A stretch of DNA of 64,000 bases from Clostridia bacterium (lineage in GTDB: Bacteria; Bacillota; Clostridia; Christensenellales; Borkfalkiaceae): the NCBI GenBank assembly GCA_017399945.1, contig JAFQAQ010000020.1, positions 1 to 64,000 of the forward strand, written 5' to 3'. Positions 1-64,000 of the stretch are shown one piece after another. Every line of letters begins with the position of its first letter. Position 1 is the stretch's first letter. Below the pieces are notes generated by a model, which saw only the letters and a program-made list of their open reading frames with translations, had not been told where the DNA came from and did not search any database. A program made the position numbers and the translations under genes.

Positions 1-40
1 AAAATCAGTCCAAATCTTGCGAAATGGACTGATTTTTTGT
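1..40. terminator. Bidirectional hairpin terminator
   Basis: An 11-bp inverted repeat (AAAATCAGTCC at 1-11, complementary arm at about 26-36) encloses a 14-nt loop. It is followed by a T-run on the plus strand and ends in TTTT on the minus strand, so it could stop transcription from either side. It lies just downstream of the minus-strand tRNA-Pro gene. Confidence 0.7.
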
Positions 41-57
41 GCATATAGCACTAAAAA

Positions 58-134
58 TGGTCGGAGTGACAAGATTTGAACTTGCGACTTCTTGCTCCCG
101 AAGCAAGCGCTCTACCAAGCTGAGCCACACCCCG
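58..134 (-). tRNA. tRNA-Pro (anticodon CGG)
   Basis: Read on the minus strand this is a complete 77-nt cloverleaf. A 7-bp acceptor stem (CGGGGTG with CACTCCG, one G-U pair) frames a normal D-arm, an anticodon stem CTTGC/GCAAG around loop TTCGGGA (anticodon CGG), and a T-arm with TTCAAAT. The CCA end is encoded in the DNA. It decodes CCG proline codons. The terminator at 1-40 follows it, and a half-tRNA relic with the same anticodon loop lies upstream at 288-326. Confidence 0.93.
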
Positions 135-214
135 ATTGGTGCAAAACGGTATTTTTTTGTAAGTGGTCAAACATGTGGTCAGACCGAAGATTTGATGATT
201 TTTCGACATTCGGG

Positions 215-254
215 AGAGCCGAAAAAGTCAGTGTTTTCAAGGGGTTTCGGCTCT
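215..254. repeat. Inverted repeat between the two tRNA-Pro sequences
   Basis: Perfect 10-bp arms AGAGCCGAAA (215-224) and TTTCGGCTCT (245-254) flank a 20-nt loop. A second small inverted repeat (TTCTCG at 254-259, CGAGAA at 272-277) abuts it. The hairpins occupy the spacer between the tRNA-Pro gene and the half-tRNA. There is no U-tract, so this is not a clear terminator; it may be a relic of an attachment region. Confidence 0.5.
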
Positions 255-287
255 TCTCGAAAATTCTACGCCGAGAACGGTGATTGA

Positions 288-326
288 GTCCCGAACGTCG
301 CGCGCTACCAACTGCGCTACACCCCG
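288..326 (-). pseudogene. tRNA-Pro 5' half (truncated tRNA relic)
   Basis: On the minus strand this reads as a tRNA 5' half: acceptor strand CGGGGTG, TA, a D-arm GCGC...GCGC with AGTTGGTA in the loop, then anticodon-stem strand CGACG and loop TTCGGGA (CGG). After the anticodon loop the expected CGTCG strand, variable loop, T-arm and CCA are missing and unrelated sequence follows. The acceptor strand and anticodon loop match the intact tRNA-Pro at 58-134. It cannot fold as a tRNA, so it is called a relic. Confidence 0.75.
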
Positions 327-373
327 TCATAAAGTAGGAGTATTACCCCTACTCTATTTCTTTTTTGTTTCTT

Positions 374-403
374 CCGAAAAAATTTCTTCGACGATTTTTT
401 CGG
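374..403 (-). terminator. Weak hairpin after the malic enzyme gene
   Basis: Arms CCGAAAAAAT (374-383) and ATTTTTTCGG (394-403) form a 10-bp hairpin 14 nt after the malic enzyme stop codon. On the minus strand it is followed by an A-rich stretch and not by a U-run, so terminator function is uncertain. Confidence 0.35.
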
Positions 404-416
404 GGTTGTTGTTAAA

Positions 417-1598
417 TTAGATTCTGTTTACACCAGTTTTGATTGCTGCTTCTTTAACTGCTGCTGCAACGGCTGGTGCAACTCTTTCGTCAAATGGTGC
501 AGGAATTACGTAGTCTGGACGTAATTCTTCGTCGGAAACTAACGATGCGATTGCTTTTGCCGCAGCTATCTTCATTTCTTCGTTGATGTCGGTTGCTCTG
601 CAATCTAATGCGCCACGGAAAATTCCGGGGAATGCAAGAACGTTGTTGATTTGGTTGGGGAAGTCCGATCTACCAGTACCAACGACTGCTGCGCCCGCTT
701 CAAGAGCAAGGTCAGGCATAATTTCTGGAGTTGGGTTAGCCATAGGAAGAACGATTGCGTCCTTAGCCATAGTCTTAACCATTTCGGGAGTAACTGCACC
801 TGGGGAGCTTACGCCTACGAACAAGTCAGCGCCAACTAATGCCTCAGCCAAAGTACCCTTTCTGCCGAGTTTGTTGGTGATTTCAGCGATTTCTTCCTTA
901 GATGCGTTCATACCGGTAGGTCTACCCTTGTAAATGATACCCGTTCTGTCGCACATTACAACGTCTTTTGCGCCCATGCTCATCATAAGTTTTGCAATAG
1001 CAACGCCTGCTGCGCCTGCGCCGTTGAATACGATTCTTAAATCTTCCCATTTTTTGTTAACGATCTTTAACGCGTTGATAACTGCAGCAACTGAAACGAT
1101 TGCAGTACCGTGTTGGTCGTCGTGGAAAATCGGGATATCAACTTCGGGATCTTCTTTTAATCTCTTTTCGATTTCAAAACATCTAGGAGCAGAAATATCT
1201 TCTAGGTTAACACCACCGAAAGAACCTGCTAAAAGTTTAACGGTCTTAACGATTTCGTCTGGGTCCTTAGTTCTTACGCAAAGAGGAATTGCGTCTACGC
1301 CACCAAAGGTCTTAAATAATACGCACTTACCTTCCATAACGGGCATACCTGCTTCCGGTCCAATATCACCTAAACCTAAAACAGCAGTACCGTCGGTAAT
1401 AACGGCAACCAAATTGCTACGGCCAGTAAGTTCGAAAGACTTGTTATAATCCTTTTGAATTTCCAAACATGGTTGTGCTACACCGGGGGTGTAAGCAAGG
1501 GATAAATCTTCTTTGTTTCTTACCGGAACTTTAGCTACGGTTCCAATTTTGCCTTTCCATTCGCCGTGCAAACGTAAGGACTCTTTTGCATAATCCAT
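417..1598 (-). CDS. NAD(P)-dependent malic enzyme
   Basis: This 393-residue protein belongs to the short bacterial malic enzyme family, which oxidatively decarboxylates L-malate to pyruvate and CO2 with NAD(P)+ reduction in the cytosol. The malic N-domain includes the proposed catalytic Tyr36 in LAYTPGVA and Lys91 in MEGKCVLF. Metal-binding acidic residues are in NLEDISAP (133-134) and FHDDQHGTA (160-161). The NAD-binding domain begins at about 188 with GAGAAG (193-198). There is no phosphotransacetylase extension, which fits the approximately 390-residue class. A GGAGG ribosome-binding site precedes the ATG. It follows aspartokinase by 66 nt on the same strand. Cofactor preference cannot be read from sequence alone. 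Confidence 0.93.
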   Translation of the reverse strand: MDYAKESLRLHGEWKGKIGTVAKVPVRNKEDLSLAYTPGVAQPCLEIQKDYNKSFELTGRSNLVAVITDGTAVLGLGDIGPEAGMPVMEGKCVLFKTFGGVDAIPLCVRTKDPDEIVKTVKLLAGSFGGVNLEDISAPRCFEIEKRLKEDPEVDIPIFHDDQHGTAIVSVAAVINALKIVNKKWEDLRIVFNGAGAAGVAIAKLMMSMGAKDVVMCDRTGIIYKGRPTGMNASKEEIAEITNKLGRKGTLAEALVGADLFVGVSSPGAVTPEMVKTMAKDAIVLPMANPTPEIMPDLALEAGAAVVGTGRSDFPNQINNVLAFPGIFRGALDCRATDINEEMKIAAAKAIASLVSDEELRPDYVIPAPFDERVAPAVAAAVKEAAIKTGVNRI

Positions 1599-1664
1599 AA
1601 TAATGCCTCCTAAATATTATATACTTTTTTATTTTTATTTTTATCTTAAACAACCGTCTGGTTA

Positions 1665-2984
1665 TTAAAAGAACGCCTTGTAAATAGTGCTTATGCACTT
1701 TTGATAATCGGAGTTTGCCACGCCGATTATAATGTTGAGTTCGCTTGATCCTTGGTCTATCATACGGATATTTACGCCTGCTTCTGCCAAAGCGTTAAAC
1801 AATTTTGCAGAAGTACCAACGCGCCTACTCATACCGTGACCAACGGTTGCGATAAGCGAGATATTTTCTATCACGTGAACGTAATCGGGGGAAACGTTTT
1901 CCCTAATTTCGTTCACCACGTCGTCTAAAACACCGTCCTTTAACTGCTCGGATGCAATTACTACCGAAAGGGTGTCTATACCCGAAGGTAAGTGTTCTAC
2001 GCATAGGTTAAAATGCTCTAATACAGAAAGTACGCGACGAATAAAGCCTACTTCTGCGTTCATCATCGATTTTTCGATAGAGATAACGGTAAAGTCTTTT
2101 TTGCCGGCAATACCGGTGATAATACTTTCGTTTCCAACTAGTTCGTATTTATCGTTGGGGACTATCATCGTGCCTGGATCTTCGGGTTTAAAAGTGTTTT
2201 TGATGTTAATCAAAATCTTGCCTTTCATAACGGGGAAGATTGCTTCTGGGTGTAATACGGATGCGCCCATATAAGAAAGTTCTCTAAGTTCTTTATAGGT
2301 AATTTGTTTGATAGGTTTTGCTTCGGGAACGATTCTTGGATCGCAAATTAAAAATCCACTAACGTCCGTCCAGTTCTCGTAAAGATCAGCCTTAACTCCT
2401 CTTGCAATAATAGAACCGGTGATATCGCTACCACCACGGCTAAACGTTCTTACCTTTCCTTCGTAATCTCTGCCGTAAAAACCAGGGATTACTGCGTGTT
2501 TAACGTCTTTTAAACGAGTTTTTACCTTGTCGTCGGTATATTCAGCGTTAAGTCTTCCGTGAGAATCAAAACGTATCATTTCGGCTGCGTCCACAAACTC
2601 AAACCCTAAGTATGCAGCCATAACGATTGCACTTAAATATTCCCCACGAGAAGCCGTGAATTCTGCTGATTTTTGCGCGATAATTTCGCTTTCCGTGCGG
2701 TCTAAAATAGGTTCTATATCAATATCTATTTTAAGTTGAGTAACTATTTCGTGGAATCTATCTCTTATAAATTGGAAGTTTTCCTTAATAGCGCCCGTTG
2801 CAACTAACTCGTCGTAACAAGCGTATAGAGTATCGGTAATCTTTCGGTCGTTTTTATCTCTCTTTCCAGGAGCTGAAACGATAATAAAACGTCTGTTTTC
2901 GTCCGATAAAATGATATCTTTTACTTGCTCGAACGCCTTGGAATTAGCCATTGACGTTCCACCAAATTTACATACTTTAATCAT
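1665..2984 (-). CDS. lysC: Aspartate kinase
   Basis: Aspartokinase phosphorylates L-aspartate, the first step toward lysine, threonine, methionine and diaminopimelate. The 439-residue product begins with the kinase signature KFGGTS (6-11), has the substrate/nucleotide motif SRGGSDITG near 183-191, and ends in two ACT domains (about 300-439) expected to bind an amino-acid feedback inhibitor. It is monofunctional, with no homoserine dehydrogenase fused. The start lies 2 nt after the stop of the upstream DUF1015 gene, so translational coupling is likely. The paralogue type (lysine- or threonine-sensitive) cannot be decided here; the symbol is the generic one. Confidence 0.93.
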   Translation of the reverse strand: MIKVCKFGGTSMANSKAFEQVKDIILSDENRRFIIVSAPGKRDKNDRKITDTLYACYDELVATGAIKENFQFIRDRFHEIVTQLKIDIDIEPILDRTESEIIAQKSAEFTASRGEYLSAIVMAAYLGFEFVDAAEMIRFDSHGRLNAEYTDDKVKTRLKDVKHAVIPGFYGRDYEGKVRTFSRGGSDITGSIIARGVKADLYENWTDVSGFLICDPRIVPEAKPIKQITYKELRELSYMGASVLHPEAIFPVMKGKILINIKNTFKPEDPGTMIVPNDKYELVGNESIITGIAGKKDFTVISIEKSMMNAEVGFIRRVLSVLEHFNLCVEHLPSGIDTLSVVIASEQLKDGVLDDVVNEIRENVSPDYVHVIENISLIATVGHGMSRRVGTSAKLFNALAEAGVNIRMIDQGSSELNIIIGVANSDYQKCISTIYKAFF

Positions 2985-2986
2985 AA

Positions 2987-4216
2987 TTAAGCCTTTATCC
3001 TTCTGCCTTCTAAGTAATATCTCTTTTCCACGCCCTCGCCCATAGAGAAGGTCTTTCTAGGGAGCGCGCCTTTTTCCGAAACGTATTTAAACAAATCGGA
3101 TTTGTTCATTTTTTCAAATAGAATACCAACTGCGTCGTCGGTAGATTTTACTAGTTTTTCTAGGTTTGATACTCCGTGAATATAGTCCACTTCGCCACCG
3201 TTTGCTAAAAGGTATTCTTTTATATAACCGTCGACTGCGCGTATGCCGTCTGGCAAACTGCTTTCGCCCTTTTTATCAGTGTAGCCTTTTAAGTCGAAGG
3301 TGCGAATATTACCGCAATCGAGTTTATATAACCCGTCCAAAAACTTTTGTTTATCAACACCTTTTACGTAACGATAAATAGGCTCGAAATAAATACCTTC
3401 GTCGTAAATGTTAACGAGTTCCACTAACGCGTATCTTGCGGGGTGGTTTTGTTTTTGGTCTTCGGTTAAGTTTTGTTTTAATATATTCCAATGGGTTTTT
3501 GCCGTTGCTAGCGAGTGGTTTCCGTCGCCTACTGCAAAAGCAAACTCATCGTTTTTGCCGTATTTTTTGGTTAATCTATCGCTAGATAACAAACTAGAAA
3601 ACTTTTCTAGTATAGGTTGAACGTCGGTTACTAGATAACCTTCTATCTTTCCACCGTTCATATTAAGAGTGAAATCGTAAAGTTTTTGTAAACTTTGTCT
3701 GTTTTCATAAAGCTTTTCGGTAATTTCGCGATTTTCGTCGTCAAAAAGCATCATGACGTGTGGAAATTCAAGTTCGGCATCCTTTCTTATTTTAAGTCTT
3801 GGGGGAATACGTTCTTCTACCGTACCTTCGGTCGAACGAATAAGTGCGTTGCTTTTTTGGGAATATTCGTATTCTTCCAAATCGATTTTGCCAATAAGCC
3901 CTATTCTTCTATCAACGTACGGGGTGCTTCTTACGGTTAGAACAAAACCTTCTTCAAGCGTATTGAAAACACCCTTTTCTATGTAATCTTTTATGTTTTG
4001 GTTTATAATTTCAATTCTTTTTTGTGCGTCGTCGTTTAGATAAACTTCGGGCAAAACTAAATCTAGAGTAGTAAGGCTTCCCTGCGTTTGTTTTTTAACT
4101 TCTTCCCAATACTCAGGCTCGCCGGTAAATTGGTCGCACGCAATAACTGCCCATTTGGTCATATCGGCAGTTTTTGGCAACATTATTTTGGCTGGATAAA
4201 GTCCGGTCTTTTTCAT
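2987..4216 (-). CDS. DUF1015 family protein
   Basis: A 409-residue soluble protein with the full-length DUF1015 architecture. Hallmarks are the N-terminal stretch KWAVIACDQFTGEPEYW and the GDGNHSLATAK motif (about 230-240). The family is widespread in Clostridia and has no assigned biochemical function known to me. I chose the ATG at 4216 over the TTG two codons upstream because AAGGAA lies 9 nt before it. It is followed almost immediately by aspartokinase and preceded by a micropeptide gene and cdaA, so it is probably part of a comEC-to-aspartokinase transcription unit. Confidence 0.85.
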   Translation of the reverse strand: MKKTGLYPAKIMLPKTADMTKWAVIACDQFTGEPEYWEEVKKQTQGSLTTLDLVLPEVYLNDDAQKRIEIINQNIKDYIEKGVFNTLEEGFVLTVRSTPYVDRRIGLIGKIDLEEYEYSQKSNALIRSTEGTVEERIPPRLKIRKDAELEFPHVMMLFDDENREITEKLYENRQSLQKLYDFTLNMNGGKIEGYLVTDVQPILEKFSSLLSSDRLTKKYGKNDEFAFAVGDGNHSLATAKTHWNILKQNLTEDQKQNHPARYALVELVNIYDEGIYFEPIYRYVKGVDKQKFLDGLYKLDCGNIRTFDLKGYTDKKGESSLPDGIRAVDGYIKEYLLANGGEVDYIHGVSNLEKLVKSTDDAVGILFEKMNKSDLFKYVSEKGALPRKTFSMGEGVEKRYYLEGRRIKA

Positions 4217-4232
4217 TTGCAAGCGTTCCTTA

Positions 4233-4361
4233 TTAAATATTAATTACTAGTACGGTTAAAAAAGCAAGTACTAACGACAAAAAGAGCAAACCAATGGTTT
4301 TTAAGGCAGATTTTTTTTCTTTTGTACCGTCTGGACGGTTGTTAAAATCACGATTATCCAT
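4233..4361 (-). CDS. Small single-pass membrane protein (42 aa), CdaA-linked
   Basis: This short frame lies between cdaA and the DUF1015 gene. It encodes 42 residues: a polar, basic N-terminus (about 1-20, starting MDNRDFNNRP) followed by one hydrophobic segment (about 22-42, rich in L, V, I and F) that reaches the C-terminus. A strong AAGGAG sits 7 nt before the ATG and overlaps the last codons of cdaA, whose stop ends 2 nt before this start. That spacing indicates coupling to cdaA. It has no family I recognise. In many Bacillota cdaA is followed by cdaR (YbbR domains); no cdaR is present here. A role as a CdaA partner is inference only. Confidence 0.72.
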   Translation of the reverse strand: MDNRDFNNRPDGTKEKKSALKTIGLLFLSLVLAFLTVLVINI

Positions 4362-4363
4362 AT

Positions 4364-5197
4364 TTATCTCCTTGCGCTTTCTAGTTCTTGCCAATAGTAT
4401 TTGCCAAGAATGTTTTTAAGACTTTCGGTATCGGCGTATCTGGTTATCTTTCCACCTCTTGCGATTGAAATAATACCCGTTTCTTCGGATACGATAATAC
4501 TTATAACGTCTATGGTTTCGGTAACGCCTATACCCGCACGGTGACGAGTTCCTAAATCTTTTGGAATATTATCAAGGTTTTGCGATAAGGGTAAAAAACA
4601 ACCTGCGGCAACTATTTTTGCGCCGTTTATAATCATCGCCCCGTCGTGAAGGGGGGTTTTGGGGAAGAAAACGCTTTCAATAAGTTCGCTACTGATATCG
4701 CTTTCTAGTTTAACGCCACTATCGATTATTTGAGAAGGTATGTTTCCGGTAGATAAAACCAAAATTGCGCCCACGTCGTTTTTAGACATGTTTTGAAGGG
4801 CTTTTATAATTTCGCTTATACAGTGTTGAATTTTTTCTTCGTCGTACTTAACGCCTTCACTCTTTTTAATATCAAAAAGCTTTACGTTATGCTTTGCCCA
4901 AATAATACGTTTTAGTTCTACTGCGTATACGTTTAAGCCTACCATTATACAAATTGCGGGAACTACCAAGAAAATTTCGTTATCAATGGCGTCCACCATA
5001 GAAACTACCGCCGCCGAAATAAACATTACGAAGGCAAATATAGTAACCACGTCTTCGGCGTCGTTGTTAACTAAAAATTTTATAAAGAAAAAATACAACA
5101 CGGTAAAAGCAAGCACTGCGACTAACGTTGCAACCAACAAGTCGGTAGAGCCGTTTAACCTTTGAAAAAAAGCCGAAACTCTTTCAATCAAATTCAT
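4364..5197 (-). CDS. cdaA: Diadenylate cyclase (CdaA type)
   Basis: Membrane-bound enzyme that condenses two ATP to cyclic di-AMP, a second messenger controlling potassium and osmolyte transport and cell-wall homeostasis. The 277-residue product has about three N-terminal membrane segments (roughly 20-42, 50-68, 74-92) and a DAC domain (about 107-235) with the catalytic DGA (185-187) and RHR (218-220) motifs. The start at 5197 is preferred because AGGAGG lies just upstream; a longer frame would overlap holA. It begins 8 nt after the holA stop. The usual downstream cdaR and glmM partners are missing; a 42-residue membrane peptide gene follows instead. Confidence 0.94.
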   Translation of the reverse strand: MNLIERVSAFFQRLNGSTDLLVATLVAVLAFTVLYFFFIKFLVNNDAEDVVTIFAFVMFISAAVVSMVDAIDNEIFLVVPAICIMVGLNVYAVELKRIIWAKHNVKLFDIKKSEGVKYDEEKIQHCISEIIKALQNMSKNDVGAILVLSTGNIPSQIIDSGVKLESDISSELIESVFFPKTPLHDGAMIINGAKIVAAGCFLPLSQNLDNIPKDLGTRHRAGIGVTETIDVISIIVSEETGIISIARGGKITRYADTESLKNILGKYYWQELESARR

Positions 5198-5205
5198 ATT
5201 TCCTC

Positions 5206-6162
5206 CTAAGCGGTTATCACTGCAAAAAGATCGTACCAAATACGGTCTTCGGCATCGTACACGCCACTTTTTACTAAATAGTCGGTTTCCACCATTAAAT
5301 CGACCACCCTTTTAAGCGATTTTTTCTTGAACGCTTTGGCTTGGGTTTTTGCCTTTTTTATTACGAAAGACGGAACTGATAGCATGGCGGCTAGCTTATC
5401 GTCTGACAATTCACTTAAAGATACGTGTAAAAGAGTTCTAAAATAATTGTATACAGAAACGAAAAGTTTTTGCAACGGTTCGCCTTTATTTAGAAGTTCT
5501 TTCACCACCGTAAACGCTTTGTCGAATTTCTTTTGCCCGATATAATCGGTCATTTCGTATATCTTATATTCGCTATCACGGTTAACCAAAAGGTCCACGT
5601 CTTCTTGGGTAATTTGACCTTTAAATAGCGCGTAACTTATAAGCTTTTGCGTTTCGTTATCCACCCTTACCATGTCCGACAAACAATACTCGGCAACCGT
5701 CCTTGCCGTTTGAAGGTCGATATCAACGTTGGCTTTTGCGCAAGTGCCCTTTACCCAACGGGCTATTATGGAATTATCCGCCCTACCGCATTCCACCACT
5801 TGTACGTTAGGCATCTTTTTTATAAGGTCGCAAGGTTTTTCGTTTACTATCACCAAAAGGCTTTCTTTAACGGGATTGGAAAAATATTCTTTCATCCACC
5901 CTTCCTTTTTAGGATAGTATTCTCTAACGACGGTTAATCTTCTCGGGCTCATAAAAGGATACGCCGTTAACGAAGATATTATTTCTTGGTCGGTAACCTT
6001 TTCGCCAAACAACACGTTATAGTTTAGTTCGGGCTGTTCAATCGCATGGTTTTTAAGCAATGCAAGTCCACGCTCACGAAAGTAAGCGTCTTCGCCTTCC
6101 AAAAGGTATATACAAGAAAACTCCCCGTTTTCCACCTTGTTTTTGAATTCCGAATAAGTCAC
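5206..6162 (-). CDS. holA: DNA polymerase III subunit delta
   Basis: The delta subunit of the clamp loader opens the beta clamp during loading on DNA. The 318-residue product has the HolA N-terminal pattern IYLLEGEDAYFRERGLALL (about 18-37), a central YPFMSPRRLTVVREYY segment typical of the AAA+-like first domain, and a C-terminal helical collar domain. It lacks a Walker A motif, as expected for delta. The start codon is GTG, preceded by GAGGTAG. It follows comEC by about 86 nt on the same strand, the common comEC-holA order in Gram-positive bacteria. Confidence 0.9.
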   Translation of the reverse strand: MTYSEFKNKVENGEFSCIYLLEGEDAYFRERGLALLKNHAIEQPELNYNVLFGEKVTDQEIISSLTAYPFMSPRRLTVVREYYPKKEGWMKEYFSNPVKESLLVIVNEKPCDLIKKMPNVQVVECGRADNSIIARWVKGTCAKANVDIDLQTARTVAEYCLSDMVRVDNETQKLISYALFKGQITQEDVDLLVNRDSEYKIYEMTDYIGQKKFDKAFTVVKELLNKGEPLQKLFVSVYNYFRTLLHVSLSELSDDKLAAMLSVPSFVIKKAKTQAKAFKKKSLKRVVDLMVETDYLVKSGVYDAEDRIWYDLFAVITA

Positions 6163-6248
6163 GCCTACTACCTCACAATTATTTTAACACCTTTTTTTAT
6201 TTTTGGCAACGATAAACATATGCCTTTTTTATCTTTTTAGTTTAAAAA

Positions 6249-8396
6249 CTAAAAGGGATTTTTAAGATTTCCGTTGTTTTGGGCGTTTAGGTATCTATAT
6301 GAAGTTAAAAAACTAACGCACTTTTTAGGCGAATACTCGGCGAAAATTTGTTCCGCGTAATCGTAAGCTATCACGCAATCAAACTTTTGGTTAAGTCCCC
6401 TATAATTAGGTTTATCACCAAACTTTGAAAAAATCGCAGTAGTTTTGCCTTTTATATTCAAAGTCAAACAATACCCGTCGTTTAGGAAAGTTGCCACAAC
6501 CCCTTGCATTGATATTTGTTGTCCGTCGGGTAAATTTTTAGTTTCAATACCCTTAAAAGTTAGCCTTAAAGCGTTTTCTTCTTGCAGGCGAATATCTCCG
6601 TGATAAACAACCTTTTTTATTGGCATTACCTTATAGATTGCCGACACCACGTTTTGTATATCCGTATTGCCGTCGTAATTGGTTACTATAAGCGCGTCTA
6701 TACTATCTATATTGCTAGAAACCTTTATACGGTTTAGCCTACTTTGTGGGCAGTAGTCGTCGTACACGCTTACCACCATTGCAGAATAATCCTTTTGGGT
6801 AATTACCGCACAACAAAAGGAGTTAGTTCCTAAAAGATAGGTTTGCTTTCTGTTATAGTCTACCACGCCACTTATAGTAGTCCCTAAAATAGAAAGTAAT
6901 ATTAGACTTAAACAAGCAATCGTTCTAACCGTTTTTGGAAAGTTAAAAAAGCAACAGCCGACGAGTATTCCCGCGTATAAAAATATTGAAAACAGTCCAA
7001 AGGAAAACCCACCCACTATAAACGGGCCGTAATCGAAAAAGGTGATTACCTTAATTAAGATTTTTATTAGAATATTGCTTATAAATAACGCTACCGTCGG
7101 AATGGAGAAAACGCTTGCTATAATCACCGCTATTAAAGTGGTTACGTAAACTATTCCAACGATTGGTATAAACAACAAGTTGAGCAACACCGAAACGAGT
7201 GAAAACTCGCCAAAACACCACAAACTTACCGGTATTGAAAACACTTGCGCCGATATAACTGCGCTTAATGAACTTGCTAATTTCTTTGGCATAAACTTAA
7301 ACGCCTTTTTTAGGTAGGGAGATAAAACCAATATACCCAAAACCACTATAAACGATAGTTGAAACCCTGCGCAAAAGGCTTCTGCGGGACATATCAAAAG
7401 CACCAAAACGGCGGATATTCCTAATGCTGAAAGCCCGTCGTATCTAAGCCCGAGTTTAGTTATTACTAGCATAGTCGTACACATCACTAACGCCCGTATT
7501 GACGATGAGGAAAAACCACACGCACCCGAGTAAAATAACAGTATAATAAAGGTTAAAATAACGGCTATCCAAGATTTTAGTTTTAGTTTTCTAAACACGA
7601 AATTAAGCACTGTGGCTAAAAAGCCGATATGAAGTCCCGACACTGCGAATATATGCGCGACGCCTGCTTGACGAAACCCTAATATAACTTGGTCGTCAAC
7701 GTAATCGTCGTTACCCATAAGTAAAGCGTAGGCAACGGCAAACTCACTCTCTCCCATACCACTTTTCAAAGTATCCCTTACGAAGATATTTATACTTTCA
7801 AAAATAGTTGGGGAACTATCCGTAACTTTTATTTCCGAAAGGTTAATATTCGCTCTATATTTTATCGAACGGCGAAGATTATCGCTTGCTAGACGGTTTT
7901 CGTAAATATATCCGTTATCGTGCAATGAACAACTAAACTCCACCAAGTCGCCTACTTCGGGCGCGTTATCAAAACTGCCCGTTGCGTATACGGCTATTTT
8001 ATACGAAGTGCTTTTGTTTACCTTGCCAGATAGCCTTACGTTACCCACCGTTATACGCACGCCCGAATTGGTTTTCGCAAGGTTTTCCACCCTTCCCGTA
8101 ACCATATAAGTTCCACCGCCAAGGTCGGCTTTTTTAAAAGAATTTAACTGTAAACAAAAACCACCTATCCCAAGCAATAACGCAAGTAAAAAACATGCGA
8201 TTGGGATAAGTGATTTGGTTAGATTTTGCCCTTTTACGCTATAAATTATATAGGTCGTTAATAACCCCACGAACAACAATATAAACGTTATCGCCAAAAG
8301 ATATTTATCGGTGGCGAAAAAGCCTGCGATACATATTCCGCCGACCATACTTAAACCTATATAAAATGGAAGTCTAAGGTTTGCTAGTTTTTTCAT
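6249..8396 (-). CDS. comEC: ComEC/Rec2 DNA-uptake channel protein, degenerate C-terminal domain
   Basis: A 715-residue polytopic membrane protein. The N-terminus has hydrophobic segments and a DUF4131-like extracellular domain (about 1-190). A competence (ComEC) core spans about 215-500, with the signature VAHIFAVSGLHIGFL near 245-260. The C-terminal third sits where the metallo-beta-lactamase-like domain is found, but the usual HxHxDH metal site is not present; the equivalent position reads ALIVTNYDGNTD. The protein could still form the single-stranded DNA channel while lacking the nuclease activity proposed for this domain in other ComECs. Sporulating anaerobes often keep comEC without proven competence. 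holA follows downstream. Confidence 0.87.
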   Translation of the reverse strand: MKKLANLRLPFYIGLSMVGGICIAGFFATDKYLLAITFILLFVGLLTTYIIYSVKGQNLTKSLIPIACFLLALLLGIGGFCLQLNSFKKADLGGGTYMVTGRVENLAKTNSGVRITVGNVRLSGKVNKSTSYKIAVYATGSFDNAPEVGDLVEFSCSLHDNGYIYENRLASDNLRRSIKYRANINLSEIKVTDSSPTIFESINIFVRDTLKSGMGESEFAVAYALLMGNDDYVDDQVILGFRQAGVAHIFAVSGLHIGFLATVLNFVFRKLKLKSWIAVILTFIILLFYSGACGFSSSSIRALVMCTTMLVITKLGLRYDGLSALGISAVLVLLICPAEAFCAGFQLSFIVVLGILVLSPYLKKAFKFMPKKLASSLSAVISAQVFSIPVSLWCFGEFSLVSVLLNLLFIPIVGIVYVTTLIAVIIASVFSIPTVALFISNILIKILIKVITFFDYGPFIVGGFSFGLFSIFLYAGILVGCCFFNFPKTVRTIACLSLILLSILGTTISGVVDYNRKQTYLLGTNSFCCAVITQKDYSAMVVSVYDDYCPQSRLNRIKVSSNIDSIDALIVTNYDGNTDIQNVVSAIYKVMPIKKVVYHGDIRLQEENALRLTFKGIETKNLPDGQQISMQGVVATFLNDGYCLTLNIKGKTTAIFSKFGDKPNYRGLNQKFDCVIAYDYAEQIFAEYSPKKCVSFLTSYRYLNAQNNGNLKNPF

Positions 8397-8449
8397 TTTT
8401 TATCTTTGGTATCGTTTTTTGTCGTTTTGTAATTTTTGCGTAAAATCAA

Positions 8450-8478
8450 TTGATTTTTAATAGAGAGAGTGGTATTAT
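8450..8478 (+). promoter_or_regulatory. Sigma-A-type promoter for the 8.5 kb RNA
   Basis: TTGATT (8450-8455), a 17-bp spacer and TATTAT (8473-8478) predict a start near 8485. It diverges from comEC and has no plausible downstream coding start of its own, so it probably drives the structured RNA at 8485-8690. The same TTGATT-N17-TATTAT pattern occurs upstream of the aspartyl-tRNA synthetase gene. Confidence 0.65.
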
Positions 8479-8484
8479 GATTTT

Positions 8485-8690
8485 AGCCTTCGTTGCTCGA
8501 TAGGAAACGTTTAAAAAATCCACAAATCATATTAAAGAAAGTCTCGCCACGTACTGCCGAGCGGAGCTCCCGACCGTTGTTATGCAAGGTCGCTAAACGG
8601 GAGATGCAGAATCTTTACAGCGGACGTTCGCCTGTTAACGAAACGGGTTATTCTTTGCGTTTCCGTCGGCTTTACGCAGGTTTTTTTTGT
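8485..8690 (+). ncRNA. Candidate structured non-coding RNA (unassigned)
   Basis: About 205 nt lie between a good promoter and a hairpin-plus-T8 terminator (arms TGCGT 8656-8660 and ACGCA 8674-8678, T-run 8681-8688). A strong internal stem is CTCCCG (8567-8572) with CGGGAG (8598-8603), extended inside by GACC/GGTC. Shorter stems include CTGC/GCAG around it and CCTGTT/AACGGG at 8631-8646. GGAAACG (8503-8509) is complementary to CGTTTCC (8658-8664); this pairing would enclose the molecule, and because CGTTTCC overlaps the terminator arm it could also act as a switch. Motifs of SRP RNA, RNase P RNA, tmRNA and the common riboswitches were not found. A 6S-like RNA is one possibility; no family is claimed. 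Confidence 0.6.
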
Positions 8691-8694
8691 AAAT

Positions 8695-8724
8695 AAAAGG
8701 GGTTTACCCCTTTTTTATTTTAAA
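8695..8724. terminator. Second terminator after the structured RNA
   Basis: Hairpin AAAAGGGG-TTTA-CCCCTTTT followed by further T residues, immediately downstream of the first terminator at 8656-8690. Tandem terminators insulate the downstream antiporter operon, which has its own promoter. Confidence 0.8.
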
Positions 8725-8774
8725 CCTTTTTTCATCTTATAGCAAGAGTTTTTACTTTATTACTGTACTTTTTG

Positions 8775-8803
8775 TTGACAAACGCATTTTAAAGTATTAA
8801 AAT
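8775..8803 (+). promoter_or_regulatory. Promoter of the antiporter-AEC operon
   Basis: Near-consensus sigma-A promoter: TTGACA (8775-8780), 17-bp spacer, TAAAAT (8798-8803). It predicts a start near 8810 and a leader of about 57 nt before the antiporter ATG. Because it lies after both terminators, the antiporter operon is probably transcribed independently of the upstream RNA. Confidence 0.8.
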
Positions 8804-8866
8804 TTGCTTTGATTTTGTATTATTTATTACTAGTTATTTAGAAAAACTTTAAAGAGAGAAATTAAA

Positions 8867-10135
8867 ATGGAAGTGTTGTTTAGTTTAGCCGTGGCTATTT
8901 TTGCTGGGCTCATGCTATCTAGGTTAGCAAAGTTGTTGCAACTCCCCGCCGTTACAGCATACTTGGTTGCAGGTATTTTGATTGGTCCTTTCTGCCTTGG
9001 CGCTTTTGGTGTGCACGGTTTAGGTTTCGTGGATAAAACCTGTTTAGAATCCATGAACGTTATTTGCGACGTTGCACTTGGTTTTATCGCCTTTTCAATC
9101 GGCAGTGAATTCCGTTTATCTAACCTTAAAACCATTGGCAAACAAGCAACCGTTATCGGTATCATTCAAGCAGTTTCCGCAACCCTTTGCGTTGACGCTG
9201 CGCTTATTGGTTTCCATTTTATTTTCCCAGAAGTTCTCCCCTTGCCAGCAGCAATTATTTTGGGCGCAGTTGCTTCGGCAACGGCACCTGCGGCAACTTT
9301 GATGGTCGTTCGTCAATATAGGGCAAAGGGTCCGCTTACCGATATTCTACTTCCCATAGTTGCGCTAGACGACGCAGTGGGCTTAGTACTCTTTTCGGTT
9401 TCTTTCGGCATAGCAAAAGGTCTTATTAGTGGTTCGGTTAGCCTTATTTCCATTTTACTTGAACCTATTATCGAAGTCGTTGCTTCCATTATCTTAGGCG
9501 CTGGAATCGGATTTTTACTCTCTTATTTTGAAAAGTTTTTCTTATCGAGAGCAAAAAGACTTACTCTTGCGGTTTGTTTCGTTCTTCTTACCGTTGCGGC
9601 TTCTTCACTATCCTTTAACGTCGGTGGAGTACATATCGCTTTCTCCCCATTACTTACTTGCATGATGGTGGGAACTATTTTCTGTAACGCGTGTGACTTT
9701 TCTGAAAGCGTTATGGATAGACTTGACCGTTGGACTACCCCTATATTCGTCTTGTTCTTCGTTATAAGTGGCGCTGAACTAGACCTTTCGGTCGTTTCCG
9801 ATTTGATGGTAGTGTTAATCGGCGTTGTTTATATGGCTTTCCGTTGTATCGGAAAATACTTCGGCGCAGGTTTAAGCGCTTCTGCTATGAAATGTTCGCC
9901 TGCAATTAGAAAATATTTGGGAATTACACTCTTCCCACAAGCAGGCGTTGCGCTCGGCATGGCAAGCATCGTTAGTTCTGCCGGTCTTGGAGAAATAGGC
10001 ATTTTAGTGCAAAGCATCACCTTGTTCTCCGTTTTAATCTACGAACTAGTTGGTCCTTACCTTACCAAGATTTCTCTTATAAAAGCAGGCGAAGTCGAGC
10101 CCGAAACTAAACCGGAAAAATTAAAAGCTAATTAG
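8867..10135 (+). CDS. Cation:proton antiporter (CPA2/Kef type)
   Basis: A 422-residue integral membrane protein with about 12-13 hydrophobic segments and the monovalent cation:proton antiporter-2 fold. Typical features are the N-terminal helix with LARLLQLPAVTAYLVAGILIGP-like sequence (here about 20-44), an acidic IGSEF position (about 82-86), and the conserved GAVASATAPAATL segment (about 132-145). It should exchange Na+ or K+ for H+ at the cytoplasmic membrane. It ends soon after the last helix, without the TrkA-N/RCK nucleotide-binding tail of classical Kef proteins, so ligand gating would need a separate subunit. The AEC transporter gene starts 4 nt after its stop. Confidence 0.88.
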   Translation: MEVLFSLAVAIFAGLMLSRLAKLLQLPAVTAYLVAGILIGPFCLGAFGVHGLGFVDKTCLESMNVICDVALGFIAFSIGSEFRLSNLKTIGKQATVIGIIQAVSATLCVDAALIGFHFIFPEVLPLPAAIILGAVASATAPAATLMVVRQYRAKGPLTDILLPIVALDDAVGLVLFSVSFGIAKGLISGSVSLISILLEPIIEVVASIILGAGIGFLLSYFEKFFLSRAKRLTLAVCFVLLTVAASSLSFNVGGVHIAFSPLLTCMMVGTIFCNACDFSESVMDRLDRWTTPIFVLFFVISGAELDLSVVSDLMVVLIGVVYMAFRCIGKYFGAGLSASAMKCSPAIRKYLGITLFPQAGVALGMASIVSSAGLGEIGILVQSITLFSVLIYELVGPYLTKISLIKAGEVEPETKPEKLKAN

Positions 10136-10139
10136 TATT

Positions 10140-11144
10140 ATGATAAAGGTTTTTTTAGCGACACTCAACCCAATGCTAACTTTGTTTTTGTTTATGATTT
10201 TGGGTTTTACTCTTTATAAAATTAAGATTTTGCCCGAAGACTCTGCAAAGGTAATGGCAAAACTTGAAACTTATTTATTTGTCCCTGCCCTTTCAATCGC
10301 CAGCATGCTTACGGTTACTCCTGATAAAATTGCAACCCACGCTACCAATATCATTTTTTCTGGATTAAGCGTTGGTTTAGCAATTTGCTTGGCACTTTTA
10401 ATCGCACCACTTTTTGTAAAAGATAAACAATCCTACGAAAGAAAGGTGTATAACTACGCACTAACCTTTGCAAACTCAGGGTATCTAGGCGATCCCGTTG
10501 TTTTAGCGTTGTTCGGATTAGAAGGTCTAGCATACTACAAAATCGCTTGCATACCCGTTTCTATAATGTGTTATGGTTGGGGTGTGCCACAACTTGTTCC
10601 AAAAGGACAAAGTGGACAAGGTTGGAAAAGATTTTTCCCTTTGCCAAGTATATGCACTTACGTTGGATTGCTTTTAGGTCTAACTGGCGTAGGCACATTT
10701 ATAAACACTACCCCTGCACTTAAATTTGCAACCGACGGTTTGGAAAAATTGGGCGACTGTATGGGCCCTGTTGCAATGCTAATTGCAGGAATTACCGTTG
10801 CAAGATTTCCATTTAAGCCAATGCTTACCAACAAAAAAGTGTATTTTGCATCTTTTTTAAGGCTTATCGTTCTACCTGCAATTATACTTTGCGTATTGTT
10901 TGGGGTTAAAGAATTAGCCAACTTGGTATTTGGTTTGCATATAGACAACCTACCATTGTTTTTAATATTCTTTATGATTGCAACACCATTGGGACTGAAC
11001 ACCGTTGTTTTCCCCGAAGCGTACGGAGGCGATCCTTCGATAGGCGCATCTATGACGATGATTTCGCACACACTTTGCATAATAACAATTCCACTTATGT
11101 TTGCGCTTTTATGCACCTTACTTGGTGCACCACCCGTGTTTTGA
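10140..11144 (+). CDS. AEC family transporter
   Basis: A 334-residue membrane protein of the auxin efflux carrier / malate permease family, with two five-helix halves. N-terminal residues 10-45 (MLTLFLFMILGFTLYKIKILP) and the segment ANSGYLGDPVVLALFG (about 110-125) are typical, and the C-terminal half contains ATPLGLNTVVFPE-like sequence. Members export or exchange small organic anions; the substrate is not predictable. It is coupled to the antiporter gene by a 4-nt gap, so a cation gradient made by one could serve transport by the other, which is inference. A strong terminator follows at 11167-11197. Confidence 0.88.
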   Translation: MIKVFLATLNPMLTLFLFMILGFTLYKIKILPEDSAKVMAKLETYLFVPALSIASMLTVTPDKIATHATNIIFSGLSVGLAICLALLIAPLFVKDKQSYERKVYNYALTFANSGYLGDPVVLALFGLEGLAYYKIACIPVSIMCYGWGVPQLVPKGQSGQGWKRFFPLPSICTYVGLLLGLTGVGTFINTTPALKFATDGLEKLGDCMGPVAMLIAGITVARFPFKPMLTNKKVYFASFLRLIVLPAIILCVLFGVKELANLVFGLHIDNLPLFLIFFMIATPLGLNTVVFPEAYGGDPSIGASMTMISHTLCIITIPLMFALLCTLLGAPPVF

Positions 11145-11166
11145 TAATAATTTTTACAAATATAAT

Positions 11167-11197
11167 AAAAAAAGAACACCTTTTGGTGTTCTTTTTT
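11167..11197. terminator. Terminator of the antiporter-AEC operon
   Basis: A 13-bp perfect hairpin (AAAAAAGAACACC-TTTT-GGTGTTCTTTTTT) directly follows the AEC gene. It is symmetric and could also act on the minus strand. It abuts a partial copy of the tRNA-Glu 3' end. Confidence 0.9.
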
Positions 11198-11199
11198 GA

Positions 11200-11217
11200 T
11201 GGTAGCCCCAACGAGAA
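11200..11217. repeat. Partial duplicate of the tRNA-Glu 3' end
   Basis: The 18 bp TGGTAGCCCCAACGAGAA at 11200-11217 recur exactly at 11339-11356, where they are the CCA end, acceptor strand and part of the T-arm of tRNA-Glu. In both places a similar terminator hairpin stands immediately on the low-coordinate side. The upstream copy continues into unrelated sequence. The arrangement fits a decayed tandem tRNA copy or an attachment-site duplication. Confidence 0.75.
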
Positions 11218-11307
11218 ATTGCCACACAAGGTGGCAAAACTCTGTCCGTCAACGCAAGCCCGTCACAGTCGTACGAACGACAAGTTCGATTCTGCTGAGA
11301 CAACAAG

Positions 11308-11336
11308 AAAAAAGACACCCAAAAGGTGTCTTTTTT
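11308..11336. terminator. Terminator downstream of tRNA-Glu
   Basis: Hairpin AAAAAAGACACC with GGTGTCTTTTTT around a 5-nt loop. On the minus strand it lies 2 nt beyond the tRNA-Glu 3' end and ends in a T-run. It resembles the hairpin at 11167-11197, consistent with duplication of a tRNA-terminator unit. Confidence 0.85.
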
Positions 11337-11338
11337 AT

Positions 11339-11413
11339 TGGTAGCCCCAACGAGAATCGAACTCGTGATTCCGCCTTGAGAGGGCGGCGTCTTAACCTCT
11401 TGACCATGAGGCC
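11339..11413 (-). tRNA. tRNA-Glu (anticodon CTC)
   Basis: A 75-nt cloverleaf on the minus strand. Acceptor stem GGCCTCA pairs with TGGGGCT (two G-U pairs), the anticodon stem is CCGCC/GGCGG with loop CTCTCAA (anticodon CTC), the T-arm is ACGAG-TTCGATT-CTCGT, and CCA is encoded. It reads GAG glutamate codons. It is flanked by terminators on both sides. Confidence 0.94.
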
Positions 11414-11481
11414 ACGTTCCCTTGCGTTGTTATTGTAACACATATTGTTTGCTTTTGCAAACGATTTAATTAACCTCTAAC

Positions 11482-11507
11482 AAAAAACACCCGCTTGGGT
11501 GTTTTTT
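11482..11507. terminator. Terminator of the HAD/DJ-1 gene pair
   Basis: An 11-bp hairpin (AAAAAACACCC-GCTT-GGGTGTTTTTT) begins 8 nt past the HAD hydrolase stop codon on the minus strand, with T-runs on both strands. Confidence 0.88.
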
Positions 11508-11515
11508 ACCATCAA

Positions 11516-12343
11516 CTAAATTTCTTTAATTATCTTTTTAATAATGTCTGGAATAACGTGATCGTAGTTAGCGCAAACGGTAACGTTTGTTTTTTGCTTT
11601 ATTTGCTCTTTTGCGTTTTCTACTGCAACGCTTAATCCTGCTTTTGAAAGCATATCTTCATCATTATAATTATCGCCGACTGCCATTGTTTGACTTATGG
11701 GAATACCAAGATGTTCAGCAAGTTTGATAAGTCCGTTACCCTTGCCTGCCGTGGGGGCAGAAATTTCTATATTGCCACTTGAAGTGGGGGCAACGTGCAT
11801 ACCAATTTGTTCAAGGCGTTTCCAACATTGTGGTTTGTCGTTTAAGTTTTTAAAAAACACAACCAAAAGTTCAACTTTTTGCACGGTGTCAATCAAGTTT
11901 TGCATATCATCGGTGGTTTTGCAGTTTTCAAAGGTGTGGGCAATAAAGTATTTGTTAACGTTATATTCTTGCATGCTTTGTAAGTTGAACAGCTTTTTAT
12001 CTACAAAAGAATCTCCGTTGGTATGTACCATCAAAAATACGTCGTAATCTTTAACGATATCATACACTCTTTCAAACATTGACCTATCCATACCTAAAAA
12101 AATATGGCTGTTTTGATATTTATCAAAAATATCGCCACCGTCAGAACAAATATAAAAGCGAACGTTAGGGTCTTGCCTTAATTCTATGGGCATTTCACCA
12201 AAAGACCTGCCAGAATTTGGCACGACGAAACCACCCATATTTTTAAATTGTTCTATCGCCACTTTGTTAGCGTTAGAAACGTGCATATCGGTATCTAAAA
12301 GCGTGCCGTCTAAATCGATTGAAATTATCTTGTAGTTTAACAT
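11516..12343 (-). CDS. HAD superfamily Cof-type hydrolase
   Basis: A 275-residue member of the Cof/YidA (HAD-IIB) phosphatases. Motif I DLDGT lies near residues 9-13, and the C-terminal GKGNGLIKLAEHLGI and VGDNYNDEDMLSKAG (motif IV, metal-binding aspartates) segments are characteristic, with a C2-type cap between them. These cytosolic enzymes dephosphorylate sugar phosphates, flavin or nucleotide precursors; specificity is not predictable. I chose the ATG at 12343, three codons inside a GTG-started frame, because AAGGTGG precedes it at normal spacing. It follows the DJ-1 family gene by about 10 nt and probably shares its transcript. Confidence 0.88.
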   Translation of the reverse strand: MLNYKIISIDLDGTLLDTDMHVSNANKVAIEQFKNMGGFVVPNSGRSFGEMPIELRQDPNVRFYICSDGGDIFDKYQNSHIFLGMDRSMFERVYDIVKDYDVFLMVHTNGDSFVDKKLFNLQSMQEYNVNKYFIAHTFENCKTTDDMQNLIDTVQKVELLVVFFKNLNDKPQCWKRLEQIGMHVAPTSSGNIEISAPTAGKGNGLIKLAEHLGIPISQTMAVGDNYNDEDMLSKAGLSVAVENAKEQIKQKTNVTVCANYDHVIPDIIKKIIKEI

Positions 12344-12353
12344 TTTTTCCACC

Positions 12354-12875
12354 TTAAAAGTTAGGGTTAATTCCTAAATATTCGCATATCTTTAAGGAAA
12401 ATTCCATTGCAGACATAGGTCCGTTTGCAGTAATAAGATTTTTGCTTACGCATACCGAAACCTTTTTGTATTTATCGCCAAGCATTTTTATAAAATCGGG
12501 TGCAGGATAACAAGTTGCAAAATAACCGTCTAGCAAATTGTGTTTTGCCAAAACTACCGCGGGCGACGCGCATATAGCACATACTAGTTTGTTAGATTGT
12601 AGCGCCGTTTTTACTCCGTCTATAAGTTTTTCGTTTAACGAAAGGTTTTTTGCTCCCGGCATTCCACCCGGCAAAATAAAACCATCGTACTCGCCTAAAT
12701 TAACGTCGTTTATACAATAATCGGCAATTACTTTTACGTTGTGAGTGGAAGTTATCATTTGTTCACCAACGCTTATGGTATGAACGGTTGCGCCCGCCCT
12801 TTTTAACACATCTACGGGGGTTAACGCTTCAAGTTGTTCAAATCCGTTTGCTAAAAACACTGCAATTTTGCCCAT
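12354..12875 (-). CDS. DJ-1/PfpI family protein
   Basis: A 173-residue single-domain DJ-1/ThiJ/PfpI-like protein. The nucleophile-elbow cysteine is Cys102 in CAICASPAVVLA, and the conserved Glu16 in GFEQLEAL is expected to hydrogen-bond it, as in the DJ-1/YajL subgroup. The first strand with GFE, and ILPGGMPGAKNL (about 67-78), also match. Reported functions of the subgroup include chaperone and deglycase-like activities; none can be assigned here. It is upstream of, and closely linked to, the Cof-type phosphatase gene. Confidence 0.88.
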   Translation of the reverse strand: MGKIAVFLANGFEQLEALTPVDVLKRAGATVHTISVGEQMITSTHNVKVIADYCINDVNLGEYDGFILPGGMPGAKNLSLNEKLIDGVKTALQSNKLVCAICASPAVVLAKHNLLDGYFATCYPAPDFIKMLGDKYKKVSVCVSKNLITANGPMSAMEFSLKICEYLGINPNF

Positions 12876-12935
12876 ATTTCACCTACTTTTTTATAATTAT
12901 GGTTATTATAGCAAAAGCCTTGCCTTTTGTAAACT

Positions 12936-12962
12936 AAAAAGCCCTGATTTTTCAGGGCTTTA
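12936..12962. terminator. Terminator of the beta-helix protein gene
   Basis: Hairpin AAAGCCCTGA-TTTT-TCAGGGCTTT, starting just beyond the stop codon of the minus-strand beta-helix gene, with A- and T-rich flanks on both strands. Confidence 0.85.
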
Positions 12963-12964
12963 AT

Positions 12965-14044
12965 TTATTTATTCATTCTGTCGTCTCTAATTATAGGCGC
13001 ATTTTCAGGTTGGTCGAATCCGTTTATATTTTCATAAGTAATATTACCGATATTACCCGCAAGCCACAAAACTTGTAAGGTGCGCGCGTAAACGTTTTTA
13101 ACGTGGATATTATAACATTCTTCTTCGGTTGCGTGACGAGAACCGTACATTTCGTTGTCGCCTATTCTAACCCCCGTTTCCCCTGGGCCTGAAAGACAAT
13201 CACATTCCTTAGAAGCGTCCATAACTCCGTCTATAAATATATTATATTGTTTTGCGCCGCCTTGACAAAGTAACCTTACGATAGCGCAGTGCGAACACGC
13301 CCTTACGTTTCTTATCATAACGTTATACATGTCTTCCGACTTGCCTTCAACTTGATGCATTTTAGAAGGAAGACAAGTTAAAGCGACGGTATCGTCTTCG
13401 GTAAAACCTGTGATATTTTCAATTAAAATATCGTGGCAACCACGCCTTATATCAATGCCGTCTGCGTTTCTTATATAAATTGCAGGGTGACCACCCGGTT
13501 GTCCCCAATAAAGACCTTTTACTCTATTTCCGTTTTCGTCTATTCTCGTTCCGTCAGCCAAGAAATCTATATCACGAATAGTGCCGTATGCGCAGAAAAT
13601 AAAGTCAAACGCCCACCATCTTTGGTTTCTTGCGTGTATGCCGGTTACCTTAAAGTGTTCTACGTTAACGAAAAGAACTAAATTGTTTCTATAAATAGAA
13701 GGCATGCCGTCTTTTAGGCTGTTTCTTTCGGAAAGACCGTTATAGTTTCCACCGTCTAAAATAACCCTTCCCCTACCTTCTATAACGATGTTTTCGTCTT
13801 TTCCGTTTGCCGTTAAACCTTCTTCCGTCCAACAACGTTCGTTGGTAAACATATTACAAAAAGTATCGTCTGCCATAACCAAATGACAGTCTTGTAGATA
13901 CAAGGAAAAGTTAGATGGTATTTTTATAGTTTTTTCTATTATATAATTGCCCGTAACGGTTGCGTTGCGACTGCCGTTTTTTACGCCTTCGTCTATCATT
14001 GATTGAATTATTGCGCCACCGTTATTTATAAAGCCTTCTTTCAT
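12965..14044 (-). CDS. Right-handed beta-helix (pectin-lyase fold) protein
   Basis: A 359-residue protein with short N/D/G-spaced strands and repeated I-x-I/V-x-N turns (NIVIEGRGRVILDGGNY near 85-101, FKVTGIHARNQRWWAFDF near 133-150, DILIENITGFTEDDTVAL near 205-222). These indicate a pectin-lyase-like solenoid of the glycosyl hydrolase 28 type. The segment TGFTEDDTVAL resembles the acidic active site of family 28 enzymes. No signal peptide is present, so it is probably cytosolic. The start at 14044 follows AAGGAG; the longer frame is unlikely. It stands alone between two terminators. An enzyme acting on imported oligosaccharides is possible but unproven. Confidence 0.75.
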   Translation of the reverse strand: MKEGFINNGGAIIQSMIDEGVKNGSRNATVTGNYIIEKTIKIPSNFSLYLQDCHLVMADDTFCNMFTNERCWTEEGLTANGKDENIVIEGRGRVILDGGNYNGLSERNSLKDGMPSIYRNNLVLFVNVEHFKVTGIHARNQRWWAFDFIFCAYGTIRDIDFLADGTRIDENGNRVKGLYWGQPGGHPAIYIRNADGIDIRRGCHDILIENITGFTEDDTVALTCLPSKMHQVEGKSEDMYNVMIRNVRACSHCAIVRLLCQGGAKQYNIFIDGVMDASKECDCLSGPGETGVRIGDNEMYGSRHATEEECYNIHVKNVYARTLQVLWLAGNIGNITYENINGFDQPENAPIIRDDRMNK

Positions 14045-14126
14045 AGAAAATCTCCTTTTTATATTTGGTTCAGTATAACACGCCAAGAAAATGCCGTCAA
14101 TAACTTTATAAACGAAACATTTTCGT

Positions 14127-14154
14127 AAAAAAAGAACGGCTGTCGCCGTTCTTT
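14127..14154. terminator. Terminator of the gal operon
   Basis: Hairpin AAAGAACGGC-TGTC-GCCGTTCTTT lies just after the galE stop codon on the minus strand, with an A-run on its low-coordinate side giving a U-run in the transcript. Confidence 0.87.
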
Positions 14155-14170
14155 AAGTATATTATTTTAA

Positions 14171-15184
14171 TTAGTCGCCGTAACCGTCTGGGTTTTTGGT
14201 TTGCCAATTCATAGCGTCACGACACATATCGTCTATGGTCTTTTCTGCCTTAAATCCTAAAACTTCATAAGCAAGGCTTGGGTCTGCATAACATTCACCG
14301 ATGTCCCCTGGACGACGTGGCATAATTTTGTATGGAATTGGTTTGCCAATTACTTTCTCAAACGCGTGTACCATATCGAGTACCGAATAACCGCAACCCG
14401 TGCCAAGGTTAACGATAATTAACCCTGGGTTTTGGGCAAGTTTGTTTACTGCAAGGACGTGTCCTTTTGCAAGGTCAACAACGTGGATAAAGTCTCGAAC
14501 GCCAGTTCCGTCGGGGGTGTCGTAATCGTCACCGAACACGCCTAAATATTCACGCTTGCCTACTGCAACTTGGGTAATATATGGGCAAAGGTTGTTTGGA
14601 ATGCCTTTTGGATCTTCGCCGATTAAACCAGATTCGTGTGCGCCAACGGGGTTAAAGTATCTTAAAATTGCAATATTAAAGGACGGATCAGCGTGATAAA
14701 GGTCTTTTAACATATATTCGATAAACAACTTGGTGCTTCCGTATGGGTTAGAAGTAGATAGTGGGAAATCCTCTTTAATAGGAACGCTTTCGGGTTTGCC
14801 GTAAACGGTTGCAGAAGAAGAGAATACCAAGTTCTTTACGCCGTGGTCGCGCATGGCAAAACATAAAATCAACAAACCTTCTATGTTGTTTTCGTAGTAT
14901 TCTAACGGTTTTGCAACCGATTCGCCAACTGCTTTAAGACCTGCAAAGTTGATAACTGAATCTATCTTGTTTTCGGTAAATATTTTATCTAAAATAGCCC
15001 TATCACGAATATCACCTTCGTAGAATTTTACCTTTTTGCCGGTAATCTTTTCTACACGGTTGATTGATTCGAATTTACTGTTCATAAAGTTGTCTATACA
15101 AACTACTTCGTGACCTGCGTTAAGCAATTCTACCGTAGTGTGAGAACCTATGTATCCTGCACCACCCGTTACTAAAACTTTCAT
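14171..15184 (-). CDS. galE: UDP-glucose 4-epimerase
   Basis: GalE interconverts UDP-galactose and UDP-glucose with tightly bound NAD+ (Leloir pathway and envelope sugar supply). The 337-residue protein has the Rossmann motif GGAGYIGSH (7-15), the SSSATVYG segment (122-129) with the catalytic Ser/Thr, and the YGSTK motif with Tyr148 and Lys152. Length and sequence match bacterial GalE throughout. It follows galT by 28 nt on the same strand, making a galT-galE unit. No galactokinase gene is present nearby. Confidence 0.95.
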   Translation of the reverse strand: MKVLVTGGAGYIGSHTTVELLNAGHEVVCIDNFMNSKFESINRVEKITGKKVKFYEGDIRDRAILDKIFTENKIDSVINFAGLKAVGESVAKPLEYYENNIEGLLILCFAMRDHGVKNLVFSSSATVYGKPESVPIKEDFPLSTSNPYGSTKLFIEYMLKDLYHADPSFNIAILRYFNPVGAHESGLIGEDPKGIPNNLCPYITQVAVGKREYLGVFGDDYDTPDGTGVRDFIHVVDLAKGHVLAVNKLAQNPGLIIVNLGTGCGYSVLDMVHAFEKVIGKPIPYKIMPRRPGDIGECYADPSLAYEVLGFKAEKTIDDMCRDAMNWQTKNPDGYGD

Positions 15185-15212
15185 AATTATCTCCTTTTTT
15201 ATCCTTTTATGA

Positions 15213-16760
15213 TTATTGTATTATACCTGCCGTTGCAAGGAAACGGTTAAACCCTTTATAGCCTTCCATATCCTTTTTAAATACCGCAGTGTTATCCAAA
15301 ATGTTTTTACAAATAAAGTTTACCTTGTCGGTAACGCGCGCCTCAGCTTCGGTCATATCCTTTGCCTTACCTTGTTCCATAAGTTCTTTTATCATATCCT
15401 TATGTGCAAACAAGTAGTTTTCGGGATTAGCAAGTTCTTGTTCGTTATACTCTGCCTTACCACAAAGAATTTCTGCTATCATATTAAGTTGCTTTTTAAG
15501 TCTTCCCGGTAAAATAAACAAGCCCATTGCTTCTATTAGACCGATACCTTCCTTTTTGATATTGTGATACTCGGGATGGGCGTGGAATATTCCGTCCGGA
15601 TATTCTTCGGAAGTAAGATTGTTACGCAAAATCATATCAAAAATATAATTTTTGCCTACTTTTCTACAAACGGGCGCAAGCGAGTTGTGGCGAACGCCGT
15701 CCGTTTCAGCGTAAATTCCACACGCAGCGTCCGTGTAATCTTGCCATGCAGAAATAACTTCTTTTGCTAGGGCTGCAATTTCTTTACGGTTGCTACTTTC
15801 TAATCTTATAACGCTGTTATACCAATCAACTACGCCAACCTTAACCTTTTTATGCGCCTTGCATTTGTATTCTTTGAACATATGCATTAAAGGCGCTTTG
15901 TGCATGGGCATTAAATGTTCGCCACCTTGGAAATGCTCGTGGTTAAGAATAGAACCACCGATTATCGGTAGGGCTGCGTTAGAGCCTATCATATAATTTG
16001 GGAAAAAGTCGACGAAATCCAAAAGTTTATCGATAGTATCGCCTGCAATATGCATGGGCGTATGCGCATTTGATATGGCTATCATATGTTCGTTATAGTA
16101 TGCGTATGGCGAATATTGAACGAACCAAGGCTCGCCACCCATAGTTAAGGAAATGGTCCTTATATTTTCTCTTGCAGGGTGAGTGAGAGTTCCTTGGAAT
16201 CCTTCGTTTTCCTTACATAATAAGCAAGCTGGATATTTGCCTTTTTTGGGCGCGGTTAGAAGTTTTGCAATTTCCTTGTTGTCCTTTTCTGGTTTGCTAA
16301 GGTTAATTGTGATTTCTAAATATTTATCGCCGTCTTGATATTCCCATTTTAGATTTCTGCCAATCGCCGTTTTTTGAACGTAGTTGTTCTTTACCGAAAG
16401 GGTATAAAAATATTCGCAAGCCTTTTCAATACCCTGTTCTTGCTTAATTAAATTAAACTTTCTATTTACTTCGGACGGCAAAGGTGATAAAAGCCCCATA
16501 ATATAGGTGCTGTAAAGGTTTTGGTATCCTTCTTCACAAAGTCCGTTTTCTAACGCGTATTTTTCGGTTTCTTCAACGAGCACGTCGGGTACGTCTAGCT
16601 TATCGATATACGATAAATCCACCTTTTCTTCGGTAGGCTCGTCTAGTTTAAATTCGCGAAGGAGTATATTTCTAAAATATATCTCGTCCCTTGGGTTTAG
16701 ATAGGTGTGTATTTTTGCGTATCTAAGCAATTTTTCCACTAAAATCTTACCGTCTGTCAT
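15213..16760 (-). CDS. galT: UDP-glucose--hexose-1-phosphate uridylyltransferase, class II
   Basis: The 515-residue product matches the long class II GalT found in Bacillota, which transfers UMP from UDP-glucose to galactose-1-phosphate. Diagnostic segments are LLPTAPKKGKYPACLLC-like sequence near 165-182 and GGSILNHEHFQGGEH (about 266-280), which carries the active-site histidines. An AAGGAG site precedes the ATG. Its first 14 nt overlap the end of the upstream THUMP methyltransferase gene, so the two are probably cotranscribed. galE lies downstream. Confidence 0.93.
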   Translation of the reverse strand: MTDGKILVEKLLRYAKIHTYLNPRDEIYFRNILLREFKLDEPTEEKVDLSYIDKLDVPDVLVEETEKYALENGLCEEGYQNLYSTYIMGLLSPLPSEVNRKFNLIKQEQGIEKACEYFYTLSVKNNYVQKTAIGRNLKWEYQDGDKYLEITINLSKPEKDNKEIAKLLTAPKKGKYPACLLCKENEGFQGTLTHPARENIRTISLTMGGEPWFVQYSPYAYYNEHMIAISNAHTPMHIAGDTIDKLLDFVDFFPNYMIGSNAALPIIGGSILNHEHFQGGEHLMPMHKAPLMHMFKEYKCKAHKKVKVGVVDWYNSVIRLESSNRKEIAALAKEVISAWQDYTDAACGIYAETDGVRHNSLAPVCRKVGKNYIFDMILRNNLTSEEYPDGIFHAHPEYHNIKKEGIGLIEAMGLFILPGRLKKQLNMIAEILCGKAEYNEQELANPENYLFAHKDMIKELMEQGKAKDMTEAEARVTDKVNFICKNILDNTAVFKKDMEGYKGFNRFLATAGIIQ

Positions 16761-17913
16761 TTGGTTTCTCCTTTTGTCCGTAATAGTAATAATATCTACA
16801 CTCCTTGTTGGAGTTATATAACTTTCTCTCTCTATCGGCGCGTTTGCCTAAATATCTTTCAAAACTCTTTGCCGAAGTTATTGCAAACAGCGACCAACCT
16901 TGCATTTTCTTTAACGCTTCGCCTAGTTCTTTATAACACTGTTTGGCTTGCTTTATATCGTAAACTCGCTCTCCGTAAGGTGGGTTGGTGACGATAGTGC
17001 CAAAAGCGCTTTCGCTAGTTAAGTCCTTTACTTCCCTGCGTTCAAAACGCACCTTTTTATCAAGCCCTGCTAAGACTGCGTGGTGACGGGCTAGTTTTAT
17101 TGCCTTTTGGTCGATATCGTAACCACTAAAATCAATTTGTCTATCGAGTTTTTCGTTGTCTTTTGCTTGTTCGTAGGCTTGGGTATAATACTTTTTATCA
17201 AAATTAGTCCAATGCCTAAAATCAAAATCACGCAATATATTGGGGGCTATATTCAAGGCGATTTTAGCGCCTTCTATAACGATAGTTCCCGACCCGCAAA
17301 AAGGGTCGATAAACGGACGGTTATAATAAAAATCACTCATCAATAGTAACGCCGAAGCAAGCGTTTCTTTAATGGGGGCAATACCCACTAAATCTCTATA
17401 TCCACGTTTATGAAGTCCCGTTCCGGAAGTGTTTAAAAGTAAGGTCACCTCGTCCTTAAAAACCCAAAACTCCACTTGGTATAAACTGCCCGTTTCTGGA
17501 AAAAGGCTTATGCCGTAATATCTTGAAAGCCCTTTTATTATAGCCTTTTTTATTATGCTTTGACAAGCAGATAGAGCAAACAGTTTGCTTTTTACGCTTT
17601 TTCCGTTAACTAAAATCTTGGCGTCTTTTGGAAGATAGTTTTGCCAAGGTATTTGATAGACTCCGTCGTAAAGTTCGTCAAAAGTCTGCGCGGGAAATTG
17701 GGCGATTTTTATATATACCCTATCAGCCGTTCTTAAATTTATATTACACCTTGCAACCGCGCTTTTATCCCCTGAAAAGGTTATGCTTCCGTTTACGGCA
17801 GGGGCTGAGGGATAACCCAAACGTTCTAATTCGGTTTTGGTTACCTTTTCCACACCGGAGGCGCAAGTGACGGTAATATCAAGTTTTTCGGGAAAGGGTA
17901 AATTACTTTTCAT
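16747..17913 (-). CDS. THUMP-domain RNA methyltransferase (RlmL-N/YpsC-like)
   Basis: A 388-residue class I SAM-dependent RNA methyltransferase. An N-terminal ferredoxin-like plus THUMP region (about 8-160) is followed by a Rossmann methyltransferase domain with SAM-binding FIDPFCGSGTIVIEGA (about 200-215) and the catalytic NPPYGER motif (about 310-316) for guanine N2 methylation. Homologues methylate 23S rRNA (m2G2445) or tRNA; the target here is inferred. No obvious ribosome-binding site is visible before the ATG at 17913 (a TTG precedes it). It overlaps galT by 14 nt, an unrelated metabolic partner. Confidence 0.88.
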   Translation of the reverse strand: MKSNLPFPEKLDITVTCASGVEKVTKTELERLGYPSAPAVNGSITFSGDKSAVARCNINLRTADRVYIKIAQFPAQTFDELYDGVYQIPWQNYLPKDAKILVNGKSVKSKLFALSACQSIIKKAIIKGLSRYYGISLFPETGSLYQVEFWVFKDEVTLLLNTSGTGLHKRGYRDLVGIAPIKETLASALLLMSDFYYNRPFIDPFCGSGTIVIEGAKIALNIAPNILRDFDFRHWTNFDKKYYTQAYEQAKDNEKLDRQIDFSGYDIDQKAIKLARHHAVLAGLDKKVRFERREVKDLTSESAFGTIVTNPPYGERVYDIKQAKQCYKELGEALKKMQGWSLFAITSAKSFERYLGKRADRERKLYNSNKECRYYYYYGQKEKPNDRR

Positions 17914-17999
17914 CAATTTACTATTTTAAATAACATTTAAGATAAAATCAAGTCTTTTTTAAAATTATTCTCGCTAATACTCAAAATTTTAAAAAACTA

Positions 18000-18028
18000 T
18001 TGTAAATATTGGTAACTTAATATATAAT
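18000..18028 (+). promoter_or_regulatory. Promoter of the 416-aa membrane protein gene
   Basis: TTGTAA (18000-18005), 17-bp spacer and a consensus TATAAT (18023-18028), followed 43 nt later by the ATG at 18071. The surrounding sequence is very A/T-rich. Confidence 0.6.
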
Positions 18029-18070
18029 TATATATATTAATTAACTAAATCCCGTTTGCAGAGGTGAATA

Positions 18071-19321
18071 ATGTCAAACGATAAACCAAATTACCTAAAA
18101 GACCTTGTAAAAAAAGATTTTTTTACCACGCCCTTGCTTATTGCCGCCTTTTTTTTAACGGCTGTTTATCAAGCGACGGCTCACGGTCTTATAAGCATGT
18201 TTTTAAGCATGCAACCATCAAAACTATTTTTATTTATTACGGTTGGGTTCTTTGCGCTAGCTTTTTTTATTTGCGTTTGCTTTTCTAGTAAAAAAGACAA
18301 AATAGGAAAATCCGACCACCTTGCCCTTTCTTTTGTTTTTATGGGCATCGGCTACGCCGTGATGCGTTTGGTTAGGTTTAATTCCTTTTCACAAGTACAT
18401 ATCATTATTTCGGTTTGTTTGTTTATAGTCGGCATTTCGTTAACCCTTCTCAACGCAACCAACTACAAAAAAGGCACGCCAAAAGAAATTAAGGACGCAA
18501 AAGGATTTTTAGGTTACGTTAAAACTTTGTTTGCTAAATGCGATTTCTTTTGGGTTATTTGCCTTGCGTTTACTTTGTTTTCCCTCCTTCTAGGCTTTTT
18601 AGAAGGCGATTTATTTTTACTCGACTCCAACTACACCACCCTTTCGGTTTTTATGGGCGTTTGTTTAACCCCTTATTTAGTTTATTCGGCAAGTAGTAAA
18701 AAATTGGTTGGGTTAGATACCTTTATTATATCGTTATTCGTTGCTTTGCTTGCCTTGTCTGCTATTGGGTTTACTATTCCTCATTTAATTATCCCTAAAC
18801 TTAGGGTAATTATCGGTTTGGTTTTAGCTTTTATTTTCTTGTTCTTTATTAGATGCGTTTGTTTTGACCAAACCTATCCTATATCTATAAAACCTATAAA
18901 GACTAAAACTCCTTTCTTATATTACCTTGCAAGCGTTAACGCAAAATATCCAATTATCTCTATTATCGCTATTGCTGGGTTGCTTCTTCCAATGGGATTA
19001 TTACGCTTAGATGCTTTTATTGATTTAATTTCTAGCGAAGTTTTCTTCGTGGTGATGCCTATACAATACTACGCACCCTTACTCGCCCTTTTGGGAACTT
19101 TCGTGGTTATGGCTGTTATTTCCCTTTGCGCTCTTAAAATTAAACACGTTACTCTAAGCGATTTTGCAGTGTGCGTTTTGCTTTTACAAGGGGTGTTGGG
19201 CGGGCTTTATTTTGTGATTACCAAAAACCTTTCTATGCTAACCTTTTCGGTGATATTAACCGTGTTGTCGCTAATCTTGTTCGTTGCGCGCACTAAGGTT
19301 ATATTTTCACAAAAAAACTAA
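18071..19321 (+). CDS. Polytopic membrane protein of unknown function
   Basis: I do not recognise this 416-residue protein. A short hydrophilic N-terminus (1-22) is followed by about ten to twelve hydrophobic segments across the whole length, interrupted by short basic loops, for example around 76-84 and 156-165. There is no signal-peptidase site, no nucleotide-binding motif and no obvious conserved acidic residue inside a helix that would mark a known transporter class. It is a monocistronic unit with its own promoter and terminator, placed just before the Rnf operon. An 'AGAGGTG' site lies before the ATG. It could be a transporter or a stress-related integral protein. Confidence 0.8.
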   Translation: MSNDKPNYLKDLVKKDFFTTPLLIAAFFLTAVYQATAHGLISMFLSMQPSKLFLFITVGFFALAFFICVCFSSKKDKIGKSDHLALSFVFMGIGYAVMRLVRFNSFSQVHIIISVCLFIVGISLTLLNATNYKKGTPKEIKDAKGFLGYVKTLFAKCDFFWVICLAFTLFSLLLGFLEGDLFLLDSNYTTLSVFMGVCLTPYLVYSASSKKLVGLDTFIISLFVALLALSAIGFTIPHLIIPKLRVIIGLVLAFIFLFFIRCVCFDQTYPISIKPIKTKTPFLYYLASVNAKYPIISIIAIAGLLLPMGLLRLDAFIDLISSEVFFVVMPIQYYAPLLALLGTFVVMAVISLCALKIKHVTLSDFAVCVLLLQGVLGGLYFVITKNLSMLTFSVILTVLSLILFVARTKVIFSQKN

Positions 19322-19326
19322 ATATA

Positions 19327-19351
19327 AAAAGCCCTACTTAGCGGGCTTTTT
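19327..19351. terminator. Terminator of the 416-aa membrane protein gene
   Basis: AAAAAGCCC and GGGCTTTTT arms around an 8-nt loop, directly after the stop codon. It ends the upstream unit before the Rnf promoter. Confidence 0.85.
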
Positions 19352-19684
19352 CGTTTTTAAACTTGCGCATAAAAGATTTTTTGCGCTTTTTTGCATTATA
19401 TAAAAAAGATATACCGAAAGGGGTTAGTTTTTTCCCCTAAAAATTGACAAAAACATACCAAAGAGTTACAATAAACTCGATAAGGCAAGGGAAAAGATTT
19501 TGACAACGTAATATTTTTTTTATAAGAGAATCAAAACCGTTTAACCATAGGGGTATTTTGCTCTATTTATCCCTTTCCAATGCCGTTTTATTTCTCTTTA
19601 TTTTTTTTTGTTGTCTCTATATTTGATATTATTCAAAATCATATTTTGGCTATAAACTAAAAAATTTCTTAAAGGAGTAGTACA
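19352..19684 (+). other. Rnf operon 5' region with long leader
   Basis: This 333-bp gap holds the Rnf promoter (19444-19472) and then about 200 nt of untranslated leader, which is T-rich and contains pyrimidine tracts on the coding strand. No recognised riboswitch motif and no terminator-like hairpin with a U-run was seen. A second TTGACA at about 19499 has only a poorly spaced -10. The long leader may carry post-transcriptional control. Confidence 0.5.
19444..19472 (+). promoter_or_regulatory. Promoter of the rnf operon
   Basis: Consensus -35 TTGACA (19444-19449), 17-bp spacer and -10 TACAAT (19467-19472). The predicted start near 19479 lies about 205 nt before the rnfC start codon. Confidence 0.78.
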
Positions 19685-20989
19685 TTGAGTATCAGAAAAG
19701 GTATTAATTATCCATACGGCATACACGTTCCGGATAAAAAACAACTTACTTGTGATAAAGTAATCGAAAAAATGCCTGCACCTAAAAAAGTGTACGTTAG
19801 CATGTCCCAACATATCGGCGCACCTGCTATCCCAATCGTTAACGTGGGAGATAAAGTTATCAAAAGACAACTTATCGGTGAGGCTAGTGGCGTTATTTCG
19901 GCTAACGTTTATTCTTCTATTTGTGGTACGGTTACTGCAATCGAAGATATCGTTATCGGAAACGGACAAAAAATGAAGTTCGTGGTTATTGAAAACGACG
20001 GGGGCGAAGAACAACAATTCTTCCCACCGATGGAAGATTTTTCTCCTGCAAGTTTGGTTGAAAGAATTAGGCTTGCCGGCATTGTTGGTCTTGGTGGCGC
20101 AGGCTTCCCAACGGCAGTTAAACTTTCGCCTAAAACCCAACTAGACACACTTATTATAAACGGTGCCGAGTGCGAACCTTATCTTACTTGCGACTATCGT
20201 TTGATGTTAGAAAACACCGAAGATATTTATAGAGGTATTAAATACACTGCACAAGCGTTAGGTATTAAAAAGATAGTTATGGGTATTGAAGCAAACAAAC
20301 CCTTGGCTATAAAAGCTTTTGAAAAATACGACGATTTAGACGTTGTCGTTCTTAAAAAACAATACCCTATGGGTAGCGAAAAACACCTTATCTACTGCAC
20401 TACGGGCAGAAAAGTTCCTTGTGGTAAAATGCCTTTCGACGTGGGTGTTTGCGTGCAAAACATTAAAACGGTTATTGCTATTAAACACGCTATCGACGAT
20501 AACAAGGCGTTATCTTCCACCGTTTTGACGGTCAGTGGCGACGGTATTAAAGAGCCCAAAAACTTGCGCGTGCAAATGGGTACGCCTCTTGAAGATATTA
20601 TCGAATATTGTGGTGGCAAGTTAGACGGAACGGTTAAAGTTGTTGCAGGTGGTCCTATGATGGGCAAGGCTATGACGAACACCGTTGCTTATACCAGAAA
20701 AACCGATTCTGGATTTTTGTTCTTAACCCAAAAGGAAACTTCACTAGTAAGTTCTTCTAACTGCATTAATTGTGGCGTATGCGCTAAAAACTGCCCGATG
20801 AGACTTATGCCTATGTATATTGAAAGTTATACTCTTGCAGGCGATTACGCCGGTGCTGAAAAATACGGCGCTATGAATTGTATCGAGTGTGGCTCTTGCG
20901 CTTATAACTGCCCTGCTAAACGCGCTTTGGTACAAAGTATTTCTCTTGCTAAATCTAAAATAAAGGAGATGAAAACAAATGGAAAATAA
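19685..20989 (+). CDS. rnfC: Rnf complex subunit C (ferredoxin:NAD+ oxidoreductase)
   Basis: RnfC is the peripheral NADH-side subunit of the Rnf ion pump. The 434-residue product has the nucleotide/FMN-binding GLGGAGFPT (135-143) and GAECEPYLTCD (160-170) motifs and two [4Fe-4S] sites: Cys360, 363, 366, 370 and Cys399, 402, 405, 409. The start is TTG, with AAAGGAG 7 nt upstream; no nearby ATG fits the conserved N-terminus. It is the first gene of rnfCDGEAB and overlaps rnfD by 11 nt. Confidence 0.95.
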   Translation: MSIRKGINYPYGIHVPDKKQLTCDKVIEKMPAPKKVYVSMSQHIGAPAIPIVNVGDKVIKRQLIGEASGVISANVYSSICGTVTAIEDIVIGNGQKMKFVVIENDGGEEQQFFPPMEDFSPASLVERIRLAGIVGLGGAGFPTAVKLSPKTQLDTLIINGAECEPYLTCDYRLMLENTEDIYRGIKYTAQALGIKKIVMGIEANKPLAIKAFEKYDDLDVVVLKKQYPMGSEKHLIYCTTGRKVPCGKMPFDVGVCVQNIKTVIAIKHAIDDNKALSSTVLTVSGDGIKEPKNLRVQMGTPLEDIIEYCGGKLDGTVKVVAGGPMMGKAMTNTVAYTRKTDSGFLFLTQKETSLVSSSNCINCGVCAKNCPMRLMPMYIESYTLAGDYAGAEKYGAMNCIECGSCAYNCPAKRALVQSISLAKSKIKEMKTNGK

Positions 20990-21971
20990 TTTATTTGCTT
21001 ATTCTTCTTCCCCACACGCTAAAAAACCAAGAACTACCAAAAACATTATGATAGACGTGTGCATCGCGCTTATACCCGCGTGCGTGATGGCAGTTGTTTA
21101 TTTTAAACTTAGTGCATTTTTGCTTATCGCCGTTTCGTTGGCATCTGCAGTTGCTTCTGAATTTGTTTATTATCTAATAATGGGCAAAAACTTTAAGCAA
21201 ATTGCAACCGAGTTTGATTTTTCTTCTTGCGTAACGGGTTTGCTTATAGCGATGGTAATGGGTTCTCAAACTCCTTTATACGTTCCCGTATTTGCAAACG
21301 TTTTTGCAATAGTAGTGGTAAAACTTATTTTCGGTGGAACGGGCAAAAACCTTGTTAACCCAGCAATCGCAGGTAGAGTGTTCGCTTTTATTTCTTTTAC
21401 CGCAGTTATGGCAAGTGGTTGGATTTTACCTTCCATTTCAGCAATTAACGGTGGTAATTCTTACGACCTTGAAACGGGCGCTACTGCTCTTACCCCAATT
21501 CTATCTTCCGGCTCGCTCCCACAACTTTCTAACCTTGACTTGTTTTTAGGAACGGGGCTTGTTGGTTGTATTGGCGAAACTTGTAAGGTTGCTTTAATCA
21601 TCGGTGGCGTTTATCTAGTTATTAAAAGAATTATCAATCCTTTGTATCCAATCATTTACGTGGGCGTTGCAGGATTGTTTAGCGTTTGCCTTAACGGATT
21701 TGATTTTACATATTTCTTACCTTCTATTTTATCGGGTGGTCTTATTCTTGGCGCTATATTTATGGCAACCGATTACGTTACCACTCCCAACACCTTCTTA
21801 GGCAACGTTATTTATTTTGCTATATTAGGTTTGGTTACCACCGGTTTAAGAGTGGCAACCGGAATGGAAGTCGTTTCTTTTGCAATTCTTTTAATGAACT
21901 TGTTCGTTCCACTTATAGATAAGTTCGTTTACCCAAAACCTTTCGGTTACACGAAAGCAAAAAAAAGTTAA
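20979..21971 (+). CDS. rnfD: Rnf complex subunit D
   Basis: Integral membrane subunit of Rnf, 330 residues, with about nine to ten membrane helices. It carries a covalently bound FMN, expected on Thr169 within the GATALT stretch (167-172), the counterpart of the SGAT motif of characterised RnfD/NqrB proteins. The N-terminus with SSPHAKK and the NLVNPAIAGRVF segment (about 124-135) are family hallmarks. An AAGGAG precedes the ATG inside the end of rnfC; the 11-nt overlap implies translational coupling. Confidence 0.95.
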   Translation: MENNLFAYSSSPHAKKPRTTKNIMIDVCIALIPACVMAVVYFKLSAFLLIAVSLASAVASEFVYYLIMGKNFKQIATEFDFSSCVTGLLIAMVMGSQTPLYVPVFANVFAIVVVKLIFGGTGKNLVNPAIAGRVFAFISFTAVMASGWILPSISAINGGNSYDLETGATALTPILSSGSLPQLSNLDLFLGTGLVGCIGETCKVALIIGGVYLVIKRIINPLYPIIYVGVAGLFSVCLNGFDFTYFLPSILSGGLILGAIFMATDYVTTPNTFLGNVIYFAILGLVTTGLRVATGMEVVSFAILLMNLFVPLIDKFVYPKPFGYTKAKKS

Positions 21972-21983
21972 AGGAGAACGATA

Positions 21984-22607
21984 ATGCAATCATTTTTTAA
22001 GAGTACTTTGTTTAAGTGCGTTGCAGTTCTTCTTGCAATATCACTAATTGCCGGTGGGTTACTTGCCGTTCTCAACGACGTGCTTTACGTTACCCCCGAA
22101 GAAAGAACCGGCCGTGCGTTTACTAAGATTTACGGAAACGCTATTTCCCAAGATAGATATCAAATTGAAATAGACGTTGACGGCACTGATAAAAATATAA
22201 ACCAACCTTATTCTTGCGTTTACGAAAACGTGGAAATAGGCGTGGTTGAAAAGTTGTATATCGTTGATAAGCAAAACGATACCGACCTTGAATACGATAT
22301 GATTTTCAAAACCAAAGGTTATCAAGGTTATAAAGGCGGTTGGATTTCCACTTGGGTTAAAGTTGAAGTCAACGGCTCGGCAAAGAGTATTACCAAAGTT
22401 ATTATCGACGGATACGAAAAACAAACGCTTATGAGCAAACTTGGCGACGCTTTCTTGTCCAAATTCAACGTTGACGTTACCCAAGATATTTTGTTCTCGT
22501 CTAACACAAAAACGGGCAACAACGTCGTTGCCGGCGCAACAAAGTCTGCTAACGCAGGTTGTAACGCAGTTAACTGCGCATTAATTTATATGGAGGCAAA
22601 CGCATGA
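21984..22607 (+). CDS. rnfG: Rnf complex subunit G
   Basis: RnfG, 207 residues, is anchored by one N-terminal helix (about 10-30), and its extracytoplasmic FMN-binding domain receives electrons within the complex. The flavinylation motif appears as VVAGATKSA with Thr186 near the C-terminus. The C-terminus carries two extra cysteines (Cys195 and Cys199), not expected in proteobacterial RnfG. An AAAGGAG site precedes the ATG. It overlaps rnfE by 4 nt. Flavinylation needs an ApbE-type transferase, which is not encoded in this window. Confidence 0.94.
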   Translation: MQSFFKSTLFKCVAVLLAISLIAGGLLAVLNDVLYVTPEERTGRAFTKIYGNAISQDRYQIEIDVDGTDKNINQPYSCVYENVEIGVVEKLYIVDKQNDTDLEYDMIFKTKGYQGYKGGWISTWVKVEVNGSAKSITKVIIDGYEKQTLMSKLGDAFLSKFNVDVTQDILFSSNTKTGNNVVAGATKSANAGCNAVNCALIYMEANA

Positions 22608-23269
22608 AATCTAATTTGAAAAAAATAGCCGTTGACGGCGTTGTAACCTCTAACCCAACCTTAAAGTTAGTTTTAGGTACTTGCCCTACCTTAGCGCTTA
22701 CCACCCTTGCTATGAACGGTATCGGCATGGGCGCTGCGGTTACCTTCGTTTTAATTTGCAGTAACGTTTTAGTTTCTCTTTTAAGAAAGGCTATCCCTTC
22801 GCAAGTGCGTATCCCCGCCTTCGTTCTTATTATCGCAACTTTCGTTACTATCGTAAGATTAGTTTTAGATAAACTGTTGCCCGATATATACGAATCGCTC
22901 GGGCTTTATCTACCACTTATCGTAGTAAACTGTATTATTCTTGCAAGGGCAGAAAGTTTTGCTAGTAAAAACGGCGTTTTAGCTTCTGCTTGCGACGGTT
23001 TGTTTATGGGAATAGGTTTTACCCTTGCCCTTACCCTTATGGGCGCGTTTAGAGAAATACTTGGAAGTGGCGCTATTTTCGGCGTTAAACTATGGGATTT
23101 CCAAATAGGGTTCTTCTCGTCAAGCGCAGGCGCTTTCTTCACTTACGCTTTGTTTATAGCTGTGTTTAGTTTGGTTGAAGGTATCGTTAAAACTAAAACC
23201 AACAAAAAACAATACGCTATTCTTAACGGTCCTGCACCCACCGTTCAATCGGTAAAGGAGGATAAATAA
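22604..23269 (+). CDS. rnfE: Rnf complex subunit E
   Basis: A 221-residue membrane subunit with six hydrophobic helices, paralogous to RnfA; the two form the membrane core that coordinates a buried iron-sulfur centre. Typical segments are NPTLKLVLGTCPTLA (about 16-30, Cys27) and LYLPLIVVNCIILARAE (about 101-117, Cys110), which supply the cysteines. ATGA overlap with rnfG and direct abutment with rnfA indicate coupled expression. The tail (about 195-221) is a short soluble extension. Confidence 0.95.
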   Translation: MKSNLKKIAVDGVVTSNPTLKLVLGTCPTLALTTLAMNGIGMGAAVTFVLICSNVLVSLLRKAIPSQVRIPAFVLIIATFVTIVRLVLDKLLPDIYESLGLYLPLIVVNCIILARAESFASKNGVLASACDGLFMGIGFTLALTLMGAFREILGSGAIFGVKLWDFQIGFFSSSAGAFFTYALFIAVFSLVEGIVKTKTNKKQYAILNGPAPTVQSVKEDK

Positions 23270-23881
23270 ATGGCTGAACTTATTATGATTATCGTTTCGG
23301 CAGTGCTTATCAACAACTTCGTTGTAGTGCAGTTCCTTGGTATTTGTCCTTTCCTTGGCGTTAGCAAAGACTTTAAGTCGGCGCTCGGTATGGGGCTTGC
23401 AGTTACCTTCGTTATGGCGCTTACCTGCCTTATCACCTATCCGTTATACGTGTTCGTTTTAGTGCCTCTCGGCATTGAATATATGGAAATTATCGTGTTC
23501 ATTTTCATCATTGCGGCAATCGTTCAAATGATTGAAATGGCGCTTAAAAAATTCTCTCCCACTTTGTATAACGCAATGGGTATTTATCTACCCCTTATCA
23601 CGACCAACTGCGCCGTTTTAGGCGTTGCTGAACTGGTTATCGATAAAGCGCAAATGGCTGCGCTAATCGGTATTGAAGCTTCTGCTATGAACTTAGGGTT
23701 TGCAGTTTTATACGGATTGTTCGCTGGTCTTGGTTTTACGCTTGCTATCGTTATTATGAGTGGGCTTAGGGAAAAGGTTGCTAGATCACCTATCAACAAA
23801 CACCTTAAAGGTTTCCCCATCGCAATGATTACCGCTTGCTTTATTGCAATGGCTTTCTTCGTGTTCTCGCTTATCGGTTAG
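23270..23881 (+). CDS. rnfA: Rnf complex subunit A
   Basis: A 203-residue, six-helix subunit of Rnf with the conserved NNFVVVQFLGICPFLGVS (about 15-32) and IYLPLITTNCAVLGVAEL (about 104-121) segments carrying Cys25 and Cys113, proposed ligands of the intramembrane [2Fe-2S] cluster shared with RnfE. The ATG starts immediately after the rnfE stop and has a strong AGGAGG. It lies 12 nt before rnfB. Confidence 0.96.
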   Translation: MAELIMIIVSAVLINNFVVVQFLGICPFLGVSKDFKSALGMGLAVTFVMALTCLITYPLYVFVLVPLGIEYMEIIVFIFIIAAIVQMIEMALKKFSPTLYNAMGIYLPLITTNCAVLGVAELVIDKAQMAALIGIEASAMNLGFAVLYGLFAGLGFTLAIVIMSGLREKVARSPINKHLKGFPIAMITACFIAMAFFVFSLIG

Positions 23882-23893
23882 GAGGTAGAAAAT

Positions 23894-24709
23894 ATGTATT
23901 TTAATTTATTAAGACCTGTTAACGTATCCGGCGTGTTTATCGTTTTGGCTATCGTTGCAGTATTAGCAATCGTGTTTGCATTACTTATCGTGCTAGTTTC
24001 TAAACTTTGTGCCGTTAAAGTAGACGAAAAGGCAGAAGCAATTCAAGAACACCTTGCAGGCGCTAACTGCGGTGGTTGTGGTTACGCTGGTTGCGCAGAT
24101 TATGCAAAGGCTTTAAGTGAAGGTAAAGCAAGTTTAACTGCTTGTGGGCCTACTTCCAACCAAGAAAAAACACAAATCGCTAAAATATTAGGTATTCCCT
24201 TTTCGGGTGACGAACCCGTGTGCGCAGTCGTTCATTGCGCCGGCGGACATAAAGCGCTAGATAAATATAACTACGTTGGTAACCACGGTTGTATTGAACA
24301 AAACGCTTTGCTTGGTGGCAAGAAGGCTTGCCCTACCGGTTGTATCGGCGAAGGTTCTTGTTTAGAAAGATGTTCTAACAATGCAATCAAAATCGTGGAC
24401 GGGGTTGCCACCGTCGTTCCCGAACTATGTTTTTCTTGTAAGGTTTGCGTTAACGTTTGTCCAAAGAAAATTATTAGTATGGTACCTAAAAAATCCAAGG
24501 TTTATATCGCTTGTTCTTCTAACTGTAAGGGTAAAGACGTTATGAGCGTTTGTAAGGTTGGTTGTATCGGTTGTGGGCTTTGCGCTAAAAACTGCCCAGA
24601 AGGCGCTATCGTTATGGAAAACAACGTTGCCGTTATCGATTATTCAAAATGTACGGGTTGCAAAACTTGTATGGCTAAATGTCCAAGAAAAATTATTAGA
24701 GAATTTTAA
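23894..24709 (+). CDS. rnfB: Rnf complex subunit B (electron-transferring ferredoxin subunit)
   Basis: RnfB accepts electrons from reduced ferredoxin and feeds them to Rnf. The 271-residue protein has an N-terminal membrane helix (about 12-38), the four-cysteine Fe-S motif with Cys59, 62, 67 and 84 (ANCGGCGYAGC...C), and several C-terminal ferredoxin-type CxxCxxCxxxCP motifs (from about 175 onward, including CFSCKVCVNVCP, CIGCGLCAKNCP and CTGCKTCMAKCP). It is the last gene of the operon, order rnfCDGEAB as in acetogens and clostridia, and is followed by a strong terminator. The ion pumped (Na+ or H+) cannot be read from sequence. Confidence 0.96.
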   Translation: MYFNLLRPVNVSGVFIVLAIVAVLAIVFALLIVLVSKLCAVKVDEKAEAIQEHLAGANCGGCGYAGCADYAKALSEGKASLTACGPTSNQEKTQIAKILGIPFSGDEPVCAVVHCAGGHKALDKYNYVGNHGCIEQNALLGGKKACPTGCIGEGSCLERCSNNAIKIVDGVATVVPELCFSCKVCVNVCPKKIISMVPKKSKVYIACSSNCKGKDVMSVCKVGCIGCGLCAKNCPEGAIVMENNVAVIDYSKCTGCKTCMAKCPRKIIREF

Positions 24710-24722
24710 TTTGTTAGATATT

Positions 24723-24753
24723 AAAAGCCCAACTTTTTAGTTGGGCTTTTTTT
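24723..24753. terminator. Terminator of the rnf operon
   Basis: A 12-bp perfect hairpin (AAAAGCCCAACT-TTTT-AGTTGGGCTTTT) followed by T residues, 13 nt after the rnfB stop. Confidence 0.93.
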
Positions 24754-24853
24754 ATTTTAGTATAAAATTTTGTCAATGGGGAAAAATTCTTTTAGTTCCC
24801 TATTTTTGTATAAATACATAAACTGATAATGGGGAGCTTTGTTGGAGAAATAA

Positions 24854-25219
24854 ATGATTAAACGAGGAGAATTATACTACGCCGATTTAAGCCCCGTGGT
24901 TGGTAGCGAGCAAGGTGGCGTGCGTCCTATTTTAATAGTGCAAAACGATACCGGCAACAAGTATAGCCCTACTATAATAGCAGCAGCCGTAACTAGCAAA
25001 CTTACCAAAGCCAAACTCCCTACCCATATTGAACTTAGCGAAGGCGAATTCGGGCTGAGCAAGGACTCGGTTGTGCTTTTAGAACAAATACGAACGCTGG
25101 ATAAAAGACGGCTAAAAGAACGCATCGGCGAACTTTCGCCCATTAAAATGCAAAAGGTTAACACCGCCCTACTTATCAGCTTGGGCTTTAACGGTCAATC
25201 GGTTGGACTTACCAATTAA
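24854..25219 (+). CDS. MazF/PemK-family endoribonuclease toxin, orphan
   Basis: A 121-residue MazF/NdoA-like protein, a sequence-specific mRNA interferase in characterised relatives. The beginning [20 protein letters not shown] (3-22) and RPILIVQND (24-32), and the later [13 protein letters not shown] and [15 protein letters not shown] segments, match the NdoA/EndoA group, including the conserved Arg24 and Thr47 region. In Bacillus the cognate antitoxin gene lies directly upstream; here the 100 nt upstream contain no plausible antitoxin frame, and a terminator closes the gene downstream. It may use an antitoxin encoded elsewhere or act as a stand-alone ribonuclease. Confidence 0.9.
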
Positions 25220-25250
25220 AAAAAGGTTTTCTTGTTAGAAAACCTTTTTT
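25218..25250. terminator. Bidirectional terminator between mazF-like and nitroreductase genes
   Basis: A 13-bp hairpin (AAAAAAGGTTTTC and its complement around a 6-nt loop) with T-runs on both strands, between two convergent genes. Confidence 0.92.
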
Positions 25251-25258
25251 GTTTTAAT

Positions 25259-25792
25259 TTACAGCTCTATTATAACGTCTTGCGCTTTCTTTCTCGTCTT
25301 TTTTCTAATAGGCGTATCCGAATAGCCAAGCGCTATTACTAGGTTGCATCTTTCGTCCGAATCGAGATTTAATGCTTTTGCAAGGTCTTTGCTTGCAACC
25401 CAACCGATTATGCACGACTTTACACCCATACTTTCGGCAGTTAGCGTAATATAAGCAACAAGTTCGCCCACGTCGTATTTAACGAAAAAGTTTCTGGAAA
25501 ACTTTTCTTCAACGTCTTCCCTAAGCGCACTCGCCCTTTCGCTTACGCATATAAAGGCTTTTGCCTTTTGGGTAAACTTGTTGTGTCCGTGCCCTTGAAC
25601 GCATTTTTTAACTTCTTCTATCATTTTTTCGGAAGTTATCAAGTACATTTTCCACGGTTGGCTGTTGCATGCAGAAGGACTTAGCATTGCTTGTTCTGCA
25701 ATTTCTTTTACAGTTTCGGGTAAAAGTGGTTGGTCGTTAAAATCACGGCAAGATTGCCTTGTATTTACTAATTGTGTAAACGATTGTTTCAT
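25259..25792 (-). CDS. Nitroreductase family protein
   Basis: A 177-residue FMN-dependent nitroreductase-fold protein. The N-terminal TRQSCRDFNDQPL (about 11-23) gives the FMN phosphate contacts, APSACNSQPWKM-like sequence (about 38-48) the flavin/substrate region, and ALGYSDTPIRKKTRK (about 155-169) the terminal FMN-binding loop. These dimeric cytosolic enzymes reduce nitro compounds, quinones or flavins with NAD(P)H; the physiological substrate is unknown. Strong AGGAG site. It is convergent with the MazF-like gene. Confidence 0.9.
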   Translation of the reverse strand: MKQSFTQLVNTRQSCRDFNDQPLLPETVKEIAEQAMLSPSACNSQPWKMYLITSEKMIEEVKKCVQGHGHNKFTQKAKAFICVSERASALREDVEEKFSRNFFVKYDVGELVAYITLTAESMGVKSCIIGWVASKDLAKALNLDSDERCNLVIALGYSDTPIRKKTRKKAQDVIIEL

Positions 25793-25844
25793 ATAATTTC
25801 TCCTATAAGTATTATACTACTTTACCCGCGATTTTGCAATACCT

Positions 25845-26237
25845 TTATGCGTTTACTCCCAAAGCTTTTTCCTTATTATATCTTTCCACTGCCTTTAAGT
25901 AACGTTCGGAAAGGTCAAGATTATACCTTTGTTGTTCCTCGTACGATAACGTTTTATAATACTCCCTTTCAGTAAGCCGACTTATAACGTTAGAAATTTC
26001 ACCTTCTTCGTCTAATATCTTTTTTACTTTAAGATAGAACTCTTGGCTTTCCACGTCACTATTTTTTATGCTTCCACTTACTTGTAAATTATAATATTCT
26101 TTTACCTTGCTGACCGAATACCCGTCCTTTTGGGCTTTATCAAGCTTTCCCGATAAATCCGTTTGATATTTTTGCCAAAAGCCTTGTTTAAGGCGTTTTT
26201 TAGCTTCTCTGCAATATTGTTTAAGGCTTTTTTCCAT
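25845..26237 (-). CDS. Conserved-looking hypothetical protein (130 aa)
   Basis: I do not recognise this 130-residue protein. It is highly charged, rich in Lys, Glu, Tyr and Gln, with no membrane segment or cysteine pair, and predicted to be largely helical (for example 1-35, 66-100 and 104-126). It lies just after rpsU on the same strand, separated by the rpsU terminator, at the position where many Clostridia have a YqeY/GatB-like gene; I see no convincing resemblance to that family. A GGGGA site is about 10 nt before the ATG. Codon use is like its neighbours. Confidence 0.7.
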   Translation of the reverse strand: MEKSLKQYCREAKKRLKQGFWQKYQTDLSGKLDKAQKDGYSVSKVKEYYNLQVSGSIKNSDVESQEFYLKVKKILDEEGEISNVISRLTEREYYKTLSYEEQQRYNLDLSERYLKAVERYNKEKALGVNA

Positions 26238-26312
26238 TGACTTAATAATCCCCTTTGATATTAACTTTTTTTATTTTTTCGACAAAATTCTACATTTTTC
26301 TTAAAGTAAAAA

Positions 26313-26343
26313 AATAACCCACCAAAGTTATCTTTGGTAGGTT
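26313..26343 (-). terminator. Terminator of rpsU
   Basis: On the minus strand an AACCTACCAAAG/CTTTGGTGGGTT hairpin (one G-U pair, 4-nt loop) is followed by ATTTTTTTA, just after the rpsU stop. Confidence 0.85.
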
Positions 26344-26349
26344 TTCTTT

Positions 26350-26529
26350 TTAGCCTTTAATGCTACGTTTTCTAGCTGCTTCGGACTTTTTCTTTCTTTT
26401 TACGGAAGGACTTTCATAGAACTCTTTTTTACGGAGATCGCCGATAATTCCGTCACGAGAACATTTTCTCTTAAAACGTCTTAAAGCGCTGTCGATATTT
26501 TCGTTTTCGCCAACTCTTACCGTGCTCAT
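26350..26529 (-). CDS. rpsU: 30S ribosomal protein S21
   Basis: A 59-residue basic protein starting [20 protein letters not shown], with the S21 core [26 protein letters not shown] and a Lys/Arg-rich tail. S21 binds the 30S platform near the anti-Shine-Dalgarno region and influences initiation. GGAAGGTG lies before the ATG. It has its own promoter (26573-26601) and terminator and sits near the end of the dnaK-mtaB-HIT neighbourhood, where rpsU is found in many Clostridia; here an XRE gene on the opposite strand separates it from the HIT gene. Confidence 0.95.
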
Positions 26530-26572
26530 GTTTTCACCTTCCTTTGCCCTTGGCTTTTTGTAGTGCTTTAAT

Positions 26573-26601
26573 AGTATATTTTATTTACCCCTTTTTGTCA
26601 A
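26573..26601 (-). promoter_or_regulatory. Promoter of rpsU
   Basis: On the minus strand TTGACA (26601-26596), a 17-bp spacer and TATACT (26578-26573), predicting a start about 37 nt before the rpsU ATG. Confidence 0.82.
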
Positions 26602-26651
26602 CGATTTTAAGGGTAAATATAATATTTATTATTCTTTGCTTTCTCCTCAAT

Positions 26652-26696
26652 ACACTTAGTGTATAAATACACAAATGATTATACATTTTATGTATA
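26652..26696. promoter_or_regulatory. Paired palindromic operators upstream of the XRE regulator
   Basis: Two perfect palindromes, GTGTATAAATACAC (26659-26672) and TATACATTTTATGTATA (26680-26696), have centres about 22 bp apart, roughly two helical turns. A third, ACACTTAGTGT (26652-26662), overlaps the first. They share a GTATA/TATAC half-site and lie 19 bp or more before the XRE start codon, covering its likely -10 (TATAGT at 26693-26698). Autorepression by the XRE protein is the simplest reading. Confidence 0.65.
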
Positions 26697-26715
26697 GTAA
26701 TGTCAAGAGGTATAT

Positions 26716-26925
26716 ATGAAAGAAAAAGTGGGAAAACGCCTTTTGGAATGTAGAAAGGCGTGTAACTTAACTCAAAAACAAGTTGCCACTGCACTAGGCG
26801 TGGCACAACCCGTTTATCAACGCTTTGAAAAGGGAGTTTTTGAATGCAGTTACGAGCAGTTGGTTAAATTGTCGGAGATTTTCGACGTTTCTATTGACTA
26901 TATATTAGGTAAAGAAGATATATAA
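26716..26925 (+). CDS. Small XRE-family transcriptional regulator
   Basis: A 69-residue single-domain helix-turn-helix protein of the Cro/C1/XRE type. The HTH spans about 14-61, with NLTQKQVATALGVAQPVYQRFEKG as helices 2-3 and IDYILGKED as the typical C-terminal signature. It has no sensing domain. It is transcribed divergently from rpsU, with paired palindromes upstream that suggest autoregulation, and is followed immediately by its own terminator. It is inserted within an otherwise conserved HIT-rpsU junction. Targets other than itself are unknown. Confidence 0.9.
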   Translation: MKEKVGKRLLECRKACNLTQKQVATALGVAQPVYQRFEKGVFECSYEQLVKLSEIFDVSIDYILGKEDI

Positions 26926-26953
26926 AGGCGATACGCTAACGTATCGCCTTTTG
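26924..26953. terminator. Terminator of the XRE gene
   Basis: A 12-bp hairpin (AAAGGCGATACG-CTAA-CGTATCGCCTTT) overlapping the XRE stop codon. It lies between convergent genes and can also close the HIT-side transcript. Confidence 0.9.
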
Positions 26954-26956
26954 TTT

Positions 26957-27298
26957 TTATGCTGGTGTCCAGCCCATTTTTTGTCCTGATAAGATATGTA
27001 TGTGCAAGTGAAACACCGTTTGACCTGCGTCTTCGCCTTGGTTAATTACCAAACGATACCCGTTTTCTAGTCCTAGTTCCTTAACTAACGTAGGTATCTT
27101 TTTAAGGCATTTTTTTACTAGTTCGGCTTGTTCGTCCGTCATTTCGGAAAGTAACTTAAAGTGGCTTTTGGGTATGCATAAATGATGGTTTTTTGCCTTT
27201 GGGTCGATATCCTTAAATATAAGCATATCGTCGTCTTCATAAACTTTGGTTGCAGGGATTTCACCTGCGATTATTTTACAAAATAAACAATCGTTCAT
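26957..27298 (-). CDS. HIT family protein (HinT-like)
   Basis: A 113-residue histidine-triad nucleotide-binding protein with CLFCKIIAGEIPA at the start and the catalytic triad in HLHIHIL (about 98-104). HinT-type proteins hydrolyse adenosine phosphoramidates such as lysyl-AMP. It starts 10 nt after the mtaB stop and ends the hrcA-to-HIT operon. The C-terminal GQKMGWTPA is typical of the group. Confidence 0.92.
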   Translation of the reverse strand: MNDCLFCKIIAGEIPATKVYEDDDMLIFKDIDPKAKNHHLCIPKSHFKLLSEMTDEQAELVKKCLKKIPTLVKELGLENGYRLVINQGEDAGQTVFHLHIHILSGQKMGWTPA

Positions 27299-27308
27299 AA
27301 TATCTCCT

Positions 27309-28544
27309 TTATATAAGCGTGGCGATTGCCCCGTCTTTATACTCCTTTTGTATTTTCACCTTATAAATTTCGCCGTATTTTATATCGCCTTTTATATAAG
27401 TTCTCAAATAGTTGTCCGTATAACCAACCACGTATTCGCCCACTTTTTCTTCTGCGATAATTTCTAGCGTTTTTCCTATCATCTTTTTAGTAAAAGCATT
27501 TTTTTGTTCTTGCTTTATTTTAACTAACCTATCTAGCCTATCTTTTTTTACGTTGTAGTCAAGGTCTTTCATTTTAAAAGCAACCGTGCCTTCCCTTGGG
27601 CTAAATATAAATGGATGTATATCAGAAAAATCCACCGTTTTTACTAGATTTATAGTATCTAAAAAGTCTTTTTCGCTCTCAGTGGGAAAACCAACTATTA
27701 TATCGGTAGTAATCCCTGCGTCTGGGAAATATTTACGGATTAGATTAGATTTTTCTATAAACTCGCTAGCAGAATATTTTCTATTCATGCTCTTTAACAC
27801 GTTATCGCTCCCCGATTGCAAGGAAAGATGAAAATGACGCGCAAAGTTTTTAAGGTTAGATAATGCTTGTAAGAATTGGTCGGTAATTACCCTTACTTCC
27901 AAGGAACCTAGTCTTATTCTTGCGTTTACCTCTTTTAACGCTTGCATAAGTCCCGTTAAATCACACCCTTGATAGTTATAAGAAGAAAGGTTTATACCCG
28001 TTATAACGGCTTCTGAAACCGAAAGAGAGTTAATCTCTTGCACGATGCTTTGTGGTTCTCTCGACCTTGTTCTACCCCTTAAATAAGGTATTATACAATA
28101 ACTGCAAAAATTATTACAGCCGTCTTGCACTTTTATAAAGGTACGCGTGCCTAGTGATTTTGCATATTCAAGGTTTTCATAGCAATCGCTTTGATTTGCT
28201 ATTATTACCCCAGACTTTTCAATAAGTTGTGGTATAAGTCCTTTATTGAAAGTACCCGTAACCAAACAGTTGGGGGTTTTGTTAACGAATTCTTGGGGGG
28301 CGTGTTGAGTTGCGCAACCCGTAAATATTATCTTTGCGTTTGGATTTAGTTTTAGTATTCGGCTTGCAGTTTGCCTAGATTTTTTTTGGGCTTCTTGGGT
28401 AACTGCGCAAGTGTTTACGACGTATAGGTCGGCGTATTCAAGTTTGTCGCTAACCTCATACCCTATCGAAGATAAAGAATTCATTATAGAATTACTTTCA
28501 CACTCGTTAACCTTGCAACCGAGAGTAAAAACTACGGCTTTCAT
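27309..28544 (-). CDS. mtaB: tRNA (N6-threonylcarbamoyladenosine(37)-C2)-methylthiotransferase
   Basis: A radical-SAM methylthiotransferase that converts t6A37 to ms2t6A37 in tRNAs. The 411-residue product has the N-terminal MTTase domain (MKAVVFTLGCKVNECES, with Cys residues binding an auxiliary cluster), the radical-SAM CxxxCxxC in DGCNNFCSYCIIPYLRGR (about 145-162) and a C-terminal TRAM-like domain. I place the start at 28544, where ATGA overlaps the prmA stop, because the protein family begins there; the longer frame adds 12 unsupported residues. In many Clostridia rsmE lies between prmA and mtaB; here it is absent. Confidence 0.93.
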   Translation of the reverse strand: MKAVVFTLGCKVNECESNSIMNSLSSIGYEVSDKLEYADLYVVNTCAVTQEAQKKSRQTASRILKLNPNAKIIFTGCATQHAPQEFVNKTPNCLVTGTFNKGLIPQLIEKSGVIIANQSDCYENLEYAKSLGTRTFIKVQDGCNNFCSYCIIPYLRGRTRSREPQSIVQEINSLSVSEAVITGINLSSYNYQGCDLTGLMQALKEVNARIRLGSLEVRVITDQFLQALSNLKNFARHFHLSLQSGSDNVLKSMNRKYSASEFIEKSNLIRKYFPDAGITTDIIVGFPTESEKDFLDTINLVKTVDFSDIHPFIFSPREGTVAFKMKDLDYNVKKDRLDRLVKIKQEQKNAFTKKMIGKTLEIIAEEKVGEYVVGYTDNYLRTYIKGDIKYGEIYKVKIQKEYKDGAIATLI

Positions 28545-29479
28545 AAATAGGTTACCTTTTTCATTACTAATAAAGACCACTCGCCTTTTATTCTTTGTTC
28601 AACGAAGGTAAAACCACACTTTTGATAAGCTTCTTTTACCTTTTCAAGTCTATCTACTAGTATTCCACTTAAAATAATCCTTCCGTTATCGGTTAAATTT
28701 GCGCCGATAAAGGGGGCGAAAGCAATTAAAACTTCTGCCATTATATTACATACGATAACCTGTCCTTTAACGGTGGTATCGTCTAGCAAGTTTTTAAGGT
28801 AAACTTGCGCGTTGGTTACGCCGTTTAGTTTTACGTTTCGTTCGGTTGCCGTAACTGCGCACTCATCAATATCAGTCATTATAACTTCTTTTGCGCCTAG
28901 TTTACTTGCCGAAATACCTAAAATACCACTGCCACAACCAACGTCTATTACGCAATCGTTTGGTTTAACGTATTTTTCAAGGGCTTCAACGCACATGGAA
29001 GTGGTTTCGTGTTCGCCCGTGCCGAACGCCATGTTAGAATCTAGATATACGGGAATTTCGCCTTGTTGACAAGTATATTCTATCCATTCGGGCACTACGA
29101 CGATTTTGCCTAAATGAATTGGCTTGAAATGCTCCTTCCAAGTAACTCTCCACTCGTCGCCGTCCACTTCCCTTTTAACCGTTTCAAGCGTTCCAACGTT
29201 AAACGGACAGTTTTGCTTTAACGCAAAAAGGTCGTTTTCCACTTGGCTAATAACCTTTTTATCCGACAAGGGAAAATATGCTTTTACTAGCACGGTTTTA
29301 TCTTGACTGTATATGCTTTCGTCTGCATAATCCCACGCCTTGCCGTCACGTTCTAAATCGATAACGTCTTGTATATCGTTTACCGCCACGCCAAGATCGG
29401 TATAGTTCCACATTATATCCGAAACTAATTCGCTTGCTTGATGGGTGGTGTGTACGGTAAGTTCTAAATAATCTTTCAT
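28541..29479 (-). CDS. prmA: Ribosomal protein L11 methyltransferase
   Basis: PrmA trimethylates ribosomal protein L11 using SAM. The 312-residue protein has an N-terminal substrate-recognition region and a Rossmann domain with VIDVGCGSGILGISASKLGA (about 175-194), preceded by DSNMAFGTGEHETTSMC (about 150-166), a PrmA hallmark. NIMAEVLI near 246 is the catalytic-loop equivalent. It follows dnaJ by one nucleotide and overlaps mtaB by ATGA. Confidence 0.93.
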   Translation of the reverse strand: MKDYLELTVHTTHQASELVSDIMWNYTDLGVAVNDIQDVIDLERDGKAWDYADESIYSQDKTVLVKAYFPLSDKKVISQVENDLFALKQNCPFNVGTLETVKREVDGDEWRVTWKEHFKPIHLGKIVVVPEWIEYTCQQGEIPVYLDSNMAFGTGEHETTSMCVEALEKYVKPNDCVIDVGCGSGILGISASKLGAKEVIMTDIDECAVTATERNVKLNGVTNAQVYLKNLLDDTTVKGQVIVCNIMAEVLIAFAPFIGANLTDNGRIILSGILVDRLEKVKEAYQKCGFTFVEQRIKGEWSLLVMKKVTYL

Positions 29480-29480
29480 A

Positions 29481-30623
29481 TTATTTTTTCGAGTACGGGT
29501 CTTTGCCGTACATTTTTTCCATGTTGTCTTTATAATCTTTCATCTTTTGGTATTGCTTTAACTCGCTTTCCTTGTCGAACTCTTCAAGCGCTTTTCTTTG
29601 CGCCCTTGAAAGTTTGGAAGGAACTTCTACGGTAACGACGATATAAAGGTCGCCCGTACCCATACGCGATTTTATACCCTTTCCTCTTACGAAAAAGATT
29701 TTGCCACTTTGCGTGCCTTCTGGGATAGTATATTCCATAACGTCGTCTATAAGCGGAACGGTTATTTTGCCACCGAGCGTTGCCGTCTTAAAACTTATTG
29801 GAACGTCTACGTATAGGTCGAACTGTTTTCTACGGAAAATTTTGCTTGGCTCTACTTTCATTACGATAATAAGGTCGCCAGCAGGTCCACCGTCTCTACT
29901 CGCTTCGCCGTAACCAGCCTTTCTTATGTAACTGCCGGTATCTGCGCCACCTGGGATTTCTATATCTAGTTTAGTGGTCGTTTTAATATAACCCTTTCCC
30001 TTACAATCTGGACATGAGTCTATAATCTTTTTGCCCGTGCCGTGACATTCGTCGCAAGGGCGAACGCTTACTTGACGGAAAAATCCACTGCCGGACGCAT
30101 ACTGAATTTGACCTGAGCCACCACATTTTTCACAAGTTTTATAAGCAGTGCCTCCCTTTGCGCCCGTGCCTTTACACGACGAGCACGGAGAGTTTCTAGT
30201 ATACACCACTTCTCTTTTACAGCCTTTTGCCGCGTCGAGAAAACTTAAAGTTAGTTCTATGGTTATATCTTCGCCCTTAGTTTTGGTTCTTGTTCTTTGA
30301 CGAGAGCCACCAAAACCACCGAAAATATCCCCAAAAATATCTTCAAAACCACCAAAGCCACTAAATCCACTGGCATTTCCGCCGCCAAAACCGCCCATAT
30401 TTCCGTTGGGATCGCCAAAATTATCGTAGTTTTGGCGTTTTTTAGGGTCGGATAATACTTCGTGTGCTTCGTTGATTTCCTTAAACTTTTCGGCTGCTTC
30501 CTTGTCGCCCGGGTGAAGGTCTGGGTGGTATTTTTTTACTAGCGTTCTATACGCTTTTTTTATGTCGTCTGCCGATGCGTTTTTATCAACGCCAAGCGTT
30601 TTATAATAATCTTGTTTTGCCAT
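29481..30623 (-). CDS. dnaJ: Chaperone protein DnaJ
   Basis: Hsp40 co-chaperone stimulating DnaK ATPase. The 380-residue protein has a J domain with the HPD motif (about 33-35), a Gly/Phe-rich linker (about 72-110), a zinc-binding domain with four CxxCxGxG repeats ([32 protein letters not shown]; about 145-215) and C-terminal substrate-binding domains. It is class I by architecture. It lies downstream of dnaK, with a YgjV-like membrane-protein gene interposed. Confidence 0.96.
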
Positions 30624-30655
30624 AAATTACCTTTCTAGTTATTCGTTTAGTCTTT

Positions 30656-31252
30656 TTAATCAAGTTCGTCTAGTTTTGGTTTTTTTAGTATATCGTATCT
30701 TAAAACACCAATCGAAACGGATATTAAACTTGAAGCGTCGCTTATAAGTGCAAGCACGTATCCTTTACATATGCTGTTTAATAGCCAAAAAAGAGCGTAG
30801 AAAAAAGACGTTGCCCTGTATTTACGCATATCAATACAATAATACGCGCATACGCCGGTTATACCTGCAAGCGTTGGGAAAATATCTTGCCAACTCTTAA
30901 AGGTAAACACCGTCATTACCATTTGAATTAGTAAAAACCCTATAAGCCACCAAATACTTCTTGCCCATTTATGTTGTTCCCTTTGGGTAAATATCATTAC
31001 CGACGAAAAGGTTATAAGACAGCTGATTGCACTTAAAAAATCACCGCTAAATAAAAAGTATAGCACCCATAACACTTGGGAGGACATTGCGAGTATAAAT
31101 GCAAACGTACGCTTTTTAGATTGGTATTCAACTACCTTGCAACAAATGGCTATAACGCCAAAGGCATTTAGTATTATCAAATACCAAATGCCGAGCGAAT
31201 TGTTTAAGGTTGATACTAAATTTTCTGAAATTTGTCTTATAGTATCGTTCAT
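30656..31252 (-). CDS. YgjV-like integral membrane protein inserted in the dnaK operon
   Basis: A 198-residue polytopic protein with about six to seven hydrophobic helices and a basic/acidic C-terminus (KKPKLDELD). Pattern and length resemble the YgjV/Imp family of inner membrane proteins, whose function is not known; the assignment is from general resemblance. It starts 10 nt after the dnaK stop and ends 32 nt before dnaJ, so it is very likely cotranscribed under HrcA control. No clear ribosome-binding site precedes its ATG, so translation may depend on coupling to dnaK. A second YgjV-like gene lies at 37504-38091. The insertion between dnaK and dnaJ is unusual. Confidence 0.75.
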   Translation of the reverse strand: MNDTIRQISENLVSTLNNSLGIWYLIILNAFGVIAICCKVVEYQSKKRTFAFILAMSSQVLWVLYFLFSGDFLSAISCLITFSSVMIFTQREQHKWARSIWWLIGFLLIQMVMTVFTFKSWQDIFPTLAGITGVCAYYCIDMRKYRATSFFYALFWLLNSICKGYVLALISDASSLISVSIGVLRYDILKKPKLDELD

Positions 31253-31262
31253 AAGTTGTTAA

Positions 31263-33053
31263 TTATTGATGGAATTCCGTATCAGAACCGTTGCCGTTAG
31301 GCGCTTCACCACCGTTGGGGTTAGCTTGTTGATAAATTTTGCCGAAGATTTGTTGTGAAGTTTCGGAAAGTTTTTCGGTTGCTTTAACCATTCTATCGTT
31401 GTCGTTAGATTCTAGTTCGGTTTTAGCTTCCTTAACGGCTTCTTCTAACTGTGCCTTGTCTTCTTCACTAATTTTGTCGGCTAATTCTTTTATAGATTTT
31501 TCTACCGTAAAGATAAGTCCGTCTAGTTTGTTGTGGTTGTCAACTACTTCCTTACGTTTTTTGTCTTCTTCTTCGTATTGTTTTGCTTCGTTAACTGCCT
31601 TGTCGATATCAGCGTCCGAAAGGTTTGTAGAAGAAGTGATAGTGATGTTTTGTGATTTGCCCGTGCCTAAATCTTTTGCAGAAACGTTTACGATACCGTT
31701 TGCGTCGATATCGAAAGTAACTTCGATTTGTGGTACGCCACGAGGAGCAGGCGCAATACCACCGAGTTCGAATCTACCCAAGGTCTTGTTGTCTTTTGCA
31801 AATTCTCTTTCACCTTGTAAAATATGAATGTCAACTTGTGGTTGATTATCGGCTGCGGTAGAGAAAACTTGGGATTTCTTTACGGGGATAGTGGTGTTTC
31901 TTTCGATTAACTTTGTGCAGATACCACCCAAAGTTTCGATACCAAGTGATAACGGTGTTACGTCTAATAAAAGAACGTCCTTAACTTCGCCGGAGAGTAC
32001 GCCACCTTGAATAGCTGCACCGATAGCAACGCATTCGTCTGGGTTGATGCCCTTGAATGGTTCTTTGCCGGTAACCTTTCTAACTTCGTCGACAACGGCT
32101 GGAATACGAGTAGAGCCACCAACTAAAATAACTTTATCAATATCTGAATAAGAAAGTTTAGCATCGCTCATTGCATCTTGTAAAGGCTTAATGGTTGCTT
32201 GAACAAGGTCAGCAGTTAAAGCATCGAACTTTTGCTTGGTTAAGTCAACGTCTAGGTGCTTTGGACCAGTAGCATCAGCAGTGATAAACGGCAAGTTAAC
32301 GTTAGTGCTAGTCATACCAGAAAGTTCAATCTTTGCCTTTTCTGCCGCTTCTTTAAGTCTTTGCAAAGCAAGTTTATCATTAGAAAGATCTAAACCTTCC
32401 TTTTGTTTGAATTGTTCGATTAAATATTGCATTACTCTGTTATCGAAGTCGTCGCCACCGAGTTTGTTGTTTCCGTGTGTTGCCAAAACTTCGAATACGC
32501 CGTCGCCAATTTCCATAATAGAAACGTCGAAAGTGCCACCGCCAAGGTCGTAAATTATAACCTTTTGGGTTTTGCCTTCCTTATCAAGACCGTAAGAAAG
32601 GGCTGCCGCAGTAGGCTCGTTTATAATACGAAGAACGTTAAGACCTGCGATTTTACCTGCGTCCTTAGTTGCTTGACGTTGGCTATCCGAAAAATATGCA
32701 GGAACGGTGATTACCGCGTCGGTAACCGCGCCGCCGAGATAGCTTTCCGCGTCCTTTTTAAGTTTGGTTAAAATCATTGCGGAAATTTCTTGTGGAGTAT
32801 AGTCTTTACCGTCGATACCTACTTTGTAGTTATCGCCCATATGTCTTTTAATAGAAGCAACCGTTCTGTCTGGGTTAGAAACCGCTTGACGCTTTGCTAC
32901 CTGACCAACGAGTCTTTGTCCATCTTTTTGGAATGCTACAACAGACGGGGTTGTTCTCGCACCTTCAGCGTTAGCAATAACTACGGGTTCGCCGTTTTCC
33001 ATAACTGCTACGCAAGAGTTTGTAGTTCCTAAGTCAATACCAATTGTTTTCAT
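31263..33053 (-). CDS. dnaK: Chaperone protein DnaK
   Basis: Hsp70 chaperone of 596 residues. The ATPase domain starts with [16 protein letters not shown] (4-19) and contains [17 protein letters not shown] (about 110-126) and the [13 protein letters not shown] phosphate loop (about 168-180). The substrate-binding domain ([13 protein letters not shown] near 364-376) and helical lid follow. The N-terminal lobe lacks the 24-residue segment of Gram-negative DnaKs, as in other Gram-positives. The terminal residues read TEFHQ and not the common EEVD-like acidic end. It follows grpE by 22 nt. Confidence 0.97.
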
Positions 33054-33075
33054 AATATATTAATCTCCTTATTTT

Positions 33076-33585
33076 CTATTTAACAACGCTAACCTTAGCG
33101 TATCTTATAATTTTATCTTTCATTTTGTATCCTTTTTGGAATACTTGTTTAACCGTATCGCTTTGCTCCCCTTCATCGCCTTCTACTTGCATAACTGCTT
33201 CTGCAAAGTTAGGATCGAAAGGTTGACCTACGGGATTTACTTCTTCAATTTCTAAACTGGCAAGGGTTTCGTCAAATTTTTTTCTTATTCCCTTTAAGCC
33301 TTCTTGGGTTTTTTCGTCTAGCCCGATGGTTAACGCCCAATCTAAATTATCGCCGACAGGCAATATCTTTAAGATTACGCTGGAAACGCCTTCGTTAAAA
33401 GCGTCCGTCCAAATTTTTGCGTTACGTTTTTTGTAGTTATCAAACTCTGCAACGTTACGCATCCATTTGTCTTTATAATCGTCTGCAAGCGTTTGTAACT
33501 CTTGTATCTTTTTGTTTAGTTGCTCCTTTTCCTGATTGGTTTTTGCCTTTTTAGGAGCAGTTTGAGTGGTCTTTTCTTCTTCCAT
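33076..33585 (-). CDS. grpE: Nucleotide exchange factor GrpE
   Basis: GrpE releases ADP from DnaK. The 169-residue protein has a charged N-terminal coiled-coil (about 10-60), the WMRNVAEFDNYKKRN segment and a C-terminal beta domain with the family motif QPFDPNFAEAVMQVE (about 121-135) and KGYKMKDKIIRYAKVSV at the end. It lies 11 nt after hrcA and 22 nt before dnaK. Confidence 0.95.
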   Translation of the reverse strand: MEEEKTTQTAPKKAKTNQEKEQLNKKIQELQTLADDYKDKWMRNVAEFDNYKKRNAKIWTDAFNEGVSSVILKILPVGDNLDWALTIGLDEKTQEGLKGIRKKFDETLASLEIEEVNPVGQPFDPNFAEAVMQVEGDEGEQSDTVKQVFQKGYKMKDKIIRYAKVSVVK

Positions 33586-33596
33586 ATCTTACCTGC

Positions 33597-34622
33597 TTAT
33601 TTATTTTTTATAACGTCTTCAAGTATCTTTCCAACACCTTCTAGAACGGAAACTACCTTTTGATAATCCATTCTAAGTGGTCCGATTACTCCATAAGTTC
33701 CTATCTTAACGCCACTTGCCGAATAGGTTGCCGTTACTAGCGAACAATCTTTTGGCATATCCGTGTTTTCGTTTTCGCCACCGATTTTTATGTTGATTTC
33801 AATATTGTCGTTCTCGTCAACCAAAAGGTCTGATAACTTTTCTTTACTGGTTACCACCGACAAGAAGTTTTTAACCTTTTCGGTATCCGTGTACTCGGGG
33901 TGGTTAAGAATTTTGCCTTCGCCTTCTAAAAGAATTTGCGCTTTGTCTTTAACCAAATATTCTTCTATTGCGTTTATAACGCTATCGAATATTTCCCTAT
34001 ACCCTTCAAACTCCTCGGCAATAACTTTTGCAACGTTCATAATCTCGCCAAGTTTACGTTCGGTCAGCATTTTATTAAGTAACTTACTAGCATCTTGTAT
34101 TTGCCCGTCGGTCATGCTTTCGGGAATATCCACGAACTTATCGCGAATCAAGGTGTTTTCAGTAACTAAAAGCAACAACGCTTGGTTTTTTTTGTATCTA
34201 AACAAATCGATTTTTACAATCTTTTCTTCGGTGTTGTGGGCTGCGTATCCAACCGAAGTATAATCGGTAAGTTCGCTTATAACCTTAACCGTTCTTTCAA
34301 CGACCTTTTCTAAGTTATCTGCGTGCTCCTTAAAAGCTTCTTTAATAGCGCCGAGTTCTTTTACCGTAAGCTTGCCTTTATCCATAAGCTCGTTAACGTA
34401 CATTCTATACGCTTCGGTAGAAGGCACCCTTCCACTGGAAGTGTGAAGTTGAGTTAAATACCCAAGTTCTTCTAATCCAGCAAGTTCGCTTCTTACCGTC
34501 GCAGAAGAAATATTCTTCATATACTTTTCGGTAATACTCTTGCTAGAAACGGGTTGCGCAGTAGAAATATAATCGTCTACAACGTATTGCAAAATCTTCT
34601 TTTTCCTATCGGAAAGCTTCAT
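33597..34622 (-). CDS. hrcA: Heat-inducible transcription repressor HrcA
   Basis: HrcA represses the dnaK and groE operons by binding CIRCE; its activity depends on GroEL. The 341-residue product has the N-terminal winged-helix domain (MKLSDRKKKILQYVVDDYIST, then SSATVRSELAGLEELGYL near 38-55) and a C-terminal GAF-like regulatory domain, ending GPLRMDYQKVVSVLEGV. It is the first gene of its operon and has a CIRCE-like element and promoter upstream, so it should be autoregulated. A second CIRCE precedes groES at 53.6 kb. Confidence 0.96.
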   Translation of the reverse strand: MKLSDRKKKILQYVVDDYISTAQPVSSKSITEKYMKNISSATVRSELAGLEELGYLTQLHTSSGRVPSTEAYRMYVNELMDKGKLTVKELGAIKEAFKEHADNLEKVVERTVKVISELTDYTSVGYAAHNTEEKIVKIDLFRYKKNQALLLLVTENTLIRDKFVDIPESMTDGQIQDASKLLNKMLTERKLGEIMNVAKVIAEEFEGYREIFDSVINAIEEYLVKDKAQILLEGEGKILNHPEYTDTEKVKNFLSVVTSKEKLSDLLVDENDNIEINIKIGGENENTDMPKDCSLVTATYSASGVKIGTYGVIGPLRMDYQKVVSVLEGVGKILEDVIKNK

Positions 34623-34655
34623 TTTTTCCCCTTTGGCAAATAACTGCCCGTTTTG

Positions 34656-34682
34656 TTAGCACTCTTTTTGTTGAATTGCTAA
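34656..34682 (-). promoter_or_regulatory. CIRCE-like operator upstream of hrcA
   Basis: TTAGCACTC (34656-34664), a 9-nt spacer and AATTGCTAA (34674-34682). The left arm matches the CIRCE consensus exactly; the right arm differs from GAGTGCTAA at two positions. It lies between the hrcA promoter and the start codon, within the predicted early transcript. Confidence 0.85.
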
Positions 34683-34692
34683 TTTCGACTAA

Positions 34693-34721
34693 ATTGTACA
34701 CTTATTATTTGCCGTTGTCAA
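34693..34721 (-). promoter_or_regulatory. Promoter of the hrcA-dnaK operon
   Basis: On the minus strand TTGACA (34721-34716), 17-bp spacer and TACAAT (34698-34693). Transcription would begin next to the CIRCE-like element, the usual arrangement for HrcA repression. Confidence 0.88.
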
Positions 34722-34761
34722 GGGTTTTTTGCACTTTGTTTTAAATTATTTTTAAAAAAGC

Positions 34762-34788
34762 AAAACCCCGTATAAACTGCGGGGTTTT
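34762..34788. terminator. Terminator of the ruv-que-proA operon
   Basis: AAAACCCCG and CGGGGTTTT arms around a 9-nt loop, 29 nt past the proA stop on the minus strand. Confidence 0.8.
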
Positions 34789-34816
34789 AGCATATAAATT
34801 TCTTTTATTTTTGATT

Positions 34817-36076
34817 TTATTTTCTAACTGAGCCGTTGCCCGTTACTATATATTTAGTAGTAAGCAAGGCGTCTAGTCCCATAGGTCCTCTTGCGTGGAG
34901 TTTTTGGGTGGAAATGCCTATTTCTGCGCCTAGACCGAATTGGAATCCGTCCGAAAAACGGGTTGACGCGTTGTGGTAAACGCAAGCTGAATCTATTTGC
35001 GTTAAAAATTCGGTTGCGTTTTGTTCTTTTTCGGTTACTATACACTCCGAGTGTTTTGTTGAGTGGATATTTATATGGTTTATTGCTTGGGATAAACCAT
35101 CCACCGTTTTAACCGAAATTATAGCGTCGCCGTATTCGGTATAAAAGTCTTGGTCGGTAGCGTTTTCTAAATATGGATAATCGCCTATAACGGCTTTTGC
35201 CCTTTCGTCAGCACGGATTATAATCTTTTTTTCTAGTAATTTACTTGCGATTCGTGGTAATGCACTAGATAAAATTTTGGAGTGAATAACAAGCGATTCG
35301 CAAGCGTTACAAACACTGTATCTTTGGGTTTTTGCATTAAAAATTATCTTTACGGCTTTTTCTATATCGGCAAACTCGTCCACGTAAACGTGGCAGTTGC
35401 CCGTGCCCGTTTCTATAATAGGAATAGTGGAATTTTCTATTGCAGATTTAATTAGCGAAGCGCCACCCCTTGGAATTAGAAGGTCAACGTACTCGTTCAT
35501 TTTCATAAACTTTGCAGTGGTTTCCCTTGAAGTGTCTTCTATAAGGGTAACTGCGTTTGGGTTGACCTTTACCTTTTCAAGCCCTTGTTTAAGCACTTTT
35601 ACCATTGCTATGTTGGAGTTTATAGAATCGCTACCACCTTTTAATATAACTGCGTTAAAGGTCTTTAAACATAGGGCGAAAGCATCTGCCGTAACGTTTG
35701 GGCGTGATTCGTATATTATACCTACAACACCAAAAGGAACTGCCGTTTTCTTAACCAAAATATCCTGTTCGTCGTCTTGGTATTCATATAAAACCTTTCC
35801 TTTGGGACTTTTCAGTAAGGCAACTTGTTCTATACCGAGAGCAACGCCTTCTATCACTTTATCGGATAGCGTTAATCTATCGATAAACCCTTCGGATAAG
35901 CCTTTTTGACGGGCAAATTCTATATCCTTTTGGTTTTCCGTTTGTAAATAACTTTTGTTTTGTCTTATAAGACTTGCGCAAGTTACTAACGCTTGGTTAA
36001 TTTGGTCTTCGGATAAGTTTAATAAATCAAAACTTGCTAGTTTTGCGTTTTTGCACGCTGATAATAAATCAAACAT
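34817..36076 (-). CDS. proA: Glutamate-5-semialdehyde dehydrogenase
   Basis: ProA reduces gamma-glutamyl phosphate to glutamate-5-semialdehyde in proline synthesis. The 419-residue aldehyde-dehydrogenase-fold protein has the VGIIYESRPNVTADAFALCLK segment (about 117-137) and PIIETGTGNCHVYVDEFAD (about 224-242), with the catalytic cysteine in RYSVCNACESLVIH (about 254-268). It overlaps the preceding S26 peptidase gene by 8 nt. proB, the usual partner, is not adjacent or elsewhere in the window. Confidence 0.95.
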   Translation of the reverse strand: MFDLLSACKNAKLASFDLLNLSEDQINQALVTCASLIRQNKSYLQTENQKDIEFARQKGLSEGFIDRLTLSDKVIEGVALGIEQVALLKSPKGKVLYEYQDDEQDILVKKTAVPFGVVGIIYESRPNVTADAFALCLKTFNAVILKGGSDSINSNIAMVKVLKQGLEKVKVNPNAVTLIEDTSRETTAKFMKMNEYVDLLIPRGGASLIKSAIENSTIPIIETGTGNCHVYVDEFADIEKAVKIIFNAKTQRYSVCNACESLVIHSKILSSALPRIASKLLEKKIIIRADERAKAVIGDYPYLENATDQDFYTEYGDAIISVKTVDGLSQAINHINIHSTKHSECIVTEKEQNATEFLTQIDSACVYHNASTRFSDGFQFGLGAEIGISTQKLHARGPMGLDALLTTKYIVTGNGSVRK

Positions 36077-36539
36077 TATGTTTTTTCCTTTTAAAAATAC
36101 GTTGAATTACGGTCTTTGTTTTTATTTTTAAGGCAAAAAAACCTTTTCTAGCCTTTATAAAAAGTCCGTTTTTATACCATTTTTTAACCTTTTTCTTATA
36201 CTTTTCGTCGGTTGCTTGGGTGTACTTTTCTTTGGTATAAAACCCGTCCATAACGCCAAGAACTTGGCTTTTTTGTATCCTTTCGGGATGAGGAAAGTTA
36301 TCGCCAACGGTAATATAAGAATTTTCTTCTACCTTAATTACCCTATGCAAAACGTAGTCCCCGTTATCTCTTTCAAATAAAATAACGTCTAACGCGTTTA
36401 TAGGAAGGGTTAAGGTTTTTACCACAACCGTATTTTTGCCGTTTTTTATGAACGGCCACATACTGTTGCCCTTCGGCACGAACGCAACCACGCCGTTTTT
36501 CAAAAGAGCGTTTTTATAATCGGTTTTAGTTAGAGTCAT
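36069..36539 (-). CDS. S24/S26 family peptidase (signal-peptidase-like), Ser/His type
   Basis: A 156-residue protein with the S26 motifs PKGNSMWPFI (Ser26), DVILFERDNGDYVLHRVIKV (His65) and ITVGDNFPHPER (about 76-87). Characterised bacterial type I signal peptidases have a Lys as general base; the HRV configuration here is that of the archaeal/ER/SipW-type serine-histidine enzymes. There is no clear N-terminal membrane helix, and the C-terminal tail is strongly basic (about 112-156). It may process a small secreted or modified peptide, but no candidate substrate gene adjoins it. Downstream overlap with proA, HAD gene upstream. Confidence 0.82.
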   Translation of the reverse strand: MTLTKTDYKNALLKNGVVAFVPKGNSMWPFIKNGKNTVVVKTLTLPINALDVILFERDNGDYVLHRVIKVEENSYITVGDNFPHPERIQKSQVLGVMDGFYTKEKYTQATDEKYKKKVKKWYKNGLFIKARKGFFALKIKTKTVIQRIFKRKKHNV

Positions 36540-36547
36540 ACTCCGTC

Positions 36548-37225
36548 CTACAAAAAGTTTTTTATATCCAATAGGCTATCTGCCTTAAAATCATATCGTT
36601 TAACTTGGGGTTCGGGTAGTTTTAGGTGGTTGTACCACACGGTATTAAGCCCGTATTTTTTGCCACCTTCCACGTCTGCCGTTAGCGAATCGCCTATAAT
36701 AACCGTTTGGCTGGGCGTAATTCCGTTTAGGTTTTCAAACACTTTATCAAAAAACTCCGGCAAGGGTTTGTTTACACCCAACGCTTCGGAAGTGAACACC
36801 TTTTTTATATAAGGATATATACCTGCAATTTTAAGTCTGTTATATTGTTGGTCGTTAGGGGCGTTACTAGCCGTGCATAAATAATATTTTTCCGATAGAT
36901 ATTTTACTATTTCTAGCGCACCATCTATAAGCACTACGCAATCGTAAAGGTTATCTAAAAAAGACTTTTCTATTTTTATTCCGTCGTAATCAATACCAAG
37001 TTCGCCAAAGATAATGTTCCAACGTTCCTTGTGTAAAAGTTCCCTAGTGTACTCCCCTTTTTCGATATTTTTCCATAAAATATCGTTTCTACGTAAAAAG
37101 GTGGGGAAAACTTCGTTGGTAAAAGATAGACCGTGTTCTAAAAAAGATTTTTTTATAGCCAACTCCGAACACTTGTTAAAATCAAGCAAGGTGTTGTCTA
37201 TATCCAACAAAACGGCTTTTATCAT
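36548..37225 (-). CDS. HAD superfamily phosphatase (YjjG-like)
   Basis: A 225-residue HAD-IA hydrolase: DIDNTLLDF (about 8-16) with the nucleophile and general-acid aspartates, the motif II Thr/Ser in CTASNAPND (about 116-124), GVNKPLPEFFDKVFENL (about 145-161) and motif IV in VIIGDSLTADVEGGKKYGL (about 170-188). The DIDNTL and SLTADVEGG forms resemble YjjG-type pyrimidine nucleotidases (house-cleaning). The substrate is inferred. It is placed 1 nt after the Dabb-domain gene in a tight operon. Confidence 0.87.
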   Translation of the reverse strand: MIKAVLLDIDNTLLDFNKCSELAIKKSFLEHGLSFTNEVFPTFLRRNDILWKNIEKGEYTRELLHKERWNIIFGELGIDYDGIKIEKSFLDNLYDCVVLIDGALEIVKYLSEKYYLCTASNAPNDQQYNRLKIAGIYPYIKKVFTSEALGVNKPLPEFFDKVFENLNGITPSQTVIIGDSLTADVEGGKKYGLNTVWYNHLKLPEPQVKRYDFKADSLLDIKNFL

Positions 37226-37226
37226 C

Positions 37227-37511
37227 TTAAATATTATAATCTACTGCAACCGAACTTTCACGAACTTTGTGCATATGTTCTTTAACTACCGAACAGTGAT
37301 ACGCGTCGTTTTGGTATTCTTCAAGCGCCTTTTGGTCTTTTAGAGTAACTTGTAAAATTATATCGTATGAACGTTGACTATGCAAAAAGTCTTCGCCGAC
37401 TTCTAAATCTATAACGGTGGGAACGTTGCCTTTCATTGAACGGAGAATTTCCGCCGCCTTGTGAACGTCTTCCCCTTGTTTTAACTTAAAACAAACTATA
37501 TGTTTAATCAT
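37227..37511 (-). CDS. Dabb (stress-responsive A/B barrel) domain protein
   Basis: A 94-residue single-domain protein beginning MIKHIVCFKLKQG, with VIDLEVGEDFLHSQRSYDIILQVTLKD and a YQNDAYHCSVVKEHMHKVRESSVAVDY tail, the pattern of the dimeric alpha-beta barrel (Dabb) family. Several members are enzymes or stress proteins; the role is unknown. Its start is embedded in the last codons of the YgjV-like gene (8-nt overlap, with GGAGGA as ribosome-binding site), so it is translationally coupled. Confidence 0.88.
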   Translation of the reverse strand: MIKHIVCFKLKQGEDVHKAAEILRSMKGNVPTVIDLEVGEDFLHSQRSYDIILQVTLKDQKALEEYQNDAYHCSVVKEHMHKVRESSVAVDYNI

Positions 37512-38091
37512 TTTTATCCTCCGCCTTGTGTATAACTTCCATTCTTTTGTTGTATTTATAACTTATATACTCGTTTATAAAACCTATAATTAACGATATT
37601 AAACCTAAACTTGCACTGATTATGCTTGGAATATGCATAACGCATATATAGTAAACCATATATAACACAACGCCCGGCGCAATAAGGAATTTTGCAGTTA
37701 GCGCACTCTTACTATAATATCCAAACATACTAAAAATGCTTCCTATTACAGGTAAAAGCGCCAAACCAATCACGCCAACGTTAACGTTTTGCAAGCCTTT
37801 GCTAACCAAATCTATTGTAGGAGAAACGAAGGTTAACGCTATAAATAACCACAACCAAACACGTTTGTCCGCCCATTTTTTAGTCGGCCTAAAATGGAAT
37901 ATCACTTGCCTTAAAATTGCAATGGCTGATAATACTACAAGCAAATAAAGAGAACAAAACAAATATCCGACGATTAAAATCGATTCGGTGACAATTTTCA
38001 TTATGCTTATAACACTTCTTTTTTTGCTGACGTACATAAACAAGCTTAAAAATACGCCAACGCAACCTATAATTTCGCCAATCCTATACAT
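37504..38091 (-). CDS. YgjV-like integral membrane protein (second copy)
   Basis: A 195-residue membrane protein with six to seven hydrophobic helices, a central basic loop (HFRPTKKWADKRVW, about 66-80) and a charged C-terminus. It has the same length and helix pattern as the protein inserted in the dnaK operon, with only moderate similarity visible, so both are assigned to a YgjV-like class from general resemblance. The ATG at 38091 is preferred; a TTG two codons upstream would overlap the tgt stop. It lies between tgt and the Dabb gene in the ruv-que operon. Confidence 0.72.
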   Translation of the reverse strand: MYRIGEIIGCVGVFLSLFMYVSKKRSVISIMKIVTESILIVGYLFCSLYLLVVLSAIAILRQVIFHFRPTKKWADKRVWLWLFIALTFVSPTIDLVSKGLQNVNVGVIGLALLPVIGSIFSMFGYYSKSALTAKFLIAPGVVLYMVYYICVMHIPSIISASLGLISLIIGFINEYISYKYNKRMEVIHKAEDKND

Positions 38092-38093
38092 AA

Positions 38094-40234
<2,141 letters not shown>

Positions 40235-40245
<11 letters not shown>

Positions 40246-41275
40246 CTTGGATTTCACCCATAATTTGTTGTTTTGAAAGGGGCATTGGCACGCCTATATG
40301 GTCGTAACCTTTTTTAAGTAAAACTCTCCCCCTAGAAGTTCTTGCGATAAACCCTAGTTGCAATAAATAAGGCTCGTAAACGTCTTCAATGGTGTTTGCG
40401 TCCTCGTTTATGGTGGCTGCAAGCGTATCTAATCCACAAGGTCCTCCGTTAAACTTTTCTACCATTGATTTAAGTAAATTAATATCGGTTGCATCTAACC
40501 CAAGTTGGTCTATTTCCATCATTTTAAGACATGCTTTGGCGTCTGATAAAGTAACCGAACTATGTCCTTTAACTTCGGCGTAGTCCCTAACCCTTCTTAA
40601 AAGACGGTTTGCAATACGTGGAGTGCCACGACTTCTAGTTGCAACTTCGGTTGCCGCACTGCGTTCTATGCTTATACCAAGTTTTTCTGCCGAACGACAT
40701 ACTATTTCAGTAAGTTCTTGGTCGGTATAGTTTTCTAGTCTACATATAACCCCGAATCTATCCCTTAACGGATGAGAAAGTCTTCCCGCTTTGGTAGTTG
40801 CGCCTATAAGCGTAAACTTGGGTAATGGTAACTGAACGTTTTGCGCAGACGGACCTTTGCCGATTATAAAATCCAACGTGTAATCTTCCATCGCTGGATA
40901 TAAAATTTCTTCTACGTTATGATTAAGGCGATGTATTTCGTCTATAAAAAGAACGTCCCTTTCGTTAAGATTGGTAAGTATTGCCGCAAGGTCACCCGCC
41001 CTTTCGATTGCAGGTCCACTAGTAATTTTTATTTGCGTGCCAAGTTCGCCTGCTATTATATGCGCAAGCGTTGTCTTTCCAAGCCCCGGAGGGCCGTATA
41101 ATAAAACGTGGTCAAGTGCGTCGTTACGCATTTTTGCTGCCGATATAGACACCAACAGGTTATCCTTAACCTTTTCTTGACCGATATACCCTTCCATCGA
41201 TTTTGGACGGAGAATATTTTCTATAACGTCTTCTTCTTGATTTACGGTACTCGTAACTAATCTATCCTCTTGCAT
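40235..41275 (-). CDS. ruvB: Holliday junction branch migration ATPase RuvB
   Basis: Hexameric AAA+ motor of the RuvAB branch-migration complex. The 346-residue protein has Walker [12 protein letters not shown] (about 62-72), Walker [10 protein letters not shown] (about 108-116), sensor 1 [11 protein letters not shown] (about 157-167), an arginine finger in RDRFG (about 171-175) and the C-terminal winged helix with RTSRGRVLL. It starts 7 nt after the ruvA stop and overlaps queA. Confidence 0.97.
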
Positions 41276-41282
41276 ATTTATC

Positions 41283-41876
41283 CTATCTTATATTTTTTAA
41301 CGAATATTGAATAAGTTGTTCTATCGAACTTGCGCCTTGTTCAACTGCTTTCTTAATTGCCTCAACACACTCTGCTTTTGTAAACCCAAGGCTCATAAGC
41401 GCTAAAAGTGCGTCGTTATTTATAGCGAAATCTTGTTCTACGGCAATGGTTTGCTCGTCGCCAGTTTCAACGTCAACAGCCCCAACCTTTTCACGAAGTT
41501 CAAGTATTATACGCTCGGCAGTTTTTTTGCCAAGACCTTTTACTTTTGATAATCCTTTAACGTCGCTAGTGGCGATTTTGGTTATAAGTTCGGTTAAACT
41601 TAATCCCGATAAAACGGTTATGCCCATTTTTGGACCTACGCCCGATACGGTTATTAGTTTTAAGAACATATTCTTTTCTTGCAAACTGTCAAAACCGTAC
41701 AAACTAACGCCGTCTTCCCTTACTGCCATATAGGTATAAACTTCGCCTACTTCCCCTTGTTTTAATCCTTGCAACGCTTGGTTAGAACAAGTGATTTCAT
41801 ATCCAACTCCGTTATTTTCTAGCAAAACGTCGGTTGCCGTTTTTTGCATTATCTTTCCTTTTAGATAGCCTATCAT
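41283..41876 (-). CDS. ruvA: Holliday junction DNA-binding subunit RuvA
   Basis: RuvA (197 residues) forms the tetramer that holds a Holliday junction flat and loads RuvB. It has an N-terminal OB fold (MIGYLKGKI), two helix-hairpin-helix motifs ([16 protein letters not shown] and [20 protein letters not shown], about 70-125) and a flexible C-terminal RuvB-binding domain ([20 protein letters not shown], about 158-177). Gene order ruvC-ruvA-ruvB; 7-nt gaps on both sides; GGAGAG before the ATG. Confidence 0.96.
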
Positions 41877-41883
41877 AACTCTC

Positions 41884-42381
41884 CTATTTTATAGCAAACA
41901 AACCGCCCAGTCTGTTGGTTTGCGCGTGGCAAAGCGCAACTGCTAGCGCGTCCGCCGCGTCGTCCGGTCTTGGAATACTTTTTAGACCTAAACGCGTTTT
42001 TACCATCTCTTGAATTTGCTTTTTTTCCGCCCTTCCGTAACCGGTTAGCGCTTGTTTTATTTGCAAGGGCGTGTACTCGAATATCCTACCACACTCTTTA
42101 TTCGCAGTTAAAAGTAAAACTCCCCTTGCGTGCGCAACGGCAATACCCGTCTTTACGTTTTTTGCAAAGAACAGTTCTTCCACAGCAATCTCGTCCGGTT
42201 TATAAGTATCTATAACCTGTTTTATGCCTTTTTCTAAAAGAGCTAAACGAACGGCTAGATTTTCGTCCTTTGGGGTGGATATTATGCCGTAGTCAAGCAT
42301 AATCGGCTTGCCACGCGCTTCTTTTTTTATTACCCCGTAGCCAAGCGTTGCTAGACCGGGGTCGAATCCGAGTATAATCAT
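41884..42381 (-). CDS. ruvC: Crossover junction endodeoxyribonuclease RuvC
   Basis: RuvC (165 residues) resolves Holliday junctions by paired nicks. Acidic active-site residues are visible: Asp7 in ILGFDPGLATLGYG, Glu68-69 in IAVEELFF, and the C-terminal DDAADALAVALCHA (Asp and His, about 139-152). The substrate-binding QIKQALTGYGRAEKKQIQEMV stretch is typical. It is the first gene of the long ruv-que-proA unit. Confidence 0.95.
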   Translation of the reverse strand: MIILGFDPGLATLGYGVIKKEARGKPIMLDYGIISTPKDENLAVRLALLEKGIKQVIDTYKPDEIAVEELFFAKNVKTGIAVAHARGVLLLTANKECGRIFEYTPLQIKQALTGYGRAEKKQIQEMVKTRLGLKSIPRPDDAADALAVALCHAQTNRLGGLFAIK

Positions 42382-42430
42382 ACAGTATAATTGTAAATTA
42401 TTTGCACGAAAAAGTCAATATAAAGGCAAT

Positions 42431-42460
42431 AAAAAAGGACGGTGAATTTGAAGCCGTCCT
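42431..42460 (-). terminator. Terminator of the serine protease gene
   Basis: On the minus strand AGGACGG and CCGTCCT form a stem with an 11-nt loop followed by TTTTTTATT, 35 nt after the protease stop codon. Confidence 0.82.
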
Positions 42461-42494
42461 GATTTTTTTAATTAGATTGTTTTTGGATAACTAC

Positions 42495-43859
42495 CTAGGC
42501 TTTTGCACCGCAAAATACGAATTGGTTTACAGTATAACTAAACGTATAAGTTGCGCTAAAAACGTTGTTTACTATTCTTGAAATAGTAAGTTCAACCTTA
42601 TCGTCAATCTTTAACCCCTCCATAACTTTGGTAAACGCGTTATAAGAAGTTGCTTGGGTGGTTTGGTCGTTTACGGTAACGCTTAAAATAACGTCTTTAA
42701 CCTTTAATCCACGCACTTTATCTAGCGGATTAGAAAGGTTAGTACCGATAAGACTTTGCGCCTTAGAACCTTCGGTTATCGAAGCAACGTAAACGTATTC
42801 GCTACCCGCATCGGTCGTGCCGTTAGATACACCCATACCAATCTTTTCCTTTCTTCCGGTAACGTAACCGTAGTTTTGGTCGGTACAAGTTGCAATAAGT
42901 TGAGCGGCAATACTTACGAATCCGTTATTAATTCCCTCAGCGTCCACCGAGGTGCTTGCAGGAATTGCAAAGTTGGTAGAATTAAAGTTGGTGTTACCCG
43001 AATTAGTTATGCCGATAAGTTCGCCGTAAAGGTTATAAAGTCCACCACCGGAACTACCTGGGTTTGTGGGAGCGTCGATTTGCATCAAGGTCATAGAACC
43101 CACCGTTTCAACGGTTGCTTGCCTTTCTAAATAACTTATCACGCCCGAACATACGCTACCCGGTAAAATACCCGTTGGGTTACCTATCGCGAAAACCGTT
43201 TCGCCACGTTTTGCCGAGTATTCGGTAGGAGCGATGTTAGCAAAACAAAGGTCGGATTTAGCAAGGGTTTTGCCCGATAATGATTTTTTGGTTAGGTCTA
43301 GCTTTAACACTGCAATATCCGATTGCATATCGCCACCAACCAACGATACTGCATAATCCATTTTGGTGGAGGTGTTGGGCAAATAACAAGGGGTGGTTAC
43401 GGTGGGATTTGCGTCCGAAGGCGAGCCTATAATACCACCGAAGATATAATCGTCGTTTTCATAACTAAAATCCTTGTCGGGAATAAACACGTTTATTACA
43501 CCGCGTTCTGATATTACGTGATGACAAGTGATAATATATGCAGTGGTGTTATTATTGGAAGAAAGGTTGTCGGTAACGTCTATAATAACGCCAGAGCCCG
43601 AACCACTTTCAGTCATAATAGCAACCGAAGAACGTTCTACCTTTGCAACTGCGTCTACCATAGATAATAGTTTTCTTCCCGTGTTGGGATTTACAGTGCT
43701 ATCTTGATAACTGTTTATAATAACGTTTTGAGATGCGGTTACCGAATCGGGTAGGTCAACTAATGCGTTGTTGTTTTTTATGAACGTACAACCCGAAACC
43801 GAAAGAGCAATAGCTAGCGAAAGCACTAGCGCAAAAGCACCCGTAAGTAATTTTTTCAT
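42495..43859 (-). CDS. Trypsin-like (S1C/HtrA-related) serine protease lipoprotein
   Basis: A 454-residue predicted lipoprotein: a signal peptide ends in the lipobox LSVSGC with Cys24 as the anchor. The protease domain contains a complete triad, His114 in ITCHHVI, Asp181 in SDIAVLKL and Ser270 in NPGSSGGGL. A region after about 350 (LKVKDVILSVTVNDQTTQ) looks like a PDZ domain, as in DegP/HtrA. It probably degrades misfolded proteins outside the membrane. It is longer in the protease loop than typical HtrA (extended segment at 120-175). Single-gene unit with its own terminator; AAAGGAG before the ATG. Confidence 0.88.
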   Translation of the reverse strand: MKKLLTGAFALVLSLAIALSVSGCTFIKNNNALVDLPDSVTASQNVIINSYQDSTVNPNTGRKLLSMVDAVAKVERSSVAIMTESGSGSGVIIDVTDNLSSNNNTTAYIITCHHVISERGVINVFIPDKDFSYENDDYIFGGIIGSPSDANPTVTTPCYLPNTSTKMDYAVSLVGGDMQSDIAVLKLDLTKKSLSGKTLAKSDLCFANIAPTEYSAKRGETVFAIGNPTGILPGSVCSGVISYLERQATVETVGSMTLMQIDAPTNPGSSGGGLYNLYGELIGITNSGNTNFNSTNFAIPASTSVDAEGINNGFVSIAAQLIATCTDQNYGYVTGRKEKIGMGVSNGTTDAGSEYVYVASITEGSKAQSLIGTNLSNPLDKVRGLKVKDVILSVTVNDQTTQATSYNAFTKVMEGLKIDDKVELTISRIVNNVFSATYTFSYTVNQFVFCGAKA

Positions 43860-43952
43860 TTAATAAGCTCCTTTTAACTTTGTGTATTTATTTTAACATA
43901 TTTTTATTGAAAAAAACTTAAAAGTTAAAAATTTTTTGTTCGATTAAAAAAT

Positions 43953-43987
43953 TTACGGGGGAAAAAGCCCTTCTTTCTCCCCCGTAA
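43953..43987. repeat. Strong hairpin upstream of the serine protease gene
   Basis: Perfect 10-bp arms TTACGGGGGA (43953-43962) and TCCCCCGTAA (43978-43987) around a 15-nt loop. It lies in the 285-bp gap between the yebC-family and protease genes, with no U-run following on either strand. It could be a protein-binding palindrome or an mRNA structure. Confidence 0.6.
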
Positions 43988-44030
43988 CAAACGATATTAA
44001 CAAGGCGTTTCGTTAATAAAAACCTACTTA

Positions 44031-44058
44031 ATACCGTCTATATATAAACGAACGGTAT
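44031..44058. repeat. Second hairpin in the yebC-protease gap
   Basis: ATACCGT (44031-44037) and ACGGTAT (44052-44058) form 7-bp arms around 14 nt. No U-tract is present. Confidence 0.45.
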
Positions 44059-44079
44059 CAAGAGTAATTTTTATTATAA

Positions 44080-44129
44080 AAAAATACCTTACCGCCGATA
44101 AAATAAGTATAGGCAAACAAGGTATTTTT
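44080..44129 (-). terminator. Likely terminator of the yebC-family gene
   Basis: AAAAATACCTT and AAGGTATTTTT arms (44080-44090 and 44119-44129) enclose 28 nt, starting 15 nt after the YebC stop on the minus strand. The loop is long, so efficiency is uncertain. Confidence 0.6.
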
Positions 44130-44144
44130 ATTCCTAAATTAAAA

Positions 44145-44882
44145 TTATTCTTCCTCTTCGTCTGGAAGATCAACGTTATGAAAAACTTCTTGAACGTCGT
44201 CAAGGTCTTCTAATGCGTCTACTAAACGAGTGAATTTTGCAAGGTCGTCGCCAGTTAAGGTAATCTTGTTTTGGGGTACCATAGCTACCTTTGCTTCAAA
44301 GAAGTTAAGACCTTTTTCTTCTAAATATTTTCTTACTTCGGAAAATGCCGAAACTGCGGTGTAAACTACGAAAGCATCGTCTTCACTGATAAAATCGTCT
44401 GCGCCTGCTTCTAACGCGTATTCCATAACCACGTCTTCTTCAAGTTCTGGGGTGCGTTCGATAACGATTACGCCTAGGTTACTGAACGTAAAGGAAACGC
44501 AACCTGCGTTACCCAAAGAACCACCGTGTTTTCTCATAGCAGTTCTAACGTAGTCAACCGTACGGTTTTTGTTGTCGGTAAGCGTTTTGATAATAACGGC
44601 GCTACCTGCTGGACCGTATCCTTCGTAAGTTAATTCTTCGTAAGTATCGGCAGAAAGTTCGCCAGCGGCCTTTGCAATACACCTTTTAATGTTGTCGTTA
44701 GGCATGTTAACCGCCCTTGCCTTTGCAATAGCGTCGGCAAGTTTGCTGTTGGTGGAGGGGTCGGGGTTTGACTTAGCGGCAACTGCAATTTCTCTTCCTA
44801 CTTTGGTAAAAATTTTGCCTTTTGCAGCGTCCGTCTTTGACTTTTTAGCAGCGATATTGGCTGCGTGACTATGTCCTGACAT
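44145..44882 (-). CDS. YebC/PmpR family protein
   Basis: A 245-residue YebC-family protein. Members are linked to transcriptional regulation and to relief of ribosome stalling at proline runs. The first residues read MSGHSHAANIAAKKSKTDAAKGKIFTK, with HAAN in place of the usual KWHNI-type segment. The central LTYEGYGPAGSAVIIKTLTDNKNRT and RKHGGSLGNAGCVSFTF segments are strongly conserved. The C-terminus is acidic (DDVQEVFHNVDLPDEEEE). It follows a TrmH-family gene by 11 nt. Confidence 0.92.
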   Translation of the reverse strand: MSGHSHAANIAAKKSKTDAAKGKIFTKVGREIAVAAKSNPDPSTNSKLADAIAKARAVNMPNDNIKRCIAKAAGELSADTYEELTYEGYGPAGSAVIIKTLTDNKNRTVDYVRTAMRKHGGSLGNAGCVSFTFSNLGVIVIERTPELEEDVVMEYALEAGADDFISEDDAFVVYTAVSAFSEVRKYLEEKGLNFFEAKVAMVPQNKITLTGDDLAKFTRLVDALEDLDDVQEVFHNVDLPDEEEE

Positions 44883-44893
44883 ATATGTTCTCC

Positions 44894-45628
44894 TTATGGT
44901 AAATTTTTAATTACGTAAATCAAAATACCTGCCGAAACACCCGCGTTAAGACTCTCCATACCCTTTTGCATAGGAATACTTACCACCTTGTCGGCTTTTT
45001 CTCTAACCGTTTTGGATACGCCGTGGGCTTCGTTGCCTATTACTAGACAAAAATCCCCTTCTATTTTAGTAGAAAAAACGTTTTCTCCACCCATATCGGC
45101 AACGATTATTGGTAAATTGATTGCGTTTAAGATTTCTTCCCTAGCGCCTACCATGATATTTACGTTATAAATACCACTCATACTAGAACGAACGGCTTTT
45201 GGGGAAAAGGCGTCCGCACACTCGTCTGTAAGGTACAAGTCCTTTATACCGGCACACGCCATCGTCCTTATGATAGTACCCAAATTACCGGGGTCTGAAA
45301 CGCCGTCTAAAAATAGACAACTGCCCGTTGGTTTTACTACTTTAACGTTTGGTTTTTGGAGTATGGCGATTACGCCTTGTGGCGATTTTTCGCCCGTAAT
45401 ATACTCAAAAACTTGGTCGGATACAAGTTGCGTATCACAATCGATTTCGCCAAGAGTTTCCAAACCGTTTTGGGTGCATACCACGGTTTTAACGCACGCT
45501 GATAACGCAAGGGCTTCCTTGACCATTTTTACACCTTCTACAAGGTAAATGCCCAGCCCGTCGCGAAACTTTTTGTTATGTAGAGAACGTATCTCTTTTA
45601 CAAGTGCGTTTTGCTTGGAAGTAATCAT
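44894..45628 (-). CDS. TrmH/SpoU family RNA 2'-O-methyltransferase
   Basis: A 244-residue SPOUT-class rRNA/tRNA methyltransferase. After an N-terminal RNA-binding region, the three SpoU motifs are NLGTIIRTMACAG (about 114-126), LVIGNEAHGVS (about 194-204) and IPMQKGMESLNAGVSAGILIY (about 214-234), which form the trefoil-knot SAM site. Target nucleotide unknown. It is separated from rplT by a short hairpin and lies just upstream of the YebC-family gene. Confidence 0.9.
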   Translation of the reverse strand: MITSKQNALVKEIRSLHNKKFRDGLGIYLVEGVKMVKEALALSACVKTVVCTQNGLETLGEIDCDTQLVSDQVFEYITGEKSPQGVIAILQKPNVKVVKPTGSCLFLDGVSDPGNLGTIIRTMACAGIKDLYLTDECADAFSPKAVRSSMSGIYNVNIMVGAREEILNAINLPIIVADMGGENVFSTKIEGDFCLVIGNEAHGVSKTVREKADKVVSIPMQKGMESLNAGVSAGILIYVIKNLP

Positions 45629-45640
45629 TTTGTTTTTAAT

Positions 45641-45666
45641 AAAGCCTACAAAAAATTGTAGGCTTA
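45641..45666 (-). terminator. Terminator of the infC-rpmI-rplT operon
   Basis: An AAGCCTACA/TGTAGGCTT hairpin lies 5 nt past the rplT stop on the minus strand, followed by TATTAAAAAC. The U-run is short, so readthrough into the TrmH-family gene is possible. Confidence 0.6.
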
Positions 45667-45670
45667 ATTA

Positions 45671-46027
45671 CTATTTGTTTAAGTTTGCCTTAGCCTTTTC
45701 GCAAAGAGCGGTAAATCCCTTAGCGTCTGCAACTGCGATTTCAGCCAAAACTTTTCTGTTAAGGTTGATGCCTGCATTTTTTAGACCAAACATAAATTTG
45801 CTGTAAGAAAGGTTGTTCATACGGCATGCTGCGTTGATACGTGCAATCCATAAAGAACGGAAATCTCTTTTTCTTAACTTTCTGCCAACGTAAGCGTACT
45901 TTTGCGCTTTCATTACGGCTTCTCTAGCAACTCTATATCTCTTGCTTCTGCCACCGAAGTAGCCTTTTGCGAGTTTTAAAATTTTTCTACGCTTCTTTAC
46001 AGCGTTAACGGCTCTTTTAATACGCAT
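45671..46027 (-). CDS. rplT: 50S ribosomal protein L20
   Basis: L20 (118 residues) is an early assembly protein binding 23S rRNA. It starts [25 protein letters not shown] and keeps the [16 protein letters not shown] stretch (about 56-71). In Bacillus L20 also represses its own operon by acting on the leader; the leader structure upstream of infC here suggests similar control. It ends the infC-rpmI-rplT operon, 14 nt after rpmI. Confidence 0.97.
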
Positions 46028-46041
46028 AATCTATTTCCTCC

Positions 46042-46239
46042 TTACTTGTTGTAAATAAGCGTTTTCATAGTCTTTTGTTGGGTTGCATCTACGAATGCAC
46101 CGTCACAAAGATTATTCTTTCTCTTTCTGTCTTTTTTGGTTAAAATGTGGTTCTTACCAGAGCAAGCACGTTTAATCTTGCCGGTTGCGGTTACTCTAAA
46201 TCTTTTTTTAGCCGCACTTTTGGTTTTCATTTTCGGCAT
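46042..46239 (-). CDS. rpmI: 50S ribosomal protein L35
   Basis: L35 (65 residues), very basic, begins [20 protein letters not shown] and has [19 protein letters not shown] in the middle. Standard position between infC and rplT. Confidence 0.96.
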
Positions 46240-46269
46240 AATAATACCCTCCGTTGTTTTTTATTACAG

Positions 46270-46782
46270 TTACGCTTTGATAGGCGCAAGCATCATCCAG
46301 ATGTTTCTGCCTTCCATAAGCGGTTGTTTTTCCATTTGACCTTGGTCTTTAACTAATTCAAAAAAGCGTTTCATAACGTCTACGCCAAGTTCAGAGTGAG
46401 CCATTTGTCTACCACGCATTCTAATGGATACCTTAACTTTATTGCCGGCTGAAAGGAACTTTTGCGTTTGCTTTGCCTTTACGTTAAGATCGCCCACGTC
46501 TATGGTCATCGAAAGCCATACTTCTTTGATTTCGGTTACCTTTTGATTCTTTTTTGCTTCTTTTGCCTTTTTGGTAAGTTCGAAAAGATACTTGCCGTAG
46601 TTCATAATCTTGCATACGGGTGGATTTGCCGTAGGCGATATTTTAACTAGGTCGTAACCCCTTTCTTCGGCCAATCTTAACGCTTCTCTTGAAGACATTA
46701 TACCAAGTTGGCCACCTTCTTCGTCAATAAGACGGACTTCCCTGTCACGAATTTCTTCGTTGAGTTGATGTTCTTTTTTAAT
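46270..46782 (-). CDS. infC: Translation initiation factor IF-3 (AUU start)
   Basis: IF-3 binds the 30S subunit and checks start-codon selection. The 170-residue reading requires an ATT start at 46782: only then does the conserved N-terminus (LNEEIRDREVRLIDEEGGQLGIMS) belong to the protein, with GAGAGG 9 nt upstream. An ATG start at 46698 would remove 28 conserved residues. The core is IVKISPTANPPVCKIMNYGKY-like (about 46-64) and ends GRNIWMMLAPIK. AUU initiation of infC is a known autoregulatory device, since IF-3 discriminates against it. First gene of infC-rpmI-rplT. Confidence 0.93.
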   Translation of the reverse strand: MKKEHQLNEEIRDREVRLIDEEGGQLGIMSSREALRLAEERGYDLVKISPTANPPVCKIMNYGKYLFELTKKAKEAKKNQKVTEIKEVWLSMTIDVGDLNVKAKQTQKFLSAGNKVKVSIRMRGRQMAHSELGVDVMKRFFELVKDQGQMEKQPLMEGRNIWMMLAPIKA

Positions 46783-46961
46783 GGTTTTGTACCTCTCAAT
46801 AAAATTTTCCGTTAAAACGGAATTATAGCAAAAAAAACGGGTTGCTAACTATAAAGCAACCCGATACAATACCATTTCACTAGCGTTTTCCACGCGAATT
46901 TTGTATTGAGCCGAACGAACTTTTCCGTCGGCGAGAAGGGTCACTTCTGCTTAGCATATTT
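46783..46961 (-). promoter_or_regulatory. infC operon leader with attenuator
   Basis: The predicted transcript runs from about 46955 to the infC start. It contains a GC-rich folded segment and then an intrinsic terminator before the coding region: CGGGTTGC and GCAACCCG (46838-46845 and 46856-46863) followed by eight U residues. A small TTCCGTT/AACGGAA hairpin follows. A terminator inside a leader is the arrangement of L20-regulated infC leaders in Bacillota; whether this is an L20 leader needs a covariance-model search. Confidence 0.72.
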
Positions 46962-46991
46962 AATATACTCCAATCAATATGCTTTTGTCAA
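46962..46991 (-). promoter_or_regulatory. Promoter of the infC operon
   Basis: On the minus strand TTGACA (46991-46986), 18-bp spacer, TATATT (46967-46962), giving a leader of about 170 nt before infC. Confidence 0.75.
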
Positions 46992-47127
46992 GCGATTTTA
47001 GTCGAAATTTCTTTTTTGTAGTTACAACTTTTTTTTGTAAAATAACTACACAAATTTGCATATTCGTGTTATTATATAAATAAGTTTATTGAGATTATAA
47101 GTTTCGACTTATACGCGCGAGGAAAAT

Positions 47128-48396
47128 ATGATACTTAACAAAACTAAACTAGGCAAAAAGAAGTTTGACACTTCTGAAAAACCTTGGAAATCCCCTTGGT
47201 ACATAAAGGCGCTTCAACGGGTTTTGATGGCGTACTATAAGGTGATTACCGGATACAAACTTAAAAAGACGGGTATGGAAGGGGTTGAACCTCCCTATCT
47301 TATTTTACAAAACCACACGGCGTTTTTAGATTTCGGGTTAGTTGCCGATTTCGTTCGTCCAGACACCACTGCTTTCGTTAGTTCTATTGAAGAATTCGTT
47401 GGTAGAGAGTGGCTTATGCGCGCTTGTGGGTGTATGTATAAACGCAAATTCACCCCAGACGTTAACGTTATTAAAAACATTGTTTATTCGCTTAAAACCA
47501 ACAAAAAGTCGGTTACCATTTACCCAGAAGCAAGGTTTTCTATCGCAGGGGTTACCGAAGAGGGCGATTTGGAATCTTACGCAAGACTTATAAGGCTTTG
47601 CAAGGTCCCAGTAGTTATGGGTATCGGCAAGGGCACGTTTATTATGTCCCCCCAATTTGCTAAGCACCCTTATAAAAAGATTCCTATAGAGGCTGAATTC
47701 AAACTTTTGTTTACAGCCGAAGAAACACAAACTCTTTCCAAAGAAGAAATAGTAAATAGACTAAAAGAAAATTTCGTTTACGACGATTTTAAGTATTGGC
47801 AAGAAAACGGATTTAAGGTTAAGTCTAAGTATAGAGCGAAAAACTTGCATAAAGTTTTATATCAATGCCCCCATTGTAATACCGAGTTTTCTATGAATTC
47901 TGATAAAAACAGGTTGTTTTGCGAACGTTGTGGTCACGAATGGGAACTTTTAGAAACAGGATTTTTGCAAGCCAAAGAAGGCGAAACATATTTTAACCAC
48001 GTGCCCGATTGGTATAGGTGGGAACGTGAAAACGTTAAAAAACAAGTGGAAGAAGGCACTTACGCCCTACACGCTAAGGCAAGACTTGAACATCTAGTAT
48101 GTTCTCACACGGGATTTAAGAAGTTAGGTACGGTAGATTTTTATCACGACCAAAACGGATTCACCTTAAACGGAAAGTTAGACGACGGAAGTGAATTTAA
48201 TTTCAACCGTTCGGTACCGTCTATGTATAGTTGTCACATAGAATACGACTTTAAAAAACGTGGAGATGCAATCGACCTTGCAACGCAGGACGAAACTTAT
48301 TTCGTTTTCCCCGAGCTTTATAATCACCTAACTAAAATACATCTTGCCACCGAAGAACTATTTAAGTTCCACAAACTAAAAGAACAAAATTGTTAA
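47128..48396 (+). CDS. PlsC-like acyltransferase with zinc ribbon
   Basis: A 422-residue protein whose N-terminal half is an acylglycerol-phosphate acyltransferase domain: NHTAFLD (62-68) is the HxxxxD catalytic block, and IYPEARFS (131-138) corresponds to the EGTRS-type phosphate-binding block. It then has a four-cysteine zinc ribbon (Cys247, 250, 265, 268) and a further beta-rich region (about 290-420) with no family I recognise. It probably acylates a lipid precursor at the membrane face. The ribbon and C-terminal region are unlike PlsC of model bacteria. It starts after a GAGG site and is followed by a terminator. Confidence 0.82.
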   Translation: MILNKTKLGKKKFDTSEKPWKSPWYIKALQRVLMAYYKVITGYKLKKTGMEGVEPPYLILQNHTAFLDFGLVADFVRPDTTAFVSSIEEFVGREWLMRACGCMYKRKFTPDVNVIKNIVYSLKTNKKSVTIYPEARFSIAGVTEEGDLESYARLIRLCKVPVVMGIGKGTFIMSPQFAKHPYKKIPIEAEFKLLFTAEETQTLSKEEIVNRLKENFVYDDFKYWQENGFKVKSKYRAKNLHKVLYQCPHCNTEFSMNSDKNRLFCERCGHEWELLETGFLQAKEGETYFNHVPDWYRWERENVKKQVEEGTYALHAKARLEHLVCSHTGFKKLGTVDFYHDQNGFTLNGKLDDGSEFNFNRSVPSMYSCHIEYDFKKRGDAIDLATQDETYFVFPELYNHLTKIHLATEELFKFHKLKEQNC

Positions 48397-48398
48397 TA

Positions 48399-48429
48399 AA
48401 AAAACCTCACGGTAATTCGTGAGGTTTTT
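48399..48429. terminator. Bidirectional terminator between plsC-like and degV-like genes
   Basis: Twelve-bp arms AAAAACCTCACG and CGTGAGGTTTTT with a 6-nt loop, between convergent genes. Confidence 0.92.
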
Positions 48430-48445
48430 AATTTTATCTTTTTAG

Positions 48446-49294
48446 TTAGTTTTGGTCGCCGTCGTTAAAGTATAAAATACCAAGGGTGTTTGCGCCACAG
48501 TGGCTTGCAATAGTGCCACCGGCACGGGTTTCGTATATATTCTTAAACCCTGCGTTAACGCAAGCGGTTTTCGCCGCTTCCACCATTGCGGGAGTAGCCG
48601 TCGTATAAGTAATGAAAACCTTGCTTAAATCGGGGGTGTTGAATTCTTCTAACACGTCGTTACAATACTTTTCGATAACCTTGTCCATTTGACCACGGTA
48701 TTTTTTATCCGAACCCATTTTGCCGTCTTTTACGACTATTCTTGGACGAATATGGAAAATATTAGCGCCAAAACGAGCAAGCGCGCTACATCTTCCGCCT
48801 TTATACAAGTAGTCTAAACGTTCAACCACGAAACTTACTTGTAGTTTATCTACCCTTGCTTGTACCTTTTGGGCAATTTCCTTAGCGTCTACGCCTTGGG
48901 TTGCAAGTTCCCTTGCGTACAATGCAAGTAAACCTATACCGGTAGAAAGACTTTTACTGTCTACCACGTAAACGTTTTTAAGGTTATTAGCAGCGGCAAA
49001 CGCTTGCGAGCAAGAACTTGATAAGCCACTTGATAGACAAACGTGCACTACCGCGTCGTATTCTTTTAGTAATCCTTCAAAAAATTCAGTGTACTCAAAA
49101 GAGTTAAGAGCCGTGGTTTTTGGCAATACGCCGAGTTTATCAACTTGTTCAAAAATTTCCTCGGTAGTTTTATCACCGTCTTTAAAAATTGCGTCGCCAA
49201 GGCTTATTTGGTAGCTGATTACTTTTATATCGTTATCTAATAAAAGTTGTTTTGATAAGTCGTTGGTAGATTCAACGGAAACTGCAATTCTCAT
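48446..49294 (-). CDS. DegV family (fatty-acid-binding) protein
   Basis: A 282-residue DegV-family protein. In Gram-positives these act as FakB-type carriers presenting fatty acids to the FakA kinase, or bind other lipids. The N-terminal STNDLSKQLL (about 9-18), the DGDKTTEEIFEQ segment (about 38-49), VHVCLSSGLSSSCSQA (about 82-97) and RLDYLYKGGRCSALA (about 158-172) are hallmarks. A fakA gene is not in this window. It is convergent with the PlsC-like acyltransferase, a possible functional neighbour in lipid metabolism (inference). Confidence 0.9.
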   Translation of the reverse strand: MRIAVSVESTNDLSKQLLLDNDIKVISYQISLGDAIFKDGDKTTEEIFEQVDKLGVLPKTTALNSFEYTEFFEGLLKEYDAVVHVCLSSGLSSSCSQAFAAANNLKNVYVVDSKSLSTGIGLLALYARELATQGVDAKEIAQKVQARVDKLQVSFVVERLDYLYKGGRCSALARFGANIFHIRPRIVVKDGKMGSDKKYRGQMDKVIEKYCNDVLEEFNTPDLSKVFITYTTATPAMVEAAKTACVNAGFKNIYETRAGGTIASHCGANTLGILYFNDGDQN

Positions 49295-49428
49295 TTAAGA
49301 ACTCCTTAAATTATATATTCTCCACACATCTCAATTTTAAGTCAAAGAGCATTTTAACATAAAAGAGATTTTTTTTCAATCATTTTTACCCACTAATTAT
49401 ACGCCCTTCTAATTTTTTTTGTAAACGC

Positions 49429-49457
49429 TTGATTAAATATTATTAAAGTGGTATTAT
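49429..49457 (+). promoter_or_regulatory. Promoter of the aspartyl-tRNA synthetase gene
   Basis: TTGATT (49429-49434), 17-bp spacer and TATTAT (49452-49457), 40 nt before the start codon. No T-box motif lies in the short leader. Confidence 0.7.
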
Positions 49458-49496
49458 ATTTTATAACGTACATTACAAGATTTTCAGGAGAGAATT

Positions 49497-50834
49497 ATGG
49501 ATAAAATTACCGGCGAAATTATTAAAGATACCGTTAGTTTTGCAGACTTTAAGGACCACGATGGTCAAATAGTTTGTATTAAAGGTTATATTCACCGTAT
49601 TCGTGAAATGACGGGGTTTGCTTTCGTTATTATTAGAACTGCAAAAGATACTATTCAATGCGTTTACGCACCCGAATTTTCCGATTATCGTTGGGACGAA
49701 AAACTTTGCGAAGAAGCTTGCGTAAAGGTTACCGGCAAGGTCGTTTCTTCTAAGGACGCAAAGGGTAACGATAGATACGAACTTCAAATTCACGGAATTG
49801 ATATCTTATCACTCCCAGCAACCAATTTACCTATCGTAGTTAACAAAAAGCAACTTGACAATATTCAACTATCCACTATTCTTGATTTACGTCCAATTGC
49901 TTTAAGAAACCCAAAAGAACGCGCTATCTTTAAAATTCAAGAAGGTATTGCAAGGGGGTTTAGAGAATATCTTGCGCAAAACGGATTTACTGAAATTCGT
50001 TCGCCTAAGATTAACTTTGCCGGCGCCGAAGGTGGTACTAACGTATTTAAGTTAGATTACTTTGGAAAGGAAGTTTTCCTAGCGCAATCACCACAGTTAT
50101 ATAAACAAGCGCTCGTTGGCGTTTATCAAAGGGTGTTTGAAGTTGCGCCCGTGTTCCGTGCCGAACATCACGACACTTCGCGTCACCTTAACGAATACAC
50201 TTCCATGGACTTAGAAATGGGCTTTATTAACAGTTTTGAAGACATTATGAACATGGAAACGGGCGTTCTTAAATATATAATGAACCTTCTTAAAACCGAA
50301 TATAAAGAAGAAGTTGAACTTCTACACGCCGATATCCCCGAAATTACCGAGATACCCGTTATGAAGTTTATGGACGCAAAAGAACTTTTGATGAAAAAGT
50401 TTAAGTATAACCCAACCGATATGAAGGACTTTGACCCTAAGGAAGAAGAACTTTTGGGTAAATACGCTAAAAAGGAACTTGGCAGTGATTTTATTTTCAT
50501 CACCCATTATCCTAGCAAAAAACGTCCTTTCTATACTATGGACGATCCAAACGATCCAGAATACACCTTGTCCTTCGACCTATTGTTTAGAGGTTTGGAA
50601 ATTACCAGTGGTGGTCAACGTGTTCACGATTATAACGAACAAGTTGCAAAAATGGAAAAATGTGGTATGAACCCAGAACTTTTTGAAACCTACCTTATGT
50701 TCCACAAGTACGGCGCTCCACCCCACGGTGGTTTGGGTATTGGTCTTGAAAGACTTACTATGCACCTTTTAGGTTTCTCTAACGTAAGGGAAGCAACTAT
50801 GTTCCCAAGAGATATCAACAGAGTTACCCCATAA
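49497..50834 (+). CDS. aspS: Aspartate--tRNA(Asp/Asn) ligase, archaeal type
   Basis: A 445-residue class IIb aminoacyl-tRNA synthetase of the compact archaeal-type AspRS group. It has an N-terminal OB-fold anticodon-binding domain (about 15-110), motif 2 around FRAEHHDTSRHLNEYTSMDLEMGF (about 220-243) and motif 3 in GGLGIGLERLTMHLLG (about 410-425). It lacks the bacterial GAD insertion domain. The OB fold reads IKGYIHRIREM, with His at the position associated with non-discriminating enzymes, so it may also form Asp-tRNA(Asn) for amidation by GatCAB; this is inference. An asparaginyl-tRNA synthetase is the main alternative, but AsnRS-specific signatures were not identified. Confidence 0.85.
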   Translation: MDKITGEIIKDTVSFADFKDHDGQIVCIKGYIHRIREMTGFAFVIIRTAKDTIQCVYAPEFSDYRWDEKLCEEACVKVTGKVVSSKDAKGNDRYELQIHGIDILSLPATNLPIVVNKKQLDNIQLSTILDLRPIALRNPKERAIFKIQEGIARGFREYLAQNGFTEIRSPKINFAGAEGGTNVFKLDYFGKEVFLAQSPQLYKQALVGVYQRVFEVAPVFRAEHHDTSRHLNEYTSMDLEMGFINSFEDIMNMETGVLKYIMNLLKTEYKEEVELLHADIPEITEIPVMKFMDAKELLMKKFKYNPTDMKDFDPKEEELLGKYAKKELGSDFIFITHYPSKKRPFYTMDDPNDPEYTLSFDLLFRGLEITSGGQRVHDYNEQVAKMEKCGMNPELFETYLMFHKYGAPPHGGLGIGLERLTMHLLGFSNVREATMFPRDINRVTP

Positions 50835-50843
50835 AATAAATTT

Positions 50844-50871
50844 AAAAAGCGGAGCAACTCTCCGCTTTTTT
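50844..50871. terminator. Terminator of the aspS gene
   Basis: AAAAAGCGGAG and CTCCGCTTTTT arms with a 4-nt loop, shortly after the stop codon. Confidence 0.9.
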
Positions 50872-50885
50872 CATAAAGGAAAATT

Positions 50886-51608
50886 ATGATTGGACTTGGA
50901 ACTTTAATCAATACCGCCGCCGTTATCGTCGGTGGAATAATAGGATTGCTTTTCGGCAAGTTATTTAAACAAAAACTGCAAAAAGCGTTGATTACTGCCT
51001 GTGGCGTTTCCACCTTGTTTATAGGAATTGGTGGCGTTATAGAAAAAATGGTTGCAGTTGACGGCAACGCACTATCCACAAGCGGTATGCTAATGATGAT
51101 AGTTTGCATGGTTTTAGGCACGCTTATCGGTGAAGTTATAGATATTGATAAAGGTATTAACCGTTTTGGCGATTATATTAAAAGCAAAATCAAAAACGGA
51201 AAGGAGGACGCAACCTTTACCCAAGGATTTTTAACGGCTTCCGTTACCTTTTGCGTGGGTGCTATGACTATTATCGGCTCGGTAGAAGACGGTATAAGTG
51301 GCGACTACTCTATTTTACTTGCTAAATCAGTGCTTGATTTTATTATGGTAATAGTGCTTACTTCTACGTTAGGAAAAGGTTGCATTTTCTCTGCTATCCC
51401 ACTATTTATAATACAAAGTGCGTTTACACTTTTGGGTTATTTTATCGGTCCCGTTCTTTCGGACAAAGCGCTTGATTACCTTTCCTACGTCGGCTCTATT
51501 TTAATCTTTTGCGTAGGGCTTAATCTTTTGTGGGAAGGAAAAGTTAAGGTTGCAAATATGTTACCTGCCGTGTTGCTTGCAGTAGCCTTTGCTTACTTGC
51601 CAATTTAA
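50886..51608 (+). CDS. DUF554 family membrane protein
   Basis: A 240-residue integral membrane protein of the DUF554 (YdfK/YqgA) family, with about six to seven helices. Recognisable segments are GTLINTAAVIVGGIIGLLFG (about 5-24), GLGLKKLL-like early repeats, and FCVGAMTIIGSVEDGISGDYS (about 121-141), the family signature. Function is not established. The start lies just beyond the aspS terminator with AAGGA before it; no separate promoter was located. Confidence 0.9.
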   Translation: MIGLGTLINTAAVIVGGIIGLLFGKLFKQKLQKALITACGVSTLFIGIGGVIEKMVAVDGNALSTSGMLMMIVCMVLGTLIGEVIDIDKGINRFGDYIKSKIKNGKEDATFTQGFLTASVTFCVGAMTIIGSVEDGISGDYSILLAKSVLDFIMVIVLTSTLGKGCIFSAIPLFIIQSAFTLLGYFIGPVLSDKALDYLSYVGSILIFCVGLNLLWEGKVKVANMLPAVLLAVAFAYLPI

Positions 51609-51620
51609 CTAACGTAAAAT

Positions 51621-51655
51621 AAAAAAAGACTAACGATAGTTTCGTTAGTCTTTTT
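51621..51655. terminator. Bidirectional terminator between DUF554 and groEL
   Basis: Fourteen-bp arms AAAAAGACTAACGA and TTCGTTAGTCTTTTT with a 4-nt loop; T-runs on both strands close the convergent DUF554 and groEL genes. Confidence 0.93.
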
Positions 51656-51669
51656 GTTTTTAGGTTTTA

Positions 51670-53295
<1,626 letters not shown>

Positions 53296-53312
53296 TTATA
53301 ATTCCCCCTATA

Positions 53313-53597
53313 TTATTCTACTACTGCCAAAATATCGTTTTGGCTGATGATGGTAAGTTCTTTACCGTCTACCTTAAATTCACTGCCTGCATATTTAGAA
53401 TAAAGGATTTTGTCCCCTACCTTTACCTGCATAGTGATTTGCTTTCCGTCAATTAACCCACCTGGGCCAACTGCCACTACCACAGCCATTTGTTGCTTTT
53501 CTTGCGATGCCGTGGGCAATATAAATCCACTGCTGGTTTTTTCTTCCGTGCCTACACTCTCTACTACAACTTTATCGAAAAGTGGTCTAACCTTCAT
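53313..53597 (-). CDS. groES: Co-chaperonin GroES
   Basis: The 94-residue heptameric lid of GroEL. It starts MKVRPLFDKVVVESVG; the longer frame would extend into the CIRCE and is rejected. The mobile loop is EEKTSSGFILPTASQEK (about 18-34), and VAVGPGGLIDGK, DKILYSKYAGSEFKVDGKE and ILAVVE at the end are conserved. AGGAGG lies upstream. Confidence 0.97.
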   Translation of the reverse strand: MKVRPLFDKVVVESVGTEEKTSSGFILPTASQEKQQMAVVVAVGPGGLIDGKQITMQVKVGDKILYSKYAGSEFKVDGKELTIISQNDILAVVE

Positions 53598-53620
53598 ATT
53601 ATAAGCCTCCTTATAAAAAC

Positions 53621-53647
53621 TTAGCACTCTCTTTTCGCAAGTGCTAA
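53621..53647 (-). promoter_or_regulatory. CIRCE operator of groESL
   Basis: TTAGCACTC (53621-53629), 9-nt spacer, AAGTGCTAA (53639-53647): the consensus inverted repeat with one mismatch in the right arm. It lies between the promoter and groES. Confidence 0.95.
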
Positions 53648-53652
53648 ATTTT

Positions 53653-53680
53653 ATTATATACATAATTTTGTTTTTGTCAA
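53653..53680 (-). promoter_or_regulatory. Promoter of groESL
   Basis: On the minus strand TTGACA (53680-53675), 16-bp spacer, TATAAT (53658-53653), immediately upstream of CIRCE. Confidence 0.85.
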
Positions 53681-53720
53681 TGATAATTTGATATTTTTTT
53701 AATTTATTTTATTTTAGTTT

Positions 53721-55100
53721 TTATGCGTGCTCCATAAGTTTTTCCATATTTATTTTTTGAGCAAGACGTTTTTGCACGACGATATATGCAACGAGGAGTA
53801 TTGCAATCGTTACTACCCAACTTATTGCGTATACGATATACAACATTTCCAAAGAACGATTAAGGGGTAAAATAAATTCTATCCACGCAACTCTTAATAC
53901 TACCGAACCAAAAATGCAAATGAGCATGGAAACAAAACTTTTGCCAAGACCACGCAAGGAAAAACTTATTACTTCCATAGCCCCACATAAAAAGTATGGG
54001 AAAGCAACGAATTTCACCTTGATAAAGGCTGCTTGTATAACTTCTTGATTGTCTGTAATAAGTCCTAATGCAGGTCTTACTATCAATAGAGATATTAAAC
54101 CTAAGCACAAGCCTACCACTGACACAAAAGCAGTTGCCGTAAGGGTGGTACGCTTAACCCTTTTCATATTTCTTGCGCCAACGTTTTGGCTAACGAAAGC
54201 CATAGTCGTCACGGCGATTGCGTTTTGTATGGTATAAACAATGTTGTCAAAGTGGTTTGCATAACCAGAGCCATCCATTACGATAGGCCCAAAAGAGTTG
54301 ATGGACGATTGAATAACGACGTTTGATATGGAGAACAAGCATCCTTGCACGCCACAAGGCAAACCTACTTTTAACACTTCTATTAGTTGTTCTTTATATA
54401 ACTTAAAATGTTTTAGTTCAAACTTAACCATGCCTTGATTTCTAACTAAGGCTCTAAAACACATAACGGCTGCAAATCCGTTGGAAACGACGGTAGCAAT
54501 AGCAACGCCTTCAACACCCATTCCAAATGCCCAAACGAATACTACGTTAAGTATTACGTTCATTACGCCACCTATTGATATGTAAATCATAGGACGCAAG
54601 GTGTCACCAGAAGCACGCAAAATACTAGCACAGAAATTGTATAAAAGTATCAACGGCATACCACAGAAAATTACTTTTAAGTATAAGGTCGCATTTTTTA
54701 ATCTATCCGCAGTTACACCCGTCCAAACCAAAAAGTTTTTAGAGAAAAAGAAACCTATTAAAAACACCACTGCGCCAAGTATTAAACTTAGCATCACGGA
54801 CATACCGATAGACTTTTTAACCGATTGTTCGTCCTTAGCGCCTATTGCTTTTGCGACGATAACGTTCGAGCCCATAGATAGACCGATTGCTAAACCAATA
54901 ATTAAATTATAAATAGCGCCCGTTGAGCCAACCGCACCAACTGCTGCGTCCCCCCTAAAAATGCCTAAAACTAAGGTGTCCGCAAGATTAAAAAGCACGC
55001 TTAAAACGTTGCCTATAATTAACGGAACTGCGCAACGAATAAGTTTTTTGAGTATAGGACCTTCCGTCATATCAATCGAGTTCACAAGCTTCTTAGTCAT
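53721..55100 (-). CDS. MATE family efflux transporter
   Basis: A 459-residue multidrug and toxic-compound extrusion transporter with twelve predicted helices, arranged as two six-helix halves. The N-terminal segment MTEGPILKKLIRCAVPLIIGNVLSVLFNLADTLVLG (split about 11-46) is characteristic, including the Asn and Asp in helix 1. Export is driven by Na+ or H+. The ATG at 55100 has AGGAG upstream and is preferred to a longer frame. It is flanked by the groESL operon and thyA-folA and appears monocistronic. Confidence 0.92.
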   Translation of the reverse strand: MTKKLVNSIDMTEGPILKKLIRCAVPLIIGNVLSVLFNLADTLVLGIFRGDAAVGAVGSTGAIYNLIIGLAIGLSMGSNVIVAKAIGAKDEQSVKKSIGMSVMLSLILGAVVFLIGFFFSKNFLVWTGVTADRLKNATLYLKVIFCGMPLILLYNFCASILRASGDTLRPMIYISIGGVMNVILNVVFVWAFGMGVEGVAIATVVSNGFAAVMCFRALVRNQGMVKFELKHFKLYKEQLIEVLKVGLPCGVQGCLFSISNVVIQSSINSFGPIVMDGSGYANHFDNIVYTIQNAIAVTTMAFVSQNVGARNMKRVKRTTLTATAFVSVVGLCLGLISLLIVRPALGLITDNQEVIQAAFIKVKFVAFPYFLCGAMEVISFSLRGLGKSFVSMLICIFGSVVLRVAWIEFILPLNRSLEMLYIVYAISWVVTIAILLVAYIVVQKRLAQKINMEKLMEHA

Positions 55101-55130
55101 TTTTTTGCTCCTATCTTTTTGCCACAATTA

Positions 55131-55163
55131 AAAAGGGAAACACCACTGGGGTGCTTTCCCTTA
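55131..55163 (-). terminator. Terminator of thyA-folA
   Basis: An AAGGGAAA-CACC arm with its complement GGTGCTTTCCCTT (one bulged base), a short loop, and a T-run on the minus strand, just after the folA stop. Confidence 0.85.
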
Positions 55164-55166
55164 AAG

Positions 55167-55667
55167 TTAAAATTCTTTAATATCGCTATTTTTATACACG
55201 GTAAATCGAACGTTGTAACCGTTTGTTTCCACCGTTTCACTTTCGCTTACGCAAGACCAGTTCGGAAGCTCGTCTAAATTCTCGTAAAACACTTCTGCGC
55301 CACCGTCCGCATCAACTTTGGTAACCAAAACTTCGCTACAATAAGGTAGCATGGTTTTATAAAACATTGCCCCACCGATTATAAACACGTCGTCCGGATT
55401 ATAATCTTTTATAACCTGTTTGATTTCCTGCAAACTTTCAACTACTAAACAATCGTCCCTTTTTTCTCCACCGGGAAAAAGGACCACGTTAGTTCTATTT
55501 TTTAAGGGTTTTCCTCCGGGGAAGGATTTGAGGGTGTTACTGCCCATAACCACGACTTTGTTAAGGGTGGTTTCCCTAAAATATTTCATGTCGGCTGGTA
55601 AAATAAACAATAAATCGTTCTTTTTGCCTATGCCCCATTTTTTGTCTACTGCAACGATTGCTCTCAT
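55167..55667 (-). CDS. folA: Dihydrofolate reductase
   Basis: DHFR (166 residues) regenerates tetrahydrofolate after thymidylate synthesis. It starts MRAIVAVDKKWGIGKKNDLLF, with the WG motif and the acidic catalytic Asp in LPADMKYFRE (about 24-33), and the NADPH-binding VVVMGSNTLKSFPGGKPLKNR (split about 38-58) and FIIGGAMFYKTMLPY (about 96-110). TGATG couples it to thyA (shared A). It follows the gene for the enzyme that produces its substrate. Confidence 0.95.
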   Translation of the reverse strand: MRAIVAVDKKWGIGKKNDLLFILPADMKYFRETTLNKVVVMGSNTLKSFPGGKPLKNRTNVVLFPGGEKRDDCLVVESLQEIKQVIKDYNPDDVFIIGGAMFYKTMLPYCSEVLVTKVDADGGAEVFYENLDELPNWSCVSESETVETNGYNVRFTVYKNSDIKEF

Positions 55668-56497
55668 CAGATTGCTACCTCTATCTTATCTTCTAGTTTG
55701 TTAAACTGATAATCTTCTAACTTAAAGTCCTCTACCTTAAAATCATAAAAGTTTTTGATTTCAGGGTTTATCCAAAACTTTGGCGCTGGGAACTGTGGAT
55801 TTTTGAGTATCTTTTTTACGATTGGAACGTGTCTATCGTATATATGCGCGTCCGCGATAACGTGAACTAATTCGCCTACTTCAAGTCCGGAAACTTGCGC
55901 CATCATATGCATAAGCACTGCGTATTGCACTACGTTCCAGTTGTTTGCCGTTAAAACGTCGTTACTTCTTTGGTTGAGTATACCGTTCAAAGTTTTTCCA
56001 CTAACGTTAAAGGTCATAGAATACGCGCAAGGGTAAAGGTGCATTTCGTTAAGGTCTTGATGAACGTAAATATTGGTCATTATACGTCTTGACTGCGGAT
56101 TGTGCTTTAAGTCGTATAGCACCCTATCAACTTGGTCGAACTCCCCTTCTTTATATTTATGTTTAACGCCTAGTTGGTATCCGTACGCTTTGCCGATAGA
56201 ACCACTTTGGTCTGCCCAACTATCCCATATATGACTGTTAAGGTCGTTTACGTTATTAGACTTTTTTTGCCATATCCACAAAATTTCGTCTATTGCCGAT
56301 TTGAAAGCCGTTCTTCTTAAAGTGGTGATTGGGAATTCCTTAGTTAAATCGTATCTGTTTACTATACAAAACTTTTTAACCGTGTGCGCGGGCGTGCCGT
56401 CTTCCCATCTAGGACGCACGTTGACGTCCGTATCCCACCAGCCTTGTTCTATTATTTGTGAACACGTATCAATAAATACTTTATCTGCTAAACTCAT
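55667..56497 (-). CDS. thyA: Thymidylate synthase
   Basis: ThyA (276 residues) methylates dUMP with methylenetetrahydrofolate. The nucleophilic cysteine is in LYPCAYSMTFNVSG (about 156-169), QRSNDVLTANNWNV (about 176-189) contacts dUMP, and DAHIYDRHVP (about 216-225) is conserved. The family's RRxxxT-type loop appears as SRRIMTNIYVHQ. It is the classical folate-dependent ThyA, not ThyX. First gene of the thyA-folA pair; GAGGGGA precedes the ATG. Confidence 0.95.
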   Translation of the reverse strand: MSLADKVFIDTCSQIIEQGWWDTDVNVRPRWEDGTPAHTVKKFCIVNRYDLTKEFPITTLRRTAFKSAIDEILWIWQKKSNNVNDLNSHIWDSWADQSGSIGKAYGYQLGVKHKYKEGEFDQVDRVLYDLKHNPQSRRIMTNIYVHQDLNEMHLYPCAYSMTFNVSGKTLNGILNQRSNDVLTANNWNVVQYAVLMHMMAQVSGLEVGELVHVIADAHIYDRHVPIVKKILKNPQFPAPKFWINPEIKNFYDFKVEDFKLEDYQFNKLEDKIEVAI

Positions 56498-56599
56498 TTT
56501 CTTCCCCTCGTATTAAATAAATTTTATCACGGTCTAACGAAAAAAGCAATCTATATTTAAGTTAAAAACACTTATTATTAAATAAACTTTTTATATTTT

Positions 56600-57385
56600 T
56601 TAAAAAGCGTCTTTACTAAGCTTTTTCCATCGCCGTGCAATAAACCTTAGCACCAAACCTTTTGGCGCTATTTTCATTATAAAGTTAAGCGCCTTGTTAA
56701 AAAATCCCGGAATATACTTAACCTTGTTTCGTTTTACTGCTTTTAAGGATTTTTGCGCAACGAACTCGGGTGATTTTGCGGAAATTCTGCCCCAAAAACC
56801 CTGTTCTTTTATTGCTTGTTTAACGTCCTCTCTGGTGGGGACGCCACCCGGAAGTACGCAGGTTACCTTTACCCCTTGACCTTTAAGTTCATAATGAAGC
56901 GCCGTGAAAAAGTTGGTTAACATACTTTTCGTTGCGCTGTACAAAGCAAAATACGGCATTGGGGAAACCCCTGACATGCTTGAAATTACGATTACTTCGG
57001 TATTAGTATCTTTAAGTTGCAAAAGTCCGTGCGTAAGTTCCACCGTAGCAACTGCGTTTACTTGTAACTGCATGCTAACCTTTTCTACGGTATAGTCCAT
57101 AAAAGCTTTTTGCACGTCTACGCCGGCAACGTGTATTATTCTATCAAATACCGTGCATTGGCTTCTTGCGTAATCAATAAGACCTCTTCTTTTATCGCTA
57201 TCCGTTAAGTCGCACGCGTAAACTTTGGTTTTAATATGATAAATACTTTGTAGTTCAAAAGCTAGCTCGTCTAATTTTTGTTGGTTTCTGCCCGTCAAAA
57301 ATAAATCGTAACCTTTTTTCGCACATTCATAGGAAAAGGCTTTGCCTATCCCACCCGTCGCGCCACTTATAAATGTATAAGCCAT
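56600..57385 (-). CDS. SDR family NAD(P)-dependent oxidoreductase
   Basis: A 261-residue short-chain dehydrogenase: FISGATGGIGKAF (about 4-16) is the TGxxxGIG cofactor motif, and the catalytic Ser (VISSMSG, about 133-139) and YSATK (Tyr about 149, Lys about 153) are present. The C-terminus is basic and hydrophobic (FFNKALNFIMKIAPKGLVLRFIARRWKKL), which hints at membrane association, as in some lipid or sterol-type SDRs. Substrate unknown. Its start overlaps the stop of the TM1266-family gene (TAATG), so both are translated together. Confidence 0.88.
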   Translation of the reverse strand: MAYTFISGATGGIGKAFSYECAKKGYDLFLTGRNQQKLDELAFELQSIYHIKTKVYACDLTDSDKRRGLIDYARSQCTVFDRIIHVAGVDVQKAFMDYTVEKVSMQLQVNAVATVELTHGLLQLKDTNTEVIVISSMSGVSPMPYFALYSATKSMLTNFFTALHYELKGQGVKVTCVLPGGVPTREDVKQAIKEQGFWGRISAKSPEFVAQKSLKAVKRNKVKYIPGFFNKALNFIMKIAPKGLVLRFIARRWKKLSKDAF

Positions 57386-57624
57386 TATTTTGCGATTAAA
57401 ACCTTGCTCTTAACACCGGAAATCATACCGAGTTTTCCCGAAAGACCGTTTATGGTTTCTTGGGTTGCGTTAAGAACTACGCTTATGATATTATAACCGT
57501 TCACGTGGGGAATACCCATTCTGCCGATTATGTGTTCTCTGTTTTCAGTTAAAAGAGTGTTTACCTTTTCAACGGCTTCAACGTCGCTAACTATTACAGC
57601 AACAACAGCCACGTTCTTTTCCAT
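57385..57624 (-). CDS. TM1266-family protein (iron-only hydrogenase system regulator-like)
   Basis: A 79-residue ACT/NikR-like regulatory domain protein with the family pattern: VAVVAVIVSD near the start, NREHIIGRMGIPHVNGYNI in the middle (about 27-45) and LSGKLGMISGVKSKVLI near the end. The family is commonly annotated as an iron-only hydrogenase system regulator and often sits beside hydF/hydE/hydG. No hydrogenase gene is in this window. AGGAGG at 9 nt supports the ATG at 57624 over an upstream GTG. TAATG overlap couples it to the SDR gene. Confidence 0.88.
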   Translation of the reverse strand: MEKNVAVVAVIVSDVEAVEKVNTLLTENREHIIGRMGIPHVNGYNIISVVLNATQETINGLSGKLGMISGVKSKVLIAK

Positions 57625-57667
57625 GTCCACAATCCTCCTTTTAACATTTTATCATAATAAGTAAAGT

Positions 57668-58369
57668 TTAGCAATAGAAACTTTCTTTTTGTACGGCTGT
57701 TTTTAGTTTTTCAATTGCCTTTTTTTCTATACGGGAAACGTACGAACGCGAAATTTTTAAAAACTTTGCAACTTCCCTTTGGGCATAACTGCGTTTACAT
57801 TTTAGTCCGTAGCGCAAACAAATTATAGTAAACTCCCTTTTGGTTAAAACACTTTTGATTTTTGATATAAACTTTTCGCTTGCAATACTTCTATCAACTT
57901 CCATAAACACGCTGTCTTCTTTTTCGCATAAAAGGTCTATAAGCGTGAGTTCGTTGCCGTCTTTATCAGTTCCTACCGCGTCGTTTAAGGATAAGTTGTT
58001 AAGATGTTTTTTGTTTGCGCGAAGAAGCATAAGTATTTCGTTTTCAATACATCTTGCCGTATACGTCGCAAGTCCCGTGCCTTTGGTTTGGTCAAAGGTG
58101 TTTATTGCTTTTATAAGCCCTATACTTCCCACTGAAATCAAATCGTCCGTTTCGGCTGCGCCTGAATATTTTTTTACTACGTGAGCAACTAGTCGCATAT
58201 TGTGACTGATTAGTTTTTCTTTTGCCTTTTCGTCACCTTGTTTCATGCGGAGTATACACTCTCTTTCTTCTTCGATGGGGAGTGGTTTTGGAAAAGAACT
58301 TCCACCAAGCACGCTTCCCGTAAAAAAGGTTATTTTACCAAGTATAAACAACAAAGTTTCTAAAAACAT
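57668..58369 (-). CDS. sigK: RNA polymerase sporulation sigma factor sigma-K (pro-form)
   Basis: A 233-residue late mother-cell sigma factor. The N-terminal hydrophobic pro-peptide (MFLETLLFILGKITFFTGSV, 1-20) is followed by FPKPLPIEEERECILRMKQGDE (region 1.2/2 start), SHNMRLVAHVVKKY, DDLISVGSIGLIKAINTFD and TYTARCIENEILMLLR, all typical of SigK/SigE (region 2), and region 4 with RSYAQREVAKFLKISRSYVSRIEKKA. The gene is uninterrupted, unlike skin-element-containing strains. In Bacillus the pro-form is cleaved by SpoIVFB. It supports sporulation capacity in this organism. Confidence 0.95.
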   Translation of the reverse strand: MFLETLLFILGKITFFTGSVLGGSSFPKPLPIEEERECILRMKQGDEKAKEKLISHNMRLVAHVVKKYSGAAETDDLISVGSIGLIKAINTFDQTKGTGLATYTARCIENEILMLLRANKKHLNNLSLNDAVGTDKDGNELTLIDLLCEKEDSVFMEVDRSIASEKFISKIKSVLTKREFTIICLRYGLKCKRSYAQREVAKFLKISRSYVSRIEKKAIEKLKTAVQKESFYC

Positions 58370-58387
58370 ATTTTTCCCTCCGTTAAC

Positions 58388-58396
58388 TATGGTATG
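58388..58396 (-). promoter_or_regulatory. Candidate mother-cell promoter -10 of sigK
   Basis: On the minus strand CATACCATA at 58396-58388 matches the sigma-K/sigma-E -10 consensus (CATAnnnTA), 18 nt before the sigK ATG. No well-spaced -35 was found, so the call is weak. Confidence 0.35.
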
Positions 58397-58631
58397 AACG
58401 GGAATTTTTTACTATGTTTTATAGCAAGTCCTTTTCGCAAACTGTTGTCAGCTATTGCTTTTTGAAAAATCGGGTGTACAATATAATTAGGCGTTTGGAA
58501 AAAAATATAAAAGGGGGTACTTATCGATTAAATCCCATTATCACCTAAATTTTTCAACTTTTTATAAAAGGTTATTTAAAGCACTAAAAGAAAACGGAAA
58601 AAACGATTAGCGCCCTCAAAGAAGGTGCACT

Positions 58632-59207
58632 GTGAACTTAATAGAACTTAAAGATTTTTTCGAAGATTATAGCGCTTCCACCGTGATTATCGCTTGCATT
58701 ATAGCGGTTATAACCTTGTTATTAGACAAGAAACTAGCCACTAACGTAAGCGCAAAACTACTTTTGGTTTTGCCTTTTTTATTAGGCGTTTTATTAACTT
58801 TCGTTTGGGAAAGTATTTATTCTTTATCTTTGATTTTTAACCAAGAAACCATAGTTTCGGGTTTAATTTCCGGTTCGCTATCATGTTGCGTTTCGGTTAT
58901 CATAAGAAGAAAAAAATCGGGTAAACCTTTACCAAAAAGCAAAACTAGTTTGGTTATTTTAGGGTTAGTTGAAAACTACGTTAAACAAGAAACCTTACAT
59001 AGCGTGGTTGAACATATTGAACGCACGATTTTTTGCGAAAGTACCGAGGTTACCGAAAATGGTGAAAGTAATTGCAAAAGCCTTGGCGAACAACTTGAAT
59101 CTATTACCCAAAGTTTAGTTGATAATTCCAACGGCGCGCTGAGTCCTTCGGATTTAGAAGCGCTTGCGTTAACCGTTATTAAATCACTTGAAAATCACAA
59201 GAAATAA
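58632..59207 (+). CDS. Uncharacterised membrane protein next to the germination operon
   Basis: A 191-residue protein starting at GTG with AAGGTG 5 nt upstream. It has three to four hydrophobic segments (about 16-31, 40-60, 66-90), then a soluble, acidic C-terminal half (about 98-191) without recognised motif, with cysteines at about 130 and 143. I do not recognise the family. It is divergent from sigK and separated from the germination operon by a terminator, so a sporulation role is suggested by position only. The 260-bp region upstream holds a possible sigma-A-type -10 (TATAAT near 58482) and a weak hairpin over the ribosome-binding site. Confidence 0.72.
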   Translation: MNLIELKDFFEDYSASTVIIACIIAVITLLLDKKLATNVSAKLLLVLPFLLGVLLTFVWESIYSLSLIFNQETIVSGLISGSLSCCVSVIIRRKKSGKPLPKSKTSLVILGLVENYVKQETLHSVVEHIERTIFCESTEVTENGESNCKSLGEQLESITQSLVDNSNGALSPSDLEALALTVIKSLENHKK

Positions 59208-59211
59208 CGCT

Positions 59212-59243
59212 AAAAGGGGTGGCGAAATACCACTCCTTTTTTT
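59212..59243 (+). terminator. Terminator between the 191-aa gene and gerA-type operon
   Basis: AAAAGGGGTGG paired with CCACTCCTTTT (one G-U) around a 7-nt loop and followed by a T-run. It isolates the germination operon from the upstream gene. Confidence 0.85.
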
Positions 59244-59255
59244 ATGTTCTTTTTT

Positions 59256-59284
59256 ACATAATTTTTACGCAAGGTAAAATACTA
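59256..59284 (+). promoter_or_regulatory. Candidate forespore (sigma-G type) promoter of the germination operon
   Basis: ACATA (59256-59260), 17-bp spacer and AATACTA (59278-59284) resemble the sigma-F/sigma-G consensus. The -10 ends 5 nt before the first ATG at 59290, so a transcript from here would be leaderless or nearly so. It lies just after a terminator, which is the expected place for the operon's promoter. Confidence 0.45.
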
Positions 59285-59289
59285 CTCGT

Positions 59290-60732
59290 ATGAAAATTAC
59301 CCAAAATCTACAAAAAAACAAGCAAGCGCTTAGCCAATTGCAAAACTCCGACGATATTGTTTTTCTAGACCTTAATATTGGAAAAAGCACTGCTTTACTT
59401 ATATTTGCAAAAGAAATCGTTGATAAAGACGCGTTAGGACAATTAGTCTTGCGCCCTGCGCTTGGTTTAGAAGGTCAAGTGGATAAAGATACCCTTTGGG
59501 ATTGTTTTTTAAATCCCGAAAAGCAAAAGGTGTTTGAAAGCGAACAAGTTATCGACCAAGTTTTAAGTGGGTTTGCCTTGCTACTCTGCGACGGAGTGGA
59601 TTTTGCCGTTAGTTTCGGCGTTCAAAAATACGAAAAACGCGCTATCGCAGAGCCACCTACTTCCACCGTTATAAAAGGACCGAGAGAAGGTTTCGTGGAG
59701 AGCTTGCCCGTCAACGTAAGTTTGATTAGGCGTAGACTAAAATCACCCCAACTCGTTTTTGAAAACGACGTTTGTGGACGGCTTAGCAAAACTGCCGTTA
59801 GCATTTGTTATATAGATAACGTAGTGGATAAAGAATTATTAAAAGAAGTTAAGAAAAAACTTAAAGCGGTGGATATCGACGCCGTTTTAGATTCTTCTTA
59901 CCTTGCTAAATATCTTTCCGACTGCAAACCTTCTATATTTAAGCGAGTGGGCAACACCGAAAAACCAGATATTTTGGTTTCTAAAATACTTGAAGGTAGG
60001 GTTGCTATTTTAGTAGACGGCTCGCCCATAGCGCTTACCGTACCCTATTTACTATTAGAAGATTTTCAAAGTCCTAGCGATTATTATAACTCCCCTTATA
60101 GCGCCACTATCGCGAGATTTATAAGGCTCTTTTCAGTAATACTTGCTCTTCTTTTGCCGGCAGTGTTCGTTTCTGCCGAACTATTTCATTTACAACTTAT
60201 TCCACTATCTTTTTTACTCACGATAGTAAATAGCATAAAAGGTATTCCACTCTCCCCTAGTTACGAGATGTTTTTTACCTTTTTGATATTTGAAATACTA
60301 AACGAAGCGAGCGTTCGTATGCCAAAATACGTTGGTATGGTGGTATCGATAGTAGGTGGTTTAGTGCTTGGCGAAACAGCCGTTAACGCGGGAATTATCT
60401 CACCACCTACACTTATGATAATAGCCCTTTCGGGAATTTGTTTGTATACCGTACCAGAACTTGAACAACCACTTTCCTTTTTGAGATTGTTCTTTTTAAT
60501 TATTGCAGGCTCCATTGGAATTTACGGACTAATAATAGCAGTAAGCAGTCTTATGGTTCATTTAACTTGTTCTGAAAGTTTTTCCGTCCCACTAACTGCG
60601 CCTTTTGCGCCACTAGTTAAAAAGGACCTTAAAGATTCCTTTTATAAAGGATTTCTTGCCGAGAACAATTCTAGACCGCAATCGCTTAACAACAAAAACA
60701 AAAGAAGACTTGATAAAAACGTGGAGGAATAA
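59290..60732 (+). CDS. Spore germination receptor A subunit (GerAA family)
   Basis: A 480-residue GerAA/SpoVAF-type protein of the germinant receptor in the spore inner membrane. An N-terminal soluble domain (1-270) contains LVDGSPIALTVPYLLLEDFQSPSDYY (about 239-264), PTSTVIKGPREGFVESLPVNVSLIRRRLKSP (about 120-150) and R-rich contacts; four to five helices follow (about 280-430). The C-terminal tail is basic (KRRLDKNVEE). No Shine-Dalgarno is visible immediately before the ATG, and no ATG with a better site was found. It overlaps the next gene by one base. Confidence 0.93.
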   Translation: MKITQNLQKNKQALSQLQNSDDIVFLDLNIGKSTALLIFAKEIVDKDALGQLVLRPALGLEGQVDKDTLWDCFLNPEKQKVFESEQVIDQVLSGFALLLCDGVDFAVSFGVQKYEKRAIAEPPTSTVIKGPREGFVESLPVNVSLIRRRLKSPQLVFENDVCGRLSKTAVSICYIDNVVDKELLKEVKKKLKAVDIDAVLDSSYLAKYLSDCKPSIFKRVGNTEKPDILVSKILEGRVAILVDGSPIALTVPYLLLEDFQSPSDYYNSPYSATIARFIRLFSVILALLLPAVFVSAELFHLQLIPLSFLLTIVNSIKGIPLSPSYEMFFTFLIFEILNEASVRMPKYVGMVVSIVGGLVLGETAVNAGIISPPTLMIIALSGICLYTVPELEQPLSFLRLFFLIIAGSIGIYGLIIAVSSLMVHLTCSESFSVPLTAPFAPLVKKDLKDSFYKGFLAENNSRPQSLNNKNKRRLDKNVEE

Positions 60733-61832
60733 TGAAACAAGCATTAAAAACAAGACAAATATGCCTATTTTTTATAGCTTTTGCGCCGATAACTAAACTT
60801 TTTATGTTGCCGTCCGTCGTGGCAAGTCTTGCCCATAACGACGGTTGGATTACCGCTTGCATTAACCTTGCGCTAGACCTTGTTACCTTGCTCATAATAA
60901 ATCTCGCATGCGCCAAAAACAACCTTACTTTTATACAACTTTTGGAAAGCGCGTTTGGAAAAATCGGCGGGAAGGTAATATGTTTTTTATACGCGGTTTA
61001 TTTTTTGCTGAAAGGGTTTATGCCCTTGCAGGAACAAAAAGAGTTCGTTAAGTTAAGTCTTTATATAAACCTACCCACCGACCTTTTCTTTTTACCTTTT
61101 TTTGCCCTAAGTTTTTATCTTTGTTTAAAGCCGTTAAGGGCAATTGGGCGACTTGCCGATATATGTTGGTTGTTTACCCTTGCAGGGTATTTATTATTAA
61201 TATTTTTAAGTTTTTCGGGGGTGGACTTCGGCGCGATTATGCCCGTTGGCGTTAATATTAAAGGGGCGATAAAGGCTAGTTATCACTCGCTAAATTGGTG
61301 GGGAGATTGCGTTTACTTGCTGTTTTTTATGGGCAACTTTGCACGGCAAAAGCGCGCTAGTGTTAAAATTATTTTAAGTTACGTCCTATCTGGTGTAATA
61401 GTTATCGTTGCATTTATTTTCTTTTGGGGAACGTTTACTTCCATTGCCTTTCGCCAAAAGTTTGCCATGACCGAACTTTCTAAATACACTACCGTTATAA
61501 ACAACGTTGGTCGGTTTGATTACGTGGGAATATTGTTTATACTATTTTCTTGTACCTTTTCCCTTGCACTACCACTCTACTTTTGCTGTCGACTTTTAAA
61601 TTACGTTTTTAGCTTAAAATCACCGTGGATTTCGCCCATTATTGCCAACGGACTAAGCTTGTTTTTTACGCTTTTTCTCAACCAAAGATTAAGCACTACG
61701 ACTTTTATTTTCCAAAGATATTTTAGTCTTGTGTTTTTAGTATTTAGCAATATTTTGCCTTTATTTACAGTGTTTATAAAGGCTAAAAAGCATACTGACA
61801 AGGGAGATTGTTATGAGCCGAATAAAACCTAA
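60732..61832 (+). CDS. Spore germination permease subunit (GerAB family)
   Basis: A 366-residue, ten-helix amino-acid-permease-like protein (Spore_permease family) that binds or senses the germinant in GerA-type receptors. The start MKQALKTRQICLFFIAFAPITKLFMLPSVVA (split about 1-31) matches the conserved first helix, with a glutamate-rich loop EQKEFVKLSLYI (about 98-109). GGAGG sits before the ATG. It overlaps gerAA-type by 1 nt and gerAC-type by 20 nt. The germinant cannot be deduced. Confidence 0.92.
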   Translation: MKQALKTRQICLFFIAFAPITKLFMLPSVVASLAHNDGWITACINLALDLVTLLIINLACAKNNLTFIQLLESAFGKIGGKVICFLYAVYFLLKGFMPLQEQKEFVKLSLYINLPTDLFFLPFFALSFYLCLKPLRAIGRLADICWLFTLAGYLLLIFLSFSGVDFGAIMPVGVNIKGAIKASYHSLNWWGDCVYLLFFMGNFARQKRASVKIILSYVLSGVIVIVAFIFFWGTFTSIAFRQKFAMTELSKYTTVINNVGRFDYVGILFILFSCTFSLALPLYFCCRLLNYVFSLKSPWISPIIANGLSLFFTLFLNQRLSTTTFIFQRYFSLVFLVFSNILPLFTVFIKAKKHTDKGDCYEPNKT

Positions 61833-63024
61833 ACTAGCCTTATTTATATTGTTTTTCGTTTCTATATTGTTCTTTTCTAACGATTTTGGACTTATTGATA
61901 TTGAAAAAACTGCAATTATAACGGCTATTGCAATAGACAAAGCAGACGACGGAGATTATTTAGTTACCTGCCAAATCGCCGTGCCAGAATCAAGCAACGC
62001 CGTTACCGAAAACCAAAAGGCGCAAATTTCGGGTAAAGGTAGCACGGTGGGTAGCGCAATTAAAAGTACGGGTAGCACTTCGGGGTGGTTTCCACAAACC
62101 ATATTTTGTAATCTTATTATACTAGGTGGTGACCTTGCAACCGACAACGTGATTACCGTGCTCGATTACTTTTCTAAAACCATGCGAGTGCAAGATTCTG
62201 CGCAAGTTATTTTGGCCGATAAAAAAGCAGGTGAACTTTTAACTGCAACCACTCCACTAGATAACATTTCAAGTTTTGCAATTCAAAAGATTTTACTTAA
62301 AAATCCCGGATTTGATAGAGACGTTGCTCCCGTCGACGTAAAAACCTTTTGCGTGGGATATTACTCGCTGACTAAGTCTAGTTTTATGCCACAAGTAAAA
62401 GTTACTCCATCCGAAACGCAACAAAGTGGAAGTTCGGGTGGTTCTGGTGGAAGTTCGGGTGGTTCTGGTGGCGAAAGTTCTTCTTCTAGTGGACAAGACA
62501 CCAAAACGCAAGGCAAAAACCTTTTCGACGCGACGACTACTGCCTTGTTTTTAGAGGGCAAAAAGGTGGGCGAACTAAATAAAGAGCTTACGCACACCTT
62601 AAATATGCTTACGGGCAAGATAAACGGCTCTGCTTTTTCGGTAGACGACGTGGACGGAAACAATTACTTGTTGTCCGTTCTAGAAGATAATTCTAAGTTA
62701 AGGTTAAAGGTTACCGACGATAAGATTAATCTTTATATAGACGTGAAACTTTATTGTAAAATTAGCGACCAAAACACCGCTAAGTCAGATTCTACCTACG
62801 AAAAAAATCAACCCCTCCCACACGACGTTAAAACTAAAACTGAAAATATGATAAAAGATAATATAAACAATCTTTTTTCGGTGATGAAACAGACTAAATG
62901 CGATTTTTTGTATATAAAAGAAAAACTGTACCGTTATCATCACAAACGGTACAGCAGTTATAAAGATAATTATTTAGATAAACTAAACTTACACGTAAAC
63001 GTTGACGTTCACAGTCAACAATAG
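61813..63024 (+). CDS. Ger(x)C family germination protein without lipobox
   Basis: A 403-residue GerAC-type subunit. Known GerC proteins are lipoproteins with a Cys at the end of a short signal. Here the N-terminal hydrophobic stretch (about 7-22) is followed by SNDFGLIDIEKTAIITAIAIDKA with no lipobox cysteine, the first Cys being at about 53, so it is more likely anchored by an uncleaved helix. The protein has the GerC domains (IDIEKTAIITAIAID; TVGSAI; about 80-180 and 235-400) interrupted by a Gly/Ser-rich linker (about 201-234). It overlaps the permease gene by 20 nt; GGGAGAT precedes the ATG. Confidence 0.88.
   Translation: MSRIKPKLALFILFFVSILFFSNDFGLIDIEKTAIITAIAIDKADDGDYLVTCQIAVPESSNAVTENQKAQISGKGSTVGSAIKSTGSTSGWFPQTIFCNLIILGGDLATDNVITVLDYFSKTMRVQDSAQVILADKKAGELLTATTPLDNISSFAIQKILLKNPGFDRDVAPVDVKTFCVGYYSLTKSSFMPQVKVTPSETQQSGSSGGSGGSSGGSGGESSSSSGQDTKTQGKNLFDATTTALFLEGKKVGELNKELTHTLNMLTGKINGSAFSVDDVDGNNYLLSVLEDNSKLRLKVTDDKINLYIDVKLYCKISDQNTAKSDSTYEKNQPLPHDVKTKTENMIKDNINNLFSVMKQTKCDFLYIKEKLYRYHHKRYSSYKDNYLDKLNLHVNVDVHSQQ
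62428..62471 (+). repeat. Tandem 21-bp repeat in the GerC linker
   Basis: Two exact copies of a 21-bp unit (62428-62448 and 62449-62469) plus GG encode GSSGGSG repeats. It makes a flexible low-complexity insert in the GerC protein and may vary in copy number between strains. Confidence 0.85.
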
Positions 63025-63025
63025 T

Positions 63026-64000
63026 TTATTCTTGACCAAAAAAAGTTTTTAATAGTTGGTTTGCATCGGCACCTTTAACGTATGCGCAAATATCGTAAAA
63101 AACGGGTGCAAGACAGTTGGCGTCCAACTTTAAGCCCAAAAGTTTTTTCGCCCACTCGCCAATAGGTTTAAGTTCGAAAAAATCGCCTTGCACGTTTGCA
63201 TTTTTTATAAGCCCTTCTTGAACGTCAAGGTTAATGGAAATATACCCGAAATCAAACTTGCCGTTAAGTTCAAGGTTGCTTTTGGGGGAACTTCCAACGT
63301 TCCAAGAAAAAGTGTCGTATTTTGTTTCAACTAAACTATTGACCAAAGATATATCTTCTTGGGTTATAAAATACTCCTTGCAGTCGGCAAAAAGTTTTTG
63401 TTTTAACCCAAGCATAAATTCGGTTGCGCTCATTGGACTTTTAAGGTGCTCACAAACGTTGGTTACCCTTGCCCTAACCGATTTTATGCCTTTACTTTGC
63501 ATTTTATAGTTTGGCGGTGTGATTGCCGATTGCATAACTTGCATATCCGTCTTAAACAAAATAGTGCCGTGATGTAAAATTCTATCTTTATAAACCGTTT
63601 GGGCGTTGCCGGAAATCTTTTTTCCGTCTACCGTGATATCGTTTCGACCTGAAAACTGCGCGTTTACACCAAGCGAGTTAAGGTATTCTATAACCGGTTT
63701 AGTAAAGAGTTTATAATAATCGTTTTGGTTGTCGTACGGGGCGATTATCGAGTAGCAAAGGTTGTTTAAGTCGTGATAAACGGTGCCACCACCCGTTATT
63801 CTACGCACTACCTTTATATGGTGTTTTTGGGTATAGGAAAAGTTGACTTCTTGCATGGCGTTTTGGTTTACGCCTACTATTACCGAAGGGCTGTTTACCC
63901 ATAGGTATATAAAGAAGTCTTTTTTATTTTTTAGAAGGTGTTCTTCTAACGCCAAATTAAAACGCGCGTCCACACCGTTATGAAAGACTGAAAGGTAGTT
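63026..64000 (-). CDS. lplA: Lipoate--protein ligase (partial, runs off the window)
   Basis: The minus-strand gene continues beyond the window end. Residues VFHNGVDARFNLALEEHLLK precede any start codon supported by the family, so the GTG at 63973 is not taken as the start. LplA attaches lipoate to E2 and H proteins. It has VVRRITGGGTVYHDLNNLCYSII (about 50-72), the SGNAQTVYKDRILHHGTILF motif (about 116-135, with the lipoyl-AMP Lys/Asn region) and a C-terminal accessory domain. It converges with the germination operon. About 324 codons are visible; a few N-terminal codons are missing. Confidence 0.93.
   Translation of the reverse strand, partial: NYLSVFHNGVDARFNLALEEHLLKNKKDFFIYLWVNSPSVIVGVNQNAMQEVNFSYTQKHHIKVVRRITGGGTVYHDLNNLCYSIIAPYDNQNDYYKLFTKPVIEYLNSLGVNAQFSGRNDITVDGKKISGNAQTVYKDRILHHGTILFKTDMQVMQSAITPPNYKMQSKGIKSVRARVTNVCEHLKSPMSATEFMLGLKQKLFADCKEYFITQEDISLVNSLVETKYDTFSWNVGSSPKSNLELNGKFDFGYISINLDVQEGLIKNANVQGDFFELKPIGEWAKKLLGLKLDANCLAPVFYDICAYVKGADANQLLKTFFGQE

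Follow-up and report, generated by a model that had tools for sequence, protein, structure and literature searches.

A single-copy gene beside comEC in a Clostridia bacterium very probably encodes a sequence-divergent 6S RNA

What kind of RNA is encoded next to comEC in Clostridia bacterium (GCA_017399945.1)? The window, that is, the whole stretch of 64,000 nucleotides analyzed here (contig JAFQAQ010000020.1, positions 1 to 64,000), contains at 8450-8714 a transcription unit consisting of a conserved promoter, an RNA of about 202 nt (8485-8686) and a terminal U-run. A first-pass annotation had described a free-standing structured RNA of unknown family, "6S-like" in a passing guess, whose ends might act as a switch. 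The sequence elements that it named are all present, namely the promoter (8450-8478), GGAAACG (8503-8509), CGTTTCC (8658-8664) and the pair TGCGT/ACGCA (8656-8660/8674-8678). From the comparison of related sequences, we put at about 96% the probability that this locus is the single-copy 6S RNA (SsrS) gene of the bacterium, with the divergent sequence that is typical of the genus. That is, the RNA is a divergent new member of a known family and not a new kind of RNA.

All parts of the gene lie on the plus strand. The promoter found by the promoter scan (TTGATT-N17-TATTAT, 8450..8478) has a TG before the -10 box. Its position is kept in most congeners, and its aligned form in the genus alignment of 30 copies (the window and 29 congeneric loci) resembles TTGCAT-N17-TACAAT. 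Transcription is predicted to start near A8485, 7 nt past the -10 box, and the RNA gene occupies 8485..8688, with a mature RNA of about 8485-8686/8688. The RNA would end by intrinsic termination at a run of eight T residues (8681..8688), and most congeners have a T-rich tract after AGG at this place. The terminator scan detected another hairpin that carries a T-rich tail (8695..8714), a candidate back-up terminator that is not general among the congeners. The scans gave modest excesses over shuffled sequences, with 10 promoter-like sites against 5.2 and 4 terminator-like sites against 2.7. The promoter and terminator elements of a single sequence, taken alone, are weak evidence for an RNA gene. 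In one subgroup (L023, L025 and L030), the promoter-like sequence appears to be shifted upstream by about 50 nt, which suggests that a 5' leader is processed off the 6S RNA there.

At the Rfam gathering thresholds, the search of the whole window gave two tRNAs and nothing else. In a permissive search of 8300-8900, RF00013 (6S RNA) was at the top of 4227 families, with 26.3 bits and an E value of 0.0022; all other families had E values of at least 0.42 and were far under their own cut-offs. The RF00013 alignment spanned the full model (1-187) and placed it end to end on 8482-8686. Since the gathering score of RF00013 is 46.4 bits and the window copy is below it, the Rfam match alone is only a lead. 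The window copy was also absent from the output of the RF00013 search of its own genome, where the first-pass filter had apparently removed it, and from that of the pooled cmscan. Four congeneric homologues were above the cut-off (L013, 64.2 bits; L016, 60.4; L020, 54.2; L009, 48.2), and three of them were recovered in the whole-genome RF00013 search (genomes G023, G035 and G013). Of the remaining families of the order, most yielded accepted 6S RNAs in the same search. Through the four congeners, a significant Rfam match to a housekeeping RNA was obtained, and the designation "unknown family" does not hold, the RNA being a 6S RNA. One genome of the order, G053, had two 6S RNAs above the Rfam cut-off, with 69.0 and 56.7 bits (C126:3124-3327 and C134:16138-16340), a situation that can be likened to the 6S-1/6S-2 pair of B. 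subtilis.

The locus was found by blastn in 31 of the 37 genomes of the genus; relatives with near-full matches had 67-80% identity. The 24 genomes searched from the order's other families gave no match. A covariance model, R1, built from the genus alignment found one full-length copy in 32 of the 37 genomes, each with at least 145 bits; the window RNA scored 186.6 bits. The further R1 matches in the genus were marginal second matches or a contig-end fragment. The RF00013 and R1 searches of the bacterium's own genome showed no further 6S candidate. In the reverse test, R1 matched 9 of the 17 RF00013-positive 6S loci of other families (E at most 2.5e-4). A second model, R2, was made from 16 RF00013-type 6S RNAs taken exclusively from other families of the order. 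The sole match of R2 in the 64-kb window was 8482-8686 (20.3 bits, E 3.9e-5), and 28 of the 29 congeneric loci were also matched, with E values from 1.2e-18 to 7.5e-4. The search of related genomes and the covariance modelling that the first-pass annotation had proposed yielded homologues with covarying stems and 6S matches, and its passing guess proved correct.

The folding energy of the single sequence was ordinary compared with shuffled sequences (z -0.79). Because the fold of one sequence gives no signal over shuffles, the case for the RNA depends on the comparison among relatives. RNAalifold predicted from the genus alignment a closing stem of 21 pairs, an apical arm and a 3'-bubble hairpin. 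Compensatory changes were found in 23 of the 43 consensus pairs across the 30 sequences, and no shuffle attained the observed covariation values. The proportion of paired cells was 95.4%; shuffles gave 87.9%, and sliding the partners lowered it to 40-44%. These compensated pairs and the conservation among congeners bear out the earlier view that this is a free-standing structured non-coding RNA gene.

The closing stem P1 (8486..8509 with 8658..8681) showed two-sided changes at 9 of its 21 pairs and 95.9% of cells paired. GGAAACG and CGTTTCC are part of this conserved stem, and several of their pairs alternate between GC and AU among the sequences. The apical arm (8541..8625, helices 2-5) had two-sided changes at 14 of 17 pairs. 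In the 3' central-bubble hairpin (GCCTG...CGGGT, 8630..8648), 99.3% of cells were paired, and CCUGCC/GGCGGG of other families is replaced here by CCUGUU/AACGGG, a compensatory change between families. The 5' edge of the central bubble (8511..8526) carries the near-invariant AAAAAATCCACA, which is the predicted pRNA template. This motif is one of the invariant islands of the alignment, which are CCT.C, CG, AAAAAATCCACA, CC.G, CGGGTTA and CGGC; the alignment also shows the terminal T-run. The consensus fold has the 6S layout, that is, a length of about 200 nt, a long closing stem, a central bubble and an apical arm.

The standard 6S helix P2 could be formed by AATCC (8517-8521) and GGGTT (8645-8649), and it competes with the 3'-bubble hairpin for GGGTT. 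In free folds the hairpin was predicted in 26 of 30 sequences and P2 in 3 of 30. For most sequences the ground state is thus predicted to lack P2, a point that counts against the 6S reading. As the strands of P2 are near-invariant, this helix is unable to show covariation. A central-bubble-collapse helix was also considered; with the template blocked, pairs between the 5' bubble and the 3' strand appeared in only about one third of the sequences, and we do not claim this helix.

In 29 of the 30 loci comEC is divergent from the RNA, and the remaining locus is cut by a contig end. A tRNA-Glu(CTC) gene was found in 21 of 25 scanned congeneric loci, in 20 of them downstream and on the same strand as the RNA. 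In other families of the order, the arrangement is often tRNA-Val(GAC), 6S, tRNA-Gln(CTG) and tRNA-Glu(CTC); since tRNA-Glu(CTC) is near 6S there too, the position supports orthology. In the window, tRNA-Glu(CTC) is on the minus strand (11339-11413), beyond the antiporter gene and a second transporter gene, of the AEC type. These two genes stand between 6S and the tRNA (8867-11413), whose orientation differs from that in nearly all congeners; a rearrangement specific to this lineage accounts for the arrangement. The tRNA-Glu(CTC) of L020 is likewise on the opposite strand. In six loci of six other families (L111, L112, L113, L115, L121 and L129; about 1300-1820), 6S begins 0-11 nt past the point where tRNA-Val(GAC) ends, and tRNA-Gln(CTG) comes next; two of them also have tRNA-Glu(CTC). 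No own promoter is evident within 50 bp upstream of 6S in these six loci, which suggests that their 6S RNA is cut from the tRNA transcript.

Could the RNA instead be a cis-acting leader or attenuator, in which closure of the ends or formation of a terminator controls the downstream antiporter? The antiporter is the next gene in the window, and the complementary elements are present, with the hairpin TGCGT/ACGCA overlapping the closing-stem element. In the alignment, pairing fails at two of the five positions of this hairpin, in 21 and in 25 of the 30 sequences. The hairpin showed no covariation above shuffles in the 30 sequences and was absent from every one of the 30 predicted minimum-energy folds. 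Because the terminator hairpin is not conserved, the switch proposed in the first-pass annotation fails: the closing pairs covary, whereas the rival hairpin is broken in most sequences. The apparent switch is most plausibly a chance feature of the window sequence. Moreover, the antiporter has its own promoter (TTGACA-N17-TAAAAT, 8775-8803) and is beside the RNA in none of the 29 congeneric loci, in agreement with the earlier view that the RNA is not its leader. The loci from the antiporter search (Clostridia metagenome bins, many from herbivore guts) did not contain the RNA by blastn. We consider a leader function extremely improbable. The same can be said of a gene for a small protein, such as the frame of 67 amino acids at 8493-8696: the window has one open frame, but no frame is consistently open among the congeners, the length differences are not multiples of three, and two-sided pair changes predominate.

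It is slightly less improbable, though still very unlikely, that the RNA is a trans-acting small RNA of other descent whose rod resembles that of 6S, or an RNA that binds polymerase in another way. Ms1 RNA of Actinobacteria, for instance, binds the core enzyme. The score of the window copy below the RF00013 threshold and the sequence divergence in the bubble and the apical arm would fit such an RNA. However, R2, a model that knows only 6S RNAs of other families, finds both the window RNA and nearly all of the congeners, some congeners exceed the Rfam cut-off, the own genome offers no second 6S candidate, and the tRNA neighborhood is that of 6S in other families. We therefore favor the identification as 6S RNA.

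6S RNA parks RNA polymerase as growth slows. The most likely function of the RNA, judged from its family, is to bind the housekeeping RNA polymerase and to release it through pRNA synthesis. On the basis of the described 6S anatomy and pRNA mechanism (PMC8876501, PMC12005410), the RNA would mimic an open promoter and hold the housekeeping (sigma-A type) polymerase on growth slowdown. The polymerase would then copy the 5' side of the central bubble (AAAAAATCCACA, 8513-8524) into a short pRNA, predicted for this genome to be about 5'-(U)UGUGGAUUUUUU, give or take about 2 nt at the start. This synthesis would open P2, the 3'-bubble hairpin GCCTG/CGGGT would take the shared GGGTT strand, and the polymerase would be released. 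The start site is placed by analogy. GG at pRNA positions 4/5 or 5/6 is a conserved feature (PMC8414754), and this rule would give 5'-UGUGGAUUUUUU or 5'-UUGUGGAUUUUU; initiation with GTP, the B. subtilis pattern, would yield 5'-GUGGAUUUUUU. The invariant TCCACA gives UGUGGA in the predicted pRNA, and CCACA is common to the 6S RNAs of other families.

The pRNA template in the genus is a near-invariant A-tract (AAAAAAUCCACA), and thus the pRNAs are predicted to be U-rich and to bind 6S weakly. In one calculation, the predicted 14-mer pRNA hybrids had energies of about -14 to -16 kcal/mol here, whereas the other families gave about -18 and B. subtilis gave -20; the value for L008 was left out because its motif match was misplaced. 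It is conceivable but unlikely that, with such U-rich pRNAs and weak hybrids, the preformed 3'-bubble hairpin, slippage or pRNAs of greater length bring about release in place of a stable pRNA:6S hybrid. The weak predicted hybrids are, speculatively, the only mechanistic peculiarity seen.

These results place 6S throughout a genus of gut Clostridia that would be annotated as mostly without it. The Rfam cut-off misses the genus-type 6S in most species, and this annotation gap is now filled; the alignment of 30 sequences could be added to the RF00013 seed. For an otherwise ordinary housekeeping regulator, a pRNA predicted to be U-rich is a modest variation in how release works, and one that can be tested.

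Compared with known systems, the RNA shares with RF00013 6S/SsrS its length, the rod of closing stem, central bubble and apical arm, the conserved CC in the template strand, the 3'-bubble hairpin and the free-standing single gene. It differs in the A-tract of its pRNA template and in the score of the window copy, which is under the cut-off. It has UCCACA in place of CCCACA, and UUCGCCUGUU...AACGGGUU where the order's other families have ACCCACCUGCC...GGCGGGU. With the 6S RNAs of these families (L111-L130) it has in common the reciprocal covariance-model matches and the tRNA-Glu(CTC) neighborhood; those genes often lie between tRNA-Val(GAC) and tRNA-Gln(CTG) without an evident promoter, whereas the gene here has its own promoter and a divergent comEC. 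Like 6S-1 RNA (BsrA) of B. subtilis, it is a Firmicute 6S RNA with a small 3' central-bubble hairpin and CC in the pRNA template, and a GTP-started pRNA is also possible for it. In contrast to 6S-1, it is present in a single copy, its predicted pRNA is U-rich, and GGGTT is shared by the 3'-bubble hairpin and P2, which is nearer to the competition of the E. coli type.
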